Assembly: GCF_003353065.1 (NCBI RefSeq)
Contig: NZ_CP027806.1
Coordinates: 4,112,501-4,176,500 of the forward strand
Source: Cyclonatronum proteinivorum
GTDB lineage: Bacteria; Bacteroidota; Rhodothermia; Balneolales; Cyclonatronaceae
Direction of reading: 5' to 3'
Length of the DNA: 64,000 nt
The notes beneath the pieces were generated by a model that ran no database searches, was not told where the DNA came from, and worked only from the letters and a program-made list of their open reading frames with translations. The position numbers were made by a program, and so were the translations under genes. Of the stretch, positions 1-64,000 are shown in pieces (the stretch's first letter is position 1; every line of letters starts with the position of its first letter).

Positions 1-1352
1 ACAACAGGGGGTTCATTTCCTGTTGGTGTCGTTTCTCCGCAATTGCTGCCTGTACCACTGTGGGCAAAATTCGACATCTGAATAATACTGAAAAGATGGA
101 AATACGGATCTGTGGTGAACTGAAGGTTATGTGCCCCGCAAATTCCTGCGTATCCCATAATGGTACTGCCGCTACCCGGCTCATAAGCACCACCCGCCGT
201 ACGATTCGAACCGCAACTGCCGGCTGTACCATTAAAGGTGTGCAACGCATTGTACTGATGGCCGATTTCATGGGCAACGAAATCAATGTAAAACGGATCG
301 TTAATCGGCTGAGGAAGCCCCGTCACACCGCGCGCTTTCTGCCCGTTCACACACACAGATCCTAAAGCGGCAACCCCGCCGCCACCGGTTGAGAATACGT
401 GACCAATATCATAGTTCGCAGGGCCAATCAGGTTGTCAATTCTGGCCTGATTTTGCCCGAGCATCGTAAAACCATTATTGTTAGCATAATCTGACGGATT
501 TGTAGAGATCAGAATCTCATTATTGTCAATCAGCACCATGTTGGAGGATACCTCGGTTTCATACAAACCATTTACCCTGTTCATGGCAACCACGATAGCG
601 GCCATAGCGCAGGCAATCGGATCATCAGGTGTTGCACAGCGGTTTGGCTGACTATGGAAGGTGGTATACTGTGCCGTTGCTGCCATCGCGAGGCGGTAGG
701 TACGCAGCTCTGTGCCGCTGAAGGCCGGCGCTTCTTTATAGATGGCTGCTTCAGCCTCGCGTTTGATGGCCTCATCATGTACGATGGGCTCGTGCTGCTC
801 AACACCCATGCGCTGCCGGAATGAGACAACATAGTTTTCACGGTTGTAAACCATCACCAACTCAGGCTGCTGCGCTGAGAACGGATCAATATAAAAGGTT
901 CCCGAGGCACTGCGGATCATACCGTGGAAGCCGGCGGCTGTAAAACTGATTCGTCCGTAGGCAGTCGGATCATCAATACCACCTACGCGGTATGTTTTGA
1001 AATCAGGAAACCTCGCCGCAAGCCCTTCTTCCATAACCGAAGACGCTACCGCATAAAAACGCTGCAGGCTTCCATCGGGCATGGGTAATGTAATTTGAGC
1101 TCCCTGTAAAATCCGCCCTGCAGCCTGCTTAGGGGCCGTTGCAAGCTCCGTTTTAAGATTTTGGAGGCTGAGCTCAGCGGATTTGTAAGCCACAGGATGT
1201 ACGTCGCGCTGACTCTCTACTGCCTGGGAAACTTCCGTGAAGCGCCAGAAGGAATCGCTGCTTTGCTGTGCCTGCAGAGGTGCACCGGCAAAAAGCGGAA
1301 GCACAACTACGAGTACAAGCATCATTTTAAACAATGGTATACTACTTTTCAT
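1..1352 (-). CDS. Secreted reprolysin-like zinc metalloprotease (partial)
   Basis: The frame starts at an ATG read from 1352 and runs off the left edge, so the C-terminus is missing (about 450 residues visible). The N-terminus is a Sec signal peptide: Lys, then a long hydrophobic stretch ending near APLQAQ. The catalytic metzincin motif HEIGHQYNALH (HExxHxxxxxH) begins at residue 361 and is followed by the Met-turn-like STIMGYAGIC. This places it in the reprolysin/M12B-like group of secreted peptidases. Family knowledge suggests extracellular protein breakdown. The missing end may carry a type IX sorting domain or adhesion repeats, but that cannot be seen here. Confidence 0.85.
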   Translation of the reverse strand, partial: MKSSIPLFKMMLVLVVVLPLFAGAPLQAQQSSDSFWRFTEVSQAVESQRDVHPVAYKSAELSLQNLKTELATAPKQAAGRILQGAQITLPMPDGSLQRFYAVASSVMEEGLAARFPDFKTYRVGGIDDPTAYGRISFTAAGFHGMIRSASGTFYIDPFSAQQPELVMVYNRENYVVSFRQRMGVEQHEPIVHDEAIKREAEAAIYKEAPAFSGTELRTYRLAMAATAQYTTFHSQPNRCATPDDPIACAMAAIVVAMNRVNGLYETEVSSNMVLIDNNEILISTNPSDYANNNGFTMLGQNQARIDNLIGPANYDIGHVFSTGGGGVAALGSVCVNGQKARGVTGLPQPINDPFYIDFVAHEIGHQYNALHTFNGTAGSCGSNRTAGGAYEPGSGSTIMGYAGICGAHNLQFTTDPYFHLFSIIQMSNFAHSGTGSNCGETTPTGNEPPV

Positions 1353-1647
1353 AATGTGAGATAATCTTAGTGTTGAGGTAAACCCTGCACAGCTAAAGGC
1401 CTTATCTAAAAGCACCCGATTTAGCCGAAATTAAGTATAGCATTTCAGTCTGAGTCAGGTGCTTCATTTAATAGACGCAGGGTTGTTTGTGAGCGGAACG
1501 GGGCTTGAAAGCATCCGCCGGGCAATCAGGTCGTAAGATTCTGCTATGCCCGGCGGGAAGCTAATTTTAAAGTTATATGTTTCTTTGCTCTTTTTAAAAG
1601 TATTGTTATTACAAATAAGCACTAAGGAATAGCTCCTGCGCTATGGC
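1353..1647. other. Intergenic region without visible gene
   Basis: These 295 bp lie between two minus-strand genes. I see no coding frame of credible length and no clear terminator. The short string TAGACGCAGGG near 1472 recurs near 7630 upstream of another gene, but it is too short to interpret. Confidence 0.5.
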
Positions 1648-2874
1648 TTACTGACAGCGGTTACTTGCCAGTTCCCCGTTGATGATGACCGTGCATACCC
1701 GGCTTGTGTACTCAAACGGATCGCCTTCCCACAGCACTACGTCGGCATCTTTACCCCGTTCGAGCGAACCTGTGCGGTCGTCTATGCCGAGGAAGCGGGC
1801 GGCGTCAATAGTGAGTGCACGCAGCCCATGCTCAAAGGGCAGTCCGTTTGCAACTGCAATTGCGGTTTCAAAGTGCACGACCCTGGTTTTGGGTACGTAG
1901 CCTTCAAAGCCGCTCTGGAAGGTAAAGGGAATACCGGCTTCGGCGAGCTTAGCCGCCGTGTTAAAGGCCGCGTTGGTGGTTTCGCCCCGGGTGCGCACCA
2001 TGGTCGGGTGCAGGATGATGTGCACGCCGGCCTCCTTCAGCTCATCAATCAGCAAATAGGCTTCAGAGGCCCCTTCAAGTACAAGCTCAAAGCCGAACTC
2101 CTGCTGCAGACGAAGGGCCGACATCATTTCTGACACCTGATGTGCATGGATCATCGCCCGCATTTCCCCGTTGAGTATGCTTACCATGGTTTCCATTTTT
2201 AAATCACGGGTCGGGTTCTCCTGAGCGCTGTACTCCTGCGCTTTAATGAACTCAGCACGCAGCATGGCCATCATACGGGAGCGCGTACCGGGCGAACCGC
2301 CGTAGTTTGAACTCACCGTCGGGCCGAGCGTAAATGCCACCATAGCTGCGGGATTTATGACAGCTTCTTCCACGGTATGGCCCCATGTTTTTGCGATAAG
2401 CGTCTGCCCGCTGGCGAGGGCGCCGGGTCCGTGCCCGGTGTGAACGGTTGTGACGCCGAGATTTCGCAGCCATACGACGAGGTCTTCGCGGGCATTGTAG
2501 GCGTCAATGGCACGAAGATCGGGCTGAAACGGGTTCGAAGTTTCGAGCTGATCCTGATCATGCGGAATATTCAGAATGCCGGACAGCCCCACAACCGAAC
2601 GGGTATCGATAATGCCGGGCGTCACAAACGGGGCTTCGTAAACATCGAAGCCGTCCGGTATGCTCACACGGGAAGCCGGCCCTACGCGATCGATACGCCC
2701 ATTGCGGATAAGCACGACACCATTTTCGATCGGATCACCGGCCATGGTATACACGGTTTCCCCTTTAACGGCTATATCTTGAGCGTTCAGCTGCGCAACG
2801 GGGGCAGAACAGGCCGCGAACAACCATCCAAGCATCAGCGGCAGCATCATATACATTTTCGGATACGCTTTCAT
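1648..2874 (-). CDS. Amidohydrolase-like lipoprotein, metal ligands lost
   Basis: A 408-residue protein with a lipoprotein signal (LFAAC, lipid-acceptor Cys about residue 22) and the amidohydrolase/imidazolonepropionase-like fold: GETVYTMAGDPIENG at the start and GSLERGKDADVVLWEGDP at the end. The beta-1 metal motif HxH is replaced by DTRSV, and the usual beta-8 Asp region reads FQSGFEG, so both halves of a metal site appear gone. Its neighbour keeps DTHSH and HTDDS at the same places. The start codon overlaps the neighbour's stop (ATGA), so the two are translationally coupled. Probably a pseudoenzyme partner exported to the periplasm or outer membrane; its substrate is unknown. Confidence 0.8.
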   Translation of the reverse strand: MKAYPKMYMMLPLMLGWLFAACSAPVAQLNAQDIAVKGETVYTMAGDPIENGVVLIRNGRIDRVGPASRVSIPDGFDVYEAPFVTPGIIDTRSVVGLSGILNIPHDQDQLETSNPFQPDLRAIDAYNAREDLVVWLRNLGVTTVHTGHGPGALASGQTLIAKTWGHTVEEAVINPAAMVAFTLGPTVSSNYGGSPGTRSRMMAMLRAEFIKAQEYSAQENPTRDLKMETMVSILNGEMRAMIHAHQVSEMMSALRLQQEFGFELVLEGASEAYLLIDELKEAGVHIILHPTMVRTRGETTNAAFNTAAKLAEAGIPFTFQSGFEGYVPKTRVVHFETAIAVANGLPFEHGLRALTIDAARFLGIDDRTGSLERGKDADVVLWEGDPFEYTSRVCTVIINGELASNRCQ

Positions 2875-4178
2875 TGTGATCCTCCTGCGGAATAGTGGTC
2901 GAAATAGTCCCCGCGGTACACTTCATGTCCGCCGGTTGCATAGGGAAGCTGATCCGGATTGGCGCGATCAAATACTTTATTGCCTTCCACCCAGGTTTGC
3001 TGCACATGGGTGTACACGCTGAATGGGTCGCCGGTGAGGAGGATGAAATCGGCATCTTTGCCGGGCTCAAGCGAACCAACCCGGTCTTCAAGATCGAGCT
3101 GCCGGGCCGCTGCGATGGTCAGTGCTTCGAGCGCTTTTTCGCGGCTCATGCCATCACGAACCGCAAAAGCCGCCATTCGGAAAAACAGGCGGGAATCGGT
3201 CACGCTGTCGTCGGTATGGAAGGAAACCTCGGCACCGGCTTCTTCGAGCACGCGCCCGGATTTGTAAAGCAGGTTCACGGCTTCGAGCTTCCCGCCCGGG
3301 GTATCGAGCACGATGATCGAGCTTGGAACACCGGCGGCTGCGATTTCATCAGCTACAAGCCAGGCGTCCGTTACGTGGTGCAGCACCACACGAAAGCCAA
3401 ATTCACGCTGCATACGCAGTACCGTGAGGATGTCATCATGCCGGTGTGTGTGAAAATGGACAATTCTGTCGCCGTTCAGGGCTTCCACAATTGGCTCAAG
3501 GCGCAGGTTGCGGGGCACATTTTCTTCCTCACTCAGCCGCTGCTGATATGCCTGTGCTTCAATAAAGAGCCCGCGCTGCAAGGTAGCAGAACGCGCACGT
3601 GTACCGGGAAAGGGCGGCTGACGCAGCGGGTTGGTGCCATTGGCCATTTTTATTCCGCCGGCGAATCCATCACGCAAACGGGCGTCGGGCATGAGCATGT
3701 CGTAAACCGTGCGGGCATCGCGCAGCTTTAAGTAAATGGTCTGACCGCTGAGCAGGTGTCCGGAACCGGGCATTACGTTTGCGACCGTAACACCGCCCGT
3801 TCGGGCTTTTTTGAAGGTATCGGAGCGAACATCAATCGCATCCATAATGCGCACATCGGGATGCATCGGGGAGGATCGGTCTCCACCATCGCCGCCGCCA
3901 ATGTGAGAATGCGTATCAACGAGGCCGGGCATAATAATGAAACCGCTGGCATCGCGCCGTTCAGCATCCGCCGGGATGTTCACCGATCCAGCCGCGCCAA
4001 CAGCTATAATTTTGCCTTCATGAACAACAAGAACCCCGTTTTCGATGGGTTCTGAGGAAATGGGGTACAGGGTCGCTCCCTCAAATGCGACCGGCACCTG
4101 CTGCGCATACATCCCCAACGGGATGAGCAGCAGGCACAACGTAACCCCCAACAGTCGGTAGCTAACTTTAGGTATCAT
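2871..4178 (-). CDS. Secreted amidohydrolase (imidazolonepropionase-like)
   Basis: An amidohydrolase-superfamily enzyme with an intact metal site. PGLVDTHSHIGG supplies HxH, VHFHTHRHDD and VVLHHVTDAW supply later His ligands, and FHTDDSV supplies the beta-8 Asp. The C-terminal DRVGSLEPGKDADFILLTGDP is the typical return to the small beta domain. I chose the ATG at 4178 (MIPKVSYRLLG) because a signal peptide follows directly; a longer frame to 4229 adds 17 residues with no signal character. It is the first gene of a two-gene operon with the degenerate paralogue. The substrate cannot be told from sequence; enzymes of this group often act on cyclic amides or dipeptides. Confidence 0.85.
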   Translation of the reverse strand: MIPKVSYRLLGVTLCLLLIPLGMYAQQVPVAFEGATLYPISSEPIENGVLVVHEGKIIAVGAAGSVNIPADAERRDASGFIIMPGLVDTHSHIGGGDGGDRSSPMHPDVRIMDAIDVRSDTFKKARTGGVTVANVMPGSGHLLSGQTIYLKLRDARTVYDMLMPDARLRDGFAGGIKMANGTNPLRQPPFPGTRARSATLQRGLFIEAQAYQQRLSEEENVPRNLRLEPIVEALNGDRIVHFHTHRHDDILTVLRMQREFGFRVVLHHVTDAWLVADEIAAAGVPSSIIVLDTPGGKLEAVNLLYKSGRVLEEAGAEVSFHTDDSVTDSRLFFRMAAFAVRDGMSREKALEALTIAAARQLDLEDRVGSLEPGKDADFILLTGDPFSVYTHVQQTWVEGNKVFDRANPDQLPYATGGHEVYRGDYFDHYSAGGSQ

Positions 4179-4247
4179 AGTGTAAGGTTGGTTAGTAGTA
4201 CGTGCGAAACTGAATGTAACAGAATGCATCTGCCTATACCAACAGCA

Positions 4248-4283
4248 CAGGGCCGGAGGGTGTTATCATTTCCCCCGGCCCTG
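4248..4283. terminator. GC-rich hairpin between two minus-strand operons
   Basis: Arms CAGGGCCGG (4248-4256) and CCGGCCCTG (4275-4283) pair perfectly, with further G/C pairs inside. It lies after the LpoB gene and before the amidohydrolase pair on the minus strand. Neither side has a clean T-run, so it may be a weak terminator or just a stable intergenic stem. Confidence 0.4.
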
Positions 4284-4380
4284 TTAATTCTTGCAAAGAG
4301 GGTTGTTTGGAAAAATTACGGATTTACGGCCTGTCCGGAAATGACGCAGCCGGCCCGGTACCACATCAACCGAAAAAAAA

Positions 4381-5010
4381 CTAACGGATTGCGCGGCGCT
4401 CAATTACCTTCCGGATTTGCTCATTGCCTATCCATACCTTTTCGGTGGTTTCGACATTTACCAGCTCGAGATTCACGGAGTAAAAAATGACGGCCTGCCG
4501 GCGGTCAACAGATTCATCGATGATGGAATTGATGTTGCCGACAAGCATGAAATCGGCGCCAAGTTCCTGTGCAAGGTTTTTCACGGTTTCGAAGGATGCG
4601 TACTGCTGCTGCTGCGATCGCTCTTCCCGGATATCCGCGCGGACGTTTCCACCGGCAACAAAGCGGACTTCCCCGGAATTGATGAGCTCCCGCTCAAGAT
4701 CGCGTGTAAAGACTTCGGTATCGATGTGCTCCATACTGTCGTTTTGTACTCTGCCGACAATAACGACCGGTTCGCGGTCCTGCGCGTCTTTAAAGCGCTG
4801 CAGCCAGGGGCGGCGAAGCACATCGCCAATCATCGTTTCAGAGACGATTCGGGCGTCGCGGTCATTCCAGCGTCCTGAAAGCTCGGGGGCTTCATCAGCA
4901 CCAACGCGGGTCACGGTTTGGCTTGGCCCGCCGGCACAGGAAGCCACAAAAAGAAAGCTAAGCACAATTATGAAGCTGTGGATCAAAGATGGGGTTTTCA
5001 TATCGGACAT
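4381..5010 (-). CDS. lpoB: LpoB-like penicillin-binding protein activator lipoprotein
   Basis: A 209-residue lipoprotein (signal ending FLFVASCAGG). The body matches the LpoB family pattern: ELSGRWNDRDARIVSE, then MIGDVLRRPWL, then VGRVQNDSMEHIDTEVF, then LAQELGADFMLVGNINS. In enterobacteria LpoB spans the periplasm and stimulates PBP1B. In Bacteroidota-like genomes, homologues usually sit beside LPP20 and COG3014 lipoproteins, as here, and their role is unproven. It is the last gene of a three-gene minus-strand operon, 53 bp after the LPP20 gene. The family call is firm; the PBP partner is inference. Confidence 0.85.
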   Translation of the reverse strand: MSDMKTPSLIHSFIIVLSFLFVASCAGGPSQTVTRVGADEAPELSGRWNDRDARIVSETMIGDVLRRPWLQRFKDAQDREPVVIVGRVQNDSMEHIDTEVFTRDLERELINSGEVRFVAGGNVRADIREERSQQQQYASFETVKNLAQELGADFMLVGNINSIIDESVDRRQAVIFYSVNLELVNVETTEKVWIGNEQIRKVIERRAIR

Positions 5011-5063
5011 CAGAGGTTTTCTAAATTAAATGGAATAAATACTGAGGGTTTTGGCAGACATGC

Positions 5064-6095
5064 TCAGTCCCGGATGAGTTCACGGAGCTGTGCTTCGAGA
5101 AACGTTTTGAAGGGCCGCTCAACAGCTGCCCTTGCGTCGCGGGCTGTTCTGCGGGAAGCCTGATCTTCCGTTGCGGCACCCGTGCGGCCTTCCCGAAAAA
5201 ACGAACTGAAATCGGTTCTCGTTTGGGTATCCTGAATATCAACCGTCAGGCTCCAGTGTTTGAAGTGTGCGTCGGTACGGCCGAGATCGGTGTCTTCCAT
5301 CAGAAAATCTGCCCGAACGTTCAGCAAAGCACTTCCGACACCTTCTCCCGTTCTGAACCCAAGCTCCTGAAATGCACCGCGCAGGGCTCCGTCGAGCTCA
5401 CGAGGGAAATCATCCGATGTATGAATCTCCACGGTTGCCTGATCGGCAAGCTCATCCAGTTTACGCTCAATTTCTAAACGGCGCTCCGTTTCTGTGTTGA
5501 ACGGAACAGACCGCGCCAGAATCAGATCGCGCTGCTGCGACAGGTTTTCATTCACGCGGCTGATGGTGAGGGCGGCCCGGTAAAACCCCATTTTGCGAAT
5601 CACGCTGTTATCGCGCTCCGCCTGACCAACAATCGACTCAATCACCATATCATTGCTGGTGATTTCCCTGGAGTAAATGATAGAAGTCGGCAGGCGCTCA
5701 AAGCCGATCAGCACGTAGTAGGTCCCTTCCGGACTGCGGTGGGTTTCATACATCTGAACGTTGAGCATTTCTAAATCAGAAGTAACCTGCGTGGTGGAAA
5801 TGAGGCTGGTAATGCGGTTCAGATTTACATCTTCGCCCTGCATGGTTTCGAGAAAATCATCAACCAGGGTTTGGCTTGCCTGAACATCTGCCCGAAAGGT
5901 ACGGGCGAGATTTCCGGCGGCGTTATCCTGCGCAGCCTGCAGTGAACTGCCGGAACCAATGGCGGTCAGGTACTGCTGATCGGGGTATACATCGCCGGGA
6001 CTTGTAAGCCATTGCGGCGTTCGGGGCGTGGAAGCACAGGAAATCAGCATAATGCTGAGCGCCAGGGTAAGCGGGATGGTAAATAGTTGTTTCAT
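5064..6095 (-). CDS. LPP20-family lipoprotein
   Basis: A 343-residue lipoprotein (signal ending IMLISCAST). PQWLTSPGDVYPDQQYLTAIGSGSSLQAAQDNAAGNLAR is the LPP20 signature: a W-L-x-x-P entry, a G-x-G-x-S strand, then an Ala-rich helix. A second half (about residues 190-320) holds mixed alpha/beta sequence with HIHTSDD-like and RADF strands, longer than simple LPP20 proteins. It is the middle gene of the COG3014-LPP20-LpoB set. It is an outer-membrane or periplasmic protein of unknown biochemical role; the conserved neighbourhood hints at cell-envelope maintenance. Confidence 0.8.
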   Translation of the reverse strand: MKQLFTIPLTLALSIMLISCASTPRTPQWLTSPGDVYPDQQYLTAIGSGSSLQAAQDNAAGNLARTFRADVQASQTLVDDFLETMQGEDVNLNRITSLISTTQVTSDLEMLNVQMYETHRSPEGTYYVLIGFERLPTSIIYSREITSNDMVIESIVGQAERDNSVIRKMGFYRAALTISRVNENLSQQRDLILARSVPFNTETERRLEIERKLDELADQATVEIHTSDDFPRELDGALRGAFQELGFRTGEGVGSALLNVRADFLMEDTDLGRTDAHFKHWSLTVDIQDTQTRTDFSSFFREGRTGAATEDQASRRTARDARAAVERPFKTFLEAQLRELIRD

Positions 6096-6149
6096 ACATT
6101 TTGGGTTTAAATATGCAGGAAAGTGAAAAAAACCTGAACCGGATTAAAC

Positions 6150-7499
6150 TTAGCCCGGGAAAAATGTTTCGGCAATCTGAAGCTTGTTATCAGGTGAAAT
6201 GTCTACATGCTGCACGAGTTCATGGATGATACGATTTGTTCTGTCAAAATATCGGATTTTGATTTCGTGCGTACCGGGCGGCAGATGTACCGTTTGTCCG
6301 TGCACCCTGCCCGGCATGGTCTGCCAGCTTCTCAGGTCGGCAACTTCTGTGAGCTCCGTAGCTATGGTTCCGACAAGTCGCGCCAGAATACGCCCGCCTT
6401 CCCCAAACTCGCTTGCAGCTGCGCGCTGTCCGGCACGGTTAGCGACATGTTTTAGCGTTGAACGGATGATGGCTCTTGTTATGATAATCGGACGCCGCAC
6501 CTGGAAAACACTTTCGGCCGTTGTGGCAAAATCATCTAAAAGAGGCATGGAGACCGTCTGCGTACCATTGATGACGGCTTCGACACGCTGAATGCTTGTG
6601 GGGTGCTGCCTTAGCGAAGGGACAGCATATTTTATATAGGTACGCAGGTCATTCGAATAAATACGCAGCTCATTGGAAACCTTGCTTGGCGCTTGTCCGC
6701 CAAAACCGAGAAGTAAAACATTTCCGGCTTCCGGCGCGCCGCGTCCCTGAACAGCGGCAGTTGTTCCTCTGGAAGATTCAATAAACCGTTGCCCCGGGAA
6801 GTTACGGGAGAAGGTTCGCTGAAAGCGGTCGAACTCAATACGGGCGTTATCTTCGCGTCCCTGCCTGGAAAAAATAACGTAGCTCAGAAAGTGTCCGAAC
6901 GGACTCGCCTGAATGTTGGTGCTGCCACGCCCCCAACCGGGGCTCGTGTCTGTACTTGTGGTGTCGCTTCTCGAAAGGGTTTCCACCAGTCCGTCATAGC
7001 GGATAGATAAGTTTTCAAGTTTAAAGGAAGCGCGGCGGGCTTCTACGGTGGCGGCTTCCAGATCGCCTAAATGAATGGCAGAAAGGGCATTAAACAAATT
7101 AATCATCACATCTTCATAGTCTTCGCCCTGATATTCAAGTTCGCCATCATTTACAAGGAAGGCCCGCAGGTTTCGCTCTACAGAAATACCGAACAAGCGG
7201 TCTATTTCTTCCTCAGCACTTATAAAGTAGGCCTTACTTTCCGCGTGATTGCCATTAAAGTAATGAAGGGTACCCAGCTCGAGATTAAGTAATACCTGAT
7301 CTTGTGTCCGGTATGCACGTGCGCCAAGCTGATCCAGCAACTGTTGTGACCCGGCTATATCGCCCGAGGTAAAGGAAGCCCTGAGCTGATTTTGAGCTTC
7401 CATCAGATTGGTCATTCCGCAGGCAGAAATTGACAGTAAAACCACCGGCAATAATACCGCCCAAACCAATAGATTTCTGTGATAATGGAATAAATGCAC
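6150..7499 (-). CDS. COG3014-family TPR-like lipoprotein
   Basis: 449 residues, lipoprotein signal ending SISACGM. The N-terminal 200 residues are helical repeats (LLDQLGARAYRTQDQVLLNLELGTLHYF, then DVMINLFNALSAIHLGDLEAATVEARR) like tetratricopeptide units. The C-terminal half is beta-rich with VNLPPGTHEIKIRYFD-type strands. This architecture fits the uncharacterised COG3014 lipoproteins, which co-occur with LPP20 and LpoB genes. It is the first gene of the minus-strand operon. Its upstream region is shared with the divergent cytochrome peroxidase and holds an 18-bp palindrome. The molecular function is unknown. Confidence 0.78.
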   Translation of the reverse strand: MHLFHYHRNLLVWAVLLPVVLLSISACGMTNLMEAQNQLRASFTSGDIAGSQQLLDQLGARAYRTQDQVLLNLELGTLHYFNGNHAESKAYFISAEEEIDRLFGISVERNLRAFLVNDGELEYQGEDYEDVMINLFNALSAIHLGDLEAATVEARRASFKLENLSIRYDGLVETLSRSDTTSTDTSPGWGRGSTNIQASPFGHFLSYVIFSRQGREDNARIEFDRFQRTFSRNFPGQRFIESSRGTTAAVQGRGAPEAGNVLLLGFGGQAPSKVSNELRIYSNDLRTYIKYAVPSLRQHPTSIQRVEAVINGTQTVSMPLLDDFATTAESVFQVRRPIIITRAIIRSTLKHVANRAGQRAAASEFGEGGRILARLVGTIATELTEVADLRSWQTMPGRVHGQTVHLPPGTHEIKIRYFDRTNRIIHELVQHVDISPDNKLQIAETFFPG

Positions 7500-7553
7500 G
7501 TAAATCCGTAAAACTGAGTTAAATGATTACCTCAATTATACGAACATCAATTG

Positions 7554-7571
7554 ATTTAAGTGCACTTAAAT
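7554..7571. promoter_or_regulatory. 18-bp perfect palindrome in a divergent promoter region
   Basis: ATTTAAGTGCACTTAAAT reads the same on both strands. It lies 55 bp upstream of the COG3014 lipoprotein start and about 180 bp upstream of the peroxidase. Position and symmetry suit a dimeric regulator's operator; no regulator gene is adjacent. A TAnnTTTG-like element (TAAATTTG) near 7670 could be the peroxidase -7 box. Confidence 0.4.
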
Positions 7572-7749
7572 TTGGGGAGATTTCGAAGCCTTCAGACTTC
7601 ACCATATCTGTTGTGCTTATATGAGCATATAGACGCAGGGCATTAAATCGGACTGTTCCGCTTGCTTATAAATTTGAATATCTATATTATAATAGAAGCC
7701 ATCTTTGACTTTAGCTCATTTGAACATCACACCTTTAATATATTCCGAT

Positions 7750-8802
7750 ATGTACTATTATTTAAGTTCTGAGACAAAGAGCAAGCCGGCCATGCTGCTT
7801 ATTGTTCTTATTTCCCTGATTGCGGTTTTCGGATTACTAAGCTGTCAGCAGGGGGCTGACCGCACCGCAGAAGCACCTGTGACGCCACATCCGCTTTTTG
7901 AAATTTTACCGGATGATGTTGAAGATCCGGAAGACAATATCCGCACCCCGGAACGTATTGATCTTGGCCACAAGCTCTTTTTTGAGCCCAAACTTTCCCG
8001 TTCCGGTATTATCAGCTGTAACTCCTGCCACGTAGTTGGTGCAGCCGGTGTTGATCACCGGGCCCGAGCTATTGGCGAAGGCGCGCAGGTTGGTCCGAGA
8101 AACTCGCCAACCGTATTTAATGCTGCTTTCCTGAAAGCGCAGTTTTGGGATGGCCGTGCTGCTACCCTCGAAGAGCAGGCCAAAGGCCCGATTCAGGCAC
8201 ACGTTGAAATGGACCTCACACCAGAAGAAGCCATCAACCGCCTTTACAATACCGGCTACATGCCGTATTTCGAAGCTGCTTTCCCGGATGAAGAAGAGCC
8301 GCTTACTTTTGAAAATCTTGCCAAAGCCATTGCAGCCTTTGAGCGAACCCTCCTCACACCGGGCTCACCATTTGACCATTATCTGGCCGGTAATTATGAA
8401 ATCCTGAATGATCAGGAGCTTCGCGGTCTTTCGCTCTTCCAGGACGCAGGTTGCGCGAGCTGTCACCACGGTCCGCTGCTCGGCGGCAACTTGTTCATGG
8501 AATTCTCCCACCTCGGTGGCGAAGATGTCGGCCGCGGTGCCATTACCGGCTACCCCGGCGATCAGTTCGTGTTCCGCGTAGCACCGCTTCGCAATGTTGC
8601 CCTTACCTATCCTTACTTCCATGACGGAAGCGTAGCAACCCTCGAAGAAGCCGTTTCCATTATGGGTCACGCACAGTTAAACCGTGACTTGAATGAGCAG
8701 GAAGTTGACGATATCGTAGCATTCCTCAACACCTTAACCGGTGAATTCCCGATGATTGCACATCCAAGCCTGCCGCGCAACCCGCCCGCACAGCGAAGAT
8801 AA
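7750..8802 (+). CDS. Di-haem cytochrome c peroxidase (CcpA/MauG family)
   Basis: Two c-type haem motifs are visible, CNSCH and CASCH, the second 145 residues after the first. The protein also has the family string PTVFNAAFLKAQFWDGRAATLEEQ and the C-terminal FRVAPLRNVALTYPYFHDGS. These mark bacterial di-haem cytochrome c peroxidases, which reduce hydrogen peroxide in the periplasm with electrons from small cytochromes. I chose the ATG at 7750 because it gives a basic N-terminus before a lipoprotein signal ending FGLLSC. An ATG at 7705 in the same frame adds 15 residues. It stands alone, with a strong terminator downstream. Confidence 0.88.
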   Translation: MYYYLSSETKSKPAMLLIVLISLIAVFGLLSCQQGADRTAEAPVTPHPLFEILPDDVEDPEDNIRTPERIDLGHKLFFEPKLSRSGIISCNSCHVVGAAGVDHRARAIGEGAQVGPRNSPTVFNAAFLKAQFWDGRAATLEEQAKGPIQAHVEMDLTPEEAINRLYNTGYMPYFEAAFPDEEEPLTFENLAKAIAAFERTLLTPGSPFDHYLAGNYEILNDQELRGLSLFQDAGCASCHHGPLLGGNLFMEFSHLGGEDVGRGAITGYPGDQFVFRVAPLRNVALTYPYFHDGSVATLEEAVSIMGHAQLNRDLNEQEVDDIVAFLNTLTGEFPMIAHPSLPRNPPAQRR

Positions 8803-8871
8803 ACCTGAGTATAATTCATTGTAGTTAGTAGCAAAGTTAGTGATAATGAAAACCCGCATGGTTTTCTCCAG

Positions 8872-8902
8872 AAAGCCCGGTTTAGTCGCCGGGCTTTTTC
8901 TT
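8872..8902 (+). terminator. Rho-independent terminator after the peroxidase gene
   Basis: AAAGCCCGG (8872-8880) pairs with CCGGGCTTT (8889-8897) across an 8-base loop and is followed by a T-rich tail. The same stem sequence is used at 9675 and 48505. Confidence 0.85.
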
Positions 8903-9060
8903 TTTGACCATATGTGCGGGTATTTTTAAACCCTAGTAAAATTTTTCTTAATTTGGGCGTTGTATCCTGCAACTCTAAGCAATACTTCCGGTACAAAATG
9001 TACCTGAGACCTAAGCCTACCTTTTTTTCTTTCCTACCTCAAACCAAACCTACATTCGTT

Positions 9061-9624
9061 ATGAATAAGCTTTACATCCCCGCCCTTTTTCTTAGTCTGA
9101 TGCTGATTGCAGGCGCCTGCGGTTCATCAAGCAGCAGCTCCATCACCAATGTTGTTGTGCCCGAATGGATTCTGAACACCCCGGTCGATGATGATTATTT
9201 TTTCGGTACCGGTAATACGACTTCCCGTGACATGAGTCTTGCTGTGACTAAATCCGCAACAGAAGCAAGAATTGAGATTGCACAGCAAATTGAAGTTAAA
9301 ATGAGTGGTATGCAGCGCCGCTTTCAGGAAGAAGTGGGCCTGGGTGAAAATTCAGAACTGCTCGATCAGTTTACTAACGCCTATAAGGCGGTCGCTGATG
9401 AAACCCTGGTAGGTTCACGGATCATCAATCAGGAAATTCGTCAGGAAGGCAGCATTTACCGCGCGTTTGTGCTGGTTGAAATGCCCGTTGGCGCGGCAAG
9501 TGAAGCCATGATGCAGCGGCTTCGTGAAAACGAAAACCTCTACACCCGCTTCCGGGCTACCGAAGCCTTCCGCGACCTTGAGCGCGAACTTGAAGAGTAC
9601 CGCGATCAGAGAAACCGCCCCTAA
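9061..9624 (+). CDS. Small LPP20-like lipoprotein
   Basis: About 187 residues from the ATG at 9061, which opens a good lipoprotein signal (MNKLYIP to IAGACGSSS). A longer frame from 8914 adds 49 residues with no signal features. The mature part, VPEWILNTPVDDDYFFGTGNTTSRDMSLAVTKSATEARIEIAQQI, follows the LPP20 pattern of a W-x-x-x-P entry, a G-x-G strand and a helix of Ala/Glu. The C-terminus is a charged helix (LERELEEYRDQRNRP). It sits between two terminators, so it is probably its own transcript. Likely an outer-membrane lipoprotein of unknown role. Confidence 0.75.
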   Translation: MNKLYIPALFLSLMLIAGACGSSSSSSITNVVVPEWILNTPVDDDYFFGTGNTTSRDMSLAVTKSATEARIEIAQQIEVKMSGMQRRFQEEVGLGENSELLDQFTNAYKAVADETLVGSRIINQEIRQEGSIYRAFVLVEMPVGAASEAMMQRLRENENLYTRFRATEAFRDLERELEEYRDQRNRP

Positions 9625-9674
9625 ACGCAAGGCTGATCTTTATTTAGCTCAGTAGCTTTTCCAACTCTGCTTTC

Positions 9675-9717
9675 AAAGCCCGGACGCCGGATTCTTTCCC
9701 GACTCCGGGCTTTTTTT
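9675..9717 (+). terminator. Rho-independent terminator
   Basis: AAAGCCCGG (9675-9683) pairs with CCGGGCTTT (9705-9713), followed by a run of seven T from 9711. It ends the small LPP20-like gene 20 bp before the next coding start. Confidence 0.85.
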
Positions 9718-9738
9718 ATTCCCATAACTTCCGCTACT

Positions 9739-11313
9739 ATGAATTACTACTACCGTCCAACTATTCTTCTATGCATTGCGCTGATTGTATGTTTTCTACC
9801 TTTGCAGGCTTCCGCACAGGATGCCGACTATCAGCAATGGCTGCGGCAGCAACAACAGGCCTTTGATGATTTTGTGAGCGACCAAAACCGCCGCTTTGCC
9901 GAATTTTTGCGGCAGGACTGGGCGCGCTTTGAACAGCAAACCGCTGCAGCTGCGCCTGACCCTACCCCAAAGCCAACCGAAGCGCCCGTCGCCCCGGAAT
10001 CTGAACCTGAGCCGGCACCCGAGCCCGAGCCACAGCCAATTCCTGATGCTGATCCCGTACCCATATCCGAACCGGAACCGGATCCCGAAACCGATCCAAC
10101 ACCTGAACCTGAACCTAAACCTGAACCTGAACCTGAACCTGAGCCTCAACCCCCTGTCCCGCCTCTGCCACCGGCACCGCCTGCTCAGGAGCCGCTGCCG
10201 CCTTCCGAACCTTTGCTCCCGCCAGGCTCAACTTTTGAATGGCACTACTATCAGGCCCCGCTGCCCGATTTCACCCCGCCCACCCGTTTCAGGCTATCGC
10301 GACTAAACAGCGACACCATTGCCGACGCATGGCTCGAAATGGCGGCAACCAATTATGATGAAGTGATTTCGGTATTTCAGCGCTTCAAACGGGATAACCG
10401 GCTCAACGAATGGGCTTACGTCCGGCTGATCACCGATTACAGCAATCTGGTTTTCAGCCGGCACAATGAGTCCGTCTTTTTGGCCTGGTTTCTGCTTCAC
10501 AACAGCGGTTTACAGGCCAATGCAGGCTACTCAGAACAGCGCCTGCACCTGCTGATGCCGCTTTCGGAACGGGTGTACAACCGCAATTTCTACACGCTCG
10601 GACCGGAACGTACCCGTTTTTACGTCATCGAAGCCGGCCATACGCCGACCGAACGCCCCGGCGCCATTCGCACCTACAGCCCCGATCAGGAAGCCGGGCT
10701 GCGGGTTACAGACGTAGCGCTGCGTCAGATTCCCGTATCCCGCGGACATTCAGAAACAGAGCTGACATTCGAGTTTAACGGCGATCAGTTTCTATTCCGG
10801 CTGAACTACGACCGCAGCTACCGCTCCCTGCTATCCTCCTTTCCTTCACTGCCGCCGGAATTCTTTTTCGCCGCACCGGTGTCAAATGGTCTGTACACAG
10901 CCCTCGGTGAACAAATCCGGCCTGTGCTTGCCGGCATGGATACCCGTACAGCACTCGATTTTCTGCTCCGTTTTGCACAAACGGCCTTTGAATACAAAAC
11001 CGACAACGAGCAATTTGGTCAGCAAAGGTACATGACCCCGGATCAGATTCTGCACTATCCCTTTTCCGATTGTGACGACCGCGCCATTTTCTTTGCTTTT
11101 TTAGTACGCAGCTACTTAGATCTTGATGTGGTCGGAATCAGCTGGCCCGGACACATGGCAACGGCCGTTCGTGCGGGTCATGACCTTCCCGGCGACAGCT
11201 TTGAGCACGCGGGTGACCGCTGGCTGATTGCCGACCCCACTTTTATCGGAGCCCGTGCCGGCATGACCATGCCCATGTTCCGCGGACAGGAAGTTACCCT
11301 TCATCTTTTTTGA
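9739..11313 (+). CDS. Secreted protein with Pro-Glu repeat and transglutaminase-like domain
   Basis: 524 residues with a Sec signal (ending QASAQ), an aromatic/Gln-rich helix (about 25-70), a long PEP-type linker (about 75-165: Glu-Pro, Lys-Pro and Pro-rich), then a globular part. The C-terminus has a transglutaminase-like triad: Cys445 in [10 protein letters not shown], His472 in PGHMATAV and Asp499 in IADPTF. Such domains act as cysteine proteases or peptide crosslinkers in the envelope. The next gene starts 9 bp later, so the two form an operon with a third LPP20-like lipoprotein. The linker is encoded by hexamer repeats that could change length. Confidence 0.75.
10102..10143 (+). repeat. 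Tandem hexamer CCTGAA (7 units, in frame)
   Basis: Seven consecutive six-base units (CCTGAA with single-base variants CCTAAA and CCTGAG) encode Pro-Glu/Lys pairs in the linker. A unit gain or loss keeps the reading frame, so the linker length can drift by slippage. Confidence 0.8.
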
Positions 11314-11322
11314 TTTTTTCGG

Positions 11323-12138
11323 ATGATGTTTTCTCGTGCCCGTACGCCGCTGTTTATCGTACCAAAAACCGTGCTGCTGCTTGCACTGCTCTCAGGTTTT
11401 GTTTTTTTAGGGGGATGCGGAAGCTCCGGTGGCGGAAACCTTTCACAAAGCCCTGAACGAAGCGGCGTTGTGCATGGTCCGGGACAATATCCCGGATGGT
11501 TTCTGAATCCGCCTGAATCGCAGGGGGCACTTGCCGCCGGTCTCAGCCGGCACAGTCAGATTTACCCTGAGAATTCACTTGAAGCGGCAGCCCGGGACGG
11601 GGAAGCCGCCCTGCGGGCTCAGCGCGGACTTCGGGTTTCCTACAACAGCTTTTGGGAAGTGCTGCCCGGCCAAACCGGTCGGGAAACCGGCCGGGAGTTT
11701 TTTACAGACACCCTTGGCGTGCAACCCACCGATGTACAGCTCCTCGGTGAAGCCGTTATCGGAAACCTTCACCTCGGTCTTTTCGGAAGCACCGTAATGA
11801 ATGCTGATCACAGACTGCGTACGCCGGGGCGCAGGCCCGACTGGGTACTGCAAACCCCAACGTCTGAAACCTACGACTTCGGCGTTGGCAGCCATCCGGC
11901 TTTTATCAATGAGCACACGGCCTGGAAACGGGCCGAAATTCAGGCGCTTAAAAACCTTGCAGCCGGGCTTGAAGTACGGGTGCAGCTGCTCGACCGACGG
12001 CTAAATGCGCTTCAGGGAGGCGCCCGCTTTTTGCAATCCGACATTTACGCAGACTGGTTCGAAGTCGCGGCCCGATGGCGGGATGACCGCAACGTGTACG
12101 TTTTGGTCCGCGCCCGTGCGGTTTCAGTGCTTGAATGA
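11323..12138 (+). CDS. LPP20-like lipoprotein
   Basis: 271 residues with a lipoprotein signal ending FLGGCGSSG. The mature part contains GQYPGWFLNPPESQGALAAGLSRHS, an LPP20-type W-x-x-x-P and G-x-x strand, and later a second copy-like segment PDWVLQTPTSETYDFGVGSHPAF followed by an Ala-rich helix. It therefore looks like two LPP20-type modules in tandem. It lies 9 bp after the transglutaminase-like gene, in the same operon. Its function is unknown; it is probably envelope-associated. Confidence 0.7.
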   Translation: MMFSRARTPLFIVPKTVLLLALLSGFVFLGGCGSSGGGNLSQSPERSGVVHGPGQYPGWFLNPPESQGALAAGLSRHSQIYPENSLEAAARDGEAALRAQRGLRVSYNSFWEVLPGQTGRETGREFFTDTLGVQPTDVQLLGEAVIGNLHLGLFGSTVMNADHRLRTPGRRPDWVLQTPTSETYDFGVGSHPAFINEHTAWKRAEIQALKNLAAGLEVRVQLLDRRLNALQGGARFLQSDIYADWFEVAARWRDDRNVYVLVRARAVSVLE

Positions 12139-12270
12139 GGAGGTTAAACCCGTAACCTTCACAGCGAAACAGGCTATTTGCTGTGACTCAGCGCTTACAT
12201 TTATTGTCGCCAAACCGCATTTAAACAGTAGCTTGCCTAAAACATTTTATTCGTTAGTGAATCATACGGG

Positions 12271-14796
12271 TTAAAAAATTCTTGCAATACTTACACCGGC
12301 ATAAAAGCCCGGACGGTCAAGCCGCCAGTTTGCGTCAATGCGGGCGAGACTGAAAATCCCGTTTAGGGAAATGCCTGCTTCATGGCGGAAGGCGTTGTCG
12401 TAAAAGGGCTGAAACCCAAGGGTCTCGAGACGGTCATCGCTGATCCAGGTACGTCCTGAGCCACCGTGAATCAGTAAGCCAAGTCCCTGCCGGGCCAGCC
12501 ACCGGGCACCGATGAGCTCGAAAGGGGCGCTGCGGAAATTGTGCTCCCAAAAAAGCGCCGCCCCGTGCTCCCCTTCGAGTATTCTGTTTGAAGTCGTCCG
12601 GAAGCCGCCATAAGGTGCAAAAACAGACAGACGACTGTCAAGCCCGCCAAACGCCTGTACCGGAAGATCACCCGTGTGCGTGAACGCTTTGAGACGCAAA
12701 TCGAGGGTATTCGTAAAAAAGCGACGGCGAAGAAAGGTTTCGATTCTCAGATCAAGCTGTGCCTCGTATCGGGTAAACCCGAAATCACCACCCATCCAGT
12801 CGTCATTTGCGTGCTTTAAACCGAGTGTGAGCGCACTTCCGCCGGCAACGCCAAAAGAGGCCGGGGCTGCCCCTAACCGCACCCGTGCTTCAATACCCCG
12901 CATTTCGCCATCTTCAATAGGAACATTAGGCCGCTGAACGACTCCCCCTCTGAATGAATAGCTTGTTGTCTGCTCCAGCGACTGTTGTGATTCCTGAAAA
13001 AAACCTATCTCTGCCCTCAAGGGCTGCCCGGCAATGCGCTGTCCCGGAATCCAGATACCGGTCAGGCTGAACCGCTCACTACGGTAATAATCAAAATAAT
13101 CTGCATTTCCGATGAGGGTATTGAGGCTGGCAAAGGTGAAATTGTATTGCCCGGGATTAATTCGCGCACGTGTGTCCGCGTCATAGGTTAAGCGCAACCC
13201 CAGGCGGCGTTCAAGCTGCGGTACCCTGTAAAGCACCGATCCGCCCCAGGACCAGGTTTCAGTACCGGTACCGTATCCCAGGAGCGCCTCAATACGAAGC
13301 CCGGGCGTGATATCGAAACGCGGGTTCAGACCCGCATAAAAGGTTTCAGCACGGTTGAAGCGAAGCTGCGGCCGGTAACTTACCGATCTGCGGAACTCCC
13401 GCTGCGTCGGCGGACCGGTTTGCACAGCGCCCTCTCCTGCGATCCGGGCGAGAAAGCCGCTTGGCTGAAACGCGTCAGAGATGGTTTGGGTAGAGTCGAT
13501 GGTTTCATAGGCAAGCCGCTCTGCTTCTGAAAGGGGGATGGCTTCAGGCTCGTGCTCAAAGCTGCGGTTGAGGCGGGCACGTTCCGGTTCACTGAGGCGG
13601 GTTAGGCTGCGCTGCGTACCAAATACCGAATCGGGGACGGCAATATTGACTTCATACTCACGGATAGAAGACACCAAATCGAAACGTATTTCCGGAAAAC
13701 GAAAGCCGGGAAAGCCCACCTCCACAACACCATTTATGCGCACGTCAACCGGCAGCCAGAAAGGGCCGCCGTAGTTGCTGAACTGCTGCTGATAGCGCAG
13801 GTTAAATTCCTGAATAGGGGGCGGGAAAAAGATCATCTCGCCCGGCACAAGGTTCACTTCGAGCAAAGCATATTCATCAGCAAGTACCGAAACTGTGCCT
13901 TCGAATACCGGTTGCAGCCGGGTTTTGGGTATCACGCGGATATCCCACACCATCTGATTGCCGATATAGCGGCGGCCTTCAACCCGGAAATCGTAGTAAC
14001 GAAAAGCATTCGGGTGGGTCACCCCAATTACCTGAAAGCCGGCAATTTCGATTTCATCATCATAGAAATTGGGCAAATTGCGCGTACCGGCAAAATTCTG
14101 ATCAGCGAGGAGGTTGCTTGTCTGCCGCTGATCAATCATAAACTCCCGAAAGCCCCTGCCCCGCTTCCACCATGTTTGGGTAAGGCTCTCGCTGATACTT
14201 ACAATGCCTTCGTTATTGCTGAGCCGTGTGCGGGTATAGGCGTCAGCACGCCAATTCTCCAGCTCGTTCTGCCAAAGCTGCTTGCGCAAAATCACCCGCT
14301 CCATGATGTGATTGGCGGGATCTTCACCTGTAAAAACGAGCGCTTCCAACTCGATGGATGAAGGCTGTAGTGCCACAAGCTGATCCCGGGTTTCAGCGGT
14401 AAATGTGAGGGATTCCGTTTCATACCCAATGAAGCGGAAGGTAAGCGTGGCCGGAAATTTAGGTACGGGAAAATCAAAGAAGCCTTCATTATTGGTGATG
14501 GCTCCGCGAAAGGTACCTTCCACCTGAATGTTTACAGCGGGAAGGCCTTCACCGGTCTCCGCGTCTGTTACCAATCCTGTTACCCGTAAGGTATCCTGCT
14601 GTTCCGTAAGCACAGCTGTGCCGCTGAATATTACCGCTTTGGCCCGCTCTATTCCTATGAGCACGAATACCAAAGCAAGAATTAAAAGCCCTCTTTTAAG
14701 TGCTTTTTTCGGGCCCTCATTACCTGAACCGCCTTCACGGGAAGAACCGTGGTACATGTGATATTGCAAATTATACTCGCTGACAGGCTGTATCAT
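12271..14796 (-). CDS. DUF5686/carboxypeptidase-like regulatory domain outer-membrane protein
   Basis: About 841 residues. After a hydrophobic N-terminal segment (LLILALVFVLIGIE) comes a carboxypeptidase-like beta-sandwich: RVTGLVTDAETGEGLPAVNIQV, NNEGFFDF, LTFRFIGYE. The long remainder is beta-rich with alternating aromatic strands and ends in an aromatic residue (ARIF), as expected for an outer-membrane barrel. This is the DUF5686 architecture common in Bacteroidota. I prefer the ATG at 14796 (MIQPVSEYN) to an in-frame TTG at 14856; an ATG at 14757 is also possible. Role unknown, possibly surface transport or assembly. It converges with the LPP20-like gene. Confidence 0.8.
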   Translation of the reverse strand: MIQPVSEYNLQYHMYHGSSREGGSGNEGPKKALKRGLLILALVFVLIGIERAKAVIFSGTAVLTEQQDTLRVTGLVTDAETGEGLPAVNIQVEGTFRGAITNNEGFFDFPVPKFPATLTFRFIGYETESLTFTAETRDQLVALQPSSIELEALVFTGEDPANHIMERVILRKQLWQNELENWRADAYTRTRLSNNEGIVSISESLTQTWWKRGRGFREFMIDQRQTSNLLADQNFAGTRNLPNFYDDEIEIAGFQVIGVTHPNAFRYYDFRVEGRRYIGNQMVWDIRVIPKTRLQPVFEGTVSVLADEYALLEVNLVPGEMIFFPPPIQEFNLRYQQQFSNYGGPFWLPVDVRINGVVEVGFPGFRFPEIRFDLVSSIREYEVNIAVPDSVFGTQRSLTRLSEPERARLNRSFEHEPEAIPLSEAERLAYETIDSTQTISDAFQPSGFLARIAGEGAVQTGPPTQREFRRSVSYRPQLRFNRAETFYAGLNPRFDITPGLRIEALLGYGTGTETWSWGGSVLYRVPQLERRLGLRLTYDADTRARINPGQYNFTFASLNTLIGNADYFDYYRSERFSLTGIWIPGQRIAGQPLRAEIGFFQESQQSLEQTTSYSFRGGVVQRPNVPIEDGEMRGIEARVRLGAAPASFGVAGGSALTLGLKHANDDWMGGDFGFTRYEAQLDLRIETFLRRRFFTNTLDLRLKAFTHTGDLPVQAFGGLDSRLSVFAPYGGFRTTSNRILEGEHGAALFWEHNFRSAPFELIGARWLARQGLGLLIHGGSGRTWISDDRLETLGFQPFYDNAFRHEAGISLNGIFSLARIDANWRLDRPGFYAGVSIARIF

Positions 14797-14939
14797 AGGT
14801 TTTTTGGAAAGAAAGGGGATTTTATGGGGTTGGGTAACAGGCAAAGGAAAGCACAACTAACCGGGGCTTAATTGCGGCAGATTACGTAAATTGAGATGAT
14901 GTGTTCGCTTTCGTTTCCTGCATAGGAACATATCAATAT

Positions 14940-15012
14940 GACCCTGTAGTTCAACCGGATAGAACGATAGCCTCCTAAGCTTTAGATCTGGGTTCGAGTC
15001 CCGGCGGGGTCA
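14940..15012 (+). tRNA. tRNA-Arg (anticodon CCT)
   Basis: A 73-base cloverleaf. The acceptor strands GACCCTG and CGGGGTC pair (one G-T). The T-arm is GGGTTCGAGTCCC. The anticodon loop CTCCTAA carries CCT, reading AGG (Arg). The CCA end is not encoded. One T-T mismatch sits in the anticodon stem. It lies about 280 bp before the CRISPR island, a common kind of site for island insertion. Confidence 0.92.
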
Positions 15013-15291
15013 CACCTTCGAGCGAATGCCGTGCCAAAGCTTATTCTTTTGGCAGTCTTAATTTTGAGGTAAAGCGGCTTTGTGCGCTTATTGATGAGCT
15101 CTAAGTGCACATTTGATGGCTTATGCTTCCTTTGGGGTACTTAGTACGGAAAAGCTCGGGCTTTCCCTTGTTACCAAAATTGTTACCGGCTTACCCTTCC
15201 TTTTGTGCGAAAAACCCGCTCATTGAACGCGGATTGAGCGGATGTTGACAGATTTTTTGGAGACGCGTTTAACCCGCATTATTCACAAAGG
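15013..15291. other. Intergenic region between tRNA-Arg and CRISPR island
   Basis: No credible gene is seen. The region carries a single copy of the 14-mer CCCGCATTATTCAC (15273-15286), which also bounds the element at 59,210-59,463. I see no integrase and no duplicate of the tRNA 3' end. Confidence 0.5.
15271..15286 (+). repeat. Single copy of the CCCGCATTATTCAC end sequence
   Basis: AACCCGCATTATTCAC matches, in reverse complement, the right end of the inverted-repeat element at 59,450-59,465 over 16 bases. Only one end is present here, directly before the first CRISPR-associated gene. Confidence 0.6.
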
Positions 15292-16659
15292 GTGTCGCGG
15301 AGGTGCCGGGTTTTAAAAATACATGCAATCCGCAGCCGGGGTCACTATATTCTGAAACCCAAAAGCCAACCACCTCCCAAAGAACCTTCCGCCGTGTACA
15401 CCCTGATTGCAACCATTGGCACTTCTCCCGCTGTACTGACCGAGGCGGTTTATGCGCTTCATGAACAGGGGCTTTGGCCGGTTGAGGAAGTCATCATCAT
15501 CACAACCAAAACCGGCGCGGCGAAAACGCGAGAGCTGCTGTTTGGGGAAGGCAGCGATACCGAATCCCAATGGAGCCGGCTGTGCCGTGCCCTGGGAATT
15601 GGGGTGCATGATATCCGCGTGCCCGGCATGCGTGAGCTGCGGGGCATACCTGCCGGGGAGGGCGGCAGTGAGCTCGAAGATGTGCGCAACACCGCCGACG
15701 ACGCCCGGATGGCTGCGTTCATTCAAAACACCGTACGAAAAATTACGGCGGATCCCGATCGTGCCCTCATCGCCCTGCTCTCCGGCGGGCGCAAAACCAT
15801 GAGCTCGCACCTTATGGCCGCGATGCAGCTTTTTGGCCGGCGTCAGGACCGCCTCATCCACATCCTCGTGCCCCCGGAGGCCGAAACCAACCGGGAGTTC
15901 TTCTTCCCGAGCGAAGCGGTCCTCAACCCCGCAACCGGTCTGCCCCTGAGCAAAGACCGGATTTCGATTGACCTGATTGACATCCCCTACCTCCGGCTGC
16001 GTCCGTGGCTCGAGGGCGAGATGGATTACACGCAAAACTTTGCGCAACTGCTCGAAGCTGCCGACCAAAAACTCCGGGCGCAGGAAGCCCATCCCGTCCG
16101 CAGTTTCGTGATTGATATCGGAAACAAGACCGAACCCCTGCGCATCAACGGGATTTCGACGCCCGCGACGCTGCCGCCGCGACAGCTTGCACTGCTGTGT
16201 CTGTTCATCTGGCGCAACATCCGCAGCGGTGCCGTGACCGGAACATCGCTTCGGGAAATAGTAGAGGATGAAAGCCTGTTCGAAGCCCTCCATATTTTTT
16301 ACCGCACAGCCAAACACGGCAGCTCTGATCAGACCGATGAAGAAGCCCGGACCATCAACCTCGCAGAAGCCCGCGATCAGGACGACTGGGCGCACGATCT
16401 TTACTGGTATGACGAAAAGCAGCGGAAGCTCGAAAAAAGGTCTTTCCCAAAGGAAAGGTCTGAGTTATGGAAGAAACTCCGTCAGGTGCAGCAGGCGCAC
16501 CCGGACCTGAACACCTGGCCGGAAAATCATTTCTTCCAGGATACCGACCCTCCGCGGAAAGCAGCCGTTGATCGCCGCTATCTGATCAGCATTCCGCCGC
16601 AAGCTTGCCGCATCACCGGCCTGCACCCGGACGATGCCCGTGAGTTGGGTTTGGATTGA
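15292..16659 (+). CDS. NE0113-family CARF protein, candidate ring nuclease
   Basis: 455 residues from a GTG; a later GTG at 15394 is also possible. The N-terminal domain has the CARF pattern LIATIGTSPAVLTEAVYAL, then IALLSGGRKTMSSHLMAAMQ. This fits the CRISPR-associated NE0113 (Cas_NE0113/TIGR02584) group, often named ring nuclease because related CARF proteins degrade cyclic oligoadenylate. The same two motifs open the Cad1-like protein at 33,997. The C-terminal 200 residues are helical and charged, with no nuclease motif I recognise. It is the first gene of the island and is followed directly by a mosaic repeat. Degradation or sensing of cyclic oligoadenylate is inference. Confidence 0.72.
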   Translation: MSRRCRVLKIHAIRSRGHYILKPKSQPPPKEPSAVYTLIATIGTSPAVLTEAVYALHEQGLWPVEEVIIITTKTGAAKTRELLFGEGSDTESQWSRLCRALGIGVHDIRVPGMRELRGIPAGEGGSELEDVRNTADDARMAAFIQNTVRKITADPDRALIALLSGGRKTMSSHLMAAMQLFGRRQDRLIHILVPPEAETNREFFFPSEAVLNPATGLPLSKDRISIDLIDIPYLRLRPWLEGEMDYTQNFAQLLEAADQKLRAQEAHPVRSFVIDIGNKTEPLRINGISTPATLPPRQLALLCLFIWRNIRSGAVTGTSLREIVEDESLFEALHIFYRTAKHGSSDQTDEEARTINLAEARDQDDWAHDLYWYDEKQRKLEKRSFPKERSELWKKLRQVQQAHPDLNTWPENHFFQDTDPPRKAAVDRRYLISIPPQACRITGLHPDDARELGLD

Positions 16660-17215
16660 CAGAGGACAGAGGACGGCAGACCGCAGACGGCGGACCGCGG
16701 AAGGCTGACAGCATAGGACAGAGGATGGGGGACGGAAGTCGGAGGTTGGAAGACAGAAGACGGAAAACCGCAGACCGCAGACCGCGGACAGCTGACCGCG
16801 GACCGCGGAGGACGGAGGACGGAGATCAGAAGACCGAAGACCGAAGACTGAGGACCGATGGCCGAAGACAATCCTCAAATCTTTGAATCTTCGAATCTTC
16901 GAATCCTTGAATCCTTCGCGCTCTTCGCGTAACCCTTCGCGCCCTTCGCGTTAAATCCCACGGGGTTAAGGGTGCACATTCAATGTGCACCTACGCAGAG
17001 GTGGATAAAGATTTCGGTTTCGGAAAAAACCTTGGTTCGGTTTCCGAAATCCGTGCCACCCATGCGTATGGACGCAAAGCTTGCGTCCCCCCACCCCGAA
17101 TCCCTTCACGTCAAAACCCCGCAGTCCGCCGTCTGCGGTCTGCGGTCAATTCCTCAAATCCTCAAATCCCAAATCCCCCCGTAACGTCCGGTAACGTTCC
17201 GGTTTCGGGATAGGA
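16660..17215. repeat. Mosaic inverted-repeat element, copy A (longest)
   Basis: It starts at the stop codon of the CARF gene. The order is: purine-rich GACCGCAGAC/GAAGACCGAAGAC units; AATCTTCGAATCTTCG units; TTCGCGCTCTTCGCG units; a GTGCAC...GTGCAC palindrome; GGACGCAAAGCTTGCGTCC; CCCTTCACGTCAAAA; then CTGCGGTCTGCGGTC, the reverse complement of the starting units; and CTCAAATCC units. The ends are therefore inverted. The short frames inside it are repeat translations, not genes. Confidence 0.8.
17179..17201 (+). repeat. 23-bp sequence repeated inverted at 26654-26676
   Basis: The sequence holds GTAACGT-CCG-GTAACGT-TCCG, a near tandem duplication. Its exact reverse complement lies at 26,654-26,676. 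The pair brackets the DUF4258 gene, cas4, cas1, cas2, the helicase and the CRISPR array. Confidence 0.8.
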
Positions 17216-17399
17216 GCCGTGACGCCCTTACTTTTGGGATGAAGCAACCATGATAGGATAAGATTACGGCAGCGGTTCTGGTCCAAGGCTGCTGCCATTC
17301 CGGCCGGAAACCTACAGACGGCCATCATCGCAGACGGCTATCCCTGTTTGTCTTTTACTTTTTTCTCTCCATCCCCAATCACGTGAAAGGAAGTACGCT

Positions 17400-17816
17400 A
17401 TGACCGATACCGATACCCTTCTCACTCCTACGTGCCTCACAGCAGCCGGAATCCCAACGGCAACTGCTGCAGTGCCGGATGTTTCGCATCCCGCCGGAAC
17501 CAGCCCTGACCTGCCGCTGCGCATTGTACTCAGCGATCATGCCCGTACGCGGATGGCACAGCGCGGCATTAGTCCCCTCGCCGTGAAGCTCGCCATCACC
17601 CGCGGCGTGTGCATCCGCAAGCAGGGCCTCGTATTCCGGGTGCTGCGCGGCAAGGACATCCCCCCAAGCATCAGCCCGCACACACGGGGCCGAATCAAAA
17701 ACACCGTCGTTGTTACCAAAACCGACACGGATACCGGCACCTGCCTCGTACTCACGACCTACCGTAACGACAAGGCCCTCAAACACATCCGCCTGAAGCC
17801 TGACGGCCTGCTGTGA
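17400..17816 (+). CDS. DUF4258 domain protein
   Basis: 138 residues. The core LSDHARTRMAQRGISPLAVKLAITRG is the DUF4258 start (S-x-H-A-x-x-R-M-x-x-R-G-I), followed by beta strands FRVLRGKD and NTVVVTKTDTDTGTCLVLTTYRND. The first 40 residues are Thr/Ala/Pro-rich and look disordered. Some DUF4258 proteins resemble RelE-like toxins, but no antitoxin gene is adjacent here. It sits between the NE0113-like CARF gene and cas4, with mosaic repeats on both sides. A role in CRISPR adaptation is not shown; it may be a passenger. Confidence 0.65.
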   Translation: MTDTDTLLTPTCLTAAGIPTATAAVPDVSHPAGTSPDLPLRIVLSDHARTRMAQRGISPLAVKLAITRGVCIRKQGLVFRVLRGKDIPPSISPHTRGRIKNTVVVTKTDTDTGTCLVLTTYRNDKALKHIRLKPDGLL

Positions 17817-17819
17817 CGG

Positions 17820-18150
17820 GGCGTTGACCGCAGACGGCAGACCGCAGACCGCGGACGGCGGAGGTCAGAGGTCAGAAGACGGCGGAGGACGGAAGACGGA
17901 AGACGGAGGGCGGAGGACGGAAGACGGAAGACGGAAGACGGAAGTCTGCAGACCGCGATCGCGGGAATCGGCTTCCGAAACCTGTGCCACCCTCGCGTAA
18001 GGACGCAAAGCTTGCGTCCCCCTTAGCCGCCCCCCCCGGAATCCCTTCACGTCAAAACTCCGCGGTCTGCCGTCTGCGGTCTGCGGTCAAATCCTCAAAT
18101 CCGCCAAAAGCCAACCGCCTCAAACCACAAACCACAAACCACAAAACCTC
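17820..18150. repeat. Mosaic inverted-repeat element, copy B
   Basis: It begins 3-8 bp after the DUF4258 stop with TTGACCGCAGACGGCAGACC and a long GGAAGACGGAAGAC run. It continues with CGTAAGGACGCAAAGCTTGC, then CCCTTCACGTCAAAA, then the inverted CTGCCGTCTGCGGTC units, and ends in AACCACAAACCACAAACC just before cas4. Confidence 0.8.
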
Positions 18151-18153
18151 CCC

Positions 18154-18747
18154 ATGCTCCGACCCCATTACATTCCGCCTTCGCTTTTTGTAGAGGGTCT
18201 TTTTTGCAGCCGGCGGCTTTGGCTGAAGGCGCACCATGTTGAGATTTTTGATGAGGTGCAGACCCTTGCGATGGCCCGCACGCTGAAGCAGCACATTACC
18301 GGCATCCGGATGGATGATACCGGCTGGATTTACGAGGCCAGGCTGCCTTCCGGTACCCGGCTTGATGCCTGGGTGCCCGAAGAGAAGCTTGCCATTGAAT
18401 TCAAAAGCGGGTCACCGCACCCGACGCATGTATATCAGGCCTGGGCCATCAGGCAGGAATTGGAACAGCTTGGTGTACAGGATGCCGAGGTGCACCTTTG
18501 GTACGCCGGCGCTTTTGAAAAAGAAGCTGAAACCCTGGCCCAGGCCTACAAACTCGATCATGACTGGATTACGGATGACCTGTACGCGGTTTGTGCCGAT
18601 ACCGAGGATCCCGATTTCGGGCTTCGCATGGAGCGCGGCGCAGCCATTCTGCTGGCCGAAACAACACAGGAAGCCATCCCCGAAACCAAAGCATCCGCAT
18701 CCCCGACCTGCGCAAGCTGCGCCTACTTCCCCTTTTGCCATTCGTGA
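18154..18747 (+). CDS. cas4: CRISPR-associated exonuclease Cas4
   Basis: 197 residues. The Fe-S cluster cysteines are visible: Cys18 in LFCSRRLW near the N-terminus, and Cys186, Cys189 and Cys195 in CASCAYFPFC at the end. The RecB-like nuclease core has Asp71 (LDAWV), Glu82 and Lys84 (IEFKSG). Cas4 trims prespacers and helps choose PAM and orientation before Cas1-Cas2 integration. It precedes cas1 but is separated from it by 272 bp of mosaic repeat rather than being tightly coupled. Cas4 is more typical of type I, so its presence beside a Csm operon is notable. Confidence 0.9.
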   Translation: MLRPHYIPPSLFVEGLFCSRRLWLKAHHVEIFDEVQTLAMARTLKQHITGIRMDDTGWIYEARLPSGTRLDAWVPEEKLAIEFKSGSPHPTHVYQAWAIRQELEQLGVQDAEVHLWYAGAFEKEAETLAQAYKLDHDWITDDLYAVCADTEDPDFGLRMERGAAILLAETTQEAIPETKASASPTCASCAYFPFCHS

Positions 18748-19018
18748 GGGGGGGGACCGCTGACGGCGGACCGCGGACCGCGGACCGCGGACAGAGGACG
18801 GAGGACCGTTGCCACCTTCGCGTAAGGACGCAAAGCTTGCGTCCCCCGCCCCATATTCACCCCGAATCCCTTCACGTCAAAACCCCGCGGTCCGCCGTCC
18901 GCGGTCTGCCGTCAATTCTTCAAATCCCCAAATCCGCCAAAACCCCGAACCACAAACCACAAACCTCAAACCTCAAACCTCAAACCTCAAACCTCAAACC
19001 TAAATCCTAAATCCTCCC
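18748..19018. repeat. Mosaic inverted-repeat element, copy C
   Basis: It fills the whole cas4-cas1 gap. GACCGCTGACGGCGGACC units follow the cas4 stop. Then come CGTAAGGACGCAAAGCTTGC, CCCTTCACGTCAAAA, inverted CCGCGGTCTGCCGTC units, CTTCAAATCC units and a tandem CAAACCT run ending one base before the cas1 start. Confidence 0.8.
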
Positions 19019-19019
19019 C

Positions 19020-20102
19020 ATGAAATCATCCTTCTATCTTTTTCAGCCCGTTACGCTGAAGCGTCAGGATAACAGCCTGGCCATCCTTCCGTTTGGAAAT
19101 CCGGACCGGGAGCCTTTCCCCGGTGAGAAAATCGGTCGGGAACTGCAGGACGAGTTTCCCCTGGCCGAGGAAGATGCCTGGTGGCAGGGCGCGCCCCGCT
19201 ATGTGGCGGTGGAGCGCATCGACAGCATTCATGCGTACAGCTCGGTGCGCATCAATACCGGGCTGCTGAATTTTCTGGCTGAGAAGCACATCCCCCTGCA
19301 CACCTACAATTATTTTGGCGGCTATACCGGCACCTACTGGCCGAAAGAACCCATCCCGAACGGACGCATTCAGCAGGCGCAGTTTCTGCATTATGCCGAT
19401 ACGGAAAAGCGCCTCACCCTGGCCAGTGAAATCCTGCGGGGTGCTTTTCACAACATGCACAGCGCCGTGAAACGGGAAAACCGGCGCTCTGGTCAGTTCA
19501 CGGATTTGCTGGAGGAATGGCATCTTTCGGCGGCCCGGCTGGAAGAGGCACAAAGCGTGAACATGCTGCTGGGTGTGGAAGGTAATATCCGCAAGACCTA
19601 CTACGAATTCCTGGACCGGCGACTGACGCCCGACTTTCAGATGGAAGGCCGCGTGTACCGTCCGCCGAACAATCCGGTGAATGCGCTGGTATCGTACCTC
19701 AACAGCATGCTGTACGCATCCATCATCAGTGAGCTGTACCGTACGCAGCTCAACCCGCTGGTGGGCTGGCTGCACGAACCCGGCCGGCAACGGTTCCCGC
19801 TTGCGTGGGATTTGGCAGAGATCTTTCGTCCGCATCTCGTGGAAGGCCTCATCATGAGCATGATCAACAAGAAACAGCTTGATGCCACGCATTTTGAGGC
19901 ATCCCTTAGCGGCTGTATGCTCACCCCGGAAGGGCGGATGAAAGTCATTCGTGCCTTCGAGCACCGCATGCAGACAACGATCAAGCACCGCGACCTGGGC
20001 CGCTCGGTAAGCTACCGCTACCTGCTGCGCCTCGAAGGCTACAAACTCGTAAAACACCTGCTCGGAGATAAACCCTATGTTTCATTTAGGATATGGTGGT
20101 GA
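19020..20102 (+). CDS. cas1: CRISPR integrase Cas1
   Basis: 360 residues, close to the usual Cas1 length for type I-B/III systems. Metal ligands can be read as Glu187 (GVEGNIRKTYYE), His252 (GWLHEPG) and Asp264/Glu267 (WDLAEIFRP). NYFGGYTGTYWP is the family's N-to-C domain link. Cas1 forms the complex with Cas2 that inserts new spacers at the leader end of the array. Its end overlaps the longest possible cas2 frame; the likely cas2 start is 4 bp after this stop. The start ATG follows the mosaic repeat directly. Confidence 0.96.
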   Translation: MKSSFYLFQPVTLKRQDNSLAILPFGNPDREPFPGEKIGRELQDEFPLAEEDAWWQGAPRYVAVERIDSIHAYSSVRINTGLLNFLAEKHIPLHTYNYFGGYTGTYWPKEPIPNGRIQQAQFLHYADTEKRLTLASEILRGAFHNMHSAVKRENRRSGQFTDLLEEWHLSAARLEEAQSVNMLLGVEGNIRKTYYEFLDRRLTPDFQMEGRVYRPPNNPVNALVSYLNSMLYASIISELYRTQLNPLVGWLHEPGRQRFPLAWDLAEIFRPHLVEGLIMSMINKKQLDATHFEASLSGCMLTPEGRMKVIRAFEHRMQTTIKHRDLGRSVSYRYLLRLEGYKLVKHLLGDKPYVSFRIWW

Positions 20103-20106
20103 AGAT

Positions 20107-20550
20107 ATGCATGTAATTGTTGTGTACGATGTGCATCAGAAACGATGTGCCAAAGTGATGAAATACCTGCGTCAGTGGCTCGAACACCGGCAACGATCCG
20201 TCTTTGCAGGGTTCCTTACCGACAGTCAGGTTAAAATCATGTACGACGGACTGCTCGATCTCATCAATGTGCAGTACGACAGCGTGATTGTATTCCAGAG
20301 CAACCGTGCCAATCAGGTGAGCGAATGGAGCACAAGCGCGGCAGTGATGATGCGCCGGGAAGGCGTAACGGCACACCTGCAGCTTAGTCCCGGCCTCTCA
20401 CCCGCCGAATACGCCCGTAACCGCAGGCGTCGCTTTCACGGCGACAAAGCCGCAGGCAAGAACAGCGGCACCGGCAGCGGCACCGTCACCGCAGAAGGAG
20501 AACCGCCCCGGAAAAAGCCGAAGCTCCGCTTTAGCAAGCTTAGGAAGTGA
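20107..20550 (+). CDS. cas2: CRISPR-associated Cas2 with basic C-terminal tail
   Basis: 147 residues from the ATG at 20107 (MHVIVVYDVHQKRCAKVMKYLRQWL). A longer frame from 20077 overlaps cas1 and lacks Cas2 character. The ferredoxin-like core covers about residues 1-95: VVYDV at strand 1 with the Asp, RSVFAGFLTDSQ, and YDSVIVFQS. After that comes an unusual tail of about 45 residues rich in Arg, Lys, Gly and Pro (ARNRRRRFHGDK to KPKLRFSKLRK), not part of ordinary Cas2 of 85-100 residues. The tail could bind DNA or be read-through of former repeat sequence. It forms the adaptation complex with Cas1. Confidence 0.92.
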   Translation: MHVIVVYDVHQKRCAKVMKYLRQWLEHRQRSVFAGFLTDSQVKIMYDGLLDLINVQYDSVIVFQSNRANQVSEWSTSAAVMMRREGVTAHLQLSPGLSPAEYARNRRRRFHGDKAAGKNSGTGSGTVTAEGEPPRKKPKLRFSKLRK

Positions 20551-20822
20551 GGACACGGTTGTTTGACCGCAGACCGCAGACGGCGGACAGCGGGGGACAG
20601 AGGACCGAAGACAGAGGACCGATGACCGATGACCGATGAGTATCCTCAAATCTTCGAATCTTCCAATCTTTGAATCTTCAAATCCCTTCGCGCGCTTCGC
20701 GTAACCCTTCGCGCCCTTCGCGTTAAACTCCTCCGGGTTAAGGGTGCACATGCCACCCCGAATCCCTTCACGTCAAAACTCCGCGGTCTGCGGTCCGCGG
20801 TCCGCCGTCAAATCATCAAATC
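20551..20822. repeat. Mosaic inverted-repeat element, copy D
   Basis: It starts at the cas2 stop with TTGACCGCAGACCGCAGACGG. It continues through AATCTTCGAATCTTCCAATC, CGCGTAACCCTTCGCGCCC and GGGTTAAGGGTGCACATG, then CCCTTCACGTCAAAA and inverted CTGCGGTCCGCGGTCC units. It ends 2 bp before the helicase ATG. Confidence 0.8.
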
Positions 20823-20824
20823 CC

Positions 20825-22642
20825 ATGACTCACACCATCAACTGCCTCGCGCCGCCGCCTATGCCGGCGCAGCCACTTACAGCGCATCAGCAGAAGGCCT
20901 TTGAGGGTATCCTCGGCTTTCTGGATGATCCGGGGCTGCATGCGTTTTTGCTGCTCGGGTATGCCGGTACCGGAAAGACCTTTTTGCTGCGGCATGTGCT
21001 GGAGGTCTGTGAGGAGGCCGGGCTGAAGACGGTGCTGCTTGCACCTACGGGCCGCGCGGCACGGATTCTGGAGCAGGCTACGCAGCGGGAGGCTTCCACC
21101 ATACACCGGGCGCTGTATGAGCAGACCCGCGAGTACTGTACCGATGAGGGCTACCGGGCGGAGTTCAGCCTGCGGGAAAATGAGGACCCTGACACGACCC
21201 TCTACCTCATTGATGAAGCTTCCATGCTCAGCGATATGGAGGCCGACAGTGAGGAGCTGTGTTTTGGCAGCGGCAGGCTGCTGCTTGACCTCATCACCTA
21301 CGTCTCGCCCTACCGCAGCAGCCGTAAACTGCTGTTCATCGGGGATCCCGCACAGCTTCCGCCCGTGCATCAGGCGGGGAGTCCGGCCCTGGCGCGGAGC
21401 TACCTGCACCACAGCTATGGCCTGCAGTGCGCGCAGGCAACCCTCACGCAGGTGCACCGGCAGCAGCGCGACAGCCGGCTGCTGGAAACCGCGACCCGCC
21501 TGCGCAGCGAGCTCCACAAGGCCGGGCACCGCAGCTTTCACATCGTCGGGAACGGGCACGATATATTTGAGCGCACGCCTGCAAGCCTGATTTCCGCCTA
21601 TGCCCGGCACCTGAAGCGCTATACCGTGCCCCGCATTATCTGGATTACGCACAGCAACAAAGCGGCACACGAAACCAACCGTGCGGTTCGGCAGGCCCTC
21701 GGCTACCGCTCCGCCCGCCTGCAGCAGGGCGAGCTGCTGATGGCCGCGCGCAACCATTACAGCCCCGAGGCCTTCTTCATGAACGGCGATCAGATGCGGG
21801 TTGTGCACCTCGCGCCCGAATCTGAAACCGAAACAGTGGAAGTACAGCTCAACTACCGCGATCAGAAAGGGGTGCGGGTGCAGTTGCGGTACCGACAGGC
21901 ACAGGTGCGGCTGTTGCACGAAGCGCCGGATGCCGGGCCGGTGCGCATCCTCCTGCTGGAAAACAGCCTCACCGATTTCCGCACGGGTCTGCTCAGCGCC
22001 GCCGCCTGGGTTGAGAGCATGAAACGCTGGCAGGCCGATCCGCAGGGGCTCGAGCTCGAAGCCTTCCGCCGGCAGGATGCCCGCGCCAACGCCCTGCTCG
22101 TGCGTTTCGGCTACGCCATCACCTGCCACAAAGCACAGGGCGGCGCCTGGGAAACGGTCATCCTCAACCCCGAACACCCCGTGCCCCTGCACAAAGATGC
22201 CTTCATCCGCTGGGCCTACACCGCCCTCACCCGCAGCCGGAGCAAGCTCTGCCTTAGCGCCCCGGTGCGCTGCCGCAGCCTCAGCAACATCCGGCTGATG
22301 CCCATTCAGCCCTGCGAAGCCTTCCCGGAAACAGTGGCCACACCTCCTGCGGAGGCACACACGCCCGCCCTGCCGCTCACCGTGCGCCCGGCGGATTTCC
22401 ACAAGGCAGCCTGTTACGACCTCATCAGCGGGGTTTGTGAGCGCAGCGGGGTGACGCTTATGGGGGTTACGGAGGAGGAACGGGGGATGTGCTTCCGGCT
22501 CGGAACCGGCATTGCAGGCAGCCGCATTGATGCGTATTTCGACCACGATGGCATCTGCGCAGAGCTCGTACCCCGCAGCCCCGCCGGCTACAAAGATGAC
22601 CGCCTGCTGCGCCTGTACGCCTGCCTCGCCCGGCAGATTTAG
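20825..22642 (+). CDS. RecD-like superfamily 1 helicase in the adaptation module
   Basis: 605 residues from the ATG at 20825 (MTHTINCLAP). An in-frame start at 20744 would translate the mosaic repeat, so I reject it. SF1 motifs: Walker A GYAGTGKT (45-52), APTGRAA (Ia), LIDEASML (II), FIGDPAQLPPV (III), VHRQQRDS (IV) and the C-terminal GYAITCHKAQGGAWETVIL and AYTALTRSRSKL of the UvrD_C_2/RecD group. A further 110 residues follow, unlike the paralogue at 40,515. It lies right after cas2 and before the array leader. It may unwind or process DNA for spacer capture, but it is not a standard adaptation protein. Confidence 0.85.
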   Translation: MTHTINCLAPPPMPAQPLTAHQQKAFEGILGFLDDPGLHAFLLLGYAGTGKTFLLRHVLEVCEEAGLKTVLLAPTGRAARILEQATQREASTIHRALYEQTREYCTDEGYRAEFSLRENEDPDTTLYLIDEASMLSDMEADSEELCFGSGRLLLDLITYVSPYRSSRKLLFIGDPAQLPPVHQAGSPALARSYLHHSYGLQCAQATLTQVHRQQRDSRLLETATRLRSELHKAGHRSFHIVGNGHDIFERTPASLISAYARHLKRYTVPRIIWITHSNKAAHETNRAVRQALGYRSARLQQGELLMAARNHYSPEAFFMNGDQMRVVHLAPESETETVEVQLNYRDQKGVRVQLRYRQAQVRLLHEAPDAGPVRILLLENSLTDFRTGLLSAAAWVESMKRWQADPQGLELEAFRRQDARANALLVRFGYAITCHKAQGGAWETVILNPEHPVPLHKDAFIRWAYTALTRSRSKLCLSAPVRCRSLSNIRLMPIQPCEAFPETVATPPAEAHTPALPLTVRPADFHKAACYDLISGVCERSGVTLMGVTEEERGMCFRLGTGIAGSRIDAYFDHDGICAELVPRSPAGYKDDRLLRLYACLARQI

Positions 22643-22945
22643 GGTTTTTAGACATGGCTTTTGTGGTTTTTGGTTTGTGGTTTTGTGGTTTTGTGGTTTG
22701 AGGTTTGCTGATGCCTAAATATGGTTTACGGTTTTCTGTTGAGAGGAAGCTATTTAGGTTGATGGTTTTAAAACCGTGCACATGCGATGTGCACCTACGC
22801 GAAAAGGGTTCGAAGATTTGGTTTCGGCGAAACGCTTGTTTTGGTTTCCGAAACCCGTAGCACGTCACGTAAGGACGCAATGCTTGCCCCCCAAAAGCCA
22901 ACCGCCAACCGCCAACCGTCCAAATCCCGAATCCACAAATTTATT
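22643..22945. repeat. Mosaic inverted-repeat element, copy E (variant)
   Basis: It starts with GGTTTGTGGTTTTGTGG units, the inverse of the CCACAAACCACAAACC units in copies B and C. It then has GTGCACATGCGATGTGCAC, a GGTTTCGG...TTTCCGAAACC inverted pair, ACGTAAGGACGCAATGCTTGC, and CCAACCGCCAACCG units. It lies directly after the helicase stop. Confidence 0.7.
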
Positions 22946-23280
22946 CCTTTTCCTAACACCTACCCGAAACCCTGTTTAAATGCTGCAAAGAAGGGGGGAT
23001 CTGTCAGCCGGCAGTGTTTTGCGGCTGTTCGGGTGAAATCCTGTAAACGCCCCCTCGCCTGATGAAGGAGATGTGTCTGATTTTGTTAAGGATAGGATGA
23101 TCTGTCAGCCGTTGTTTGGGATGGCTGCCTGTAAGCTTTGGAAATGCAGGCACTTGGTCTTGTTTTTGAGGATGAAGGGGAAGCGGCACCGGTGTCTGAC
23201 AGATTTTACCCCCCGAGCGACCGGCCTTCATGCTTTGAATGCGGGCCGTAATGCGCTATATTGATATTGCGGAAGCACCC
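22946..23280 (+). promoter_or_regulatory. CRISPR leader with candidate promoter
   Basis: A non-coding stretch directly before the first repeat. TTTG (23234-23237), 19 bases, then TATATTG (23257-23263) resembles the Bacteroidota TTTG-N19-TAnnTTTG promoter and would fire rightward into the array 17 bp later. The motif ATCTGTCAGCCG occurs twice (near 22998 and 23099), with CTGACAG again near 23194; these could be recognition sites for integration. Leader assignment rests on the intact repeats being at this end. Confidence 0.6.
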
Positions 23281-25569
23281 CTCTCAATCGTACCTATGTG
23301 GCATTGTGACCAGTCTATATCAAATACAGGAAAACAAGTGCGTGCTACTCTCAATCGTACCTATGTGGCATTGTGACCTGAAGCTTGCCCTCACTCTGAT
23401 CGAAGCTGACAATCCTCTCAATCGTACCTATGTGGCATTGTGACCCCTCCAGGTAAACCGTTCGTCGGTATAGTTGTCCTCTCTCAATCGTACCTATGTG
23501 GCATTGTGACGATCTCTGAGCGTTTCCACGGCGACCGCCATCAGGCCTCTCTCAATCGTACCTATGTGGCATTGTGACCGACCGCCATCAGGCGGTCAAT
23601 GTCATACGAGCTCAACTCTCAATCGTACCTATGTGGCATTGTGACCCGCGGCGCGAAGCTTCTTAGTTCCAGCTTAGGCGCCTCTCAATCGTACCTATGT
23701 GGCATTGTGACCGCTTGTATCTCTCTGCTTATCTCTGTAAGCATAGTACTCTCAATCGTACCTATGTGGCATTGTGACTCTTAAGTCAGCATGAATTTCT
23801 CTCTCATTCTCAACCTCTCAATCGTACCTATGTGGCATTGTGACTTTCTCAGCTGATTTGGTCGTGATGTCTTTGGCTACACTCTCAATCGTACCTATGT
23901 GGCATTGTGACGTTACAAATTACGACTTACATAGTCGTAGTTGCTTACTCTCAATCGTACCTATGTGGCATTGTGACTCAGGGCAGCCGTAGCTTTGAAC
24001 AAGCGTTTGAATGCTCTCAATCGTACCTATGTGGCATTGTGACTGCTTCGGGTGGATACATGACATGGCTATCGTCAACCACTCTCAATCGTACCTATGT
24101 GGCATTGTGACTGGATTTCACCCCATATAACATAGGGTATGCCTGCCCTCTCAATCGTACCTATGTGGCATTGTGACTTTGAGCTTTTTTCATGTGTATA
24201 GTACCTTATGTTAACTCTCAATCGTACCTATGTGGCATTGTGACCGCTTCTAATCGGTCTCTTAACTCTGCAACCTTATACTCTCAATCGTACCTATGTG
24301 GCATTGTGACATTTGTTTTTTAACGGTGTTGATTGAGTCTTTTAGTCTCTCAATCGTACCTATGTGGCATTGTGACACTTTTTCATAGTATAGTACTTTG
24401 AATGTTAGTAATCTCTCAATCGTACCTATGTGGCATTGTGACTTGGGTTAATTTCGCCCCTAACAAACTGAATACTTTCTCTCAATCGTACCTATGTGGC
24501 ATTGTGACTTGAAAAGAATAAACTTCTTTTATTCTATCGGTTGTCTCTCAATCGTACCTATGTGGCATTGTGACTCCCTTGCTGTTGTACCACTCAGTAA
24601 GTAAAAGAACTACTCTCAATCGTACCTATGTGGCATTGTGACATTCCGGTTGTTGGTTCTGGTTTTGGTTTGGGTGAACTCTCAATCGTACCTATGTGGC
24701 ATTGTGACGTTCATTGTCTTATCCTGTTTTGTTGTGAGTCAGGCCTCTCAATCGTACCTATGTGGCATTGTGACCCGCCTGCTTCTATTTCGGATTTTGC
24801 GCATTCGTGTGCTCTCAATCGTACCTATGTGGCATTGTGACGTCTCAACCCACTTCCAATAGGTTTCCCACGGGCTGCTCTCAATCGTACCTATGTGGCA
24901 TTGTGACTCAGATATGACACTATACTTTGTGGGATTCACAAAACTCTCAATCGTACCTATGTGGCATTGTGACATTGTTTCTTCGTGTACTTCTTCATCT
25001 ATTATTCCTCTCTCAATCGTACCTATGTGGCATTGTGACGAATAATGAGAGCGTTTTCAAAGTGATTTCTGTCATCTCTCAATCGTACCTATGTGGCATT
25101 GTGACAGACTACAAAAGCTTTCATCCTACCGCTCCTTCTGCCTCTCAATCGTACCTATGTGGCATTGTGATGTAGCGTTAGTCAACTAGAAGCTTGCTTT
25201 CATTTATACCTCTCAATCGTACCTATGTGGCATTGTGATGTCTTCAACCGCAAAACTTTATTACCCTTTCGGTTTACTCTCAATCGTACCTATGTGGCAT
25301 TGTGACACAGATGTAAGAAATGCCGATGCACGTTTTTCGCCGCTCTCAATCGTACCTATGTGGCATTGTGATCCGCTTGTCTTGCGGATATGGCCGGTAA
25401 CGTGTTCACTCTCAATCGTACCTATGTGGCATTGTGTCCCGCCATGTGTGCGCCCGAGCGCACACTTTGTAAAGCTCTCAACCGTACCTATGTGGCATTG
25501 GGGCCAATAAGTGTCTGACTGTACCCAAACTTTGCGGTCCTCTCAGTGGTACCTGCGTGGCATGGTGGC
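23281..25569 (+). CRISPR. CRISPR array, 35 recognisable 30-bp repeats
   Basis: The repeat is 30 bp, begins CTCTCAATCGTACC and ends TATGTGGCATTGTGAC. Spacers are mostly 36-38 bp, giving a period of 66-68. The first 28 repeats (23281 to 25105) are identical. Repeats at 25142, 25210 and 25343 end in T, 25409 ends GTGTC, 25475 has two or more changes, and 25540 has about six. The one at 25277 is intact. Decay at the right end puts the leader on the left, so the array is read on the plus strand, with an expected 8-base crRNA handle ATTGTGAC. The array lies between the adaptation module and the cas6-csm operon. Confidence 0.98.
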
Positions 25570-25607
25570 CCGCCCCCGGTCGCCTGTATGTTTCTTGTAA
25601 TTCTGCC

Positions 25608-25637
25608 CGCTCCATCGTAGCTGCGGGGCATTTGGTT
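25608..25637 (+). repeat. Strongly degenerate CRISPR repeat relic
   Basis: TCCATCGTAGCTGCGGGGCATT aligns with the repeat core with about five mismatches and falls 68 bp after the last recognisable repeat, on the array period. It marks a fossil end of the array. Confidence 0.6.
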
Positions 25638-26352
25638 CGCTTGTGCGGAGGTTGTTTTTCCGGAAAACGGGAAGCACGGTAACGGCAGACGTTTCCATGC
25701 GCCTGGGCTCCGTAGCCGGGGGCAACCATCATGGAAACCGAAACGGGGGTCAGTTTGACCGGTTCAGGCAAAGGGTCGGTTGCTTCTAAAGTGGAGCGCT
25801 GCTAAAGCAGCCTGCGGCAACAGTAGCGCCCGTGACCATTTTTGCCTGTCGTTAGGAAAATGGACCGTCTTAACGCCTGTTTAAACGCCCGTTAACGCCT
25901 CATTAACGGCCTGTTAAAAAAGGCATCCGTACCTTGTTCCTGCTATGGGTGCTACGTGCCCGTGCTGTCGCAAGTCAGTGGTACGCCTTTGCACGAACAG
26001 CCCGGCAATGCTTTCAAGTCCGAACGGCCCTCCGGGCACCGCATAGCGTGCTTGCTTTCCGGAGCTATGCGGAAAATAGCGCACCGCCCGCGAAATTGAA
26101 TTCCTGTTGCTGTGTGCCCGATTTGAGCAAAATGAGAATCAGCGGGAGCCGGCGCAGCACCTGCGGCTAATTGCAAGGATGCAGCGGATTCAGACGGCAA
26201 TCATTGTTGTGGGTATTTTGGTGCCGATTGCTGCGGCCTGGGTTTGTCTCTGATGTTCATTTATCCCCAAACCTGAACCGGCCCCTATCAAAAAGTGCAG
26301 TTGAAATGTGATTTTGCGTGGCAGAGTACATTGCGCCAAATTCTCATGCCCT

Positions 26353-26440
26353 CCCCAAAAAAGCACGGGATTGGGCGTAGGGTGAGGGGTTTTGAACCAT
26401 CACGGCTGACCGTGATGTGCAAGGCGTTTCCCCCAAAAAA
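26353..26440 (-). repeat. Dispersed ~90-bp repeat, copy 1
   Basis: Read on the minus strand it runs TTTTTTGGGGGAAAC, CACATCACGG, a CCC-rich middle, CCTACGCC, and TCCCGTGCTTTTTTGGGG. It shares this order with copies at 45883, 46177 and 48707. Confidence 0.7.
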
Positions 26441-26653
26441 TACGGCGCTGCTGAATGGCTGCGCAGCCGGTAGCAGGGGCAGCTTTTGGGGTTCGTTGCG
26501 GTACACGCGGTGCCGGGCCTGCCTGTTGTATCCGCATCTGGGGATGCAGCACCGGAGGCTGTGGTTTGTGGTTGGGGGTTTGGGGGATGGGGCCCTGCGC
26601 CTGCCGCAGCTGCTTTACCGGAAGGACATCCGCAAGGGGGTGGAGGGGCGCGG

Positions 26654-26676
26654 CGGAACGTTACCGGACGTTACGG
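26654..26676 (-). repeat. 23-bp inverted partner of 17179-17201
   Basis: CGGAACGTTACCGGACGTTA and three further bases form the exact reverse complement of 17,179-17,201. With that copy it frames the adaptation module plus array. Confidence 0.8.
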
Positions 26677-27100
26677 CTGCGGATAATGAGTTTTTTTAAG
26701 GCTATGTTTGTTTTGCGTTTAGGATATCCTTTGCGCAAAGGCACATTTTTTTGTGTCATATTTGAATTCGAACATTGCCTTTTTTATCCAAATGCCCTAT
26801 TTAAAACAAAGCTTAACATTATTGCCTGCGGCGGATGCGCGCGGAGCCGGCAGCTTTCCGGAAAAAGAAAAAAACCTGTGTAAGGTTTTCGGCTTTCGGT
26901 TCTCTGTGAACTTACAGGCGGCGTGCAAGCGGGGTAATGTTGTTAAGGACGGTCCGGCCATCTGCGATACAAGGGGTAAGGCTAAGGGGAAGGGTTCAGC
27001 TGCGGCTGTTCATTTTTCTGCGGGTTAAGTCCTCTTGTTTTCCTTCCTGTTTGATTCTACTGCGCTGAGTATACCATACCCTATTATCCCATACCATACC

Positions 27101-27832
27101 ATGAAATTCCGGATAGACCTCACGCCCAATACCGAAGCGGTTCCTTTTAACTATGCACATCAGCTGTGCGGCATTTTTCATCACTGGCTGGGCCCCAATG
27201 AGTTGCACGACCTGATGAGCCTGTATTCGCTGGGCTGGCTGCGCGGCGGCAAGGCCGAGGGCGGCGGACTCTGGTTCCGCGATGGGGCTAGCTGGGATAT
27301 CGGCATCTATAATGATGCGGTGGCCGAGCAGCTGGTGCGCGGGCTGCTGCTGCGGGATTTCCGCTTTTACGGGATGGGCATCCGGAAGGTGAGTCCGCTC
27401 GCGCCGCCGGATTTCAGTGCGGGGCATCATCGGTTTCTGAGCGACAGCCCTGTGCTGCTGCGCCGGGTGGAGGATGATTATTCGCGCACGCATGTGACCT
27501 TCCGGGATCCGGACAGCAGCCGCATTCTGGAGCGGGTGATTCAGAAGAAGGCGCAGGAAGCGGGTCATGCTACGGCGGGCAGCCTCCGGTTGCGCTTCGA
27601 TGAGCGCTACCGCAACCCGAAAACCCGCCTCGTGCGCATCAAGGATATCGACTACCGCGCCTCGGTCTGCCCTCTGATTGCCGAAGGCAGCCCCGAAGCC
27701 CTCGAATTCCTCTGGACCGTCGGCGCCGGCGAAATGACCGGGGTGGGATTTGGGAGCTTGGGTCATACGGGGCGGATGGATGGGGGGCGGGAGGGAATGC
27801 TCAGCAGAACCGCTGGTCAGAGCAAGACCTGA
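27101..27832 (+). CDS. cas6: CRISPR endoribonuclease Cas6
   Basis: 243 residues from the ATG at 27101 (MKFRIDLTPNTEAVPFNYAHQLCGIFHHWLG). The two ferredoxin-like folds of Cas6 fit, and the Gly-rich loop GAGEMTGVGFGSLG near residue 208 is the family hallmark. HQLCGIFHHW holds candidate catalytic histidines. Cas6 cuts the repeat transcript to give crRNAs with an 8-base handle. It is the first gene of the csm operon, 57 bp before cas10. A frame extended to 27035 adds 22 residues with no Cas6 similarity. The last 20 residues (RTAGQSKT end) look non-conserved. Confidence 0.92.
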   Translation: MKFRIDLTPNTEAVPFNYAHQLCGIFHHWLGPNELHDLMSLYSLGWLRGGKAEGGGLWFRDGASWDIGIYNDAVAEQLVRGLLLRDFRFYGMGIRKVSPLAPPDFSAGHHRFLSDSPVLLRRVEDDYSRTHVTFRDPDSSRILERVIQKKAQEAGHATAGSLRLRFDERYRNPKTRLVRIKDIDYRASVCPLIAEGSPEALEFLWTVGAGEMTGVGFGSLGHTGRMDGGREGMLSRTAGQSKT

Positions 27833-27889
27833 CCGCATACAGTATTAGTTCACAAACAGTTGTTTTTCTTATAATTCGAAAATACGGTT

Positions 27890-30502
27890 ATGTTACAACT
27901 TAACGCCAAACAGGGTATTTACCTGGCAGCCCTGCTTCACGATATCGGAAAGTTCTGGCAGCGCGCAAGCAGGAGCCGGAAGGTGCTTCCGCTGGAAGTG
28001 CAGCAGGTAGAAGGTGATATTTGCCCCAAAGGTAAGGCAGGCTATGCTACGCACATACACGCGCTGTTTACCTATGCCTTCTTTTTGAACCACCGCGCTA
28101 TCATTCCGGAGTCTTTTGAGATTGAGGGGGAAACGGTGGGGATTGCCCGGCTTTCCGCCCGGCATCACCGAAAAGACCTGAATGGATGGGAGCGGATTAT
28201 CATGTTCGCGGATCATCTGTCTTCCGGTCATGACCGTCGGGATGATGAGGAGGCGGACGATGCATCTGTTGCCGGCACATCATCCTACAAATACAAAAAA
28301 ATCCCGCTGCTGAATGTGTTCGATACCGTGTATCGGGTGCGTAAGCCGGAGGAGCGCAGCTACTTTCCGTTGCGGGCGCTCAGCACGGACAAAGTCAGCT
28401 TTCCCGCGCGGAAGCATCCGCTTGATACCGATCTTGAGCCGGAGTACGCTAAACTGTGGGACGCTTTTGAGCGGGAGTTTGTGATGCTGCCCACCGAAAG
28501 CACGAATGCCTTTCTGCGGAGTTTGGATCATTTGCTGCGCAAATACACCTGGAGCATCCCGAGCGCTACCAACAGCATGAGCGATGTTTCGCTGTATGAT
28601 CATGCCAAAACAACGGCGGTGATTGCGGCCTGTTTGTTTGACAGCCGGTTGGCACGAGTGCTGCCGGATAGTATGGACAAGCTGAAAGCAGAGACCAACA
28701 GCCGCTTCACCCTGCTTGCCGGTGACTTTTCGGGTATTCAGAAATTTATTTATCAGATCAGCTCCAAAGGGGCGGCTAAGACGCTGAAAGGCCGGTCGTT
28801 TTACATCGGCCTGGTGCAGGATGTGATTATCGAGAAAATCCTGAAGCTGTACGGGCTGCAGCCTGCGCATATTCTGATGAAGAGCGGCGGCAGGTTTCAG
28901 ATGTTGCTGCCGTATGATCCAGAAAAGCTGGATGAGGCCATTGCTTTCGTAGGCGAGGCAAACCTGGAGCTGCGGCGGATTTTTGACGGTGTGCTTTATC
29001 TGGCAACCGGTGCGGTAGATTTCATCAGTGATGAATTCTTTGTTGACGGACGCTACAGTGACCTGGTTTCTGAGGCCTATGCTAAAATTGAGGAAGACAA
29101 GTCGCGCCGGTACGCACGGGTGATTGATCACGATTTTTTCAAACCCCAAAAAGTGAAGGGCACTTCGGCAGAACATATTTGCCATGTTACCGGTGTTGAT
29201 CTCGATAAGAGTGAGGTCCGCGAACTTGGCGAGGGTGCCGATGCGCTGAAGGTAAGCCGCGCCGTGAAGGAGCAGATCGAACTGGGGCGCGCACTCAAAG
29301 GAGCGAAGTATCTCATAAAGACTACCGGCGGCAAAGGGCTGAAACCGCTTGGTTCTTTTTTGAAAAAGGACTACCCCGGTGATGTGATTGCTTATGAAGT
29401 GGTTTCGGACCTGAGTCAGGCGAAAATTAAAGAACTTTCGGATGCCAATGCGCGGGTGCTGGAGATTCAGCGCTTCAATAGCACCGATTTTCTGACACAT
29501 GCGGCTGATTTTGGCGATGTGAGTCAGGGTTTTCAGTTTTATGGTGCGGCCTGGATTCCGGAAAACACGGCGCAGGATCAGCCGGTTGAATTCACGGATA
29601 TTGCCAAAGACGGCCAAAATGATCTGATGGCGATTGTGCGCATGGACGTCGATAATCTTGGCGTGATGTTCCGCGATGGTTTTGCGCCCAAAGATGATAA
29701 TGCGGGCAAGCACCGGGGCAGCATCTCCCGATACAGCACCCTGAGCAGTATGCTTGACTGGTTTTTCTCGGCTTACATGAATACCCTGTTTGCAGAGCAC
29801 TACAGCAATCGGGAAGCGCTCGATACGGATCTATCTGTTGCCCAACTGCGCAATGATAAGCCCAACAATCACATTCTTCCGGTGTATGCTGGCGGCGACG
29901 ATGTGTTCCTGATTACCCGCTGGGATCTCGCCCATCAGACTGCCCGGGTGATTTATGACGACTTCAAAGCCTTCACCAATCAGCATGAGCGCCTGACGAT
30001 TTCGGGCGGCATGCATGTGGTGCACGGCAAGTATCCGATTCATAAGGCGGCGCAAAATGCCGAGCATGACGAAAAGGAAGCGAAGAAGCTGCCTGATGCA
30101 AGCGGCAAAGCCGGAAAGGATGCATTTTGTATGTACGGGGTTCCGCTCGACTGGAAGGACCTGACCCTCACGGAAGACCTGATGCACTACCTGATTCAGC
30201 AGCAGGAGGAAATGAAAAGCCGGGCTTTACTGGGCTTTATACGGCGATTGTCAGCTGATTACCATCCCAATTATCATTACGGGCGCTGGCGCTGGCGCAC
30301 GGCCTATCAGCTGCAGCGCATCGGTAAATCCTATAAAAAAGAAGCCGAAATGGCTGATCTGGCCTCGTGGCTGTTTGTCGGCAGTATGAACGACCGCCGC
30401 CCGACCCGCTTCAAAGGCCTTTCGATTAAACCCGAGATTATCCATCTGGTCCCCCTACTGACCCGTTGGATGCAAAACTTAACAAGAACCACAACCAAGT
30501 AA
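27890..30502 (+). CDS. cas10: Cas10/Csm1, type III-A large subunit
   Basis: 870 residues. The N-terminal HD nuclease motif HDIGK begins at His17-Asp18. GDFSGIQKFIYQIS opens the first palm. The catalytic palm carries YAGGDDVF with Gly668-Asp671, the GGDD motif needed to make cyclic oligoadenylate from ATP. Target RNA bound by the Csm complex should therefore activate both ssDNA cleavage (HD) and second-messenger synthesis. Intact HD and GGDD argue that the downstream CARF effectors are still driven. It is followed 13 bp later by csm2. Length and motif order fit Csm1 rather than Cmr2. Confidence 0.96.
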   Translation: MLQLNAKQGIYLAALLHDIGKFWQRASRSRKVLPLEVQQVEGDICPKGKAGYATHIHALFTYAFFLNHRAIIPESFEIEGETVGIARLSARHHRKDLNGWERIIMFADHLSSGHDRRDDEEADDASVAGTSSYKYKKIPLLNVFDTVYRVRKPEERSYFPLRALSTDKVSFPARKHPLDTDLEPEYAKLWDAFEREFVMLPTESTNAFLRSLDHLLRKYTWSIPSATNSMSDVSLYDHAKTTAVIAACLFDSRLARVLPDSMDKLKAETNSRFTLLAGDFSGIQKFIYQISSKGAAKTLKGRSFYIGLVQDVIIEKILKLYGLQPAHILMKSGGRFQMLLPYDPEKLDEAIAFVGEANLELRRIFDGVLYLATGAVDFISDEFFVDGRYSDLVSEAYAKIEEDKSRRYARVIDHDFFKPQKVKGTSAEHICHVTGVDLDKSEVRELGEGADALKVSRAVKEQIELGRALKGAKYLIKTTGGKGLKPLGSFLKKDYPGDVIAYEVVSDLSQAKIKELSDANARVLEIQRFNSTDFLTHAADFGDVSQGFQFYGAAWIPENTAQDQPVEFTDIAKDGQNDLMAIVRMDVDNLGVMFRDGFAPKDDNAGKHRGSISRYSTLSSMLDWFFSAYMNTLFAEHYSNREALDTDLSVAQLRNDKPNNHILPVYAGGDDVFLITRWDLAHQTARVIYDDFKAFTNQHERLTISGGMHVVHGKYPIHKAAQNAEHDEKEAKKLPDASGKAGKDAFCMYGVPLDWKDLTLTEDLMHYLIQQQEEMKSRALLGFIRRLSADYHPNYHYGRWRWRTAYQLQRIGKSYKKEAEMADLASWLFVGSMNDRRPTRFKGLSIKPEIIHLVPLLTRWMQNLTRTTTK

Positions 30503-30515
30503 ATACACAACTGCT

Positions 30516-30956
30516 ATGGCATACAGAAAAATGCGAGAAGTAGAGCAGGCCATGCTCAACTGGGTGAAAGATGGCGTCCGTTCGAAATCGGATATTGATT
30601 TAATTGAAGATATCGGAAAGTTCATTGCGGATGCGAAAGAGGATAACAGGGGAGGATATCGCAGTGGTTTTAATGCAGTAACAACCTCCCAAATCCGCAT
30701 AGCATACGGAGAGATTACCCGTCTCAAGATGAAATTTGATGATACCTCACTGATGATGCTTCGGCCTAAACTGGCCTATGCGGCAGCCCGGGCGAACGAT
30801 AAGGGTGGTACCTACGCAAGCCTGAGCGAAATCATCAAGCTCGGCGTGAATGCGGTATCCGCTATGGAGCAGCACCAAAAACAAAAAGCATTTAACAACC
30901 TTGCAAGTGTATTCGAGGCCATCCTCGCCTATCACAAAGCATACGGAGGCAAATAA
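30516..30956 (+). CDS. csm2: Csm2 small subunit
   Basis: 146 residues, all helical, with the Csm2 core TTSQIRIAYGEITRLKMKF and MLRPKLAYAAAR. Csm2 forms the inner filament of the type III-A complex and contacts target RNA. It lies between cas10 (13 bp) and csm3 (3 bp), the canonical place. The presence of a Csm2 rather than a Cmr5 gene fixes the subtype as III-A. Confidence 0.92.
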   Translation: MAYRKMREVEQAMLNWVKDGVRSKSDIDLIEDIGKFIADAKEDNRGGYRSGFNAVTTSQIRIAYGEITRLKMKFDDTSLMMLRPKLAYAAARANDKGGTYASLSEIIKLGVNAVSAMEQHQKQKAFNNLASVFEAILAYHKAYGGK

Positions 30957-30959
30957 TCC

Positions 30960-31685
30960 ATGAAAAAACTACTCAAAAAAATCTTTTTCAAAGCAGAACT
31001 CAAAGCAGAAAGCGGCCTGCATATTGGCGGCAGTAACCTTGCTATGGCAATAGGCGGTGCCGATGCCATTGTGATCCGTGATGTGCTCACACAAGAGCCG
31101 CTCATTCCGGGCAGCAGCGTGAAAGGCAAAATGCGTTCACTTACTGAAAAGCTGCTGGGCGCTTATCAGCCCGTCAATATGGGTGCTGTTAAATTCGGGC
31201 CATACACCAAACTTGATGCTTCTGCTAAGGATATCATCCCGATGCTTTACGGCAGTGCAGAAGGAAATGAGAAGAACATCCCAAGCCGGATTATTGTACG
31301 CGATGCCCGCATGGACGCCCAATCGGTGGAAAAACTCCGTAATTCTGATCACACCGATATGCTTTTCACCGAAGTGAAGACCGAAGTCGTGATTGACCGC
31401 GTAACCTCCGCAGCGATGCCGCGACAGCTTGAGCGCGTACCGGCCGGTGCTGTTTTCCATCTGGAAATTGTGCTCAATATTTTTGAGGATGATGATGAGC
31501 AGAAAATGAAGGACTACGTGATGATGGGGCTCAAACTGCTTGAAGATGATTACCTCGGCGGGAAAGGCTCAAGGGGCAGCGGTCAGGTTTCAATTAACTG
31601 GGATAAGTTTGAGGCTGCCATCCGTCAGAAAACCTTTGAAGACTACGAGAAGAACCGCGAAGCGCAACCTTATCAGTCAGCGTAA
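30960..31685 (+). CDS. csm3: Csm3 backbone RNase
   Basis: 241 residues, RAMP/Cas7 fold. GLHIGGSNLAMAIGGADAIVIRD contains Asp35, which aligns with the catalytic Asp33 of studied Csm3 proteins that cut target RNA at 6-base steps. IPGSSVKGKMRSLTE is the Gly-rich RAMP loop, and LEDDYLGGKGSRGSGQV the second Gly loop. Several copies polymerise along the crRNA. The stop shares a base with the csm4 start, so translation is coupled. Target RNA cutting turns off Cas10, so this is also an off-timer for signalling. Confidence 0.95.
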   Translation: MKKLLKKIFFKAELKAESGLHIGGSNLAMAIGGADAIVIRDVLTQEPLIPGSSVKGKMRSLTEKLLGAYQPVNMGAVKFGPYTKLDASAKDIIPMLYGSAEGNEKNIPSRIIVRDARMDAQSVEKLRNSDHTDMLFTEVKTEVVIDRVTSAAMPRQLERVPAGAVFHLEIVLNIFEDDDEQKMKDYVMMGLKLLEDDYLGGKGSRGSGQVSINWDKFEAAIRQKTFEDYEKNREAQPYQSA

Positions 31686-32695
31686 TGAAAACGGAAGTTG
31701 TATTTCTTAAACCCCTCGCCCCCTTCCATCTTCAGACGGGAGGGCTGAGCCATGAGTCCACCGATGTGTTCCCGCGCGCGGATACCCTCTCGGCTGCCCT
31801 CACTTATCTGTGGTTCCGGCAGTACGGGGAAGTGCCCGGATTTCCGCACGAGCTGCCGTTCAGGATTTCCTCCTGCTTCCCGGTTGTCGTTGATGAGCAG
31901 GGCAATCAGATTCAGCTTTACCCGAAACCGCTTGGTGTGAGCATTGACCCTTCGTCAACAGATCATAAAATGTTCAAATCCATTGACTGGATTGACGAGG
32001 TGCTGTTCGAAAAATGGCGGATAGCCGGGAAAGACTTCATGGATATTCCTTCGGATGCCAACGATAAGCGTCTTGCCTTCGGCGGAAAAGTGCTGCTTGC
32101 CGAGCCCCGCAGCTTCGCGGCGGATAAGCTCTACGATCAGCTCGCCCGTACCCGTGTTGTCCTCGACCGGGTGACGCAAGCCTCTGTGCCGTTTCATTAC
32201 GTGCAGACCCATTTCTCCGCATCTACCTTGTTCAGCATACACATACAGGTTGACGCTGCACATAAAGACACTTTTATGGCACTGCTCCGCTTGCTTGGTG
32301 ATGAGGGGATTGGCGCTGACCGTACGGTCGGGATGGGGCAGTTTGAAGTATTGCCGGAAGTGATTGAAAGGGAATACACCGAAAAAGAGCCGGTAAGCAA
32401 ATGGTTCAACCTCGGCATATTTAACCCTGGCGGGCAGGTTGGCGCCATACAGTGGGAGGACTCTGTTTACAGTATCGTAAACCGGTCCGGCTGGGTAAGC
32501 GGGACTTCGCTCCGTCGCTCTCCCGTCATTGCGGTGGGCGAAAGCGCGCTGCTAAAAACGGCAGGGGCATCTGCACCTGAGGGCACGATACCGCTTGTGC
32601 TCGATAAAGATTCCGAACTCATACCCGAAGCTGTCCGCATCGACCATCATGTATACCGGGATTGCCGCGGCTTCTTCATACCAACCATGCATTAA
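31685..32695 (+). CDS. csm4: Csm4, crRNA 5'-handle-binding subunit
   Basis: 336 residues, RAMP/Cas5-like. The N-terminus (VFLKPLAPFHLQTGGLSHESTDVFPRADTLSAAL) and the Gly-rich GDEGIGADRTVGMGQFEV near residues 202-220 are typical Csm4. It caps the complex next to Cas10 and grips the crRNA handle. It overlaps csm3 by one base and is followed by a 60-bp gap before csm5. Confidence 0.93.
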   Translation: MKTEVVFLKPLAPFHLQTGGLSHESTDVFPRADTLSAALTYLWFRQYGEVPGFPHELPFRISSCFPVVVDEQGNQIQLYPKPLGVSIDPSSTDHKMFKSIDWIDEVLFEKWRIAGKDFMDIPSDANDKRLAFGGKVLLAEPRSFAADKLYDQLARTRVVLDRVTQASVPFHYVQTHFSASTLFSIHIQVDAAHKDTFMALLRLLGDEGIGADRTVGMGQFEVLPEVIEREYTEKEPVSKWFNLGIFNPGGQVGAIQWEDSVYSIVNRSGWVSGTSLRRSPVIAVGESALLKTAGASAPEGTIPLVLDKDSELIPEAVRIDHHVYRDCRGFFIPTMH

Positions 32696-32755
32696 AGCAC
32701 GGGCAGGCTCAGCTTTCGTACCGGAGAGGGGCCTGTCCACAACTGGATTATCACC

Positions 32756-33982
32756 ATGAACATCACTACCGAATCGCTCACCGGCATCAAAAGCAAAGTG
32801 AACGCCTTCACCTTTGAGGTCTATCCCTTTACACCGGTTTTTGTAGGCTCCGGCGACAAGCTCATCCGAAACCTTGATTTTATTACGCAGGGGAAATCAA
32901 CCTATCTGCTTGATCTCCATAAGCTCTTTTCGCATGAAATTGATAATTTAGCCGGGCTGGAGCAGGCCATTACAAAGCAGAATCTCAACGCGTACATCGC
33001 CAAGCGAAACCTGAAGCTGGCAAACTTTGTGAAACGTACGCTTGTCGGTCACTGTGAAGGTAACGAGCTGTTTATGAATGTACTCACAGGCACGGGAGAT
33101 CCCATGTATCCCGGCAGCAGCGTGAAGGGGAGCCTGAAATCTGCTGTGTTTCATCATTATTTCGTCAAGAAAAATATAGCCGGCAACAGAGGTAGGTATC
33201 GTCAGTTGATTACCCAAAACGGAAGACCCAAGAATGATAAATATGCCTCACAGGATCTTCAAAACGAATTGCTCGTTAACAATACATCCGGAAAGAGGGG
33301 ACTGAACCCGAACTATGATATTGGTCGGGTGTTCCGTCCGGCAGACTGTGTGTTTGGTTCCGGTGAGATGGAAGTGTTCAATGTGGCCGTAGTCAATGAA
33401 ACCCGGAATAGCTTTATGTGGAAGAAACTGGGGGTTGGCCGGAACCAGGAAAGTAATTTCAGGGACTTACGTGAGGCGACCAAAATTGCCCTGGCCGGGG
33501 TCAGGTTAGGGGAAGATGTATTTGCACAGTCAACCATCAGCATAGATCAGTCCGCAAAAGAAGCAATTAACTGGCCGGACGATATTTCGGTACGTATGCT
33601 CGCCGAATGCTGCAATAAGCTTTCCCTTGAGCTTATCGAAGAAGACCTTGTCTATTTTGAAGATGCTGCGAAAGACATCCCGTCTCTGAACAAAGTTGTG
33701 GAAGAACTGGAAACCATTCAGGATGAAATCAAAGCGGTTATGGAGGATAACAAAGGCAAGGACAACGTAGCCTGGCTGCAGCGTATGGGCTGGGGTTCCG
33801 GCTGGCTGAGTATGACCGGTGCTCACGCAACGGATAAAAACGAATTACTCAATGAACTCAGGGCGGTGTACACGAGACTTGGTCGGGAACGCGCCGAATT
33901 CCCTAAATCACGCAAAGTAGTGCTGAGCCGTACAGGACAGCCGCAAACCGTAATGGGCTGGCTGATGGTAGAGCAGAAATAA
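32756..33982 (+). CDS. csm5: Csm5, 3'-end RAMP subunit
   Basis: 408 residues, RAMP/Cas7-like. The family signals are FEVYPFTPVFVGSGDKL near the N-terminus, MYPGSSVKGSLKSAVFHH near residue 117, and WGSGWLSMTGA near residue 344. Csm5 binds the crRNA 3' end and recruits trimming nucleases in studied systems. It is the last complex subunit gene; the Cad1-like effector starts 14 bp later, so effector and complex are probably co-transcribed. Confidence 0.92.
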   Translation: MNITTESLTGIKSKVNAFTFEVYPFTPVFVGSGDKLIRNLDFITQGKSTYLLDLHKLFSHEIDNLAGLEQAITKQNLNAYIAKRNLKLANFVKRTLVGHCEGNELFMNVLTGTGDPMYPGSSVKGSLKSAVFHHYFVKKNIAGNRGRYRQLITQNGRPKNDKYASQDLQNELLVNNTSGKRGLNPNYDIGRVFRPADCVFGSGEMEVFNVAVVNETRNSFMWKKLGVGRNQESNFRDLREATKIALAGVRLGEDVFAQSTISIDQSAKEAINWPDDISVRMLAECCNKLSLELIEEDLVYFEDAAKDIPSLNKVVEELETIQDEIKAVMEDNKGKDNVAWLQRMGWGSGWLSMTGAHATDKNELLNELRAVYTRLGRERAEFPKSRKVVLSRTGQPQTVMGWLMVEQK

Positions 33983-33996
33983 ACCCGGTCTTTTAG

Positions 33997-35862
33997 ATGC
34001 CACACACCCTTCTCTGTTCGCTCGGTACTTCCCCGGCTATTGTGCTGGAGGCGCTGATTGCGGGGCCTTCGGGCAGGCTGCGGGACCGGTATGCACGGTT
34101 GCGGTGTATCACGACTTCCAACATTCCGGATAAGGTGAAATGGCTGCGTGCGCGCCTTGCAGACCGCGAATTTGCGGATTTGGATGTGGAGATAATCGAA
34201 GTCCCCGACTTTGGGGAGCTGAGCTCGCAGGAAGATCACGAGCGGTTTATGGAATCCCTGATTGGGTTTTATCTCACACACGGAACCGGCGCAGATGGTC
34301 CGGTTTCGGGGGAACGCATGCTGCCGGATGTCTGCATTTCCGGCGGTTACAAAACGATGTCCTCGGGGCTGTTGCAGGCGGCGCATTTTTTGGGCGCGCG
34401 GCGGGTGTTTCACGTCTTTGCCGAGCAGTTCCGGGAGGTGTACAACAGGCATCCCGAAACTATAACGGATATCCGGAAGGGATTTGACGAAGACCTGGTT
34501 AAGGTCATCGAAATGGGCGCAGAGCCGGGTCGTTCGGGGATATTGCTTCAGCTTGAGGCGCTGCGGGCTGCACCGCACAAAATGAATTTCATCCGCAGAC
34601 AGCTGCATCAGGTTGATCAGCTTGCCGGTCATGCGGAAACGCTTCAGGAGCTGCCCTTCCCCGTGCTTGCCCGCTTCGATGCCGAGCTGCTGGAAAGCCT
34701 GCGCAGTCCCGCATCGGCCTGGCTGAAATCAGGCCTGTTTGAGCAGCTTCCCAAGATTGAGCTGCATTGTCACATGGGCGGCTTCGCAACGGATGGTCCG
34801 CTGCTGCACGAAGTAAGAGCAGCTGCAACATGGCCGGAAGAATTGCGGGCACTGGCAGCGCCTGATTTTCCGGCAGCCTGGCCGCATCCCGAAAAGCCCA
34901 TCCCCCTGAACGATTACCGCAGCCTCGGCGACGCGACCGGCTCAAAACTGCTGAAAGATCCCGGCTGTCTGGAAAAGCATATTGAGCTTTTGTATGTCCA
35001 TTTTCAGAAGGAGCGTGTCGTGTATGCGGAGGTGCGCTGTTCGCCGAACAATTACGCCTTACCGGATAAAGGGCGAACGGCTCTGACGGTGCTGCAGCAC
35101 ATGCAGCAGGTTTTTGAGGACTGCATGAAAAAGGCACAAGATGATGGAAGCTTTTTCGTGCAGGTGAACCTCATCATTATCGTCACAAGGAAGCGCGACG
35201 GCGACCTTTCAGATATTTCCCGGCATCTTGCGCTTGCGGTTACGGCGCATCAGCCGTTCCGTCAAGCCGATAGCCCGCGCTGCCGGGTGGTCGGGGTTGA
35301 TCTTGCCGGCTTTGAGGATGTGAGCACGCGCCCCATGTATTTTGAGACCGACTTCGATATTGCACATCGTACGGGTGTGGCGGTAACTGCACATGCCGGC
35401 GAAAACGACGAGGTGGAAAGCATCTGGCAGGCCGTGTTCCGGCTAAAAAGCCGCCGGCTGGGACATGCGCTGAATCTGTTCGATGCACCGGATTTGTTTC
35501 GGGCCGTAGTTGACCGGCGCATCGGTATTGAGATGTGTCCCTTCGCCAATTATCAGATTAAGGGGTTTAATCCGATGGAGGGTTGCCCCGAATACCCAAT
35601 GCTCAAGTACCTCCGGGCCGGTGCCCTCGTAACGGCCAACACCGATAACATCGGCATCAGCCGGGCCGGACTCACGGAGAACCTGAAATTCCTGTGCAGG
35701 CTTTGTCCGGAAATCAGCATGCTCGAAATCCTACAACTGCAGGCCAATGCCATTGAAACGGCATTCCTCAGCCTTGAAGAGCGGATTCAGATCCGCCGCC
35801 GCATTGGCGAGCAGCTGCTGCAGTGGTCTGAAAGACGGGGCGGGGGTGTAATCACATCTTGA
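33997..35862 (+). CDS. cad1: Cad1-like CARF-adenosine deaminase effector
   Basis: 621 residues. Residues 1-180 are a CARF sensor: LLCSLGTSPAIVLEAL (5-20) and ISGGYKTMSSGL (114-125). From about 250 a metal-dependent adenosine deaminase fold follows: LHCHMGG (His257, His259), GVDLAGFE, TAHAGE (His466, Glu469), RLGHALN (His490), EMCPFANY and NTDN (Asp550). This is the layout of Cad1, reported to turn ATP into ITP when bound to cyclic oligoadenylate. Most ADA enzymes have Asp-Asp where this protein has Asp550-Asn551. It lies 14 bp after csm5. Nucleotide depletion as the defence output is inferred from the family. Confidence 0.9.
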   Translation: MPHTLLCSLGTSPAIVLEALIAGPSGRLRDRYARLRCITTSNIPDKVKWLRARLADREFADLDVEIIEVPDFGELSSQEDHERFMESLIGFYLTHGTGADGPVSGERMLPDVCISGGYKTMSSGLLQAAHFLGARRVFHVFAEQFREVYNRHPETITDIRKGFDEDLVKVIEMGAEPGRSGILLQLEALRAAPHKMNFIRRQLHQVDQLAGHAETLQELPFPVLARFDAELLESLRSPASAWLKSGLFEQLPKIELHCHMGGFATDGPLLHEVRAAATWPEELRALAAPDFPAAWPHPEKPIPLNDYRSLGDATGSKLLKDPGCLEKHIELLYVHFQKERVVYAEVRCSPNNYALPDKGRTALTVLQHMQQVFEDCMKKAQDDGSFFVQVNLIIIVTRKRDGDLSDISRHLALAVTAHQPFRQADSPRCRVVGVDLAGFEDVSTRPMYFETDFDIAHRTGVAVTAHAGENDEVESIWQAVFRLKSRRLGHALNLFDAPDLFRAVVDRRIGIEMCPFANYQIKGFNPMEGCPEYPMLKYLRAGALVTANTDNIGISRAGLTENLKFLCRLCPEISMLEILQLQANAIETAFLSLEERIQIRRRIGEQLLQWSERRGGGVITS

Positions 35863-35926
35863 CTGTTCGTCTCTGACCGCATCGTATGTCATCGCTGAAC
35901 ATTGACAATCTGCAATTAACACGGTA

Positions 35927-35960
35927 TTATGTGTATAAGTGCCCAAACTTATACACATAA
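35927..35960. promoter_or_regulatory. Dyad operator upstream of vapBC
   Basis: Arms TTATGTGTATAAGT (35927-35940) and ACTTATACACATAA (35947-35960) pair perfectly over 14 bp around a 6-base loop. They end 20 bp before the vapB ATG. VapB-VapC complexes commonly repress their own promoter through such dyads. Confidence 0.65.
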
Positions 35961-35980
35961 ACCCAAAGCAATATCAAGCC

Positions 35981-36178
35981 ATGCGTACAAACATTGATAT
36001 CGACAATAAACTCATGGACGAAGCTGTGAAATATTCCGGCTTATCCACCAAAAAGGAAATCGTGCACGAAGCCCTTCGCGTGCTTATTCAGCGCGAAAAG
36101 CAGAAGCGCATCCGCAATTACCGGGGCAAACTCAGCTGGGATGGCGATTTGGATGAAATGCGAAACAGCAAGCTATAA
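35981..36178 (+). CDS. vapB: VapB-type antitoxin
   Basis: 65 residues from the ATG at 35981: MRTNIDIDNKLMDEAVKYSGLSTKKEIVHEALRVLIQ, a short beta strand plus two helices (ribbon-helix-helix/DUF2191). The C-terminus LSWDGDLDEMRNSKL is the acidic/aromatic strip that plugs a VapC active site. A frame from 35939 would start inside the palindrome, which supports the later start. VapC follows 3 bp later. The pair lies between the Cad1-like and Card1-like genes and may stabilise the island. Confidence 0.88.
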   Translation: MRTNIDIDNKLMDEAVKYSGLSTKKEIVHEALRVLIQREKQKRIRNYRGKLSWDGDLDEMRNSKL

Positions 36179-36181
36179 AAT

Positions 36182-36580
36182 ATGATCGTATGCGACACAT
36201 CTGTCTGGATCGATTATTTCAACGGGCGTTCGGGTGCGGCTGCTGACCTGCTGGACGAGCTGCTGGGAAATGAGCTTATCCTGATGCCGGATATCATTCT
36301 GCTGGAGCTGTTGCAGGGGTTTCGAACGGAGCGGGATTACCGGACTGCTAAAGCACTGCTTGCCCCTTTACCCAAAGCTGCCGCGCTTACGCCGGACCGG
36401 GCGGTTTGGTATTCCCTGTATTTTAGAAAGCTCCGCCAAAAAGGGATCACCATCCGAAAAACCAATGATATTGTGATTGGCGGGTTTTGTATTGATAACC
36501 GTCTTCCGCTGCTGCACAATGACCGTGACTTCGATCTGATGGCTTCGGTCCTCCCGCTGCATCTCATCAACCCTACCTAA
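36182..36580 (+). CDS. vapC: VapC-type PIN ribonuclease toxin
   Basis: 132 residues. PIN-domain acids are visible: Asp5 in VCDTSVWIDYF, Glu near 39 in ILLELLQGF, Asp near 95 in KTNDIVIGGFC and the final HNDRDFDLM. VapC toxins cut tRNA or rRNA when the labile antitoxin is lost. It is coupled to vapB. The next gene, the Card1-like effector, starts 15 bp later on the same strand, so the toxin-antitoxin pair may share a transcript with it. Confidence 0.88.
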   Translation: MIVCDTSVWIDYFNGRSGAAADLLDELLGNELILMPDIILLELLQGFRTERDYRTAKALLAPLPKAAALTPDRAVWYSLYFRKLRQKGITIRKTNDIVIGGFCIDNRLPLLHNDRDFDLMASVLPLHLINPT

Positions 36581-36595
36581 CCCAAATACCTGAAT

Positions 36596-37750
36596 ATGAC
36601 CCTGATCAGCATCATTGGCGGACAGCCGGCGCCCAATTTGCTGGCCTTTTTACAGCTCAGGCCGACGCGGCACATGCTCATTCATACCGATCAATCGGTG
36701 GGTCAGGCAAATGAATTCCGTCAGCTGCTTTGCAGCGGGTACGGAGTGTCGGAGGCTGCGGTTGAGCTGCATGCATTTCCGGCAACCCATCCCGGTGAAA
36801 TTCAGCAGCGGGCAGCCGATCTCGCGGCACGAATCTCAGCTGCGGGACAGAGCTGCTGCCTTAACTATACCGGCGGAACCAAACCGCTGGCGATACAGTT
36901 GTGCCGGGCCTTTGAGCCGACCGGCGCACCTTTGCTGTATGTGGATACGGAAGGCGAACGGATGTGGCAGAGTTCGGGGGATGCACACACCGAAATACCC
37001 TTTAACTTCAGACTCCGGGTGAAGGACGTACTCGCGCTAAAGGGCGCAGACATCCGCTCCGTAAGCGACAAGCGTGTAATGGCCCAGCGCCTGCCGCTCT
37101 GCCGCTGGCTCACCGAAAACCGCGAATCGCAGCCGGTAAAACAACTGCTTTCAGATGCCGCAGCTTTTCGGAATGCCCCGACGTACCGCCCGCTTGACTG
37201 GCGCCCGCGGCTGGAAGCCGGTCCCTTATTTGTGTTCAGCAATGAGGCGAATCCCACGCAATTGGAAGTCCGCTTCGATGGCCGCCTCTTTCCGCAGAAA
37301 AAGCGTAGCTACTGGGCTGAACTGCTGGCAGGGGGCTGGCTGGAAGATGTGGTCAGCAGCTGGCTAGAGCAAACCCGTGAATATGATGATGTGCAGACCA
37401 ACTTAAAAATCCGTCCGGAATCAGCGTCTGAAAAACAGCGGGGCGAAAAAGCAGACGCGGCTATCAAGAATGAAATCGACGTAATCGCTGTCAAAAACTC
37501 GGTTCCGATTTTTGTGGAATGCAAAACGGGCCGGGTAGATCAGAAAGCCATCACCAACCTGTTCAGCATCATGGAAACCTACGGCCCCCGCTACCGTCAG
37601 GGCGCCCTCGTAAGCTGGTACCCCGTCACCAACACCGTACTCCTCGAAAAGATCCGCGATTACGGCATCACCCTCATAGAAGGCCCGGATGTTCAGGGGA
37701 TGGAGCGTGCGGTGAAGCGCCTGTGGGAAAAGATTGTGGTGCGGGTGTGA
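36596..37750 (+). CDS. Card1/Can2-like CARF nuclease effector
   Basis: 384 residues. The N-terminal CARF part holds the ligand loop LNYTGGTKPLAI (about 89-100). The C-terminal PD-(D/E)xK nuclease shows Asp295 in KNEIDVIAV and Glu308-Cys-Lys310 in FVECKTG. This is the DUF1887/Card1/Can2 family, which when bound to cyclic tetra-adenylate cuts ssDNA and RNA or nicks supercoiled DNA. All three catalytic positions are intact. The gene follows vapC by 15 bp. Which nucleic acid it prefers cannot be read from sequence. Confidence 0.88.
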   Translation: MTLISIIGGQPAPNLLAFLQLRPTRHMLIHTDQSVGQANEFRQLLCSGYGVSEAAVELHAFPATHPGEIQQRAADLAARISAAGQSCCLNYTGGTKPLAIQLCRAFEPTGAPLLYVDTEGERMWQSSGDAHTEIPFNFRLRVKDVLALKGADIRSVSDKRVMAQRLPLCRWLTENRESQPVKQLLSDAAAFRNAPTYRPLDWRPRLEAGPLFVFSNEANPTQLEVRFDGRLFPQKKRSYWAELLAGGWLEDVVSSWLEQTREYDDVQTNLKIRPESASEKQRGEKADAAIKNEIDVIAVKNSVPIFVECKTGRVDQKAITNLFSIMETYGPRYRQGALVSWYPVTNTVLLEKIRDYGITLIEGPDVQGMERAVKRLWEKIVVRV

Positions 37751-37806
37751 GTGGGGAAAATTCATTAATTTATTTAAGCTAACAAGTTCACCTAATCGGA
37801 CAGATC

Positions 37807-38073
37807 ATGAAGGAAAAGCTTACGCTGCATATAGACAAAAATACCCTTGATCGCTCTCGCCTTCAGGCCAAGCAGAAAGGCACAACCCTTTCACAGATGG
37901 TCGAAGACTTTCTGCAGCAGATTTCGGAATCAGCCGCTGAACCTGATGAATCGCGGAAATCCATCCTCGATGAAATTATGGGCTGCATTGTACTTGATGA
38001 AAACAAATCATACAGAACGCATATTGAAGAAGCGCGGGCAATGAAACGTGATAATCATGAAGATTTTAATTGA
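37807..38073 (+). CDS. DUF6364-like antitoxin
   Basis: 88 residues. KEKLTLHIDKNTLDRSRLQAKQKGTTLSQMVEDFLQQIS is a ribbon-helix-helix antitoxin pattern (strand, then two helices) of the DUF6364 kind. The acidic C-terminus (DEIMGCIVLDENKSYRTHIEEARAMK) should bind the toxin. It overlaps the PIN gene by 17 bp. A damaged copy of the first 20 codons recurs at 38607, behind the toxin. Confidence 0.75.
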   Translation: MKEKLTLHIDKNTLDRSRLQAKQKGTTLSQMVEDFLQQISESAAEPDESRKSILDEIMGCIVLDENKSYRTHIEEARAMKRDNHEDFN

Positions 38074-38476
38074 TAGTGATGTCTGCCTTGATGTTTTAGT
38101 AGCAAGGGTGCCTTTTGTAATAGATTCTGCCAAAATATTTATGGCTATGGAGTCCAAAATAATCAATGGCGTTATAACTGCTGAATCATTTACAAACATA
38201 TATTACATTCTTAGAAAACAATTGGGAAAACAGGATGCTATGAATAAACTCATAAAGATTAGAAGTATTTCAAGTATTGGACCTGTTTTGTCTTCTTCAA
38301 TCGACAAAGCTCTACATTCAGATTGGAGTGACTTTGAAGATGCACTTCAGCATCAAATAGCGTTGGAATGTAATTGTAAGCTTATTGTTACCCGAAACAT
38401 AAAGGATTACAAGTTATCATTAATTGATGTTTTTAGTCCAAGAGATTTTGTTAAGTATAAATTGAGTAAGTCATGA
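38057..38476 (+). CDS. PIN-domain toxin
   Basis: 139 residues from the ATG at 38057 (MKILIDSDVCLDVLVARVPFV). PIN acids are Asp6/Asp8 near the start, Glu near 47 in ITAESFTNIYYIL, Asp near 95 in WSDFEDALQHQIA and TRNIKDYK near the end. The gene overlaps its antitoxin, the usual sign of a coupled toxin-antitoxin pair. Base composition turns clearly A/T-rich here and stays so to about 39,990, unlike the Card1-like gene just upstream. This suggests separate, recent arrival. Confidence 0.82.
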   Translation: MKILIDSDVCLDVLVARVPFVIDSAKIFMAMESKIINGVITAESFTNIYYILRKQLGKQDAMNKLIKIRSISSIGPVLSSSIDKALHSDWSDFEDALQHQIALECNCKLIVTRNIKDYKLSLIDVFSPRDFVKYKLSKS

Positions 38477-38604
38477 AAGTATTGATAACAACCTTAGGTG
38501 CCAACTTTTATAAATATGCAAATTATCATTATGAAAATAAATTCGCTAAAAGAACGCGTTTGGGTTTTAAAGCCTCTAGCACGGCTACCAGAACTGACAG
38601 ATAG
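38473..38604 (+). pseudogene. N-terminal fragment of a TM1812/Csx2-type CARF gene
   Basis: A 43-codon frame that overlaps the PIN stop (ATGA). MKVLITTLGANFYKYANYHYENK looks like the first strand and turn of a TM1812-family CARF protein; after about 25 residues the similarity stops. It breaks off next to a piece of antitoxin gene, so it is most likely what remains of a fifth cyclic-oligoadenylate gene after recombination. Too short to be functional as a sensor. Confidence 0.5.
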
Positions 38605-38606
38605 CG

Positions 38607-38700
38607 ATTGAAAAATTTACGTTGCTCATAGACAAAAATACCCATGAACGCTCCCGCCTTCTGGTAGTATTACTTTTAGGATTGATTAGTCAATCAGAGT
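38607..38700 (+). pseudogene. Relic of a DUF6364-type antitoxin gene
   Basis: Translated, the stretch reads EKFTLLIDKNTHERSRLL, close to EKLTLHIDKNTLDRSRLQ at 37,810. DNA identity is visible over about 55 bp (for example ATAGACAAAAATACCC in both). No start codon and no downstream antitoxin sequence remain. Confidence 0.65.
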
Positions 38701-38762
38701 ACTCCCCGTTGAAGCAGTCTATATGATTTTTTTAATAATATAAACCAAATTGTTGAAATAAT

Positions 38763-39992
38763 ATGGGAAAAATTTATGCAATTTCGTTTTTAGGAACATC
38801 CCCATATAGCAAAACGATATATGTGATTCAAAACAAATCGTATCATGAAGTCTATATCCAAAATGCTATTAAATCTCACTACAAACCCGAAAAACATTTT
38901 ATTTTTGCTACCAGCTTAGCTAAAGAGAAGCATGAGCAAGGTCTTTTGGGGCGTGGGTTTTCGCAAGATGAGTTTGTACAGATCTCAGACGGAAAAACTG
39001 AAGCCGAGCTTTGGGAAATATTTAGCTCAATTGTTGAAACCGTGCCTTCCGACTGTCGCCTTGTGATCGACGTAACCCATGGTTTTCGAATTCAGCCAAT
39101 GGTTGCGCTTGCTGTTGTAGTTTTTCTCAGGTTCCATAAAAATATTTCTGTTGAAGCTATATTGTATGGTCTTTATGATCATAAAAATGAGGAAAATGAA
39201 GTTCTTGATATCACTTCCTTTCTTGACATAATTGATTGGACTTTCGGTATCAGAAGACTTATGGAAAAAGGAGATGCGTCAGACTTAGCGGGAATTTTGA
39301 GCAACTTCCACAGAAGAAGCTACCTGCGAAATGAAGCGTACAAAGCTACAGGACTGAGTAATTTTGGAAACTATTTGAACGGCATTATGAGCGCGATGGC
39401 AGTTGTCAGGCCTTATGATGTCATCTCTGAAGCCTCAAGGTCAGCTTCAATGACGGAAGAATTAAAGCGGGATATTGAAAATATGCCGCATACGCAACCA
39501 CTGGGGTTGTTTGCCGACCAAATTCTTCAAAAGCTTAGTGAATATGCTGCCCCATTAGCCGATGTTTCAGATTTATACTCCACTAAAGGTATAAAATCAC
39601 AGCTTGAGATAATTGACCACTACATAAGTGTTGCCCAATATCAGCAGGCACTTACTTTGATAAACGAATTGCTGATTGGCTTCGGACTCGTTCTTCATGT
39701 GGAAGATTCGATGGATCTGGAAAAAAGAAAGGAAATGAGCTACAGATTAAATGCAATTCGAAAGGGTAGTTTTATTGCCAAGGCCGAAACCTGGGAATAT
39801 GAATTGGTTGAAATTCTTAAGCTGTCTGTTGATTACAGAAACGATGTAAATCATGCAGGAATGAGACCTGATCCTAAAAGTGCAAAATCCATTGTAAAAC
39901 AGACCAAAGAACTGGCTGAGAGCGTGAGGATATTTGTGGATAAGCACCTGCCCGCTGTGTTTATAAATGATGGTAACAACGCTGAAGCTTAG
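38763..39992 (+). CDS. csx1: Csx1/TM1812-family CARF-HEPN ribonuclease
   Basis: 409 residues. The CARF half has ISFLGTSPYSKTIY (7-20) and the TM1812-type VIDVTHGFRIQPMV (101-114). The C-terminal helical HEPN domain carries the catalytic RxxxxH as Arg359-Asn-Asp-Val-Asn-His364 (YRNDVNHAG). Such Csx1/Csm6-like proteins dimerise, bind cyclic tetra- or hexa-adenylate and then cut RNA without sequence-specific targeting. The gene is A/T-rich compared with the Csm operon. It is followed 8 bp later by a small Csx20-like gene. Family subtype (TIGR02221-like) is judged by eye. Confidence 0.85.
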   Translation: MGKIYAISFLGTSPYSKTIYVIQNKSYHEVYIQNAIKSHYKPEKHFIFATSLAKEKHEQGLLGRGFSQDEFVQISDGKTEAELWEIFSSIVETVPSDCRLVIDVTHGFRIQPMVALAVVVFLRFHKNISVEAILYGLYDHKNEENEVLDITSFLDIIDWTFGIRRLMEKGDASDLAGILSNFHRRSYLRNEAYKATGLSNFGNYLNGIMSAMAVVRPYDVISEASRSASMTEELKRDIENMPHTQPLGLFADQILQKLSEYAAPLADVSDLYSTKGIKSQLEIIDHYISVAQYQQALTLINELLIGFGLVLHVEDSMDLEKRKEMSYRLNAIRKGSFIAKAETWEYELVEILKLSVDYRNDVNHAGMRPDPKSAKSIVKQTKELAESVRIFVDKHLPAVFINDGNNAEA

Positions 39993-40000
39993 CATTTCCC

Positions 40001-40357
40001 ATGCTCCTCAACCTCTCCAATCATCCGTCTGCTGCGTGGTCCGAAGTGCAGCTTGCCGCGGCCCGCTCCCGTTTCGGGCAGGAAATACAGGACCTGCCCC
40101 ATCCGGAAATCCCGCCGGAGGCCGGTTCGGAGGAAGTTGTGCAGCTCGCAGAGGCGTACTTTGAAAAGGTAATAGCCCTCAACCCAAAAGCCGTGCACAT
40201 TATGGGGGAGCAGACGTTTTGTTTTGCCCTGATCCAAAAGCTGCTGCACGCCGGCATCCCCTGCTACGCAAGCACAACCCGCCGGCAGGTCGATCACCTC
40301 AGCGACACGGAAATCCGGCGCAGCTTCGTGTTTGTGCGCTTCCGGGAATACGGGTGA
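40001..40357 (+). CDS. Small Csx20-like protein, candidate ring nuclease
   Basis: 118 residues. A Rossmann-like layout: LLNLSNHPSAAW at strand 1, AVHIMGEQTFCFALIQKLLHAGIPCYASTTRR in the middle and FVFVRFREYG at the end. The middle and the final HVRFR-Y-like strand resemble Csx20 and related small type III proteins reported as ring nucleases. It lies 8 bp after the CARF-HEPN gene, so it is probably co-transcribed and could limit its activator. I recognise the group only loosely; a CARF-less accessory protein with another role is possible. Confidence 0.6.
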   Translation: MLLNLSNHPSAAWSEVQLAAARSRFGQEIQDLPHPEIPPEAGSEEVVQLAEAYFEKVIALNPKAVHIMGEQTFCFALIQKLLHAGIPCYASTTRRQVDHLSDTEIRRSFVFVRFREYG

Positions 40358-40500
40358 GGGCGGACGGCAGACCGCGGACCGCGGCGGGCGGAGGACAGAG
40401 GACAGAAGACAGAAGACAGATGTCAGATGTCAGATGTCAGCGAACAATCTTCGAATCTTTAAATCTTTGAATCCTTGAATCCTTGAATTTTCAAATCTCT
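40358..40500. repeat. Mosaic inverted-repeat element, copy F (short)
   Basis: It begins at the stop codon with GGACGGCAGACCGCGGACCG, then GGACAGAGGACAGAAGACAG, GTCAGATGTCAGATGTCAG, and AATCTTCGAATCTTTAAATC units. Only the 5' half of the mosaic is present. It lies at the right end of the CRISPR island, between the Csx20-like gene and the convergent helicase. Confidence 0.75.
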
Positions 40501-40514
40501 CACTTGCCCAAATA

Positions 40515-41969
40515 TTATTTCACAAACCAGTCATCTACCGCGTGCAGTGTTTTGCGGGCACGGGTCACGGCGGTGTACCACCACTGATACAGGCCGGGGC
40601 GGGGGATGCCCTGAATTTTGTTGTCGAGGTATAGAAATACTTCATCCCACTCTCCGCCCTGACTTTTGTGGCAGGTGAGCGCATAGCCGAAGTTGGCGCG
40701 AAGGGCATTCAAATAGGGATCAGCCATCATATTGTCATTGAACTCCCGCTGACTTTGCTTTAGCCCAAGCGCCTTCATCCGGCGGTTGAAATCAATCAGC
40801 AGACTTTTGTGCTGATCTGTCGTGATGTTCGGGCCCAAGGCATACACTACATCTTCGAGCAGCAGGACTTCGTAGGTTTCCTCTTTGTTTAGCGGCTTCA
40901 CCCGCACCTTGGTGAACTGCAAGCCCGTGCGGTAAGTGCTTTCACCAACCGCTTCAATCGTAACAAGATCACCATTAACCAGCGGCACGAGATAGTTGTT
41001 TTGGGTCACCATCATCAGATCACCCGCTTCAATACGTCCGCTGCGGCGCCCCAGCATCCGGCGGATACTCTCATTGATTTGCTTGCAGTGCCGGTTGGTT
41101 TGCGCAATCAGCGTTGCGCGTGCGAAATTATCTCCTTCAATTTGTGCGATATACGCATTCAGCAGGCTTACATGCGATGTATGCAAGTTCACATTTTTCT
41201 TTCCTTTCAGAAACAGATAGCCGTACCGCCATTGGGGGTTTTGAAAATACAGTTCCCGCAAACGGCTTGCGGCCTTCGTAATGCCACTGTTGGCGTCCTG
41301 ACGCACAATCTGCGTAAGCTCAAACTCCTGGGCTTTAACCTTGTAGGTTGCTTCAATATAGCCCTTGGTCAATGCGGGTGAAAAGGGCATATTGGCGGGC
41401 GGCAGCTGGCATGGATCCCCGATGAAGATAAACTTGCCGTGCGGGTCGTGCCCAATCAGATCCTGCAGCAGCTTTCCGCTGCCAAATAGCGCGAAAGACG
41501 TCCGGTCATCCGGCTCATCCGATATCATGGAGGATTCATCAATCACGTAAACGGCGCCCGGATCAAGCAAGGATTCATGCGCTGCAAAAACCATCTTGAT
41601 TTGCCCGTACTGATCGGTTTGCGGGTTCAGTTCCTGTTTCTCAAGCTCATCAAGATCTTTGTCGAGCCTTGTGAATTTGTATAAATGGCTGTGAATGGTC
41701 GAAGCGGGTGCTCCGGTGAGGTCGCCTGCAATTTTAGCTGCACGTCCGGTTGAAGCCAGCAGACAAACCGTTTTCTCCTGTTTTTTGAGATAATTGATGA
41801 GCCCGCGAATCAGCGTAGTTTTGCCAGTTCCCGCATACCCCTTTAAAATGAATACCTTTTCCTGCGGCTCATCCAAAAATGACAACAGGTTTTGAAATCC
41901 GATTCCCTGTGCATTTGTCAGGCGAATATCGAAAATATCTGTGAATTTATGGTCTTCCATTAGATTCAA
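40515..41969 (-). CDS. RecD-like superfamily 1 helicase (second copy)
   Basis: 484 residues. Motifs: GYAGTGKT (44-51), LASTGRAAKI, VIDESSMIS, FIGDPCQLPPA, QIVRQDANSG, GYALTCHKSQGGEWDEVFL and WYTAVTRARKTL. It is a paralogue of the helicase at 20,825: both have FGSG-x-LLxDLI after motif II, and the final domain is the same, but this one lacks the extra C-terminal 110 residues. It points toward the island end and converges with it. It may be the chromosomal parent or a general repair helicase; its closeness to the island edge is the reason to consider a CRISPR link. Confidence 0.85.
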   Translation of the reverse strand: MNLMEDHKFTDIFDIRLTNAQGIGFQNLLSFLDEPQEKVFILKGYAGTGKTTLIRGLINYLKKQEKTVCLLASTGRAAKIAGDLTGAPASTIHSHLYKFTRLDKDLDELEKQELNPQTDQYGQIKMVFAAHESLLDPGAVYVIDESSMISDEPDDRTSFALFGSGKLLQDLIGHDPHGKFIFIGDPCQLPPANMPFSPALTKGYIEATYKVKAQEFELTQIVRQDANSGITKAASRLRELYFQNPQWRYGYLFLKGKKNVNLHTSHVSLLNAYIAQIEGDNFARATLIAQTNRHCKQINESIRRMLGRRSGRIEAGDLMMVTQNNYLVPLVNGDLVTIEAVGESTYRTGLQFTKVRVKPLNKEETYEVLLLEDVVYALGPNITTDQHKSLLIDFNRRMKALGLKQSQREFNDNMMADPYLNALRANFGYALTCHKSQGGEWDEVFLYLDNKIQGIPRPGLYQWWYTAVTRARKTLHAVDDWFVK

Positions 41970-42274
41970 ATTTATGACTGCAATGGGCCAGTCAGGCTTG
42001 TTTTCTTAACCTTTAGAAGTCCCCTCAATTAAACAGGATCATACAGCAAGCCTGAAAGCGGATAATATTTCAGAAGATAACAGAACAAATTACATGACTA
42101 TAAACATCTTAGACAAATATTGCTAAATATAAATACCCATTGTGGTTTCATTTTCTGTTACAGTTGATACAAGGCAAGCCGCATTTAGCTTGCCAGAACC
42201 ACATCCTTACTTCAGGTATTAGTCTGCCCGACCAAATTTACCAAATCATACTTTCTTAGGGTTGCGCAATGCCC

Positions 42275-42282
42275 TATATTTG
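42275..42282 (+). promoter_or_regulatory. Candidate promoter -7 element TATATTTG
   Basis: It matches the Bacteroidota TAnnTTTG box and lies about 18 bp before the TPP aptamer, the right place to start the riboswitch RNA. No clear TTTG -33 element was found. Confidence 0.5.
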
Positions 42283-42300
42283 AAGCTTACAACCAACCAC

Positions 42301-42380
42301 AAGGTTGGGGGTGCTTACTTCTGTGAGCTGAGATCATACCCCAAGACCTGATCCGGGTAATACCGGCGTAGGGAAACCTT
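42301..42380 (+). ncRNA. TPP riboswitch aptamer
   Basis: Thi-box landmarks occur in order: P1 AAGGTT (42301) with AACCTT (42375), GGGGTGCTT, GCTGAGATCATACCC, GACCTGATCCGGGTAATACC and GGCGTAGGGA. Thiamine pyrophosphate binding is expected to lower expression of the TonB receptor downstream. A stem CGGATGAA...TTCATCCG (42382-42416) follows directly. Confidence 0.95.
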
Positions 42381-42440
42381 TCGGATGAATCATTTCTACC
42401 TGCTTTTGTTCATCCGCTTTTGATTCTCAACAGACAAGCA

Positions 42441-42471
42441 CCTCCAATGTTTATTATGAACATTCAGGAGG
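42441..42471 (+). promoter_or_regulatory. Hairpin that can mask the Shine-Dalgarno site
   Basis: CCTCC-AATGTT (42441-42451) can pair with AACATT (42459-42464) and GGAGG (42467-42471), leaving a 7-base loop and a 2-base bulge. The GGAGG is the ribosome site 5 bases before the ATG at 42476. This suits a translational expression platform for the riboswitch. Confidence 0.65.
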
Positions 42472-42475
42472 ACAT

Positions 42476-44929
42476 ATGTCAAACCATTCATCAAGCACTG
42501 CCCCGACAAAGGTACCTGCTATCATGCGCACAGGTACAAGGGTCAGGATTTTAGGCAAGCGCGCAAGCATTCCGGTCATAGCAACACTATTGGTGCTGCT
42601 TTTTGGCTTCAGCGCTACTGCGCAGCAAACCGTTAGCGGAACCGTTGCAGACGCTGATTCCGGGGAGCCCCTTCCCGGTGCAACCATCCTTCAGCAAGGC
42701 ACCTCAAACGGAACAAGCACCGATGTGTCGGGCAATTTTACGCTTGAACTTCGGACTGATGGCGCCCGCGTGCTTGAAGTCCGTTATATCGGCTATCGCA
42801 CCCGCACCATCGAAATCACCGATATGTCGCTTGCATTGGAGATCGACCTTCAGCCCGCCACACAGTTGTCTGACGCCGTTATCGTTTCGGCCATCCGTTC
42901 GGATGAATCCACCCCGATGAGCTTCACCAATGTGAGCCGGGAACAAATTGAAGAACGAAATCTCGGTCAGGACCTCCCTTTTCTGCTGCAGTCGGCGCCA
43001 TCTGTGCTGGCAAGCTCTGACGCTGGTGCTGGGGTCGGATATACCGGTATTCGGGTGCGCGGCGTTGATCCGACCCGCATCAATGTCACCATCAACGGTA
43101 TTCCGTTGAACGATTCCGAAAGCCACGGCGTGTTCTGGGTCAATATGCCCGATTTTGCTTCCTCCGTGGAAAGCCTTCAGATTCAACGCGGGGTCGGTAC
43201 CTCAACCAACGGACAGGCCGCTTTCGGCGCAAGCATCAACATTTCGACCGGTGCGCTGAATTACGATCCCTATGCGGAAGTCACCAATGCCGTAGGCAGC
43301 TACAACACGCGGCGGCATACGCTCCGGGCAGGTACCGGATTGCTGAACAACGGATGGGCCTTCGACGCGCGCCTTTCACACATCGAGTCTGACGGCTACA
43401 TCGACCGCGCTTTTTCCGACCTTTCGTCCTACGCGGTAACCGCGAGCCGCTACTCCGACCGCAGCCTCCTCACCTTCAAAATCCTGAGCGGCCGCGAGCA
43501 AACCTATCAGGCCTGGAACGGCGTGCCGGAGAGCGCGCTGGCCGATAACCGCCGCATGAACGAGTTCACCTACGAAAATCAAACCGACAACTACCGGCAG
43601 GATCACTATCAGCTGCATTATTCCTACCGCCTTACTGACAACTGGCTCGCAAATGCGTCCCTGCACTACACTTACGGACGCGGTTACTTTGAAGAATTCC
43701 GGGCCAATGACCGCCTCAGCACCTACGGTATTGAGCCCTTTGTACTGAGTGATGAGCTCATTACCCGCACCGATATCATCCGCCGCCGCTGGCTTGACAA
43801 TCACTTCTACGGCTTTGTCCTGAATACCGAATACAGTACCGACCGCTTCCGCCTTGTAGCCGGTGGTGCGTATAACGAGTACGACGGCGACCATTTCGGG
43901 GAAGTCATCTGGGCCCGTTTTGCGAACAATATCAATATCCGTGACCGCTATTACGATAACAACGGCTTCAAAACCGACGGCAACCTGTTCGCCAAACTTA
44001 CCTGGAACCTGAGCGATCGGCTGAGTGTGTACGGCGACGCACAAATCCGGCGCATTTATTATGAATTCCTTGGCTTTGACCGCACGCTGGATGAAATCAC
44101 GCAGGATCACGAACTCTGGTTCTTCAATCCAAAGGCGGGACTTGTGTATCAGCTTGCACCGGGGCAACGCCTCTACACTTCGTTTTCCGTAGCGGGCAAA
44201 GAACCCACACGGCGTGAGTACACCCGATCAACGCCCGATTCCCGCCCGAGTCCCGAAAGGCTCTACAACCTCGAAGCCGGCTGGCAGGCCGATTTCGGTA
44301 ACGCATCTGCCGGTATCAACTTCTACTACATGCACTACGTCGATCAGCTCATTCTCACGGGCGAAATCAACGATGTGGGTCAGGCCATCCGGAATAACGT
44401 CCCCGAAAGTCATCGTGCCGGCGTTGAGCTTGAAGGCGCCCTGCGGCTTACGGACTGGCTGCAGTGGAGCGGAAACCTCACCCTGAGTCAGAACCGCATC
44501 CCGGAATACACGGAGTTCGTTGATAATTTCGACACCGGTATTCAGGAGCAAATCGAGCACCGCAATACCGATATTTCGCTCTCACCGGGTCTCATCTCAA
44601 ACTCACAATTCCGCTTAACCTACGGCAATTTTACCGCCGATTTCATGAGCCGCTTTGTTTCCCGGCAGTACCTCGATAACACCTCGAACCGCGACCGCTC
44701 CATCGATCCGTTTTTCGTGAGCGACCTGCGCCTTTCCTACAACACAAGCCGCCTTCCGTACGCCAACCGGGTCAACCTCTCCCTTTTGGTGAACAACATC
44801 TTCAATGAGCTCTACGAAAGTAGCGGATACACCTTCGGCTGGATTGCCGGCGGCGCAGAACAGCGCTTCAACTATTTCTATCCGCAGGCCGAGCGCAACT
44901 TCCTGTTACAGTTGAGCCTGCACTTTTAG
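42476..44929 (+). CDS. TonB-dependent outer-membrane receptor under TPP riboswitch control
   Basis: 817 residues: a signal-like hydrophobic segment after a 30-residue leader (IATLLVLLFGFSATAQ), a carboxypeptidase-like extension (VSGTVADADSGEPLPGATILQQGTS), a TonB plug (LPFLLQSAPSV, TGIRVRGVDPTRINVTINGIPLND) and a barrel ending in Phe (LLQLSLHF). The riboswitch points to uptake of thiamine or a precursor, matching the thiamine-regulated receptor (Omr1) type predicted in Bacteroidota. A strong AGGAGG lies just before the ATG. It stands as a single gene closed by a terminator. Substrate is inferred from regulation only. Confidence 0.9.
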   Translation: MSNHSSSTAPTKVPAIMRTGTRVRILGKRASIPVIATLLVLLFGFSATAQQTVSGTVADADSGEPLPGATILQQGTSNGTSTDVSGNFTLELRTDGARVLEVRYIGYRTRTIEITDMSLALEIDLQPATQLSDAVIVSAIRSDESTPMSFTNVSREQIEERNLGQDLPFLLQSAPSVLASSDAGAGVGYTGIRVRGVDPTRINVTINGIPLNDSESHGVFWVNMPDFASSVESLQIQRGVGTSTNGQAAFGASINISTGALNYDPYAEVTNAVGSYNTRRHTLRAGTGLLNNGWAFDARLSHIESDGYIDRAFSDLSSYAVTASRYSDRSLLTFKILSGREQTYQAWNGVPESALADNRRMNEFTYENQTDNYRQDHYQLHYSYRLTDNWLANASLHYTYGRGYFEEFRANDRLSTYGIEPFVLSDELITRTDIIRRRWLDNHFYGFVLNTEYSTDRFRLVAGGAYNEYDGDHFGEVIWARFANNINIRDRYYDNNGFKTDGNLFAKLTWNLSDRLSVYGDAQIRRIYYEFLGFDRTLDEITQDHELWFFNPKAGLVYQLAPGQRLYTSFSVAGKEPTRREYTRSTPDSRPSPERLYNLEAGWQADFGNASAGINFYYMHYVDQLILTGEINDVGQAIRNNVPESHRAGVELEGALRLTDWLQWSGNLTLSQNRIPEYTEFVDNFDTGIQEQIEHRNTDISLSPGLISNSQFRLTYGNFTADFMSRFVSRQYLDNTSNRDRSIDPFFVSDLRLSYNTSRLPYANRVNLSLLVNNIFNELYESSGYTFGWIAGGAEQRFNYFYPQAERNFLLQLSLHF

Positions 44930-44963
44930 CAAATACATGAATCTCATCCCAACCCAATAAAGC

Positions 44964-45002
44964 ACGGGTCCCTTGCTGAATACAGGGGACCCGTTTTTTT
45001 TA
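44964..45002 (+). terminator. Rho-independent terminator after the TonB receptor
   Basis: ACGGGTCCC (44964-44972) pairs with GGGACCCGT (44986-44994), followed by a run of T. Confidence 0.85.
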
Positions 45003-45017
45003 CCGGCAAGTCAGCAA

Positions 45018-45515
45018 TCAGCGCTGCGCAGAATACATTCGGTAGCGGATAACCTCCTGCGCATGCCTGAAGAGCTCCTCTTCCTTCGGGATTTTATCAA
45101 GCGGTAACAGAAGATGATACTCGCCTGATTCGAACAAGTACCACGCAAGGTGCGCGCGGTAGCGCAGTTCCGGATACGTTTCGTGCACAGAAAGCTCTTT
45201 CAGGGCACGGTTAAGTTCGTGCATGGGCACATCCGGAAACATGAGTTTGAACAGCAATCCGTGATACAGCGCCGATTCCCGCACGCCCGGATTGTCGGAG
45301 CGCAATGCCTCAGCGAAGTTCAGCGCAACGCCCGATACGCCGGCTTCAGAAATGCGGCTAACGATATGCGCCGTGCCCGCGTGCGCTGACGGCTCCGCAA
45401 CAGCAAGCGTGTCACTTACGGCGAGCTGCGCCGAATTCAGCGACGATGGCATAAGGGTGAAACATACGGCCAATCCGGCGATCAGGGATTTGAAGGTTTG
45501 TATCTGTGTTTTCAT
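45018..45515 (-). CDS. Secreted hypothetical protein
   Basis: About 165 residues from the ATG at 45515 (MKTQIQTFKSLIAGLAVCFTLMPSSLNSAQ), which gives a Sec signal. A frame to 45599 adds 28 residues unlike a signal. The mature part is helical, with paired helices (EAGVSGVALNFAEALRSDNPGVRESALYHGLLFKLM, then ELRYRAHLAWYLFESGEYHLLL) reminiscent of HEAT-like repeats. I recognise no family. It converges with the TonB receptor. Likely periplasmic; function unknown. Confidence 0.65.
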   Translation of the reverse strand: MKTQIQTFKSLIAGLAVCFTLMPSSLNSAQLAVSDTLAVAEPSAHAGTAHIVSRISEAGVSGVALNFAEALRSDNPGVRESALYHGLLFKLMFPDVPMHELNRALKELSVHETYPELRYRAHLAWYLFESGEYHLLLPLDKIPKEEELFRHAQEVIRYRMYSAQR

Positions 45516-45882
45516 AGCATCTATTGTTTTTTTTTTAGGATGATGGGTGCGCGTACACATTCCCGCGCCCCTTTCGTCAGCCTGTGTGCAAGCTGACACC
45601 CCTCAGAATGCAGCAACCGTGCCCCTTTGCCGCTGAAAGCGCTACCTTGTTGCCATTTTTACAGGGCCAAAATTACACCGGACCTCCCCCTTAGCGCTGG
45701 AAGCGGATTTTTATGGCAAAAAATTGCTTCCCAAAAACACAAGTTTACTATTCAAATACAGCACGCACAAAATGCCATTATTGCCAAATCCCGCCGTATT
45801 GACGGGAAACCGCTTTATCCCCGGCAACAAAAGGCTCAACACAGGCCCTTCCCCCTGACACCCGCGCACGAGCTGTTAGAGC

Positions 45883-45976
45883 TTTTTTTTATTTGGGGGA
45901 AACTCCGTGAGCATCACGGTCAGCTGGGGCAGGTTACGGGATCCCAAATCTACGGCAAATGCGTTGCTTTTTGGTT
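45883..45976 (+). repeat. Dispersed ~90-bp repeat, copy 2
   Basis: TTTTATTTGGGGGAAACTCC, GCATCACGGTCAGC, CCCAAATCTACGGC and TTGCTTTTTGG appear in the family order. Confidence 0.75.
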
Positions 45977-46176
45977 TGATGTTACGTCAAACTTCAGCAA
46001 GCCCAATCCAATTTCCTTGCAAAAAACAGCCAATCAGGAGCCCGGTCTGCCTGAATCGAATTTTATTCTCGCACTAACAGTCCTGTTTCACCCGAACACG
46101 CGGTACCGCAAAAACCGCCGGATTTCATGAATCACCAATGCTTCTAATATTCCATCCCAGGACTCAGTATCCGCCA

Positions 46177-46262
46177 CCAAAAAGCAAGGGACCTATCTTA
46201 GGTTTGGGGTTTATGACCTGCCACGAAAGACCGTGACGCTCTCGGTATTTCCCCCAAAAAAT
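46177..46262 (-). repeat. Dispersed ~90-bp repeat, copy 3
   Basis: On the minus strand: TTTTTTGGGGGAAATACC, GCGTCACGGTC, AAACCCCAAACCTAAG and GTCCCTTGCTTTTTGG, in the family order. Confidence 0.75.
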
Positions 46263-46339
46263 AACCCCTGCCCGAATAATTACCCGGCTCGTGCACAGCT
46301 TAGAAGTTTAAATCTTGCGCCCTCAAAATATTCCAAAAT

Positions 46340-46356
46340 ACTACTTGCATAGTAGT
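46340..46356. promoter_or_regulatory. BlaI-type operator 1
   Basis: ACTACT-TGCAT-AGTAGT is a perfect 6-bp-arm dyad like the TACTA...TAGTA boxes bound by BlaI/MecI repressors. It lies 55 bp before the BlaI-like start. Confidence 0.75.
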
Positions 46357-46368
46357 TACCCCGATCTT

Positions 46369-46386
46369 ATACTATCATCGTAGTAT
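46369..46386. promoter_or_regulatory. BlaI-type operator 2
   Basis: ATACTA-TCATCG-TAGTAT is a second perfect dyad 29 bp from the first, 25 bp before the BlaI-like ATG. The spacing suggests two repressor dimers on one face of the promoter. Confidence 0.75.
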
Positions 46387-46410
46387 TAAAACAATCGTAA
46401 ACACAAGCCT

Positions 46411-46794
46411 ATGAAAAAAACGATAACGCCGGTTGGCGATTCTGAAATGGAAATCCTGCACATCGTGTGGGATAAGGGCGAGGCTACGGTGAGCGAGGTG
46501 CACGAGCACATCCTCGGGTACCGCAAGGTCGCTTATACGACGGTGATGACCATCATGAAAAAGCTGGCGGACAAAGGGTTGCTGAGCTTCCGGAAAGATG
46601 GGGTCACCTATGTTTACCGGGCTGCGAAACCTGAGGCCGAGGTGAAGCACAGTCTGCTCCGGCAGATGGTCGAGAAGGTTTTCCGCGGCTCGCCTGCCGA
46701 AATGGTGCAGAGCCTCGTGGAAAACGAGCGCCTCAAGCCCGAGGAAAAATCCGAGATTGAATCCCTCATTGAGAAACTGCGCGGAGGTAAGTAA
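46411..46794 (+). CDS. BlaI/MecI/CopY-family repressor
   Basis: 127 residues. A winged-helix core (PVGDSEMEILHIVWDKGEATVSEVHEHI, VAYTTVMTIMKKLADKGLLSFRKDGVTYVYRA) and a C-terminal dimer helix set (FRGSPAEMVQSLVENERL) fit BlaI/MecI. It should bind the two TACTA dyads upstream and repress itself and the M56 gene that starts 2 bp after its stop. The signal is unknown; in beta-lactamase systems the M56 partner relays it by proteolysis. No beta-lactamase gene is near. Confidence 0.92.
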   Translation: MKKTITPVGDSEMEILHIVWDKGEATVSEVHEHILGYRKVAYTTVMTIMKKLADKGLLSFRKDGVTYVYRAAKPEAEVKHSLLRQMVEKVFRGSPAEMVQSLVENERLKPEEKSEIESLIEKLRGGK

Positions 46795-46796
46795 AC

Positions 46797-48434
46797 ATGG
46801 ATTTGCTGTTCACTTACATGCCCGCGCTGGTCATCTGGACCGCTTTTGCCCTGCTCATGCTCTTGACGCTGCGGCTGAACCGTAAAGGTAATCCGCTGCT
46901 CAACTACCACCTGAGCACGGCAACGCTGATTGCGCTGCCCGCCGGGCTGCTGTTTGTACCCTTCCTAAGTCTGCCGGCCCCGGTACAGTCTCTGACCGGA
47001 GTCAATTTCTGGCTCAACACCATATCATTGCCGGAAATTAGCATCATCGCTGGAGAAACAGCAGCAAGTCCGGCAACTGCTGAAGCTGCGTCGAGATCCA
47101 GCCTTCCGGTTTCTGTCCCGCTTTTGCTGACAGGCCTGCTCGCTGCCGCCGGACTGCTGCGACTGAGCTTCATTTATTACAAGCTGCGCAAGAGCCTGCG
47201 CCATGCCTCGCCCGTCGTTGATTCAGACCTGCTGTCCGAAGCGGAACAGCTTCGTAGCCGGCTCGGCATTACGAGGAACGTACGGCTGCTGACATCGGCG
47301 GATACCGCTATCCCGTTCACCACCGGTCTGTTCCGGCCCATGATTGTGCTGCCCGAAAACACCCTTCAGGAATCGGATTCGCAGCAACGGCGCCTCATCC
47401 TCACGCACGAAATGGTGCACATTGCGCGCAGCGACTTCGCAGCACATTTCGGAGAGCTGCTTGTACGGCACCTGTTCTGGGTCCATCCCTTCGTGCATGT
47501 GCTGTACCGGCAGGCGGCCTACTACCGCGAAGTTTCCTGCGACAGCGACGTACTTCGCCTGAACAGCGGGAGTCAGGCGGCTTATGCCGAGATGTTGTAC
47601 CGTTTTGCCCTGCTCGAACAGGAAAAACCACAGCTCCGCGCGGCCATGGCCGAAGAGCACAAGCTGCTGCGCCGCATCCGGAACCTTGATTTCAATCCCC
47701 ATCCCAACCACACCACTACTCCTATGAAAACCATGAAAAACAGTATCCTAACCTCAGCACTTTTGCTGCTGCTGATTACCGGGCTTATGGCCTGCTCCGA
47801 CCTCCTGACAGACACCGATGCGTCCCGCACGGAGGTCAATCTCGATGAAAGCATTACCTACATGGGGCAAACCATCACCCTTGGCGAACTCCGTGAGCAA
47901 ATAGCGAACAATCGCCAAAACTTGCTTACGCTTATCGAAGAAAACACAAGCGACACAGACCCCGAAACCCTGCAAATTATACAACATACCGCAGATGAAA
48001 TGGGCAACGTCCTGATGCTTATCGATAACGGACATGCCAACCGGGCCATAGCCGCCATAGAAAGCCTTCCGCCACCGCCACCTCCGGCGCTCAATGAAGG
48101 CGATTCCCCGGATTTATTCACAGTTGTTGAACAAATGCCGGAAATGATAGGCGGACAAATGGCCTTTTACAGTGCCCTCCGCTATCCTGAAATGGCAAGA
48201 CAAGCAGGTATTGAAGGCCGTGTAATCCTTCAGTTTATAGTCGATGAGCAAGGGAATGTCACAAACCCTACTGTCGTTCGCAGCGCCGGCGCAGGTGGTC
48301 TTGATGAGGCCGCTCTTGAAGCCCTGTCACAGGTACGTTTTAAACCCGGAATGCAGCGCGGAAGAGCAGTTAAAGTACAAATGACACAGCCGGTCGTGTT
48401 CCGGTTTTCCCGCAGCGAAGACACTTCATCCTAA
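46797..48434 (+). CDS. BlaR1-like M56 metallopeptidase fused to TonB C-terminal domain
   Basis: 545 residues. N-terminal membrane helices (about 8-25, 45-60, 107-127), the zinc-peptidase motif HEMVH (204-208), then another hydrophobic segment (about 318-335, ending LMACSD). The C-terminal 90 residues are a TonB C-terminal domain (YPEMARQAGIEGRVILQFIVDEQGNVTNPTVVRSAGAGGLDEAALEALSQVRFKPGMQRGR). This fusion is common in Bacteroidota-type genomes. It should cleave or signal to the BlaI-like repressor, and the TonB end may touch an outer-membrane receptor. It is operonic with the repressor (2-bp gap). The ligand is unknown. Confidence 0.88.
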   Translation: MDLLFTYMPALVIWTAFALLMLLTLRLNRKGNPLLNYHLSTATLIALPAGLLFVPFLSLPAPVQSLTGVNFWLNTISLPEISIIAGETAASPATAEAASRSSLPVSVPLLLTGLLAAAGLLRLSFIYYKLRKSLRHASPVVDSDLLSEAEQLRSRLGITRNVRLLTSADTAIPFTTGLFRPMIVLPENTLQESDSQQRRLILTHEMVHIARSDFAAHFGELLVRHLFWVHPFVHVLYRQAAYYREVSCDSDVLRLNSGSQAAYAEMLYRFALLEQEKPQLRAAMAEEHKLLRRIRNLDFNPHPNHTTTPMKTMKNSILTSALLLLLITGLMACSDLLTDTDASRTEVNLDESITYMGQTITLGELREQIANNRQNLLTLIEENTSDTDPETLQIIQHTADEMGNVLMLIDNGHANRAIAAIESLPPPPPPALNEGDSPDLFTVVEQMPEMIGGQMAFYSALRYPEMARQAGIEGRVILQFIVDEQGNVTNPTVVRSAGAGGLDEAALEALSQVRFKPGMQRGRAVKVQMTQPVVFRFSRSEDTSS

Positions 48435-48504
48435 AGTCGGCAGCCAGGCTCAGCGGTCGTCAACGCCTATTAGCGAATAAACACACCCAGCCTTTTGTTT
48501 AACC

Positions 48505-48540
48505 AAAGCCCGGTTCTCTGAAGAGTGCCGGGCTTTTTTA
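48505..48540 (+). terminator. Rho-independent terminator after the M56 gene
   Basis: AAAGCCCGG (48505-48513) pairs with CCGGGCTTT (48528-48536), then T residues. The stem is identical to those at 8872 and 9675. Confidence 0.85.
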
Positions 48541-48591
48541 TGGGCTGCCGGCCTCCCTGAACGGTTTAATTCTTGCATGACAAACACAAGC

Positions 48592-48649
48592 TGACGCTAT
48601 TTACGTAAATAGCGTCAGTTTACTGACTGAATTAACGTAAATTGAGTCA
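48592..48649. repeat. Pair of 26-bp palindromic boxes (left pair)
   Basis: Box a (48592-48617), two arms TGACGCTATTTAC/GTAAATAGCGTCA, is a perfect 26-bp palindrome. Box b (48624-48649), TGACTGAATTAACGTAAATT plus six bases, is an imperfect one. A six-base GTTTAC separates them. A matching pair occurs at 49009-49066. Confidence 0.8.
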
Positions 48650-49008
48650 ACAGCTCTTCCTTCTTCTCACAACCTCACAACTAAACTCATGGGCTGCGGA
48701 CAGTTCTTTTTTGGGGGAAACTCCTTGCGCATCACGGCTGAAGTGCTTGTGAAAAACCCCAAACCTACGGCATGTCCCGTGCTTTTTGGTGTTGGGGCGC
48801 GTGACAACTTCCGGCATCAAAGCTCGGATAAATTTTGGTTTACAGGTCACATCTCTCAATCCGTCTTCGCGCTCACCTGCTTGCGTCAGCTTCATTTCCG
48901 CGCAAATCACTCAGCGAAATGAAGCTTGTTTAGGCTGGCATAGCTGACTACAAGCCATCAGGACCTCGCACGCGGAAGCATAAAAAGTAGTCCAAACCGT
49001 GGACTTAC
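48650..49008. other. Non-coding stretch between the palindromic box pairs
   Basis: No convincing gene. It carries one dispersed-repeat copy (48707-48790). A plus-strand frame at 48689-48922 is repeat-derived and is not called. Confidence 0.5.
48707..48790 (+). repeat. Dispersed ~90-bp repeat, copy 4
   Basis: TTTTTTGGGGGAAACTCC, GCGCATCACGGC, AAACCCCAAACCTACGGC and GTCCCGTGCTTTTTGG, in order. It is the clearest copy of the family. Confidence 0.8.
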
Positions 49009-49066
49009 TGACTGAATTAACGTAAATTGCGTCAGTTAACTGACGCAATTTACGTTAATTCAGTCA
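49009..49066. repeat. Perfect 58-bp palindrome upstream of an ATPase gene
   Basis: The left half (49009-49037) begins TGACTGAATTAACGTAAATT and the right half (49038-49066) is its exact reverse complement, with the centre at GTTAAC. It contains two 26-bp boxes facing each other. It ends 4 bp before the ATG of the ATPase gene, so it could control that gene or be an element end. Confidence 0.9.
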
Positions 49067-49070
49067 ATTC

Positions 49071-50219
49071 ATGGGCTCAAATCCTCCTTTTATCGGCAGA
49101 ACGGTTAAGGCCGCGGTGCTTCGCTGGCTTCGTCCGCAGCGGGTTGTGCTGCTAAAAGGGGCGCGGAGAACCGGCAAAACAGAGCTTGCGCGACAGATTC
49201 AGCAGGAGTTCGAAGGTCGCTGCGACTTCCTCAACGCCGAGGACATGGACACACGCAACCTGCTGGCGGATCAGTCCGTGCGCAACTACCGGAATCTGTT
49301 CGGCCAAACCGACCTGCTCATCATTGATGAAGCGCAGGTCATCCCCGACATCGGCCTGATGGTTAAACTCATCGCCGATGAGGTAAAAGGCGTGCGGATT
49401 CTGCTCACAGGCTCTTCATCCCTCACCCTTACCCAAAGCACCGGCGAACCGCTCACGGGGCGCAAAACCGATCTCGAGCTGTACCCGTTTTCAATGGAAG
49501 AGCTCCGGGGCGGCTGGTCGGGCGTTGAGCTGCGCAAACAGCTAACCGATCGCATTCTGTACGGCAGCTATCCGGAAGTTGTGTTCATGGAGCATCCGCA
49601 GGACCGGAAAATTTACCTTAAAGAAATTCTGCGGTCGTACCTGCTCAAAGATGTGCTTATGCTCAACGAGCTGCGCGAAACCGACAAACTGCGCAAGCTT
49701 CTGCAGCTGCTGGCCTGGCAGCTCGGTCAGGAAGTATCGCTTCAGGAACTGGGCAACACGCTGGGCATGAGCAAAAACACCGTTGAGCGCTATATGGAGC
49801 TAATGTGGGACGCCTACGTTATTTTTCCGCTGAGCGGCTATCAGAAAAACCTACGCAAAGAGGTGGCCAAGAGCAAGAAATGGTACTTCTGCGATACGGG
49901 TATCCGGAACGCCATCATCGGTGATTTCAAACCTATGGAGCTTCGTCCCGATGCGGGCGCGCTGTGGGAAAACTTTGTGATTACCGAGCGGCTGCGACAG
50001 CACCGCATGAACCTGCGCGATACCGCGCTCTACTTCTGGCGCACCTACGACCGGCAGGAAGTGGATCTGATCGAAGAGGATGAAGACGGGCTTCGTGCTT
50101 TCGAGCTGAAATGGCGGCTTCCCTCCAAAAAAGTAAAGCCGCCCCTGGGCTTTGCGAAAGCATATCCGGAAGCGGCTTTTGAAGTCGTGCACGGCGAAAA
50201 CTGGTACGAGTACCTTTAA
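49071..50219 (+). CDS. AAA ATPase with DUF4143 domain
   Basis: 382 residues. Walker A LLKGARRTGKTEL (about 28-40), Walker B DLLIIDEAQVIPD, sensor ILLTGSSSLTL, then a DUF4143 C-terminal half (GNTLGMSKNTVERYMELM, KWYFCDTGIRNAI, LWENFVITERLRQH and FWRTYDRQEVDLIEED with ELKW). The last part resembles a PD-(D/E)xK fold. These ATPases are widespread, often mobile or toxin-antitoxin-like, and of unknown function. The start lies 4 bp after the 58-bp palindrome. It converges with the dienelactone hydrolase gene 12 bp away. Confidence 0.85.
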   Translation: MGSNPPFIGRTVKAAVLRWLRPQRVVLLKGARRTGKTELARQIQQEFEGRCDFLNAEDMDTRNLLADQSVRNYRNLFGQTDLLIIDEAQVIPDIGLMVKLIADEVKGVRILLTGSSSLTLTQSTGEPLTGRKTDLELYPFSMEELRGGWSGVELRKQLTDRILYGSYPEVVFMEHPQDRKIYLKEILRSYLLKDVLMLNELRETDKLRKLLQLLAWQLGQEVSLQELGNTLGMSKNTVERYMELMWDAYVIFPLSGYQKNLRKEVAKSKKWYFCDTGIRNAIIGDFKPMELRPDAGALWENFVITERLRQHRMNLRDTALYFWRTYDRQEVDLIEEDEDGLRAFELKWRLPSKKVKPPLGFAKAYPEAAFEVVHGENWYEYL

Positions 50220-50231
50220 GTTCTGCCCCGC

Positions 50232-51098
50232 TTAATCGAGGGTTCTTGCAAAAAACGCAAGGGTTTTCTCCCAGGCCTGAGCTGCTGCTTCGGGCAGATA
50301 ACGCGTACCGGAAGGGTTGGCAAAAGCATGGTCGGCGTCCGCAAAAATGTGGATTTCGGCCTGCTTGCCAAGCTCCTGCAGCAGGGCATCAAACTCCCGA
50401 ACGCCCTCAACTGGAATGCCCCCATCGGCTTCTCCAAAAATGCCGAGAAGCGGAATTTCAATCTGAGCAAGATCTTCGGTATTGGTGTTGACCCGCCCGT
50501 AGTAAATCACCCCCGCATCAAGCTGGTCAGAAATCGCGATGGCCGCGTTCAAAGTCCATGCCCCGCCAAAGCACCATCCCATAATGCCAACCGATGAGCT
50601 GCCCGCCTCAGCAAGAAAGGAGGCGGCTTGCGAAAGGTTGGAAATTCCGGCATCAACATTGGCCATCGCGCTGCGCATCAGTCCCTGCGCCTCCTGCGAA
50701 TTCTCAGCAACCTCACCCGAGTAAAAATCTACTGCAAGCACGCGGTAGCCTTCACCGGCAAGGCGTTCGGCCATCATCCGGATGTTATCGTTTAGGCCCC
50801 ACCATTCGTGAATCATCACAACAGATGGAATTGCGGCTCTGGCTTCGGCATCTTCCGGCTCAGCCAAAAACCCCCGAAGCTGAAGTGTCCCTTCCTCACC
50901 ATACGTTACCATCGCTGAACGCACCGACTGATTGGGTTGATATGCTTCAGCTACGGCAGGAACCGGGATATCATCATGATGCTGATGCGCCATGTCCCGG
51001 GTATAATCGTCTGTTTGATGACCGTGCTCTGCACTTCTGCTGCAACCAACAAGCAGCAGAAAGCCCAATAAAAAAACAATTGTACCTGAATGATTCAT
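50232..51098 (-). CDS. Dienelactone hydrolase family lipoprotein
   Basis: 288 residues, with a lipoprotein signal ending FLLLVGCSRS and a His-rich spacer (HGHQTDDYTRDMAHQHHDD). The alpha/beta hydrolase core has VVMIHEWWGLNDNIRMMAERLA, nucleophile Cys176 in IMGWCFGGAW, an acidic turn at GEADGGIP and His257 in ADADHAFANP: the Cys-Asp-His triad of dienelactone hydrolases. Its exported, lipid-anchored location is unlike the cytoplasmic enzymes. Substrate unknown; probably an ester or lactone. Confidence 0.85.
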   Translation of the reverse strand: MNHSGTIVFLLGFLLLVGCSRSAEHGHQTDDYTRDMAHQHHDDIPVPAVAEAYQPNQSVRSAMVTYGEEGTLQLRGFLAEPEDAEARAAIPSVVMIHEWWGLNDNIRMMAERLAGEGYRVLAVDFYSGEVAENSQEAQGLMRSAMANVDAGISNLSQAASFLAEAGSSSVGIMGWCFGGAWTLNAAIAISDQLDAGVIYYGRVNTNTEDLAQIEIPLLGIFGEADGGIPVEGVREFDALLQELGKQAEIHIFADADHAFANPSGTRYLPEAAAQAWEKTLAFFARTLD

Positions 51099-51384
51099 AA
51101 TCGCTGATTTTAGTTTTTCCCCTGATTTACTGTTCTCAGGAGAATGATGGGAACGAGTTCTCCCAATCCATTAGTGGTGCTATACCGATTTTTATGTACT
51201 ACGAATTTTTCTGACTTACAGGAAAAATTGATACAGCAGATTTAAAAGTTGTTGAAATAGGAACACCATCACGAATTGATCATGCGCCGGGTGCAAGACA
51301 GGCTGTCATTAAGCTTATCATCTTCGTCAGGAATGTTCTGCCTTAAAAGCGCCCTATATCATCATTGAAAGCATAAAGTAAGGA

Positions 51385-51879
51385 TCAGGCTTTTGGTTTT
51401 ATCAAATCAGGGTGCGGCGCTGTTTCTCCGTATTTGTTTTTATACTTTTTATGACGCTTACTCTCTGTCTGCCTGTAGTTTAGCCTGAAAGAGAGTTGAG
51501 CAGCTATAACAGCCATGAACACGCTCATCAAAGCCATAGCTCCTGCTATGCCAATATAGTTGACTACATTAACAGTCTGAAACCAAAAAGTATAAACCTG
51601 CAGCTGAATAAAAAGCTGAAAACCTACACCTATAAATAAAGCACCTAATATTGCTGAACTTACGATAGCACCCAAAACAAATGCATAGCGAGCTGTATAA
51701 AAAGCATTCATAAAGATGATCAGCAATGACGGCAGCAGTGTCAGGTGTACCGGTATCCTGAATAAGTGATATAAAGCTGCTGATGAGAGTACAAGAAGCA
51801 AGAGTAAGGAGAAATTGAGTATGAAAATAAATTTCGCTTTGTGCTTCTTCGGTATGATTCTTTTTGACTTAGGTGCCAT
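51385..51879 (-). CDS. Hypothetical membrane protein
   Basis: 164 residues. Four hydrophobic segments: FIFILNFSLLLLLVLSSAALY, LTLLPSLLIIFMNAFY, FVLGAIVSSAILGALFIGVGF and IGIAGAMALMSVFMAVIAAQL. Both ends are strongly basic (MAPKSKRIIPKKHKAK; KRHKKYKNKYGE), so both probably face the cytoplasm. I recognise no family. It stands alone between intergenic gaps of 286 bp and 165 bp. Confidence 0.65.
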   Translation of the reverse strand: MAPKSKRIIPKKHKAKFIFILNFSLLLLLVLSSAALYHLFRIPVHLTLLPSLLIIFMNAFYTARYAFVLGAIVSSAILGALFIGVGFQLFIQLQVYTFWFQTVNVVNYIGIAGAMALMSVFMAVIAAQLSFRLNYRQTESKRHKKYKNKYGETAPHPDLIKPKA

Positions 51880-52044
51880 TAAATAAGATGTTTATTAACC
51901 CGAAAGGATTTTAGGACAGATGAGCCCTTTACAATACGTTGCAAAAGGCTCATCCCTATAAATCACGTATCACGACTACTGAACTAACTGATCATTTTCT
52001 TCATACATCACTTGTATTACCTTTTGAATATAAGAATGTATGAA

Positions 52045-53166
52045 TTAATCGTGATCATGAACCCCCATCATAGTTTCTTCTATCAGCATGTCAACAACTG
52101 CCTTCAGATCACCGGTTTCTTTATAAACTTTAAGCTGACGATCAGCAGAGGTTCCCTCTGTCAGGATGTTGTGCACATAGCTGACTTCTTCTCTTACATC
52201 GAGGTCATCTACAACATCATCAATAAAAGTAAGCAGCTCAAAAATCAGCTTGCGTGCTTCAACTTCTTTATGCCGCCCAAGGTCAAGCAGCTTGCCATCA
52301 AAACCGTAGCGTAAAGCGCGAAACTTGTTTTCCTGTATGAGCTCTTTGCGGTAAATGCGCCACGACTGATTGTTTCGGCGCAGCTTCATGAGTTTGGCCA
52401 CAAGGGCAACTTTTACAGCGCAAAGTGCAATAGCTTCATCAACACGGGTGCAAACGTCTGCTATCCGAAACTCCAGCGTAGGATACTTTGGCGACGGGCG
52501 GAGATCCCAGCGAATCTTGGTGGGCTCATCAATGCAGTTGGTCTGTATCATGACCTGCAGATACTCCTGATAGTCGTTCCACGACCGGAAAACAGGCGGA
52601 ATCCCTGTACGGGGTAAACATTCAAATATAACACTGCGGTACGATTTAAGACCGGTGTCATAGCCGGACCAAAACGGTGAGCTTGTTGAAAGACACAGCA
52701 AATGCGGGCAAAAATAGCTGAGCTGATTCATGAGATCTATCCGCTCATCATCATCTTCGATACCGATATGCATGTGCATACCACAGATAAGCAGCTGACG
52801 GGCGAGTACCCTGTTTTCGAGCTCAAGACCACGATACCTTGCACGGTGCGTCATATCCTGTTTGGACCATTCAGAAATAGGATGTGTACCCGCCGCGATA
52901 ATACGAAGCCCGTGTTTGCGCACAATTGCGTCAACCGCTTTCCTGACTGCTACAACCTGCTCGCGGGCTTCCTGAATGCTGTTACACACCCTTGTGCCAA
53001 TTTCAACCTGACACTGCATGAGTTCTGCAGTGATTTGATTCCCAAGTGAGTCCTGTCCGTCTTTGAGGATATTTTCAATTGCTGAGCTTAGCTCACGGGT
53101 TTCGGGATTGACAATCTGATACTCTTCTTCAATCCCGATTGTAAAGTTATAGCTGCTTCGAGGCAT
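52045..53166 (-). CDS. YbdK-like carboxylate-amine ligase (GCS2 family)
   Basis: 373 residues. GCS2/YbdK signals: FTIGIEEEYQIVNPETREL, VEIGTRVCNSIQEAREQV, AAGTHPISEW, GMHMHIGIEDDDERIDLMN, SSPFWSGYDTGLKSYRS and TLEFRIADVCTRVDEAIAL. These enzymes join a carboxylate to an amine using ATP; YbdK shows weak gamma-glutamyl-cysteine ligase activity. It is followed on the same strand, 120 bp upstream, by bshA, so a thiol or gamma-glutamyl metabolite is a reasonable guess. It ends in a charged His-rich tail. Confidence 0.88.
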   Translation of the reverse strand: MPRSSYNFTIGIEEEYQIVNPETRELSSAIENILKDGQDSLGNQITAELMQCQVEIGTRVCNSIQEAREQVVAVRKAVDAIVRKHGLRIIAAGTHPISEWSKQDMTHRARYRGLELENRVLARQLLICGMHMHIGIEDDDERIDLMNQLSYFCPHLLCLSTSSPFWSGYDTGLKSYRSVIFECLPRTGIPPVFRSWNDYQEYLQVMIQTNCIDEPTKIRWDLRPSPKYPTLEFRIADVCTRVDEAIALCAVKVALVAKLMKLRRNNQSWRIYRKELIQENKFRALRYGFDGKLLDLGRHKEVEARKLIFELLTFIDDVVDDLDVREEVSYVHNILTEGTSADRQLKVYKETGDLKAVVDMLIEETMMGVHDHD

Positions 53167-53286
53167 AACGGCACGTCATAGTTTTGATAAGTGAAGTTAG
53201 AACCGTTAATTAATGTAATTCTGACTGAAATGCAATAGACGCATCACAAAAACGCTATTTTTTTGCCTGCTTTAAGTGAAATCTGC

Positions 53287-54435
53287 TTAGGCCAAACTGG
53301 TCTGCCGCACTTTTTGTAACACACGCTCATAGTGGGACTCGTACTCTGCAACAATCGTATTGAGTTCAAACTGTTCAGCCCGCTTACGCGCATTATGCGA
53401 CAATTCTTGGTGTAACTCAGCATTATTCAGCATTTCAATAGCTGCCTGCGCCATGCCGTCCACATCCCCAAGATGCCTTACGTATCCTGTTTTTCCGTGA
53501 AGATTCAAGCCCGGCAGCCCGCCCACATCAGAGCTAATTACGGGCACACTGCAGCTCATGGCTTCAAGGGCTGCAAGGCCAAACGTCTCCGATCCGGAAG
53601 GCATCAGAAAAAGGTCAGAGATAGAAAGTATTTCCTCAATTTTTTCCTGTTTCCCCAGCATACGCACCTGATCACAAACCCCAAGCTCCCTGCAGCGGGC
53701 TTCAACATTAACCCGATCCGGCCCGTCGCCCACGAGTAAAAGCTTAGCTTTTATGCCGCTCTGCAACACACGGCTGAATACTTCAACTGCATCAGCAACC
53801 CGCTTTACTTTCCTGAAATTTGAAACATGGGTGATCACAAATTCACTGTCAGGGCAGATTGCTTTTTTGAAGTGCGAGCGCTCAACACGTTTGAAGCGAT
53901 CCAAATCGACAAAGTTAGGTATTACATGAATATTACGGGTAATGCCAAATTTCTCATAGGTCTCTTCTTTCAGGTAGTCCGATACAGCCGTTACGCTGTC
54001 ACTCTGATTAATTGAGAACTCAACAACGGGTAAATAACTGGGATCAGACCCCACAATGGTGATATCGGTACCGTGCAAGGTCGTTAATACGGCAACCCGA
54101 CGGCCTTCTTCCCCCAAAATTTTTTTCGCAAGAAAGGCACTTGTAGCGTGCGGAATCGCATAATGCACGTGCAGCACATCGAGTTTCTGATACTTAATCA
54201 GGTTGACCATATGGCTGGCAAGCGCGAGATCGTAGGGCGGGTACTCAAACAGCGGATACACATTTACTGCAACTTCGTGGAAATCTATATTATGCTCGAA
54301 TTCATTGAGCCGTTGTGGCCGGGCATAACTCAGAAAGTGTACTTTATGTCCCCTTTTTGCCAAACCAATGCCAAGTTCGGTTGCTACAACGCCGCTTCCG
54401 CCGTAGGTTGGATAACAAACAATGCCGATGTTCAT
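53287..54435 (-). CDS. bshA: BshA, N-acetylglucosaminyl-malate synthase
   Basis: 382 residues from the ATG at 54435 (MNIGIVCYPTYGGSGVVATELGIGLAKRGH). A longer frame to 54609 adds 58 non-conserved residues. It is a GT4 glycosyltransferase with the BshA opening CYPTYGGSGVVATELG, LHVHYAIPHATSA, TLHGTDITIVGSDPSY and MPSGSETFGLAALEAMSC. BshA joins UDP-GlcNAc to L-malate, the first step of bacillithiol synthesis. bshB and bshC are not in this window. The adjacent YbdK-like gene may be functionally linked. Confidence 0.92.
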   Translation of the reverse strand: MNIGIVCYPTYGGSGVVATELGIGLAKRGHKVHFLSYARPQRLNEFEHNIDFHEVAVNVYPLFEYPPYDLALASHMVNLIKYQKLDVLHVHYAIPHATSAFLAKKILGEEGRRVAVLTTLHGTDITIVGSDPSYLPVVEFSINQSDSVTAVSDYLKEETYEKFGITRNIHVIPNFVDLDRFKRVERSHFKKAICPDSEFVITHVSNFRKVKRVADAVEVFSRVLQSGIKAKLLLVGDGPDRVNVEARCRELGVCDQVRMLGKQEKIEEILSISDLFLMPSGSETFGLAALEAMSCSVPVISSDVGGLPGLNLHGKTGYVRHLGDVDGMAQAAIEMLNNAELHQELSHNARKRAEQFELNTIVAEYESHYERVLQKVRQTSLA

Positions 54436-54960
54436 GTGCGATAATGAGTTGAAAATGATAGATGTTCTGTATGATACCGCTTTTTGAAACAATGCGTTCA
54501 AATTTACTATCCTGCAGCATAAGGGAGTCACGACAACAGAATTCCAACCGCTGACACACTTTAAAAAAATCAGCTCAAACTTAAGCCAGATTCCTTTCCC
54601 AAAGGGCAATATTTTTCTGCTGTCAACTTATTGCAGCGCAAATAATTAACAGGTGTAAGCGGCTGTAAGCTGAATAGATTTTGGTGGCTCAACGATGGCT
54701 TCCTTTGTCATCCTGATGCTAAAGTATCGCGATTCTTTAATCCCAATGCCTTTCCACCGTTTTCAACATTGCCCTAACTGCAAGCGTCTGCTCTGTATAA
54801 TCATTCAGGTAAATAGGTGCCTGAGTATTGCCGCGGAACAATATTCACAGTACATGGCATTCTTTGTATATTCAAACAAATTACACGCAAACGAAAGCTG
54901 GCTTCATAAGCCGTATTTCTTATTTCTCATTAAATCTTTCATTAGTAATCGTTCTATAGT
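54436..54960. other. Intergenic region before yebC
   Basis: About 525 bp, A/T-rich, between divergent genes. No credible gene and no clear regulatory symmetry were seen; a plus-strand frame from 54695 runs into yebC out of phase and is not called. Confidence 0.5.
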
Positions 54961-55713
54961 ATGGCAGGACATTCCAAATGGGCCAATATCAAACACCGCA
55001 AGGCCCGGCAAGATGCAGCGCGATCAAAAGCATTCACCAAAATTATCCGGGAGCTCACGGTAGCAGCCCGCGAAGGCGGAGGCGACCCGGGCGCAAATCC
55101 GCGTCTTAGCCTTGCGGTCGCCAATGCCAAATCGGTGAACATGCCGAAAGATAATATTGAGCGTGCAATAAAAAAGGGTACCGGTGAGCTTGAAGGGGAA
55201 AGCTACGAAGAAGTAACCTTTGAGGGCTACGGACCTGGTGGTGTTGCTTATTTTGTTGAATGCACAACGGATAACAACAATCGCACGGTAAGTGAAATCA
55301 GGCACGCCTTTTCAAAACATGGCGGCAATATGGGGACTTCCGGCTCTGTTGCCTTTTTGTTTGAGCAGAAAGGGATCATCACCATCAACCGCGAAAAGCT
55401 GGATGAGGATGAGGTCATGCTTGCCGCCATCGACGCAGGCGCTGATGATGTGAAAGTAGAGGGCGATGTTTTCGAAATCACAACTTCCCGCGAACAGCTT
55501 TATGCGGTCCGAACCAGCCTGGAAGAAGCGGGCTACACGATTGCCTCTGCCGAATTGCAGCGCTTACCTGCTACTGAGGTCACCGTAGATGCAGACACTG
55601 CCGCATCAAATCTCAAGCTGATGTACCGTTTTGAAGACCATGACGACGTCACCAACGTTTTCACAAACATGAACATGAGTGAAGAAGTCATGAACCTGGC
55701 AGAAAACATGTAA
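54961..55713 (+). CDS. yebC: YebC/PmpR-family regulator
   Basis: 250 residues, full length. The family start MAGHSKWANIKHRKARQDAARSKAFTKIIRELTVAAREGGGDPGANPRL is essentially canonical, followed by MPKDNIERAIKKGTG, YGPGGVAYFVECTTDNNNRT and FEDHDDVTNVFTNM. YebC proteins were long called transcription regulators; recent work also ties them to ribosomes stalled on proline runs. The window's Pro-rich linker protein at 9739 would be the kind of substrate concerned, though this link is speculation. It precedes the bat genes by 21 bp. Confidence 0.95.
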   Translation: MAGHSKWANIKHRKARQDAARSKAFTKIIRELTVAAREGGGDPGANPRLSLAVANAKSVNMPKDNIERAIKKGTGELEGESYEEVTFEGYGPGGVAYFVECTTDNNNRTVSEIRHAFSKHGGNMGTSGSVAFLFEQKGIITINREKLDEDEVMLAAIDAGADDVKVEGDVFEITTSREQLYAVRTSLEEAGYTIASAELQRLPATEVTVDADTAASNLKLMYRFEDHDDVTNVFTNMNMSEEVMNLAENM

Positions 55714-55734
55714 ACCGGCCGTCGCCTTTCCTCT

Positions 55735-56463
55735 ATGCGCTTACCCATCCTTCTCATCCTGCTGTTCATCTTTCTTAGCGCCGCTGTTCCTGACCGCGCG
55801 CGACAGGCGAATGAAGCGTTTGAAAACAGGGACTTTGAAACCGCAGAGCGGCTTTTCAGGGAAGCCATCAACGAAAACCCCAACGATGCCAGGCTTTACT
55901 TCAATCACGCCACGACGCTCACACTCATGGGGCGACAGGATGAAGCCGTTGAGGCATTTGAGCGCTTCCGTATGGTAGAACGCGATCCGGCACTGCGGGC
56001 CTTTGCAGACTATAACATTGGGAACATCTTTGCAGAAGCCGGCGAATGGGAGATGGCCGCTGAACTTTATCGCGTAGCCCTGCTGCAAAATCCGGCTGAC
56101 GAAGACGCCATACACAACTTTGAGTTCGCCATGCGTCAGCTGCAAAATGAGCAGGATGAAGAAGATATGCTTCCGCCTGATGAAGACGAACAGCAGGCAC
56201 AAGATCAACAGGCGGATCGCAGTGAACAGCAGGATGAAGCTGACCCGGACGACGGAGAAGGTGAGGCCGGAAGCGACGACAGCACGCCAACGGAAAGCAG
56301 GCAAAGTCCCGCGGATATGGAACCGGAGCCCCGTCCCGGTGAAATGTCGCAGCAGGAAGCGCAGCAAATTCTGAATGCCATCACCAACCGTGAACGTGAG
56401 CTTATCCGCGATTTTCTCAAAGATCTCACCCCGCCCGCAGAAACCCCTGAAAAAGACTGGTAG
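55735..56463 (+). CDS. batC: BatC-like TPR protein
   Basis: 242 residues with an N-terminal hydrophobic signal/anchor (LPILLILLFIFLSAAV). Three TPR-like units follow (ANEAFENRDFETAERLFREAINENPNDARLYFNHATTLTLMGRQDEAVEAF and NIGNIFAEAGEWEMAAELYRVALLQNP). Next comes a long acidic Gln/Asp/Glu tract (about 140-205), then a conserved end (QEAQQILNAITNRERELIRDFL) typical of BatC. Bat proteins were first linked to aerotolerance in Bacteroides and are predicted to scaffold periplasmic complexes. batD starts 3 bp after the stop. Confidence 0.85.
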   Translation: MRLPILLILLFIFLSAAVPDRARQANEAFENRDFETAERLFREAINENPNDARLYFNHATTLTLMGRQDEAVEAFERFRMVERDPALRAFADYNIGNIFAEAGEWEMAAELYRVALLQNPADEDAIHNFEFAMRQLQNEQDEEDMLPPDEDEQQAQDQQADRSEQQDEADPDDGEGEAGSDDSTPTESRQSPADMEPEPRPGEMSQQEAQQILNAITNRERELIRDFLKDLTPPAETPEKDW

Positions 56464-56466
56464 ATC

Positions 56467-58308
56467 ATGCCTTACAATGGCACATTAAACGCAAAAGGTA
56501 TGAAAACCACAGCCCTGCCGACTCCCGCAGCAAACACGCGCGTACTAACTTTCTTCCTGGTTTTCATTGCACTGCTATGCTTTACAGCAGCGGATGGTTT
56601 CGCAAAACAAGCGGAACCGCAGGCAAGGCTCACGGCTACTTCAGAGCGTGCTTTTGTAGGAGAGCGTATTATCGTAGCCGTTGAAATCTCAGGCAGACGG
56701 ATTGAAAATGTTCAGCGTCCCGAGCTGCAGCCCGTCGAAGGTCTGCGAATCATTTCTGCAACACCAACACGCACATCTGCTTTCGACTTCCGGGACGGAC
56801 AGCAAATCAGCACCGTTGGCTTCCGTTTCACTATCGAAGCCGTTCGGGAAGGCGAGCACACCATCCCGGCAGTCCGTCTGATCATGAACGGACGCACCTA
56901 TACTACAAACCCACTTACCATTGAAGTTTTAGGGCGGGATCAGCTGCATCAGGAAGATGTTGATGATAATATCTTTGTAAGGCTTGAAGTCTCTAATGAG
57001 CGCCCCTTCCGCGGGGAGCAGGTACAGGCTAAAGTTGTGCTGTACTTCCATCAGGATATCAGTGTCATTTCTTATCAGCCGTCTTCGACCTGGCGAACAG
57101 AAGGTTTTTGGCTGGAGCGCTTGACCGAAGAAGAGGGTCCACGTGCACAAAACGTGACCGTTAGAGGGCAGCCCTTTCGTCGGGCCGAATTAATGAGCTA
57201 CTCTTTGTTTCCTACCCGCTCCGGAGAAGTTTCGATTGGCGGATACAATGTGACGGTCAATATGCGGCCTGTGAGCCGCTTTGGAGACGCCTCGCGGTTT
57301 GTTGAGAGTTTCGGACGCTCCCAGCGATCAGTCCGCCTGCGTACCCAAACGGTAGACCTGCAGGTACGACCGCTGCCACAGCCGCAACCCGAAGGCTTCA
57401 GCGGGGCCGTAGGACAGTTCACGGTGAGCCGCGCTGTGCCGGAAACCGAAATCCGTATTGGCGAGCCGCTTAACATTGAAACGACCTTTACCGGACAGGG
57501 CAATATCTCTCTTGTTGATCATCCCGGCTTCAGCTTGCCGGAAGGCTTTGATGTTTTCCAGCCCAGGGAAAACCTGAGCATCAATAAAACAACAGAAGGG
57601 GTAAGGGGCACAAAAAGCTTTACCGATGTACTTGTAGCACGTGAAACCGGCCGTTTCGAAGTGCCGGCTGCAACCGTATCCTGGTTCGACCCGAGAACCC
57701 GGCGATATCGTTCACAACCGCTTACGGCTGTACCGGTACGCGTGCTGTATGACCCCGGTGCCGAAACTTCGGTAGCAGGTGTACATCAGCTTAATGTGAA
57801 CTTATGGACCGGAAGCGTAACCTGGTACACACAGACATCCCCCGGCATACTCTTGCGCAACATACTCATTTTGATCTTCTTACTATTGCCTGTTGGTCTG
57901 CTCATGTATGCATGGACCGAAAAACGCAAGCAGGATGAAGCTTTACTGACCCCGGAAAATATACGGGCCTCAAAAGCGCTGACAACGGCAACGGCTTTGC
58001 TTAGACAAGCCGACGCTTTTGCCGAAAACGACGCGCCTAAAGAAGCCTACAAAACCCTGAATAAGGCCGTATCAGACTATGCCGTACACAAGCTGAAACT
58101 TCCGGAAGGGAGCTATCCCGATTCCCAGATTCTTGCTGCCCTTAATAGCCGGCTAACAGGAAAACATATGATTTACAATCGCTTACGCTGGATCTTTACC
58201 CGCAATAGCGAAATGACTTTTGGTACTGATACATCCCTAAAGTCGTACCAGTATGACAGGGCTGAATGTGAAGCCATCCTGAATGAACTCGAAGAACTGT
58301 TTGACTGA
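56467..58308 (+). CDS. batD: BatD-like oxygen-tolerance membrane protein
   Basis: 613 residues. A signal segment (FFLVFIALLCFTAADGFA) is preceded by a possible in-frame later ATG at 56500. The periplasmic beta-sandwich domains of BatD follow (ARLTATSERAFVGERIIVAVEISG, DDNIFVRLEVSNERPFRGEQVQAKVVLYF, AVGQFTVSRAVPETEIRIGEPLNIETTFTGQGNIS). There is one membrane helix near 460-480 (LLRNILILIFLLLPVGLLMYAW) and a cytoplasmic helical tail. It is the middle gene of batC-batD-batE. batA and batB are not next to it. Confidence 0.88.
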   Translation: MPYNGTLNAKGMKTTALPTPAANTRVLTFFLVFIALLCFTAADGFAKQAEPQARLTATSERAFVGERIIVAVEISGRRIENVQRPELQPVEGLRIISATPTRTSAFDFRDGQQISTVGFRFTIEAVREGEHTIPAVRLIMNGRTYTTNPLTIEVLGRDQLHQEDVDDNIFVRLEVSNERPFRGEQVQAKVVLYFHQDISVISYQPSSTWRTEGFWLERLTEEEGPRAQNVTVRGQPFRRAELMSYSLFPTRSGEVSIGGYNVTVNMRPVSRFGDASRFVESFGRSQRSVRLRTQTVDLQVRPLPQPQPEGFSGAVGQFTVSRAVPETEIRIGEPLNIETTFTGQGNISLVDHPGFSLPEGFDVFQPRENLSINKTTEGVRGTKSFTDVLVARETGRFEVPAATVSWFDPRTRRYRSQPLTAVPVRVLYDPGAETSVAGVHQLNVNLWTGSVTWYTQTSPGILLRNILILIFLLLPVGLLMYAWTEKRKQDEALLTPENIRASKALTTATALLRQADAFAENDAPKEAYKTLNKAVSDYAVHKLKLPEGSYPDSQILAALNSRLTGKHMIYNRLRWIFTRNSEMTFGTDTSLKSYQYDRAECEAILNELEELFD

Positions 58309-58356
58309 TGTCTTTCCTCCAAACAGCGGTTCTGTAAACTTTTAAAAATATCAGCG

Positions 58357-59184
58357 ATGTACCACATCCGGCTTTTATTCCTGTTCATATTATATCTTTT
58401 TGTCGTTCTGTTTCCGGCAGCATCAACAGGCTATGCAACCGCTTCAAATCAGGATACACAGCATAGCATTGCAGACATCCAAATGCTGTTTAATGAAGGC
58501 AACTTTTACTTTCAGGAAAACAATTACAGGGAAGCACTTCAGCGGTACAATCAGATTGAAGCTGCCGGCTTCAGCTCCGGTCCGCTATTCCTGAATATGG
58601 CCCTGGCCCACAACCGCCTCGATGAACCCGGCTTAGCCTTGTTTTATTTCAGGGAAGCCTCCTCCTTTTCAAATGTGCGATCAGAAGCTGTGGAAGGCAG
58701 CGAGTATATAAGCGAACGGTTATTTCAGCGGTTTGGAGAAATCCCCCTTCTCAATACCTGGCAATGGCGGCACTACCTCATTTTCAAAGCCGGAACAACG
58801 CCCTTTCTTATCATTACGCTGGTTTTATTTAACCTCATATTTCTCGGCTGGGCCGCACAGTGGTTTTATCCCGTTTGGCGAACCCGGCTCAGATACATGG
58901 TTTTGTTCGCTTTTTTAGCACTGCTTCCCTTTACAGCTGTAACCTACTGGCTTTGGACAGCAAACGACCGGCTCGGGTACGGGCAGATCGTTCAGGAAAA
59001 TATCAGCCTGAGAGAATCTCCAGGCCTGCAAAGCCGGGTCCTCCTTGAAGTAACCCCGGGATTCCGGTTCATGAAAGATGAAATCACATCCGAAGAACAC
59101 CCCGGTTACCTGAAAGTAGAACTCAGCAACGGAATGTCGGGATGGATACCCGCCGAATCGGCCCGTATGTTCAGCCGGTATTGA
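58357..59184 (+). CDS. batE: BatE-like TPR-SH3 protein
   Basis: 275 residues. Signal/anchor at the N-terminus, TPR-like helices (LFNEGNFYFQENNYREALQRYNQIEAAGFSSGPLFLNMALAHNRLDEPGLALFYFREAS), two membrane helices (about 148-170 and 182-202) and a C-terminal bacterial SH3 domain (NISLRESPGLQSRVLLEVTPGFRFM, GYLKVELSNGMSGWIPAESARMF). This is the BatE layout. It lies 48 bp after batD and ends the bat operon. The SH3 end may bind peptidoglycan peptides. Confidence 0.85.
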   Translation: MYHIRLLFLFILYLFVVLFPAASTGYATASNQDTQHSIADIQMLFNEGNFYFQENNYREALQRYNQIEAAGFSSGPLFLNMALAHNRLDEPGLALFYFREASSFSNVRSEAVEGSEYISERLFQRFGEIPLLNTWQWRHYLIFKAGTTPFLIITLVLFNLIFLGWAAQWFYPVWRTRLRYMVLFAFLALLPFTAVTYWLWTANDRLGYGQIVQENISLRESPGLQSRVLLEVTPGFRFMKDEITSEEHPGYLKVELSNGMSGWIPAESARMFSRY

Positions 59185-59208
59185 AGCGCACGTATTTGGG
59201 CTAAATTA

Positions 59209-59466
59209 CCCCGCATTATTCACAATTAAACAGGATTAATTTGCTAAATACAAGTTTAAATTGGGCTTAACGAAAAACACTTGTAGCCCAAATTTAGGTG
59301 TGGTGTAAAGGCTGAGCACCGAGCGTAGCGATTACCGCGCAGCGAAATTTCCCCGCTGGCGGCGTTGAAGCTTAAAACTCATGCTCAGGGTACTTAGGTA
59401 CCCCTCCGCTGAGTTTTCAGCTTCGCCTTGCCAGCAAGAAAATTTCTTGGTGAATAATGCGGGTTA
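59209..59466. repeat. Inverted-repeat element bounded by CCCGCATTATTCAC
   Basis: Ends CCCGCATTATTCAC (59210-59223) and GTGAATAATGCGGG (59450-59463) are perfect inverted 14-mers. Inside are AAATTGGGCT...AGCCCAAATTT and GAAGCTTAAAACTCA...TGAGTTTTCAGCTTC, so it folds into nested stems. There is no coding capacity. It resembles a miniature inverted-repeat element; a single end lies at 15271. Confidence 0.7.
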
Positions 59467-59516
59467 CGCTGATAACTTGTTCTGAATACAGTTTTCCGAA
59501 CAAGCTGAACTGTCTG

Positions 59517-59548
59517 TTTGGAAGCGCATTTCGTTTATACTACCTTTA
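59517..59548 (+). promoter_or_regulatory. Candidate promoter of the M20 dipeptidase
   Basis: TTTG (59517-59520), 20 bases, then TACCTTTA (59541-59548) is close to the Bacteroidota TTTG-N19-TAnnTTTG promoter and lies 44 bp before the ATG. Confidence 0.4.
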
Positions 59549-59591
59549 AGCCCATATATAACTTTTTATTAAAACCTTTGATTTATAGGAT

Positions 59592-60971
59592 ATGTCCCGA
59601 ATTTTTGAATTTATTGATACCCATCAGGAGCGATTTACGCAGGAGCTGTTCGACCTGTTGCGTATCCCGAGCGTAAGCACCGACTCCGCCCTCAAACAGG
59701 ATGTCCGCAAAGCTGCGGAATTTCTTGCAGCTAAACTAGAAGATGCCGGTATGGAAAACGTGCAGATCGCCGAAACGCCGGGCCATCCGGTAGTGATGGC
59801 CAACTACCTGCATGCAGGTGACGACAAACCCACCGTACTCATTTACGGTCACTACGATGTGCAGCCGCCGGACCCGCTCGATTTGTGGACTTCACCGCCT
59901 TTTGAGCCGGTCGAAAAAGACGGCAAAGTCTATGCACGGGGCGCAAGCGACGACAAAGGTCAGGCTTACATTCACGTGAAGGCACTGGAAGCCTGGCTCA
60001 AAAGCGGCGAGAAGCTTCCTGTGAATGTCAAAATCATCATCGAAGGGGAAGAAGAAATCGGCTCGCCCAACCTCGTGCCCTTCCTCGAAAAACACAAAGA
60101 AGACCTCGCCTGTGACATGGTGCTTGTTTCGGATACCGCCATGTTCGCGAAAGATACCCCGAGCATTACCTACGGCCTGCGCGGACTTGCCTACATGGAG
60201 ATGGAAGTGTTTGGTCCCAACCGTGACCTGCATTCCGGGGTGTACGGCGGCGCGCTCACCAACCCCCTCAACGCCCTGTGCGAAATCGTCGCGCAGCTCA
60301 AGGATGAAAACGGCGTCATTCAGATCCCCGGTTTTTACGATGATGTGATTGACCTCAGCGAAGAAGAGCGCGAAGCCTCCCGCAAGCTTCCCTTTGATGA
60401 AGAAGGCTGGAAGGCCTCCATCGGTATCCCGAGCGTACATGGTGAACAGGGCTATACCACTTTGGAGCGGAAATCTGCACGTCCGACCCTTGACATGAAC
60501 GGCATGTGGGGCGGTTATCAGGGTGAGGGTGCCAAGACCGTGCTGCCTGCCAAAGCGGGAGCAAAAATCAGCATGCGCCTGGTTCCGAACCAGCACCCCG
60601 ATAAAATTTCGGCTCTTTTTGCTGATTATATCGAAAAAATTAAACCAGAAGGCGTCACCGTAAAAGTGACTGCGCATCACGGGGGGCATCCTGCCATGAC
60701 ACCCATCGATTTTTACGGGCTAAAGGCTGCGGGCAAAGCCTACAAGGATGTGTACGGTAAAGAGCCTCTGCTCGCGCGCGAAGGTGGCTCTATCCCCATT
60801 GTAGCTGACTTCAAAAACGTACTCGGTGTAGATACCATCCTCATGGGTTTTGGCCTCAACACCGACGCCATCCACTCCCCCAACGAGCATTTCAGCCTCG
60901 AAGACTTCCACCGCGGCATCAAAACTTCCGCCCGCTTCCTCGAAGTCCTGCCGGAATTCGAAAAAAGCTGA
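59592..60971 (+). CDS. M20-family dipeptidase
   Basis: 459 residues. Zinc ligands and catalytic residues are visible: His87 in IYGHYDVQPPDPLDLW, Asp120 in GASDDKGQ, Glu153-154 in EGEEEIGSPN, Asp near 181 in VSDTAMF and the late GGSIPIVADF and NTDAIHSPNEHF. This is the CNDP-like/ArgE-DapE dipeptidase group with an inserted dimer domain (LHSGVYGGALTNPLNAL). It has no signal peptide, so it is cytoplasmic; it probably frees amino acids from dipeptides. It stands alone, with its own promoter candidate and terminator. Confidence 0.92.
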   Translation: MSRIFEFIDTHQERFTQELFDLLRIPSVSTDSALKQDVRKAAEFLAAKLEDAGMENVQIAETPGHPVVMANYLHAGDDKPTVLIYGHYDVQPPDPLDLWTSPPFEPVEKDGKVYARGASDDKGQAYIHVKALEAWLKSGEKLPVNVKIIIEGEEEIGSPNLVPFLEKHKEDLACDMVLVSDTAMFAKDTPSITYGLRGLAYMEMEVFGPNRDLHSGVYGGALTNPLNALCEIVAQLKDENGVIQIPGFYDDVIDLSEEEREASRKLPFDEEGWKASIGIPSVHGEQGYTTLERKSARPTLDMNGMWGGYQGEGAKTVLPAKAGAKISMRLVPNQHPDKISALFADYIEKIKPEGVTVKVTAHHGGHPAMTPIDFYGLKAAGKAYKDVYGKEPLLAREGGSIPIVADFKNVLGVDTILMGFGLNTDAIHSPNEHFSLEDFHRGIKTSARFLEVLPEFEKS

Positions 60972-61005
60972 CAATCGGGTTCAGGCCGGAAACGCTTCAT
61001 ACATT

Positions 61006-61041
61006 AAAAAAGGAAACCTGCTCAGACGGGTTTCCTTTTTT
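61006..61041 (+). terminator. Rho-independent terminator after the dipeptidase
   Basis: AAGGAAACC (61010-61018) pairs with GGTTTCCTT (61029-61037), flanked by A- and T-runs, so it could work in both directions. Confidence 0.85.
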
Positions 61042-61106
61042 GTTGGGGGATGGGGGCAAAACAGCATTTGCATAAGCAAGTAATACGGGCGTTGTTTTTT
61101 TGCCTG

Positions 61107-61125
61107 GTGGTGTATATAATACCAC
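61107..61125. promoter_or_regulatory. Dyad at the toxin-antitoxin start
   Basis: GTGGTGTATATAATACCAC has 5-bp arms GTGGT/ACCAC around an A/T core and ends one base before the PIN-toxin ATG. It is a candidate autoregulatory operator. Confidence 0.45.
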
Positions 61126-61126
61126 A

Positions 61127-61555
61127 ATGAAACCCCACCAGATCGTAATTGATGCAAACGTATTCTATGCAGCCCTGCGCTCAAGAAAAGGAGCCTCCTT
61201 TCGGTTGATTTCTTTGCTACCCAGCGACAGATTCGACATAAACTTGTCCGTTCCTCTTATCCTTGAATACGAAGATGTACTTTTAAGGTCTGTTTCAGCC
61301 CTCAACTTTACACGAAATGAACTTGAAGACATCTTAGACAACCTGTGCGCGTTGGCAAACAGGCACGATGTCTTCTATTTATGGAGACCATTGCTTAGCG
61401 ACCCGGGCGATGATTTGATTCTGGAGCTGGCTGTCAAAGCAAATTGCAGCTATATCATCACTTTCAACAAACAGGACTTTATCGGTGTTGAAGCCTTCGA
61501 CATCAAGGCTATTGACCCACGCGAGTTTTTGCAAATAATCGGAGAAATCTCATGA
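61127..61555 (+). CDS. PIN-domain toxin (COG1569-like)
   Basis: 142 residues from the ATG at 61127 (MKPHQIVIDANVFYAALRSRKGAS). An in-frame start at 61100 would sit before the dyad. PIN acids: Asp9 in VIDANVF, Glu near 49 in LILEYEDVLL, Asp near 99 in LSDPGDDLILELAV and Asp near 117 in FNKQDF. It belongs to the putative toxin group COG1569. It precedes its antitoxin, the reverse of the vapBC order, and overlaps it by 4 bp. Confidence 0.85.
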   Translation: MKPHQIVIDANVFYAALRSRKGASFRLISLLPSDRFDINLSVPLILEYEDVLLRSVSALNFTRNELEDILDNLCALANRHDVFYLWRPLLSDPGDDLILELAVKANCSYIITFNKQDFIGVEAFDIKAIDPREFLQIIGEIS

Positions 61556-61788
61556 GCACCCTAAGTGTAAGATTACCTGACTCGGTTCACCGTAAACTCA
61601 AAGAAATGGCCAGGAAAGAAGGCGTTTCTATGAATCAGCTGATCAGTCTCGCCGTCGCTGAGAAGCTTTCTTCTTTGCTAACGGTAGAATACCTTGAAGA
61701 TCGGGCTAAGAAAGCCTCCCCAGAGGCATTCAAAAGGCTGTTGGAGAAAGTACCGGATGTTGAGCCGGAAGATTATGATACGCTATGA
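61552..61788 (+). CDS. Ribbon-helix-helix antitoxin
   Basis: 78 residues: STLSVRLPDSVHRKLKEMARKEGVSMNQLISLAVAEKLSSL is a classic strand-helix-helix DNA-binding fold (HicB/CopG type). The acidic tail (EKVPDVEPEDYDTL) probably covers the PIN toxin. The start overlaps the toxin stop (ATGA), so translation is coupled. It ends 88 bp before the convergent DoxX-like gene. Confidence 0.85.
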   Translation: MSTLSVRLPDSVHRKLKEMARKEGVSMNQLISLAVAEKLSSLLTVEYLEDRAKKASPEAFKRLLEKVPDVEPEDYDTL

Positions 61789-61876
61789 CCTATCGTCTTT
61801 CGCAGAGCTTTGTACTTTTTGGCAAGGTTAAATGGATGGATGGTTTATTTGCAAACTATGCCCCATCTTTCACTCC

Positions 61877-62281
61877 CTATCCATCGCCACTCCTCCCGGC
61901 CCACCACGCCGCCAGTATAATCAGCGGGTGCAGCACCACGAGCCGAACCCAGGCGGCCCAAAGCGGCAGGCAGACTGCCTCGGAAACACATCCCCCGACC
62001 TGAATCATGTACACGTGTGCCGGGATGAACAGCACCATCAGTCCGATGATACCGTACGAAGCAAGCCGCGCATATTTCGACATCAACAAGCCGGCACCTA
62101 ACACTACCTCCGCGGCACCAGCTGCCAGGTTCAACGCCGATGGTGCAGGGAACCAGCCGGGCATCATCGGGTAATAAAAATCCGGATTAATAAAATGGTA
62201 GAGTCCAGCGACAATAAAGCCAGCCCCAAAAAATATCCGGAAAGGATTCTGAAACCGGGTAAGTACTTCCTGTACGCGCAT
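61877..62281 (-). CDS. DoxX-like membrane protein
   Basis: 134 residues, four hydrophobic segments: IFFGAGFIVAGLYHFINP, LNLAAGAAEVVLGAGLLM, LASYGIIGLMVLFIPAHVYMI and WVRLVVLHPLIILAAWW. The pattern fits the DoxX/MauE-like family (G-x-x-H-F near the first helix, PAHVYM in the third). Two Cys (GGCVSEAVC) lie in a loop. These proteins are linked to redox or sulfur metabolism in some cases. It is a single gene facing the toxin-antitoxin pair. Confidence 0.75.
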   Translation of the reverse strand: MRVQEVLTRFQNPFRIFFGAGFIVAGLYHFINPDFYYPMMPGWFPAPSALNLAAGAAEVVLGAGLLMSKYARLASYGIIGLMVLFIPAHVYMIQVGGCVSEAVCLPLWAAWVRLVVLHPLIILAAWWAGRSGDG

Positions 62282-62382
62282 GTTTTTTTCGATGGATGGG
62301 TGTTCGGATGTTCAGCCCAAATAACCTCAAAGCTGCTGAAGAGCAAAAGTTTAGGACGGCCGGTTTAGTTCCGCGGATTTCG

Positions 62383-62390
62383 TACCTTTG
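62383..62390 (+). promoter_or_regulatory. Candidate promoter -7 element TACCTTTG
   Basis: An exact match to the Bacteroidota TAnnTTTG box, 41 bp before the ATG of the YgjV-like gene. Confidence 0.5.
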
Positions 62391-62431
62391 GCGTTCCTTA
62401 ATTTTTAAAAACCTGTTGATTCGATTTTAAG

Positions 62432-63058
62432 ATGGATTCCGTTTTTGTGTATGAACTCATCGGCTATGTAGCTTCCGTGCTTGTCGCCGTTTCCCTGATG
62501 ATGAGCCGCATCGTGCCGCTGCGCATCGTGAACATGATTGGCGCCGCTACCTTTGCTGTTTATGGCTACCTGATCGGGTCATGGCCGGTTGCCGGCATGA
62601 ATGCCTTCATTGTGCTCATTAATGTGTACTACCTCACCCAAATTTACCGCAGCAGCGAGTTTTTCCGCATCCTGCCCATAGACAAACCCGACGCCTACCT
62701 GAGCGCCTTTCTCAAGTTTTATCAGGAGGATATCGCGACCTTTTATCCCGATTTTAAAGATGAAGCCGAAGCAAGCGATCACGGCTACTTCGTGCTGCGC
62801 AACATGGCGCCCGCCGGACTCATCCTGGGGCGGGTCGAAAACGGCTGTTTCCACGTCTCCCTCGATTACGCGACTCCGCAGTACCGTGATTTCAAAGTTG
62901 CCGCACACCTGTGGCGCGAAAACCGGCAGCACTTCACCGATGAAGGCATCACCGAAATCCGCTCCAGAACCCGCGACCCGCACTATGCCGCCTACCTCCG
63001 CAAAATCGGCTTTGAGCCTCTGCCCGGAGAAGAGCAGGTTTACGGCATGCGGATGTAG
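62432..63058 (+). CDS. YgjV-like membrane domain with GNAT-like C-terminus
   Basis: 208 residues. The first 75 residues hold three short hydrophobic helices (ELIGYVASVLVAVSLMMSRIVPLRIVNMIGAATFAVYGYLIGSWPVAGMNAFIVLINVYYL), like YgjV inner-membrane proteins. The rest (DHGYFVLRNMAPAGLILGRVENGCFHVSLDYATPQYRDFKVAAHLWREN to YAAYLRKIGFEPL) has the strand-helix rhythm of an acetyltransferase, including the end-of-fold KIGFEP. The fusion occurs in several marine and saline genomes, but the function is unknown. Confidence 0.7.
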   Translation: MDSVFVYELIGYVASVLVAVSLMMSRIVPLRIVNMIGAATFAVYGYLIGSWPVAGMNAFIVLINVYYLTQIYRSSEFFRILPIDKPDAYLSAFLKFYQEDIATFYPDFKDEAEASDHGYFVLRNMAPAGLILGRVENGCFHVSLDYATPQYRDFKVAAHLWRENRQHFTDEGITEIRSRTRDPHYAAYLRKIGFEPLPGEEQVYGMRM

Positions 63059-63212
63059 CAATACATTTATTCGGCATCAGATACTTAAACCAATTTGGTT
63101 TTAATTTACCGTAGCAGCTGCATTATTTGCTTCTCTGTTTTTTTCTTTCGTATTTACTCTAATATATTGCCACTAGTCAGTCAATCCGTAAACCGACATA
63201 CCTTATTTTGAT

Positions 63213-63467
63213 ATGAAAATGCGCAATAAAAAAGATTTCTTCGAAGGAATGGGTTCTGCTCTTGATTTAAAAGGAAGTGCCCATTTCAACGAATATAAAG
63301 AGTATCCCGGTGCAAAAGCATCCATCAGCAACTATTGGCACAATACAGGCTCATACATTAATACAGCTTTTGAAGCAGCTAAAATCAAATCAAACATAAG
63401 GGTGGCGAATCCTTCACAAAAGCCCCCCACACAGGCTGTCTCTGTTAACCTGGAGACGAATGGTTAA
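63213..63467 (+). CDS. Small hypothetical protein
   Basis: 84 residues (MKMRNKKDFFEGMGSALDLKGSAHFNEYKEYPG...), hydrophilic, with no signal peptide or motif I recognise. It is followed 11 bp later by the broken DUF2335 gene, so the two may form an operon. It could be a small defence or toxin component, but nothing in the sequence shows that. Confidence 0.5.
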   Translation: MKMRNKKDFFEGMGSALDLKGSAHFNEYKEYPGAKASISNYWHNTGSYINTAFEAAKIKSNIRVANPSQKPPTQAVSVNLETNG

Positions 63468-63478
63468 GATCTTTTTGT

Positions 63479-63980
63479 ATGTCTGACAAAGATCAACACG
63501 AATCAGATGCTGATGTTTCCTTAAATAAGCTGGAAAAGGAACTACTCAAAAAAGATCCAGAGCTCTTAGAGAAACTAACAAGAGAGCAACGGGTTGAACT
63601 TCTTTCCCATCTCAAGCAAATAATTCGGATTGAAGTAACCCAGAGTTCATCAAGCAGCTTTTCCGGGGCCTTTTCCTCCTCCTGATGTGCTTGAACAGTA
63701 CATCCGCCTTGCTCCCGATTTTGCTGAACTTATCAAAAAAATGTCTCTTGATGAGCAGAAACATGCTCATGACAGAGACTCCAGAATTATCGATGAATCA
63801 TTTAAGCTCAAGAAAAGAGGACAGACTTTTGCGCTCACCATTGCATTATTCGCACTAACAGGAGGCGTCATCTGTATCCTCAGCGGCTTTGAAGTAGCTG
63901 GCACAATTGTGAGTGGGGTGGGATTATCCGGCTTGGTTTCCGAGTTTTTGGACAGGAGAAAAACGCATCCCAACACCTAA
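63479..63980 (+). pseudogene. DUF2335 membrane protein gene split by a frameshift
   Basis: The first part (63479-63685) reads MSDKDQHESDADVSLNKLEKELLKK... and ends in SSSSSFSGAFSSS. The second (from 63687) reads LEQYIRLAPDFAELIKKMSLDEQKHAHDRDSRIIDESFKLKKRGQ, a DUF2335 core, then two membrane helices. Removing one G from the GGGG at 63665-63668 joins them as FSGPFPPPDVLEQY, the usual DUF2335 link with its Pro-rich turn. It is a single-base insertion, real or a sequencing error. Confidence 0.75.
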
Positions 63981-64000
63981 TAAAGAGCTATTACTTTTCT

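Follow-up and report, generated by a model that had tools for sequence, protein, structure and literature searches.

Four gene junctions in the CRISPR adaptation module of Cyclonatronum proteinivorum are occupied by long non-coding spacers that are built from short repeat modules and bounded by arrays of 7-nt units (heptads). On alignment, these spacers (A to D) are one related family of non-coding repeats, and two further spacers (E and F) are partial relatives only. We consider it probable that A to D, with the partial E and F, are copies of a single heptad-bounded non-coding intergenic mosaic repeat, which would have been copied among the junctions of a single locus and be tolerated nowhere else. 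The heptad ends are part of a wider class of arrays found next to genes across the whole genome, the GAC strand being directed away from the nearest gene.

The window, that is, the whole stretch of 64,000 nucleotides analyzed here, covers positions 4112501-4176500 of a single-contig 4.29 Mb genome. The locus encodes an NE0113-family Csm6 ring nuclease, a DUF4258 protein, Cas4, Cas1 (I-B type), Cas2, and a RecD2-like helicase, followed downstream by the CRISPR array, Cas6, Cas10/Csm1 and csm genes, a TIGR02221 protein, and a weak Csx20 match. The gene for the DUF4258 protein (window 17400-17816) has the NE0113 ring nuclease on one side and cas4 on the other in each of the five genomes compared, and looks like a standing part of the adaptation module. 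Ahead of the CRISPR array (window 22985-23220) there are GATCTGTCAGCC / TGACAGATTTT motifs, and similar ATCTGTCAACCCCC motifs are found 3' of cas2 in relatives (at the ends of L135 and L136, reverse strand); all of these are likely to be part of the CRISPR leader. The spacers of interest are the following:

16660..17179, + strand: element A, 3' of the NE0113 stop; the longest copy, missing from the orthologous spacers. It consists of two left heptad arrays, TTCGAATC 8-mers, a CTTCGCG block, the GTGCACAT palindrome, GTTTCCGAAA, the GGACGCAAAGCTTGCGTCC palindrome, GAATCCCTTCACGTCAAAA, right inverted heptads, and TCAAATCC.
17180..17399, + strand: older spacer with a TAACG-rich motif, 5' of DUF4258 and at the right edge of A; the motif is present in all relatives.
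17817..18153, + strand: element B, from the DUF4258 stop to the cas4 start; it ends in AAACCAC heptads and then CCTCCCC-ATG.
18748..19019, + strand: element C, from the cas4 stop to the cas1 start; the shortest core, with AAACCTC heptads up to the ATG.
20551..20824, + strand: element D, from the cas2 stop to the helicase start; with the CTTCGCG block and without the GGACGCAAAGCTTGCGTCC palindrome.
22643..22945, + strand: partial relative E, 3' of the helicase; without GAC heptads. It opens with GGTTTGTGG-type repeats and contains the GTGCACAT palindrome, GTTTCCGAAA, a degenerate palindrome, and CCAACCG heptads.
40358..40446, + strand: partial relative F, 3' of the Csx20-like gene; left heptads only.

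In A to D, the first GACSGCR-type heptad lies 0-14 nt 3' of the stop, and near the other end there are reverse-complement heptads (YGCSGTC) followed by TCAAATCC, past which, in B and C, AAACCAC/AAACCTC heptads lead to CCTCCCC-ATG. The alignment shows that the right module with the invariant GAATCCCTTCACGTCAAAA is common to A, B, C, and D, that the GGACGCAAAGCTTGCGTCC palindrome is common to A, B, and C, and that the TTCGAATC/CTTCGCG block is common to A and D, the CTTCGCG block being missing from B and C. The ordered modules of A to D are 80-91% identical, and the mosaic is mostly one ordered master sequence with internal losses. Of the modules of A to D, E has no more than GTGCACAT, GTTTCCGAAA, and the degenerate palindrome, and F matches part of A with 80% identity over 129 bp. 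A sequence-only reading of the same DNA had described six copies, usually 0-10 bp after stops, with modules in a set order and inverted ends. The set order holds in A to D, with internal losses, and so do the positions after the NE0113, DUF4258, cas4, and cas2 stops (at the slightly wider distance given above) and the inverted ends, which all four have; E and F, however, are not full copies, F having the left half only and E no GAC heptads.

These common modules bear on the idea that heptads simply expanded in place by replication slippage at each junction, without copying between junctions. Slippage has been published as an idea for heptameric repeats (PMC4692102), and homogeneous runs at other sites of the genome, such as (GACGGGT)n and (GACAGAA)n, are in keeping with it. 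But slippage cannot account for non-repetitive modules that recur at four junctions, as GAATCCCTTCACGTCAAAA does; it is contradicted for A to D, and we regard it as very improbable.

Cas1 orthologues with 52-76% identity are found in four relatives (G003, G004, G043, and G058) in an identical gene order, and no modules were found in the orthologous spacers of these four genomes. The spacers there measure from -4 to about 231 bp (not all start positions are exact): DUF4258 and cas4 overlap by 4 bp in two relatives and are 13 bp apart in one, against 337 bp here, and their spacing is longer, with an uncertain start, in the most distant relative; the cas4-cas1 spacer is 18-183 bp against 272 bp; the NE0113-DUF4258 spacer is about 93-231 bp against 740 bp; and the cas2-helicase spacer is 68 and about 209 bp in the two readable relatives against 274 bp. 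The TAACG-rich motif (window 17183-17215, e.g., CGTAACGGTCGGTAACACTACGG), possibly an operator, is recognizable upstream of DUF4258 in five of five genomes (relatives L133-L136), and A can therefore be placed between the NE0113 stop and an older spacer. From these comparisons, a gain of the elements in the present lineage would be the simplest history, and loss in the four relatives a less likely one. A second orthologous junction, at SDR/UGD genes, was dropped from the comparison, as its neighbours differ. Within the window, the csm operon has elements at none of its 12 junctions, and most of its spacers are just as short as in adaptation modules without elements.

Because the relatives without elements have the identical gene order, the repeats appear to have moved in between fixed genes and not to have carried genes with them. 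This matters for the sequence-only reading, which had likened the locus either to integron cassettes or to a family of mobile 3' elements that hitch to genes, and had proposed a search for gain or loss of gene-plus-element units. No such unit has moved among the four relatives. A gene with a structured tail is indeed the layout of an integron-like cassette with an attC-like tail, and weak IntI-like fragments occur at 753-758 kb of the genome. Nevertheless, the same gene order without tails contradicts cassettes, a crude scan found no RYYYAAC/GTTRRRY core-site pairs in A to F, and the genome's only IntI-model fragments (176, 128, and 95 bits in L206, G000:C1:744000-763000) fall below the family cut-off, one with a stop, and lie far from the locus; a crude scan beside them found no attC candidates either. 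Integron-like cassettes are hardly credible here. From the mobile 3' elements, two parts survive, namely gain in place beside stops and a consistent strand polarity, whereas the hitching to genes does not; moreover, related arrays occur on the opposite strand, ahead of genes, as well, and the spread of the inner part is limited to the cas locus.

When A was compared with its own genome by BLAST, the first matches were D, C, B, F, and E, and the remaining ones were only heptads and TTCGAATC-type and CTTCGCG words. Genome-wide, the palindrome occurs three times in exact form, each time in the cas locus. Because the inner modules are confined to the cas locus within this genome, the family appears to have multiplied locally. 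In a search of 245 genomes of the class, the inner modules did not turn up as a set, and one exact 23-nt match (in G348) was all that was seen of them; the heptads and CTTCGCG words are present in several families of the class. A search for a mobile source in viral contigs, plasmids, and phages gave no useful match, apart from one weak plasmid match over 20% of A. In a distant genome (G225), exact GACCGCA arrays are located close to the beginning of a multi-copy sequence; they look unrelated.

Could the elements instead be MITEs or REP-like elements, in which the heptad ends are terminal inverted repeats, a transposase (e.g., Y1/RAYT) acts in trans, and gene ends are preferred? The inverted ends of A to D, their non-coding body of 160-520 bp, and their several copies are what one would expect, and the genome has five Y1_Tnp matches. 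On the other hand, the ends are degenerate tandem arrays with no defined repeat, the flanks of the elements have no obvious target duplication, the copies of the inner modules are in one locus only, and none of the five Y1 genes is near the cas locus. We judge such an origin to be rather unlikely.

The elements fold strongly, with z-scores of -3.6 to -8.4, because their heptads are inverted. Together with their location 0-14 nt past stops, this would suit selected 3' RNA elements, whose hairpins end, process, or stabilize the messenger and tune single adaptation genes. The pairing of the arms, however, is no better within elements (mean 24.75) than between them (25.1), in a comparison of four elements that would miss weak effects, so the arms look interchangeable rather than coevolved, and a hairpin kept by selection is not supported. 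The folding of single strands, which the earlier reading had proposed as a check, yields strong structures without a preference for the element's own arm. In addition, no intrinsic terminator-like site was found on the forward strand of A to D, the relatives manage without the elements, and arrays elsewhere are also upstream of genes. A role as selected 3' RNA elements is quite unlikely.

The exact heptad pattern has 69 matches genome-wide (35 forward and 34 reverse), in about 25 places beyond this locus, and none of 39 array clusters lies within a called CDS. The earlier statement that the elements are absent from the csm operon and the flanks is correct for the rest of the window, but does not extend to the heptads of the genome as a whole. 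Of 36 arrays, 33 have their strand directed away from the nearest gene (p = 2e-7), as do 23 of the 26 outside the window (p = 9e-5), after one tandem duplication was collapsed and with gene calls from a simple custom caller; these p-values overstate independence, because several sites have neighbouring modules in common. Twelve arrays lie within 50 nt of the gene from which they are directed away, and every one of them is on the coding strand, 3' of that gene. The oppositely related arrays lie upstream of genes on the non-coding strand, and include three that are about 400 bp upstream of 16S genes. An even spread in random places, which the sequence-only reading had named as evidence against itself, is therefore half true: the heptads do occur genome-wide, but their positions are non-random. 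The polarity could reflect a function. In other families, usable sites were few and gene calls weak.

Three rRNA operons are 99% identical over 2.4 kb, and their heptad arrays differ, starting where the identity ends, as is expected of slippage. These arrays (L091:4509-4595, L014 near 1501, and L096:3829-3904) offer a natural gauge of the rate of array change. It should be mentioned that we rejected them as 3' ends, since Rfam puts them upstream of 16S.

An unbiased sample of 400 kb in evenly spaced stretches of the genome provides the background, and our genome-wide counts come from searches plus these stretches. In the intergenic DNA of the sample, no short period other than 7 (with 14 and 21) is enriched, bar one 47-bp period-16 signal, and shuffled DNA gave zero such signals. 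Heptad arrays of any kind occur in 5 of about 248 sampled spacers, compared with four of the four junctions A to D (Fisher p about 8e-7), or five of five if the CCAACCG array of E is counted (Fisher p 3e-8). About 16% of intergenic bases in the sample match modules elsewhere in it, an estimate given that the comparison set is enriched in heptads, compared with 0.5% of coding bases. The genome is rich in intergenic repeat modules, and the cas locus is a dense, private case. Among other places, L083:6800-9100 (G000:C1 about 3222800-3225100) has three tandem copies of a non-coding unit of about 840 bp, which includes GACCGCA heptads, a CCCCTCTCGAGAGGGG module, and CATCCTGAGCG-type modules. In L084 (G000:C1:3122000-3141000), the spacers between sugar-nucleotide genes are full of CTTCGCG, AGTATGTC, and CATCCTGAGCG/GGATCCTTCGACT modules, partly in tandem blocks.

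For the copying of one mosaic repeat within the cas locus, which we favour, the following course can be imagined: (i) one element would have entered the locus and then spread by copying between the junctions, with recombination or template switching at the common heptads, or non-autonomous transposition, as the means; (ii) the heptads may then have drifted by slippage, and inner modules may have been lost by deletion; and (iii) copies would have survived nowhere but between genes, as an insertion at any other place would disrupt a gene. Any effect on expression, such as the uncoupling of adjacent cas genes or RNA hairpins, is probably a side effect. We count it against this explanation that neither a target-site duplication nor, in the class, a donor carrying the inner modules was found, and that the elements are confined to the adaptation module and absent from the equally tight csm operon.

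Among known systems, the heptads of Xanthomonas and Nostoc (GGGAATC / GGGGA(C/T)T) follow stops on the coding strand and precede starts on the non-coding strand (PMC4692102). Like the arrays described here, they are 7-nt tandem units, intergenic, near genes, and variable in array length, and 33 of our 36 arrays follow their strand and position rule. Their units are quadruplex-capable with G-triplets, whereas ours are GACNGNN (GACSGCR/GACGGAA) without regular G-triplets; furthermore, our arrays form the borders of larger mosaics that contain palindromes and inverted copies, and include a local cas-locus family. The strand rule thus extends to a different heptad in another phylum. It is conceivable, though decidedly unlikely, that a copying process coupled to gene ends (e.g., repair linked to transcription, or template switching primed by R-loops) inserts mosaics with heptad borders between stop and start codons and multiplies them there; if so, the rule in Balneolota, Xanthomonas, and Nostoc would reflect one unrecognized mechanism and not chance plus selection.

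The NIMEs of Neisseria, for which a role in promoting recombination has been proposed, are also mosaics of short modules with inverted repeats concentrated in intergenic arrays (PMC3898611). They have dRS3 (ATTCCC-N8-GGGAAT) flanking RS modules; here there is none, the boundaries are GAC/GTC heptad arrays, and the inner modules are restricted to one locus. REP/BIME elements with RAYT transposases are likewise extragenic palindromic mosaics between genes, but their GTAG-type head and 20-40 bp palindrome in alternating orientation are not seen here (PMC2817692). The TAACTGA heptamers of Beggiatoaceae, Cyanobacteria, and Bacteroidetes are intergenic direct repeats, patchy across phyla, as ours are, but they are a near-perfect single unit mostly just upstream of starts, whereas ours are degenerate and mostly after stops (PMC4679880). 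Integron attC cassettes have a structured tail after each gene, but the present locus is without core sites, an integrase beside it, or gene shuffling. The defining sequence features of NIMEs, REPs, and quadruplex heptads are absent, and the elements are best read as a new heptad-bounded variant of intergenic mosaic/heptameric repeats. The locus is an instance of non-coding mosaic repeats that lie between co-directional CRISPR adaptation genes of unchanged order and for which orthologous sites free of the elements are available, and the origin of bacterial heptad repeats becomes testable by strain comparison and spacer deletion.
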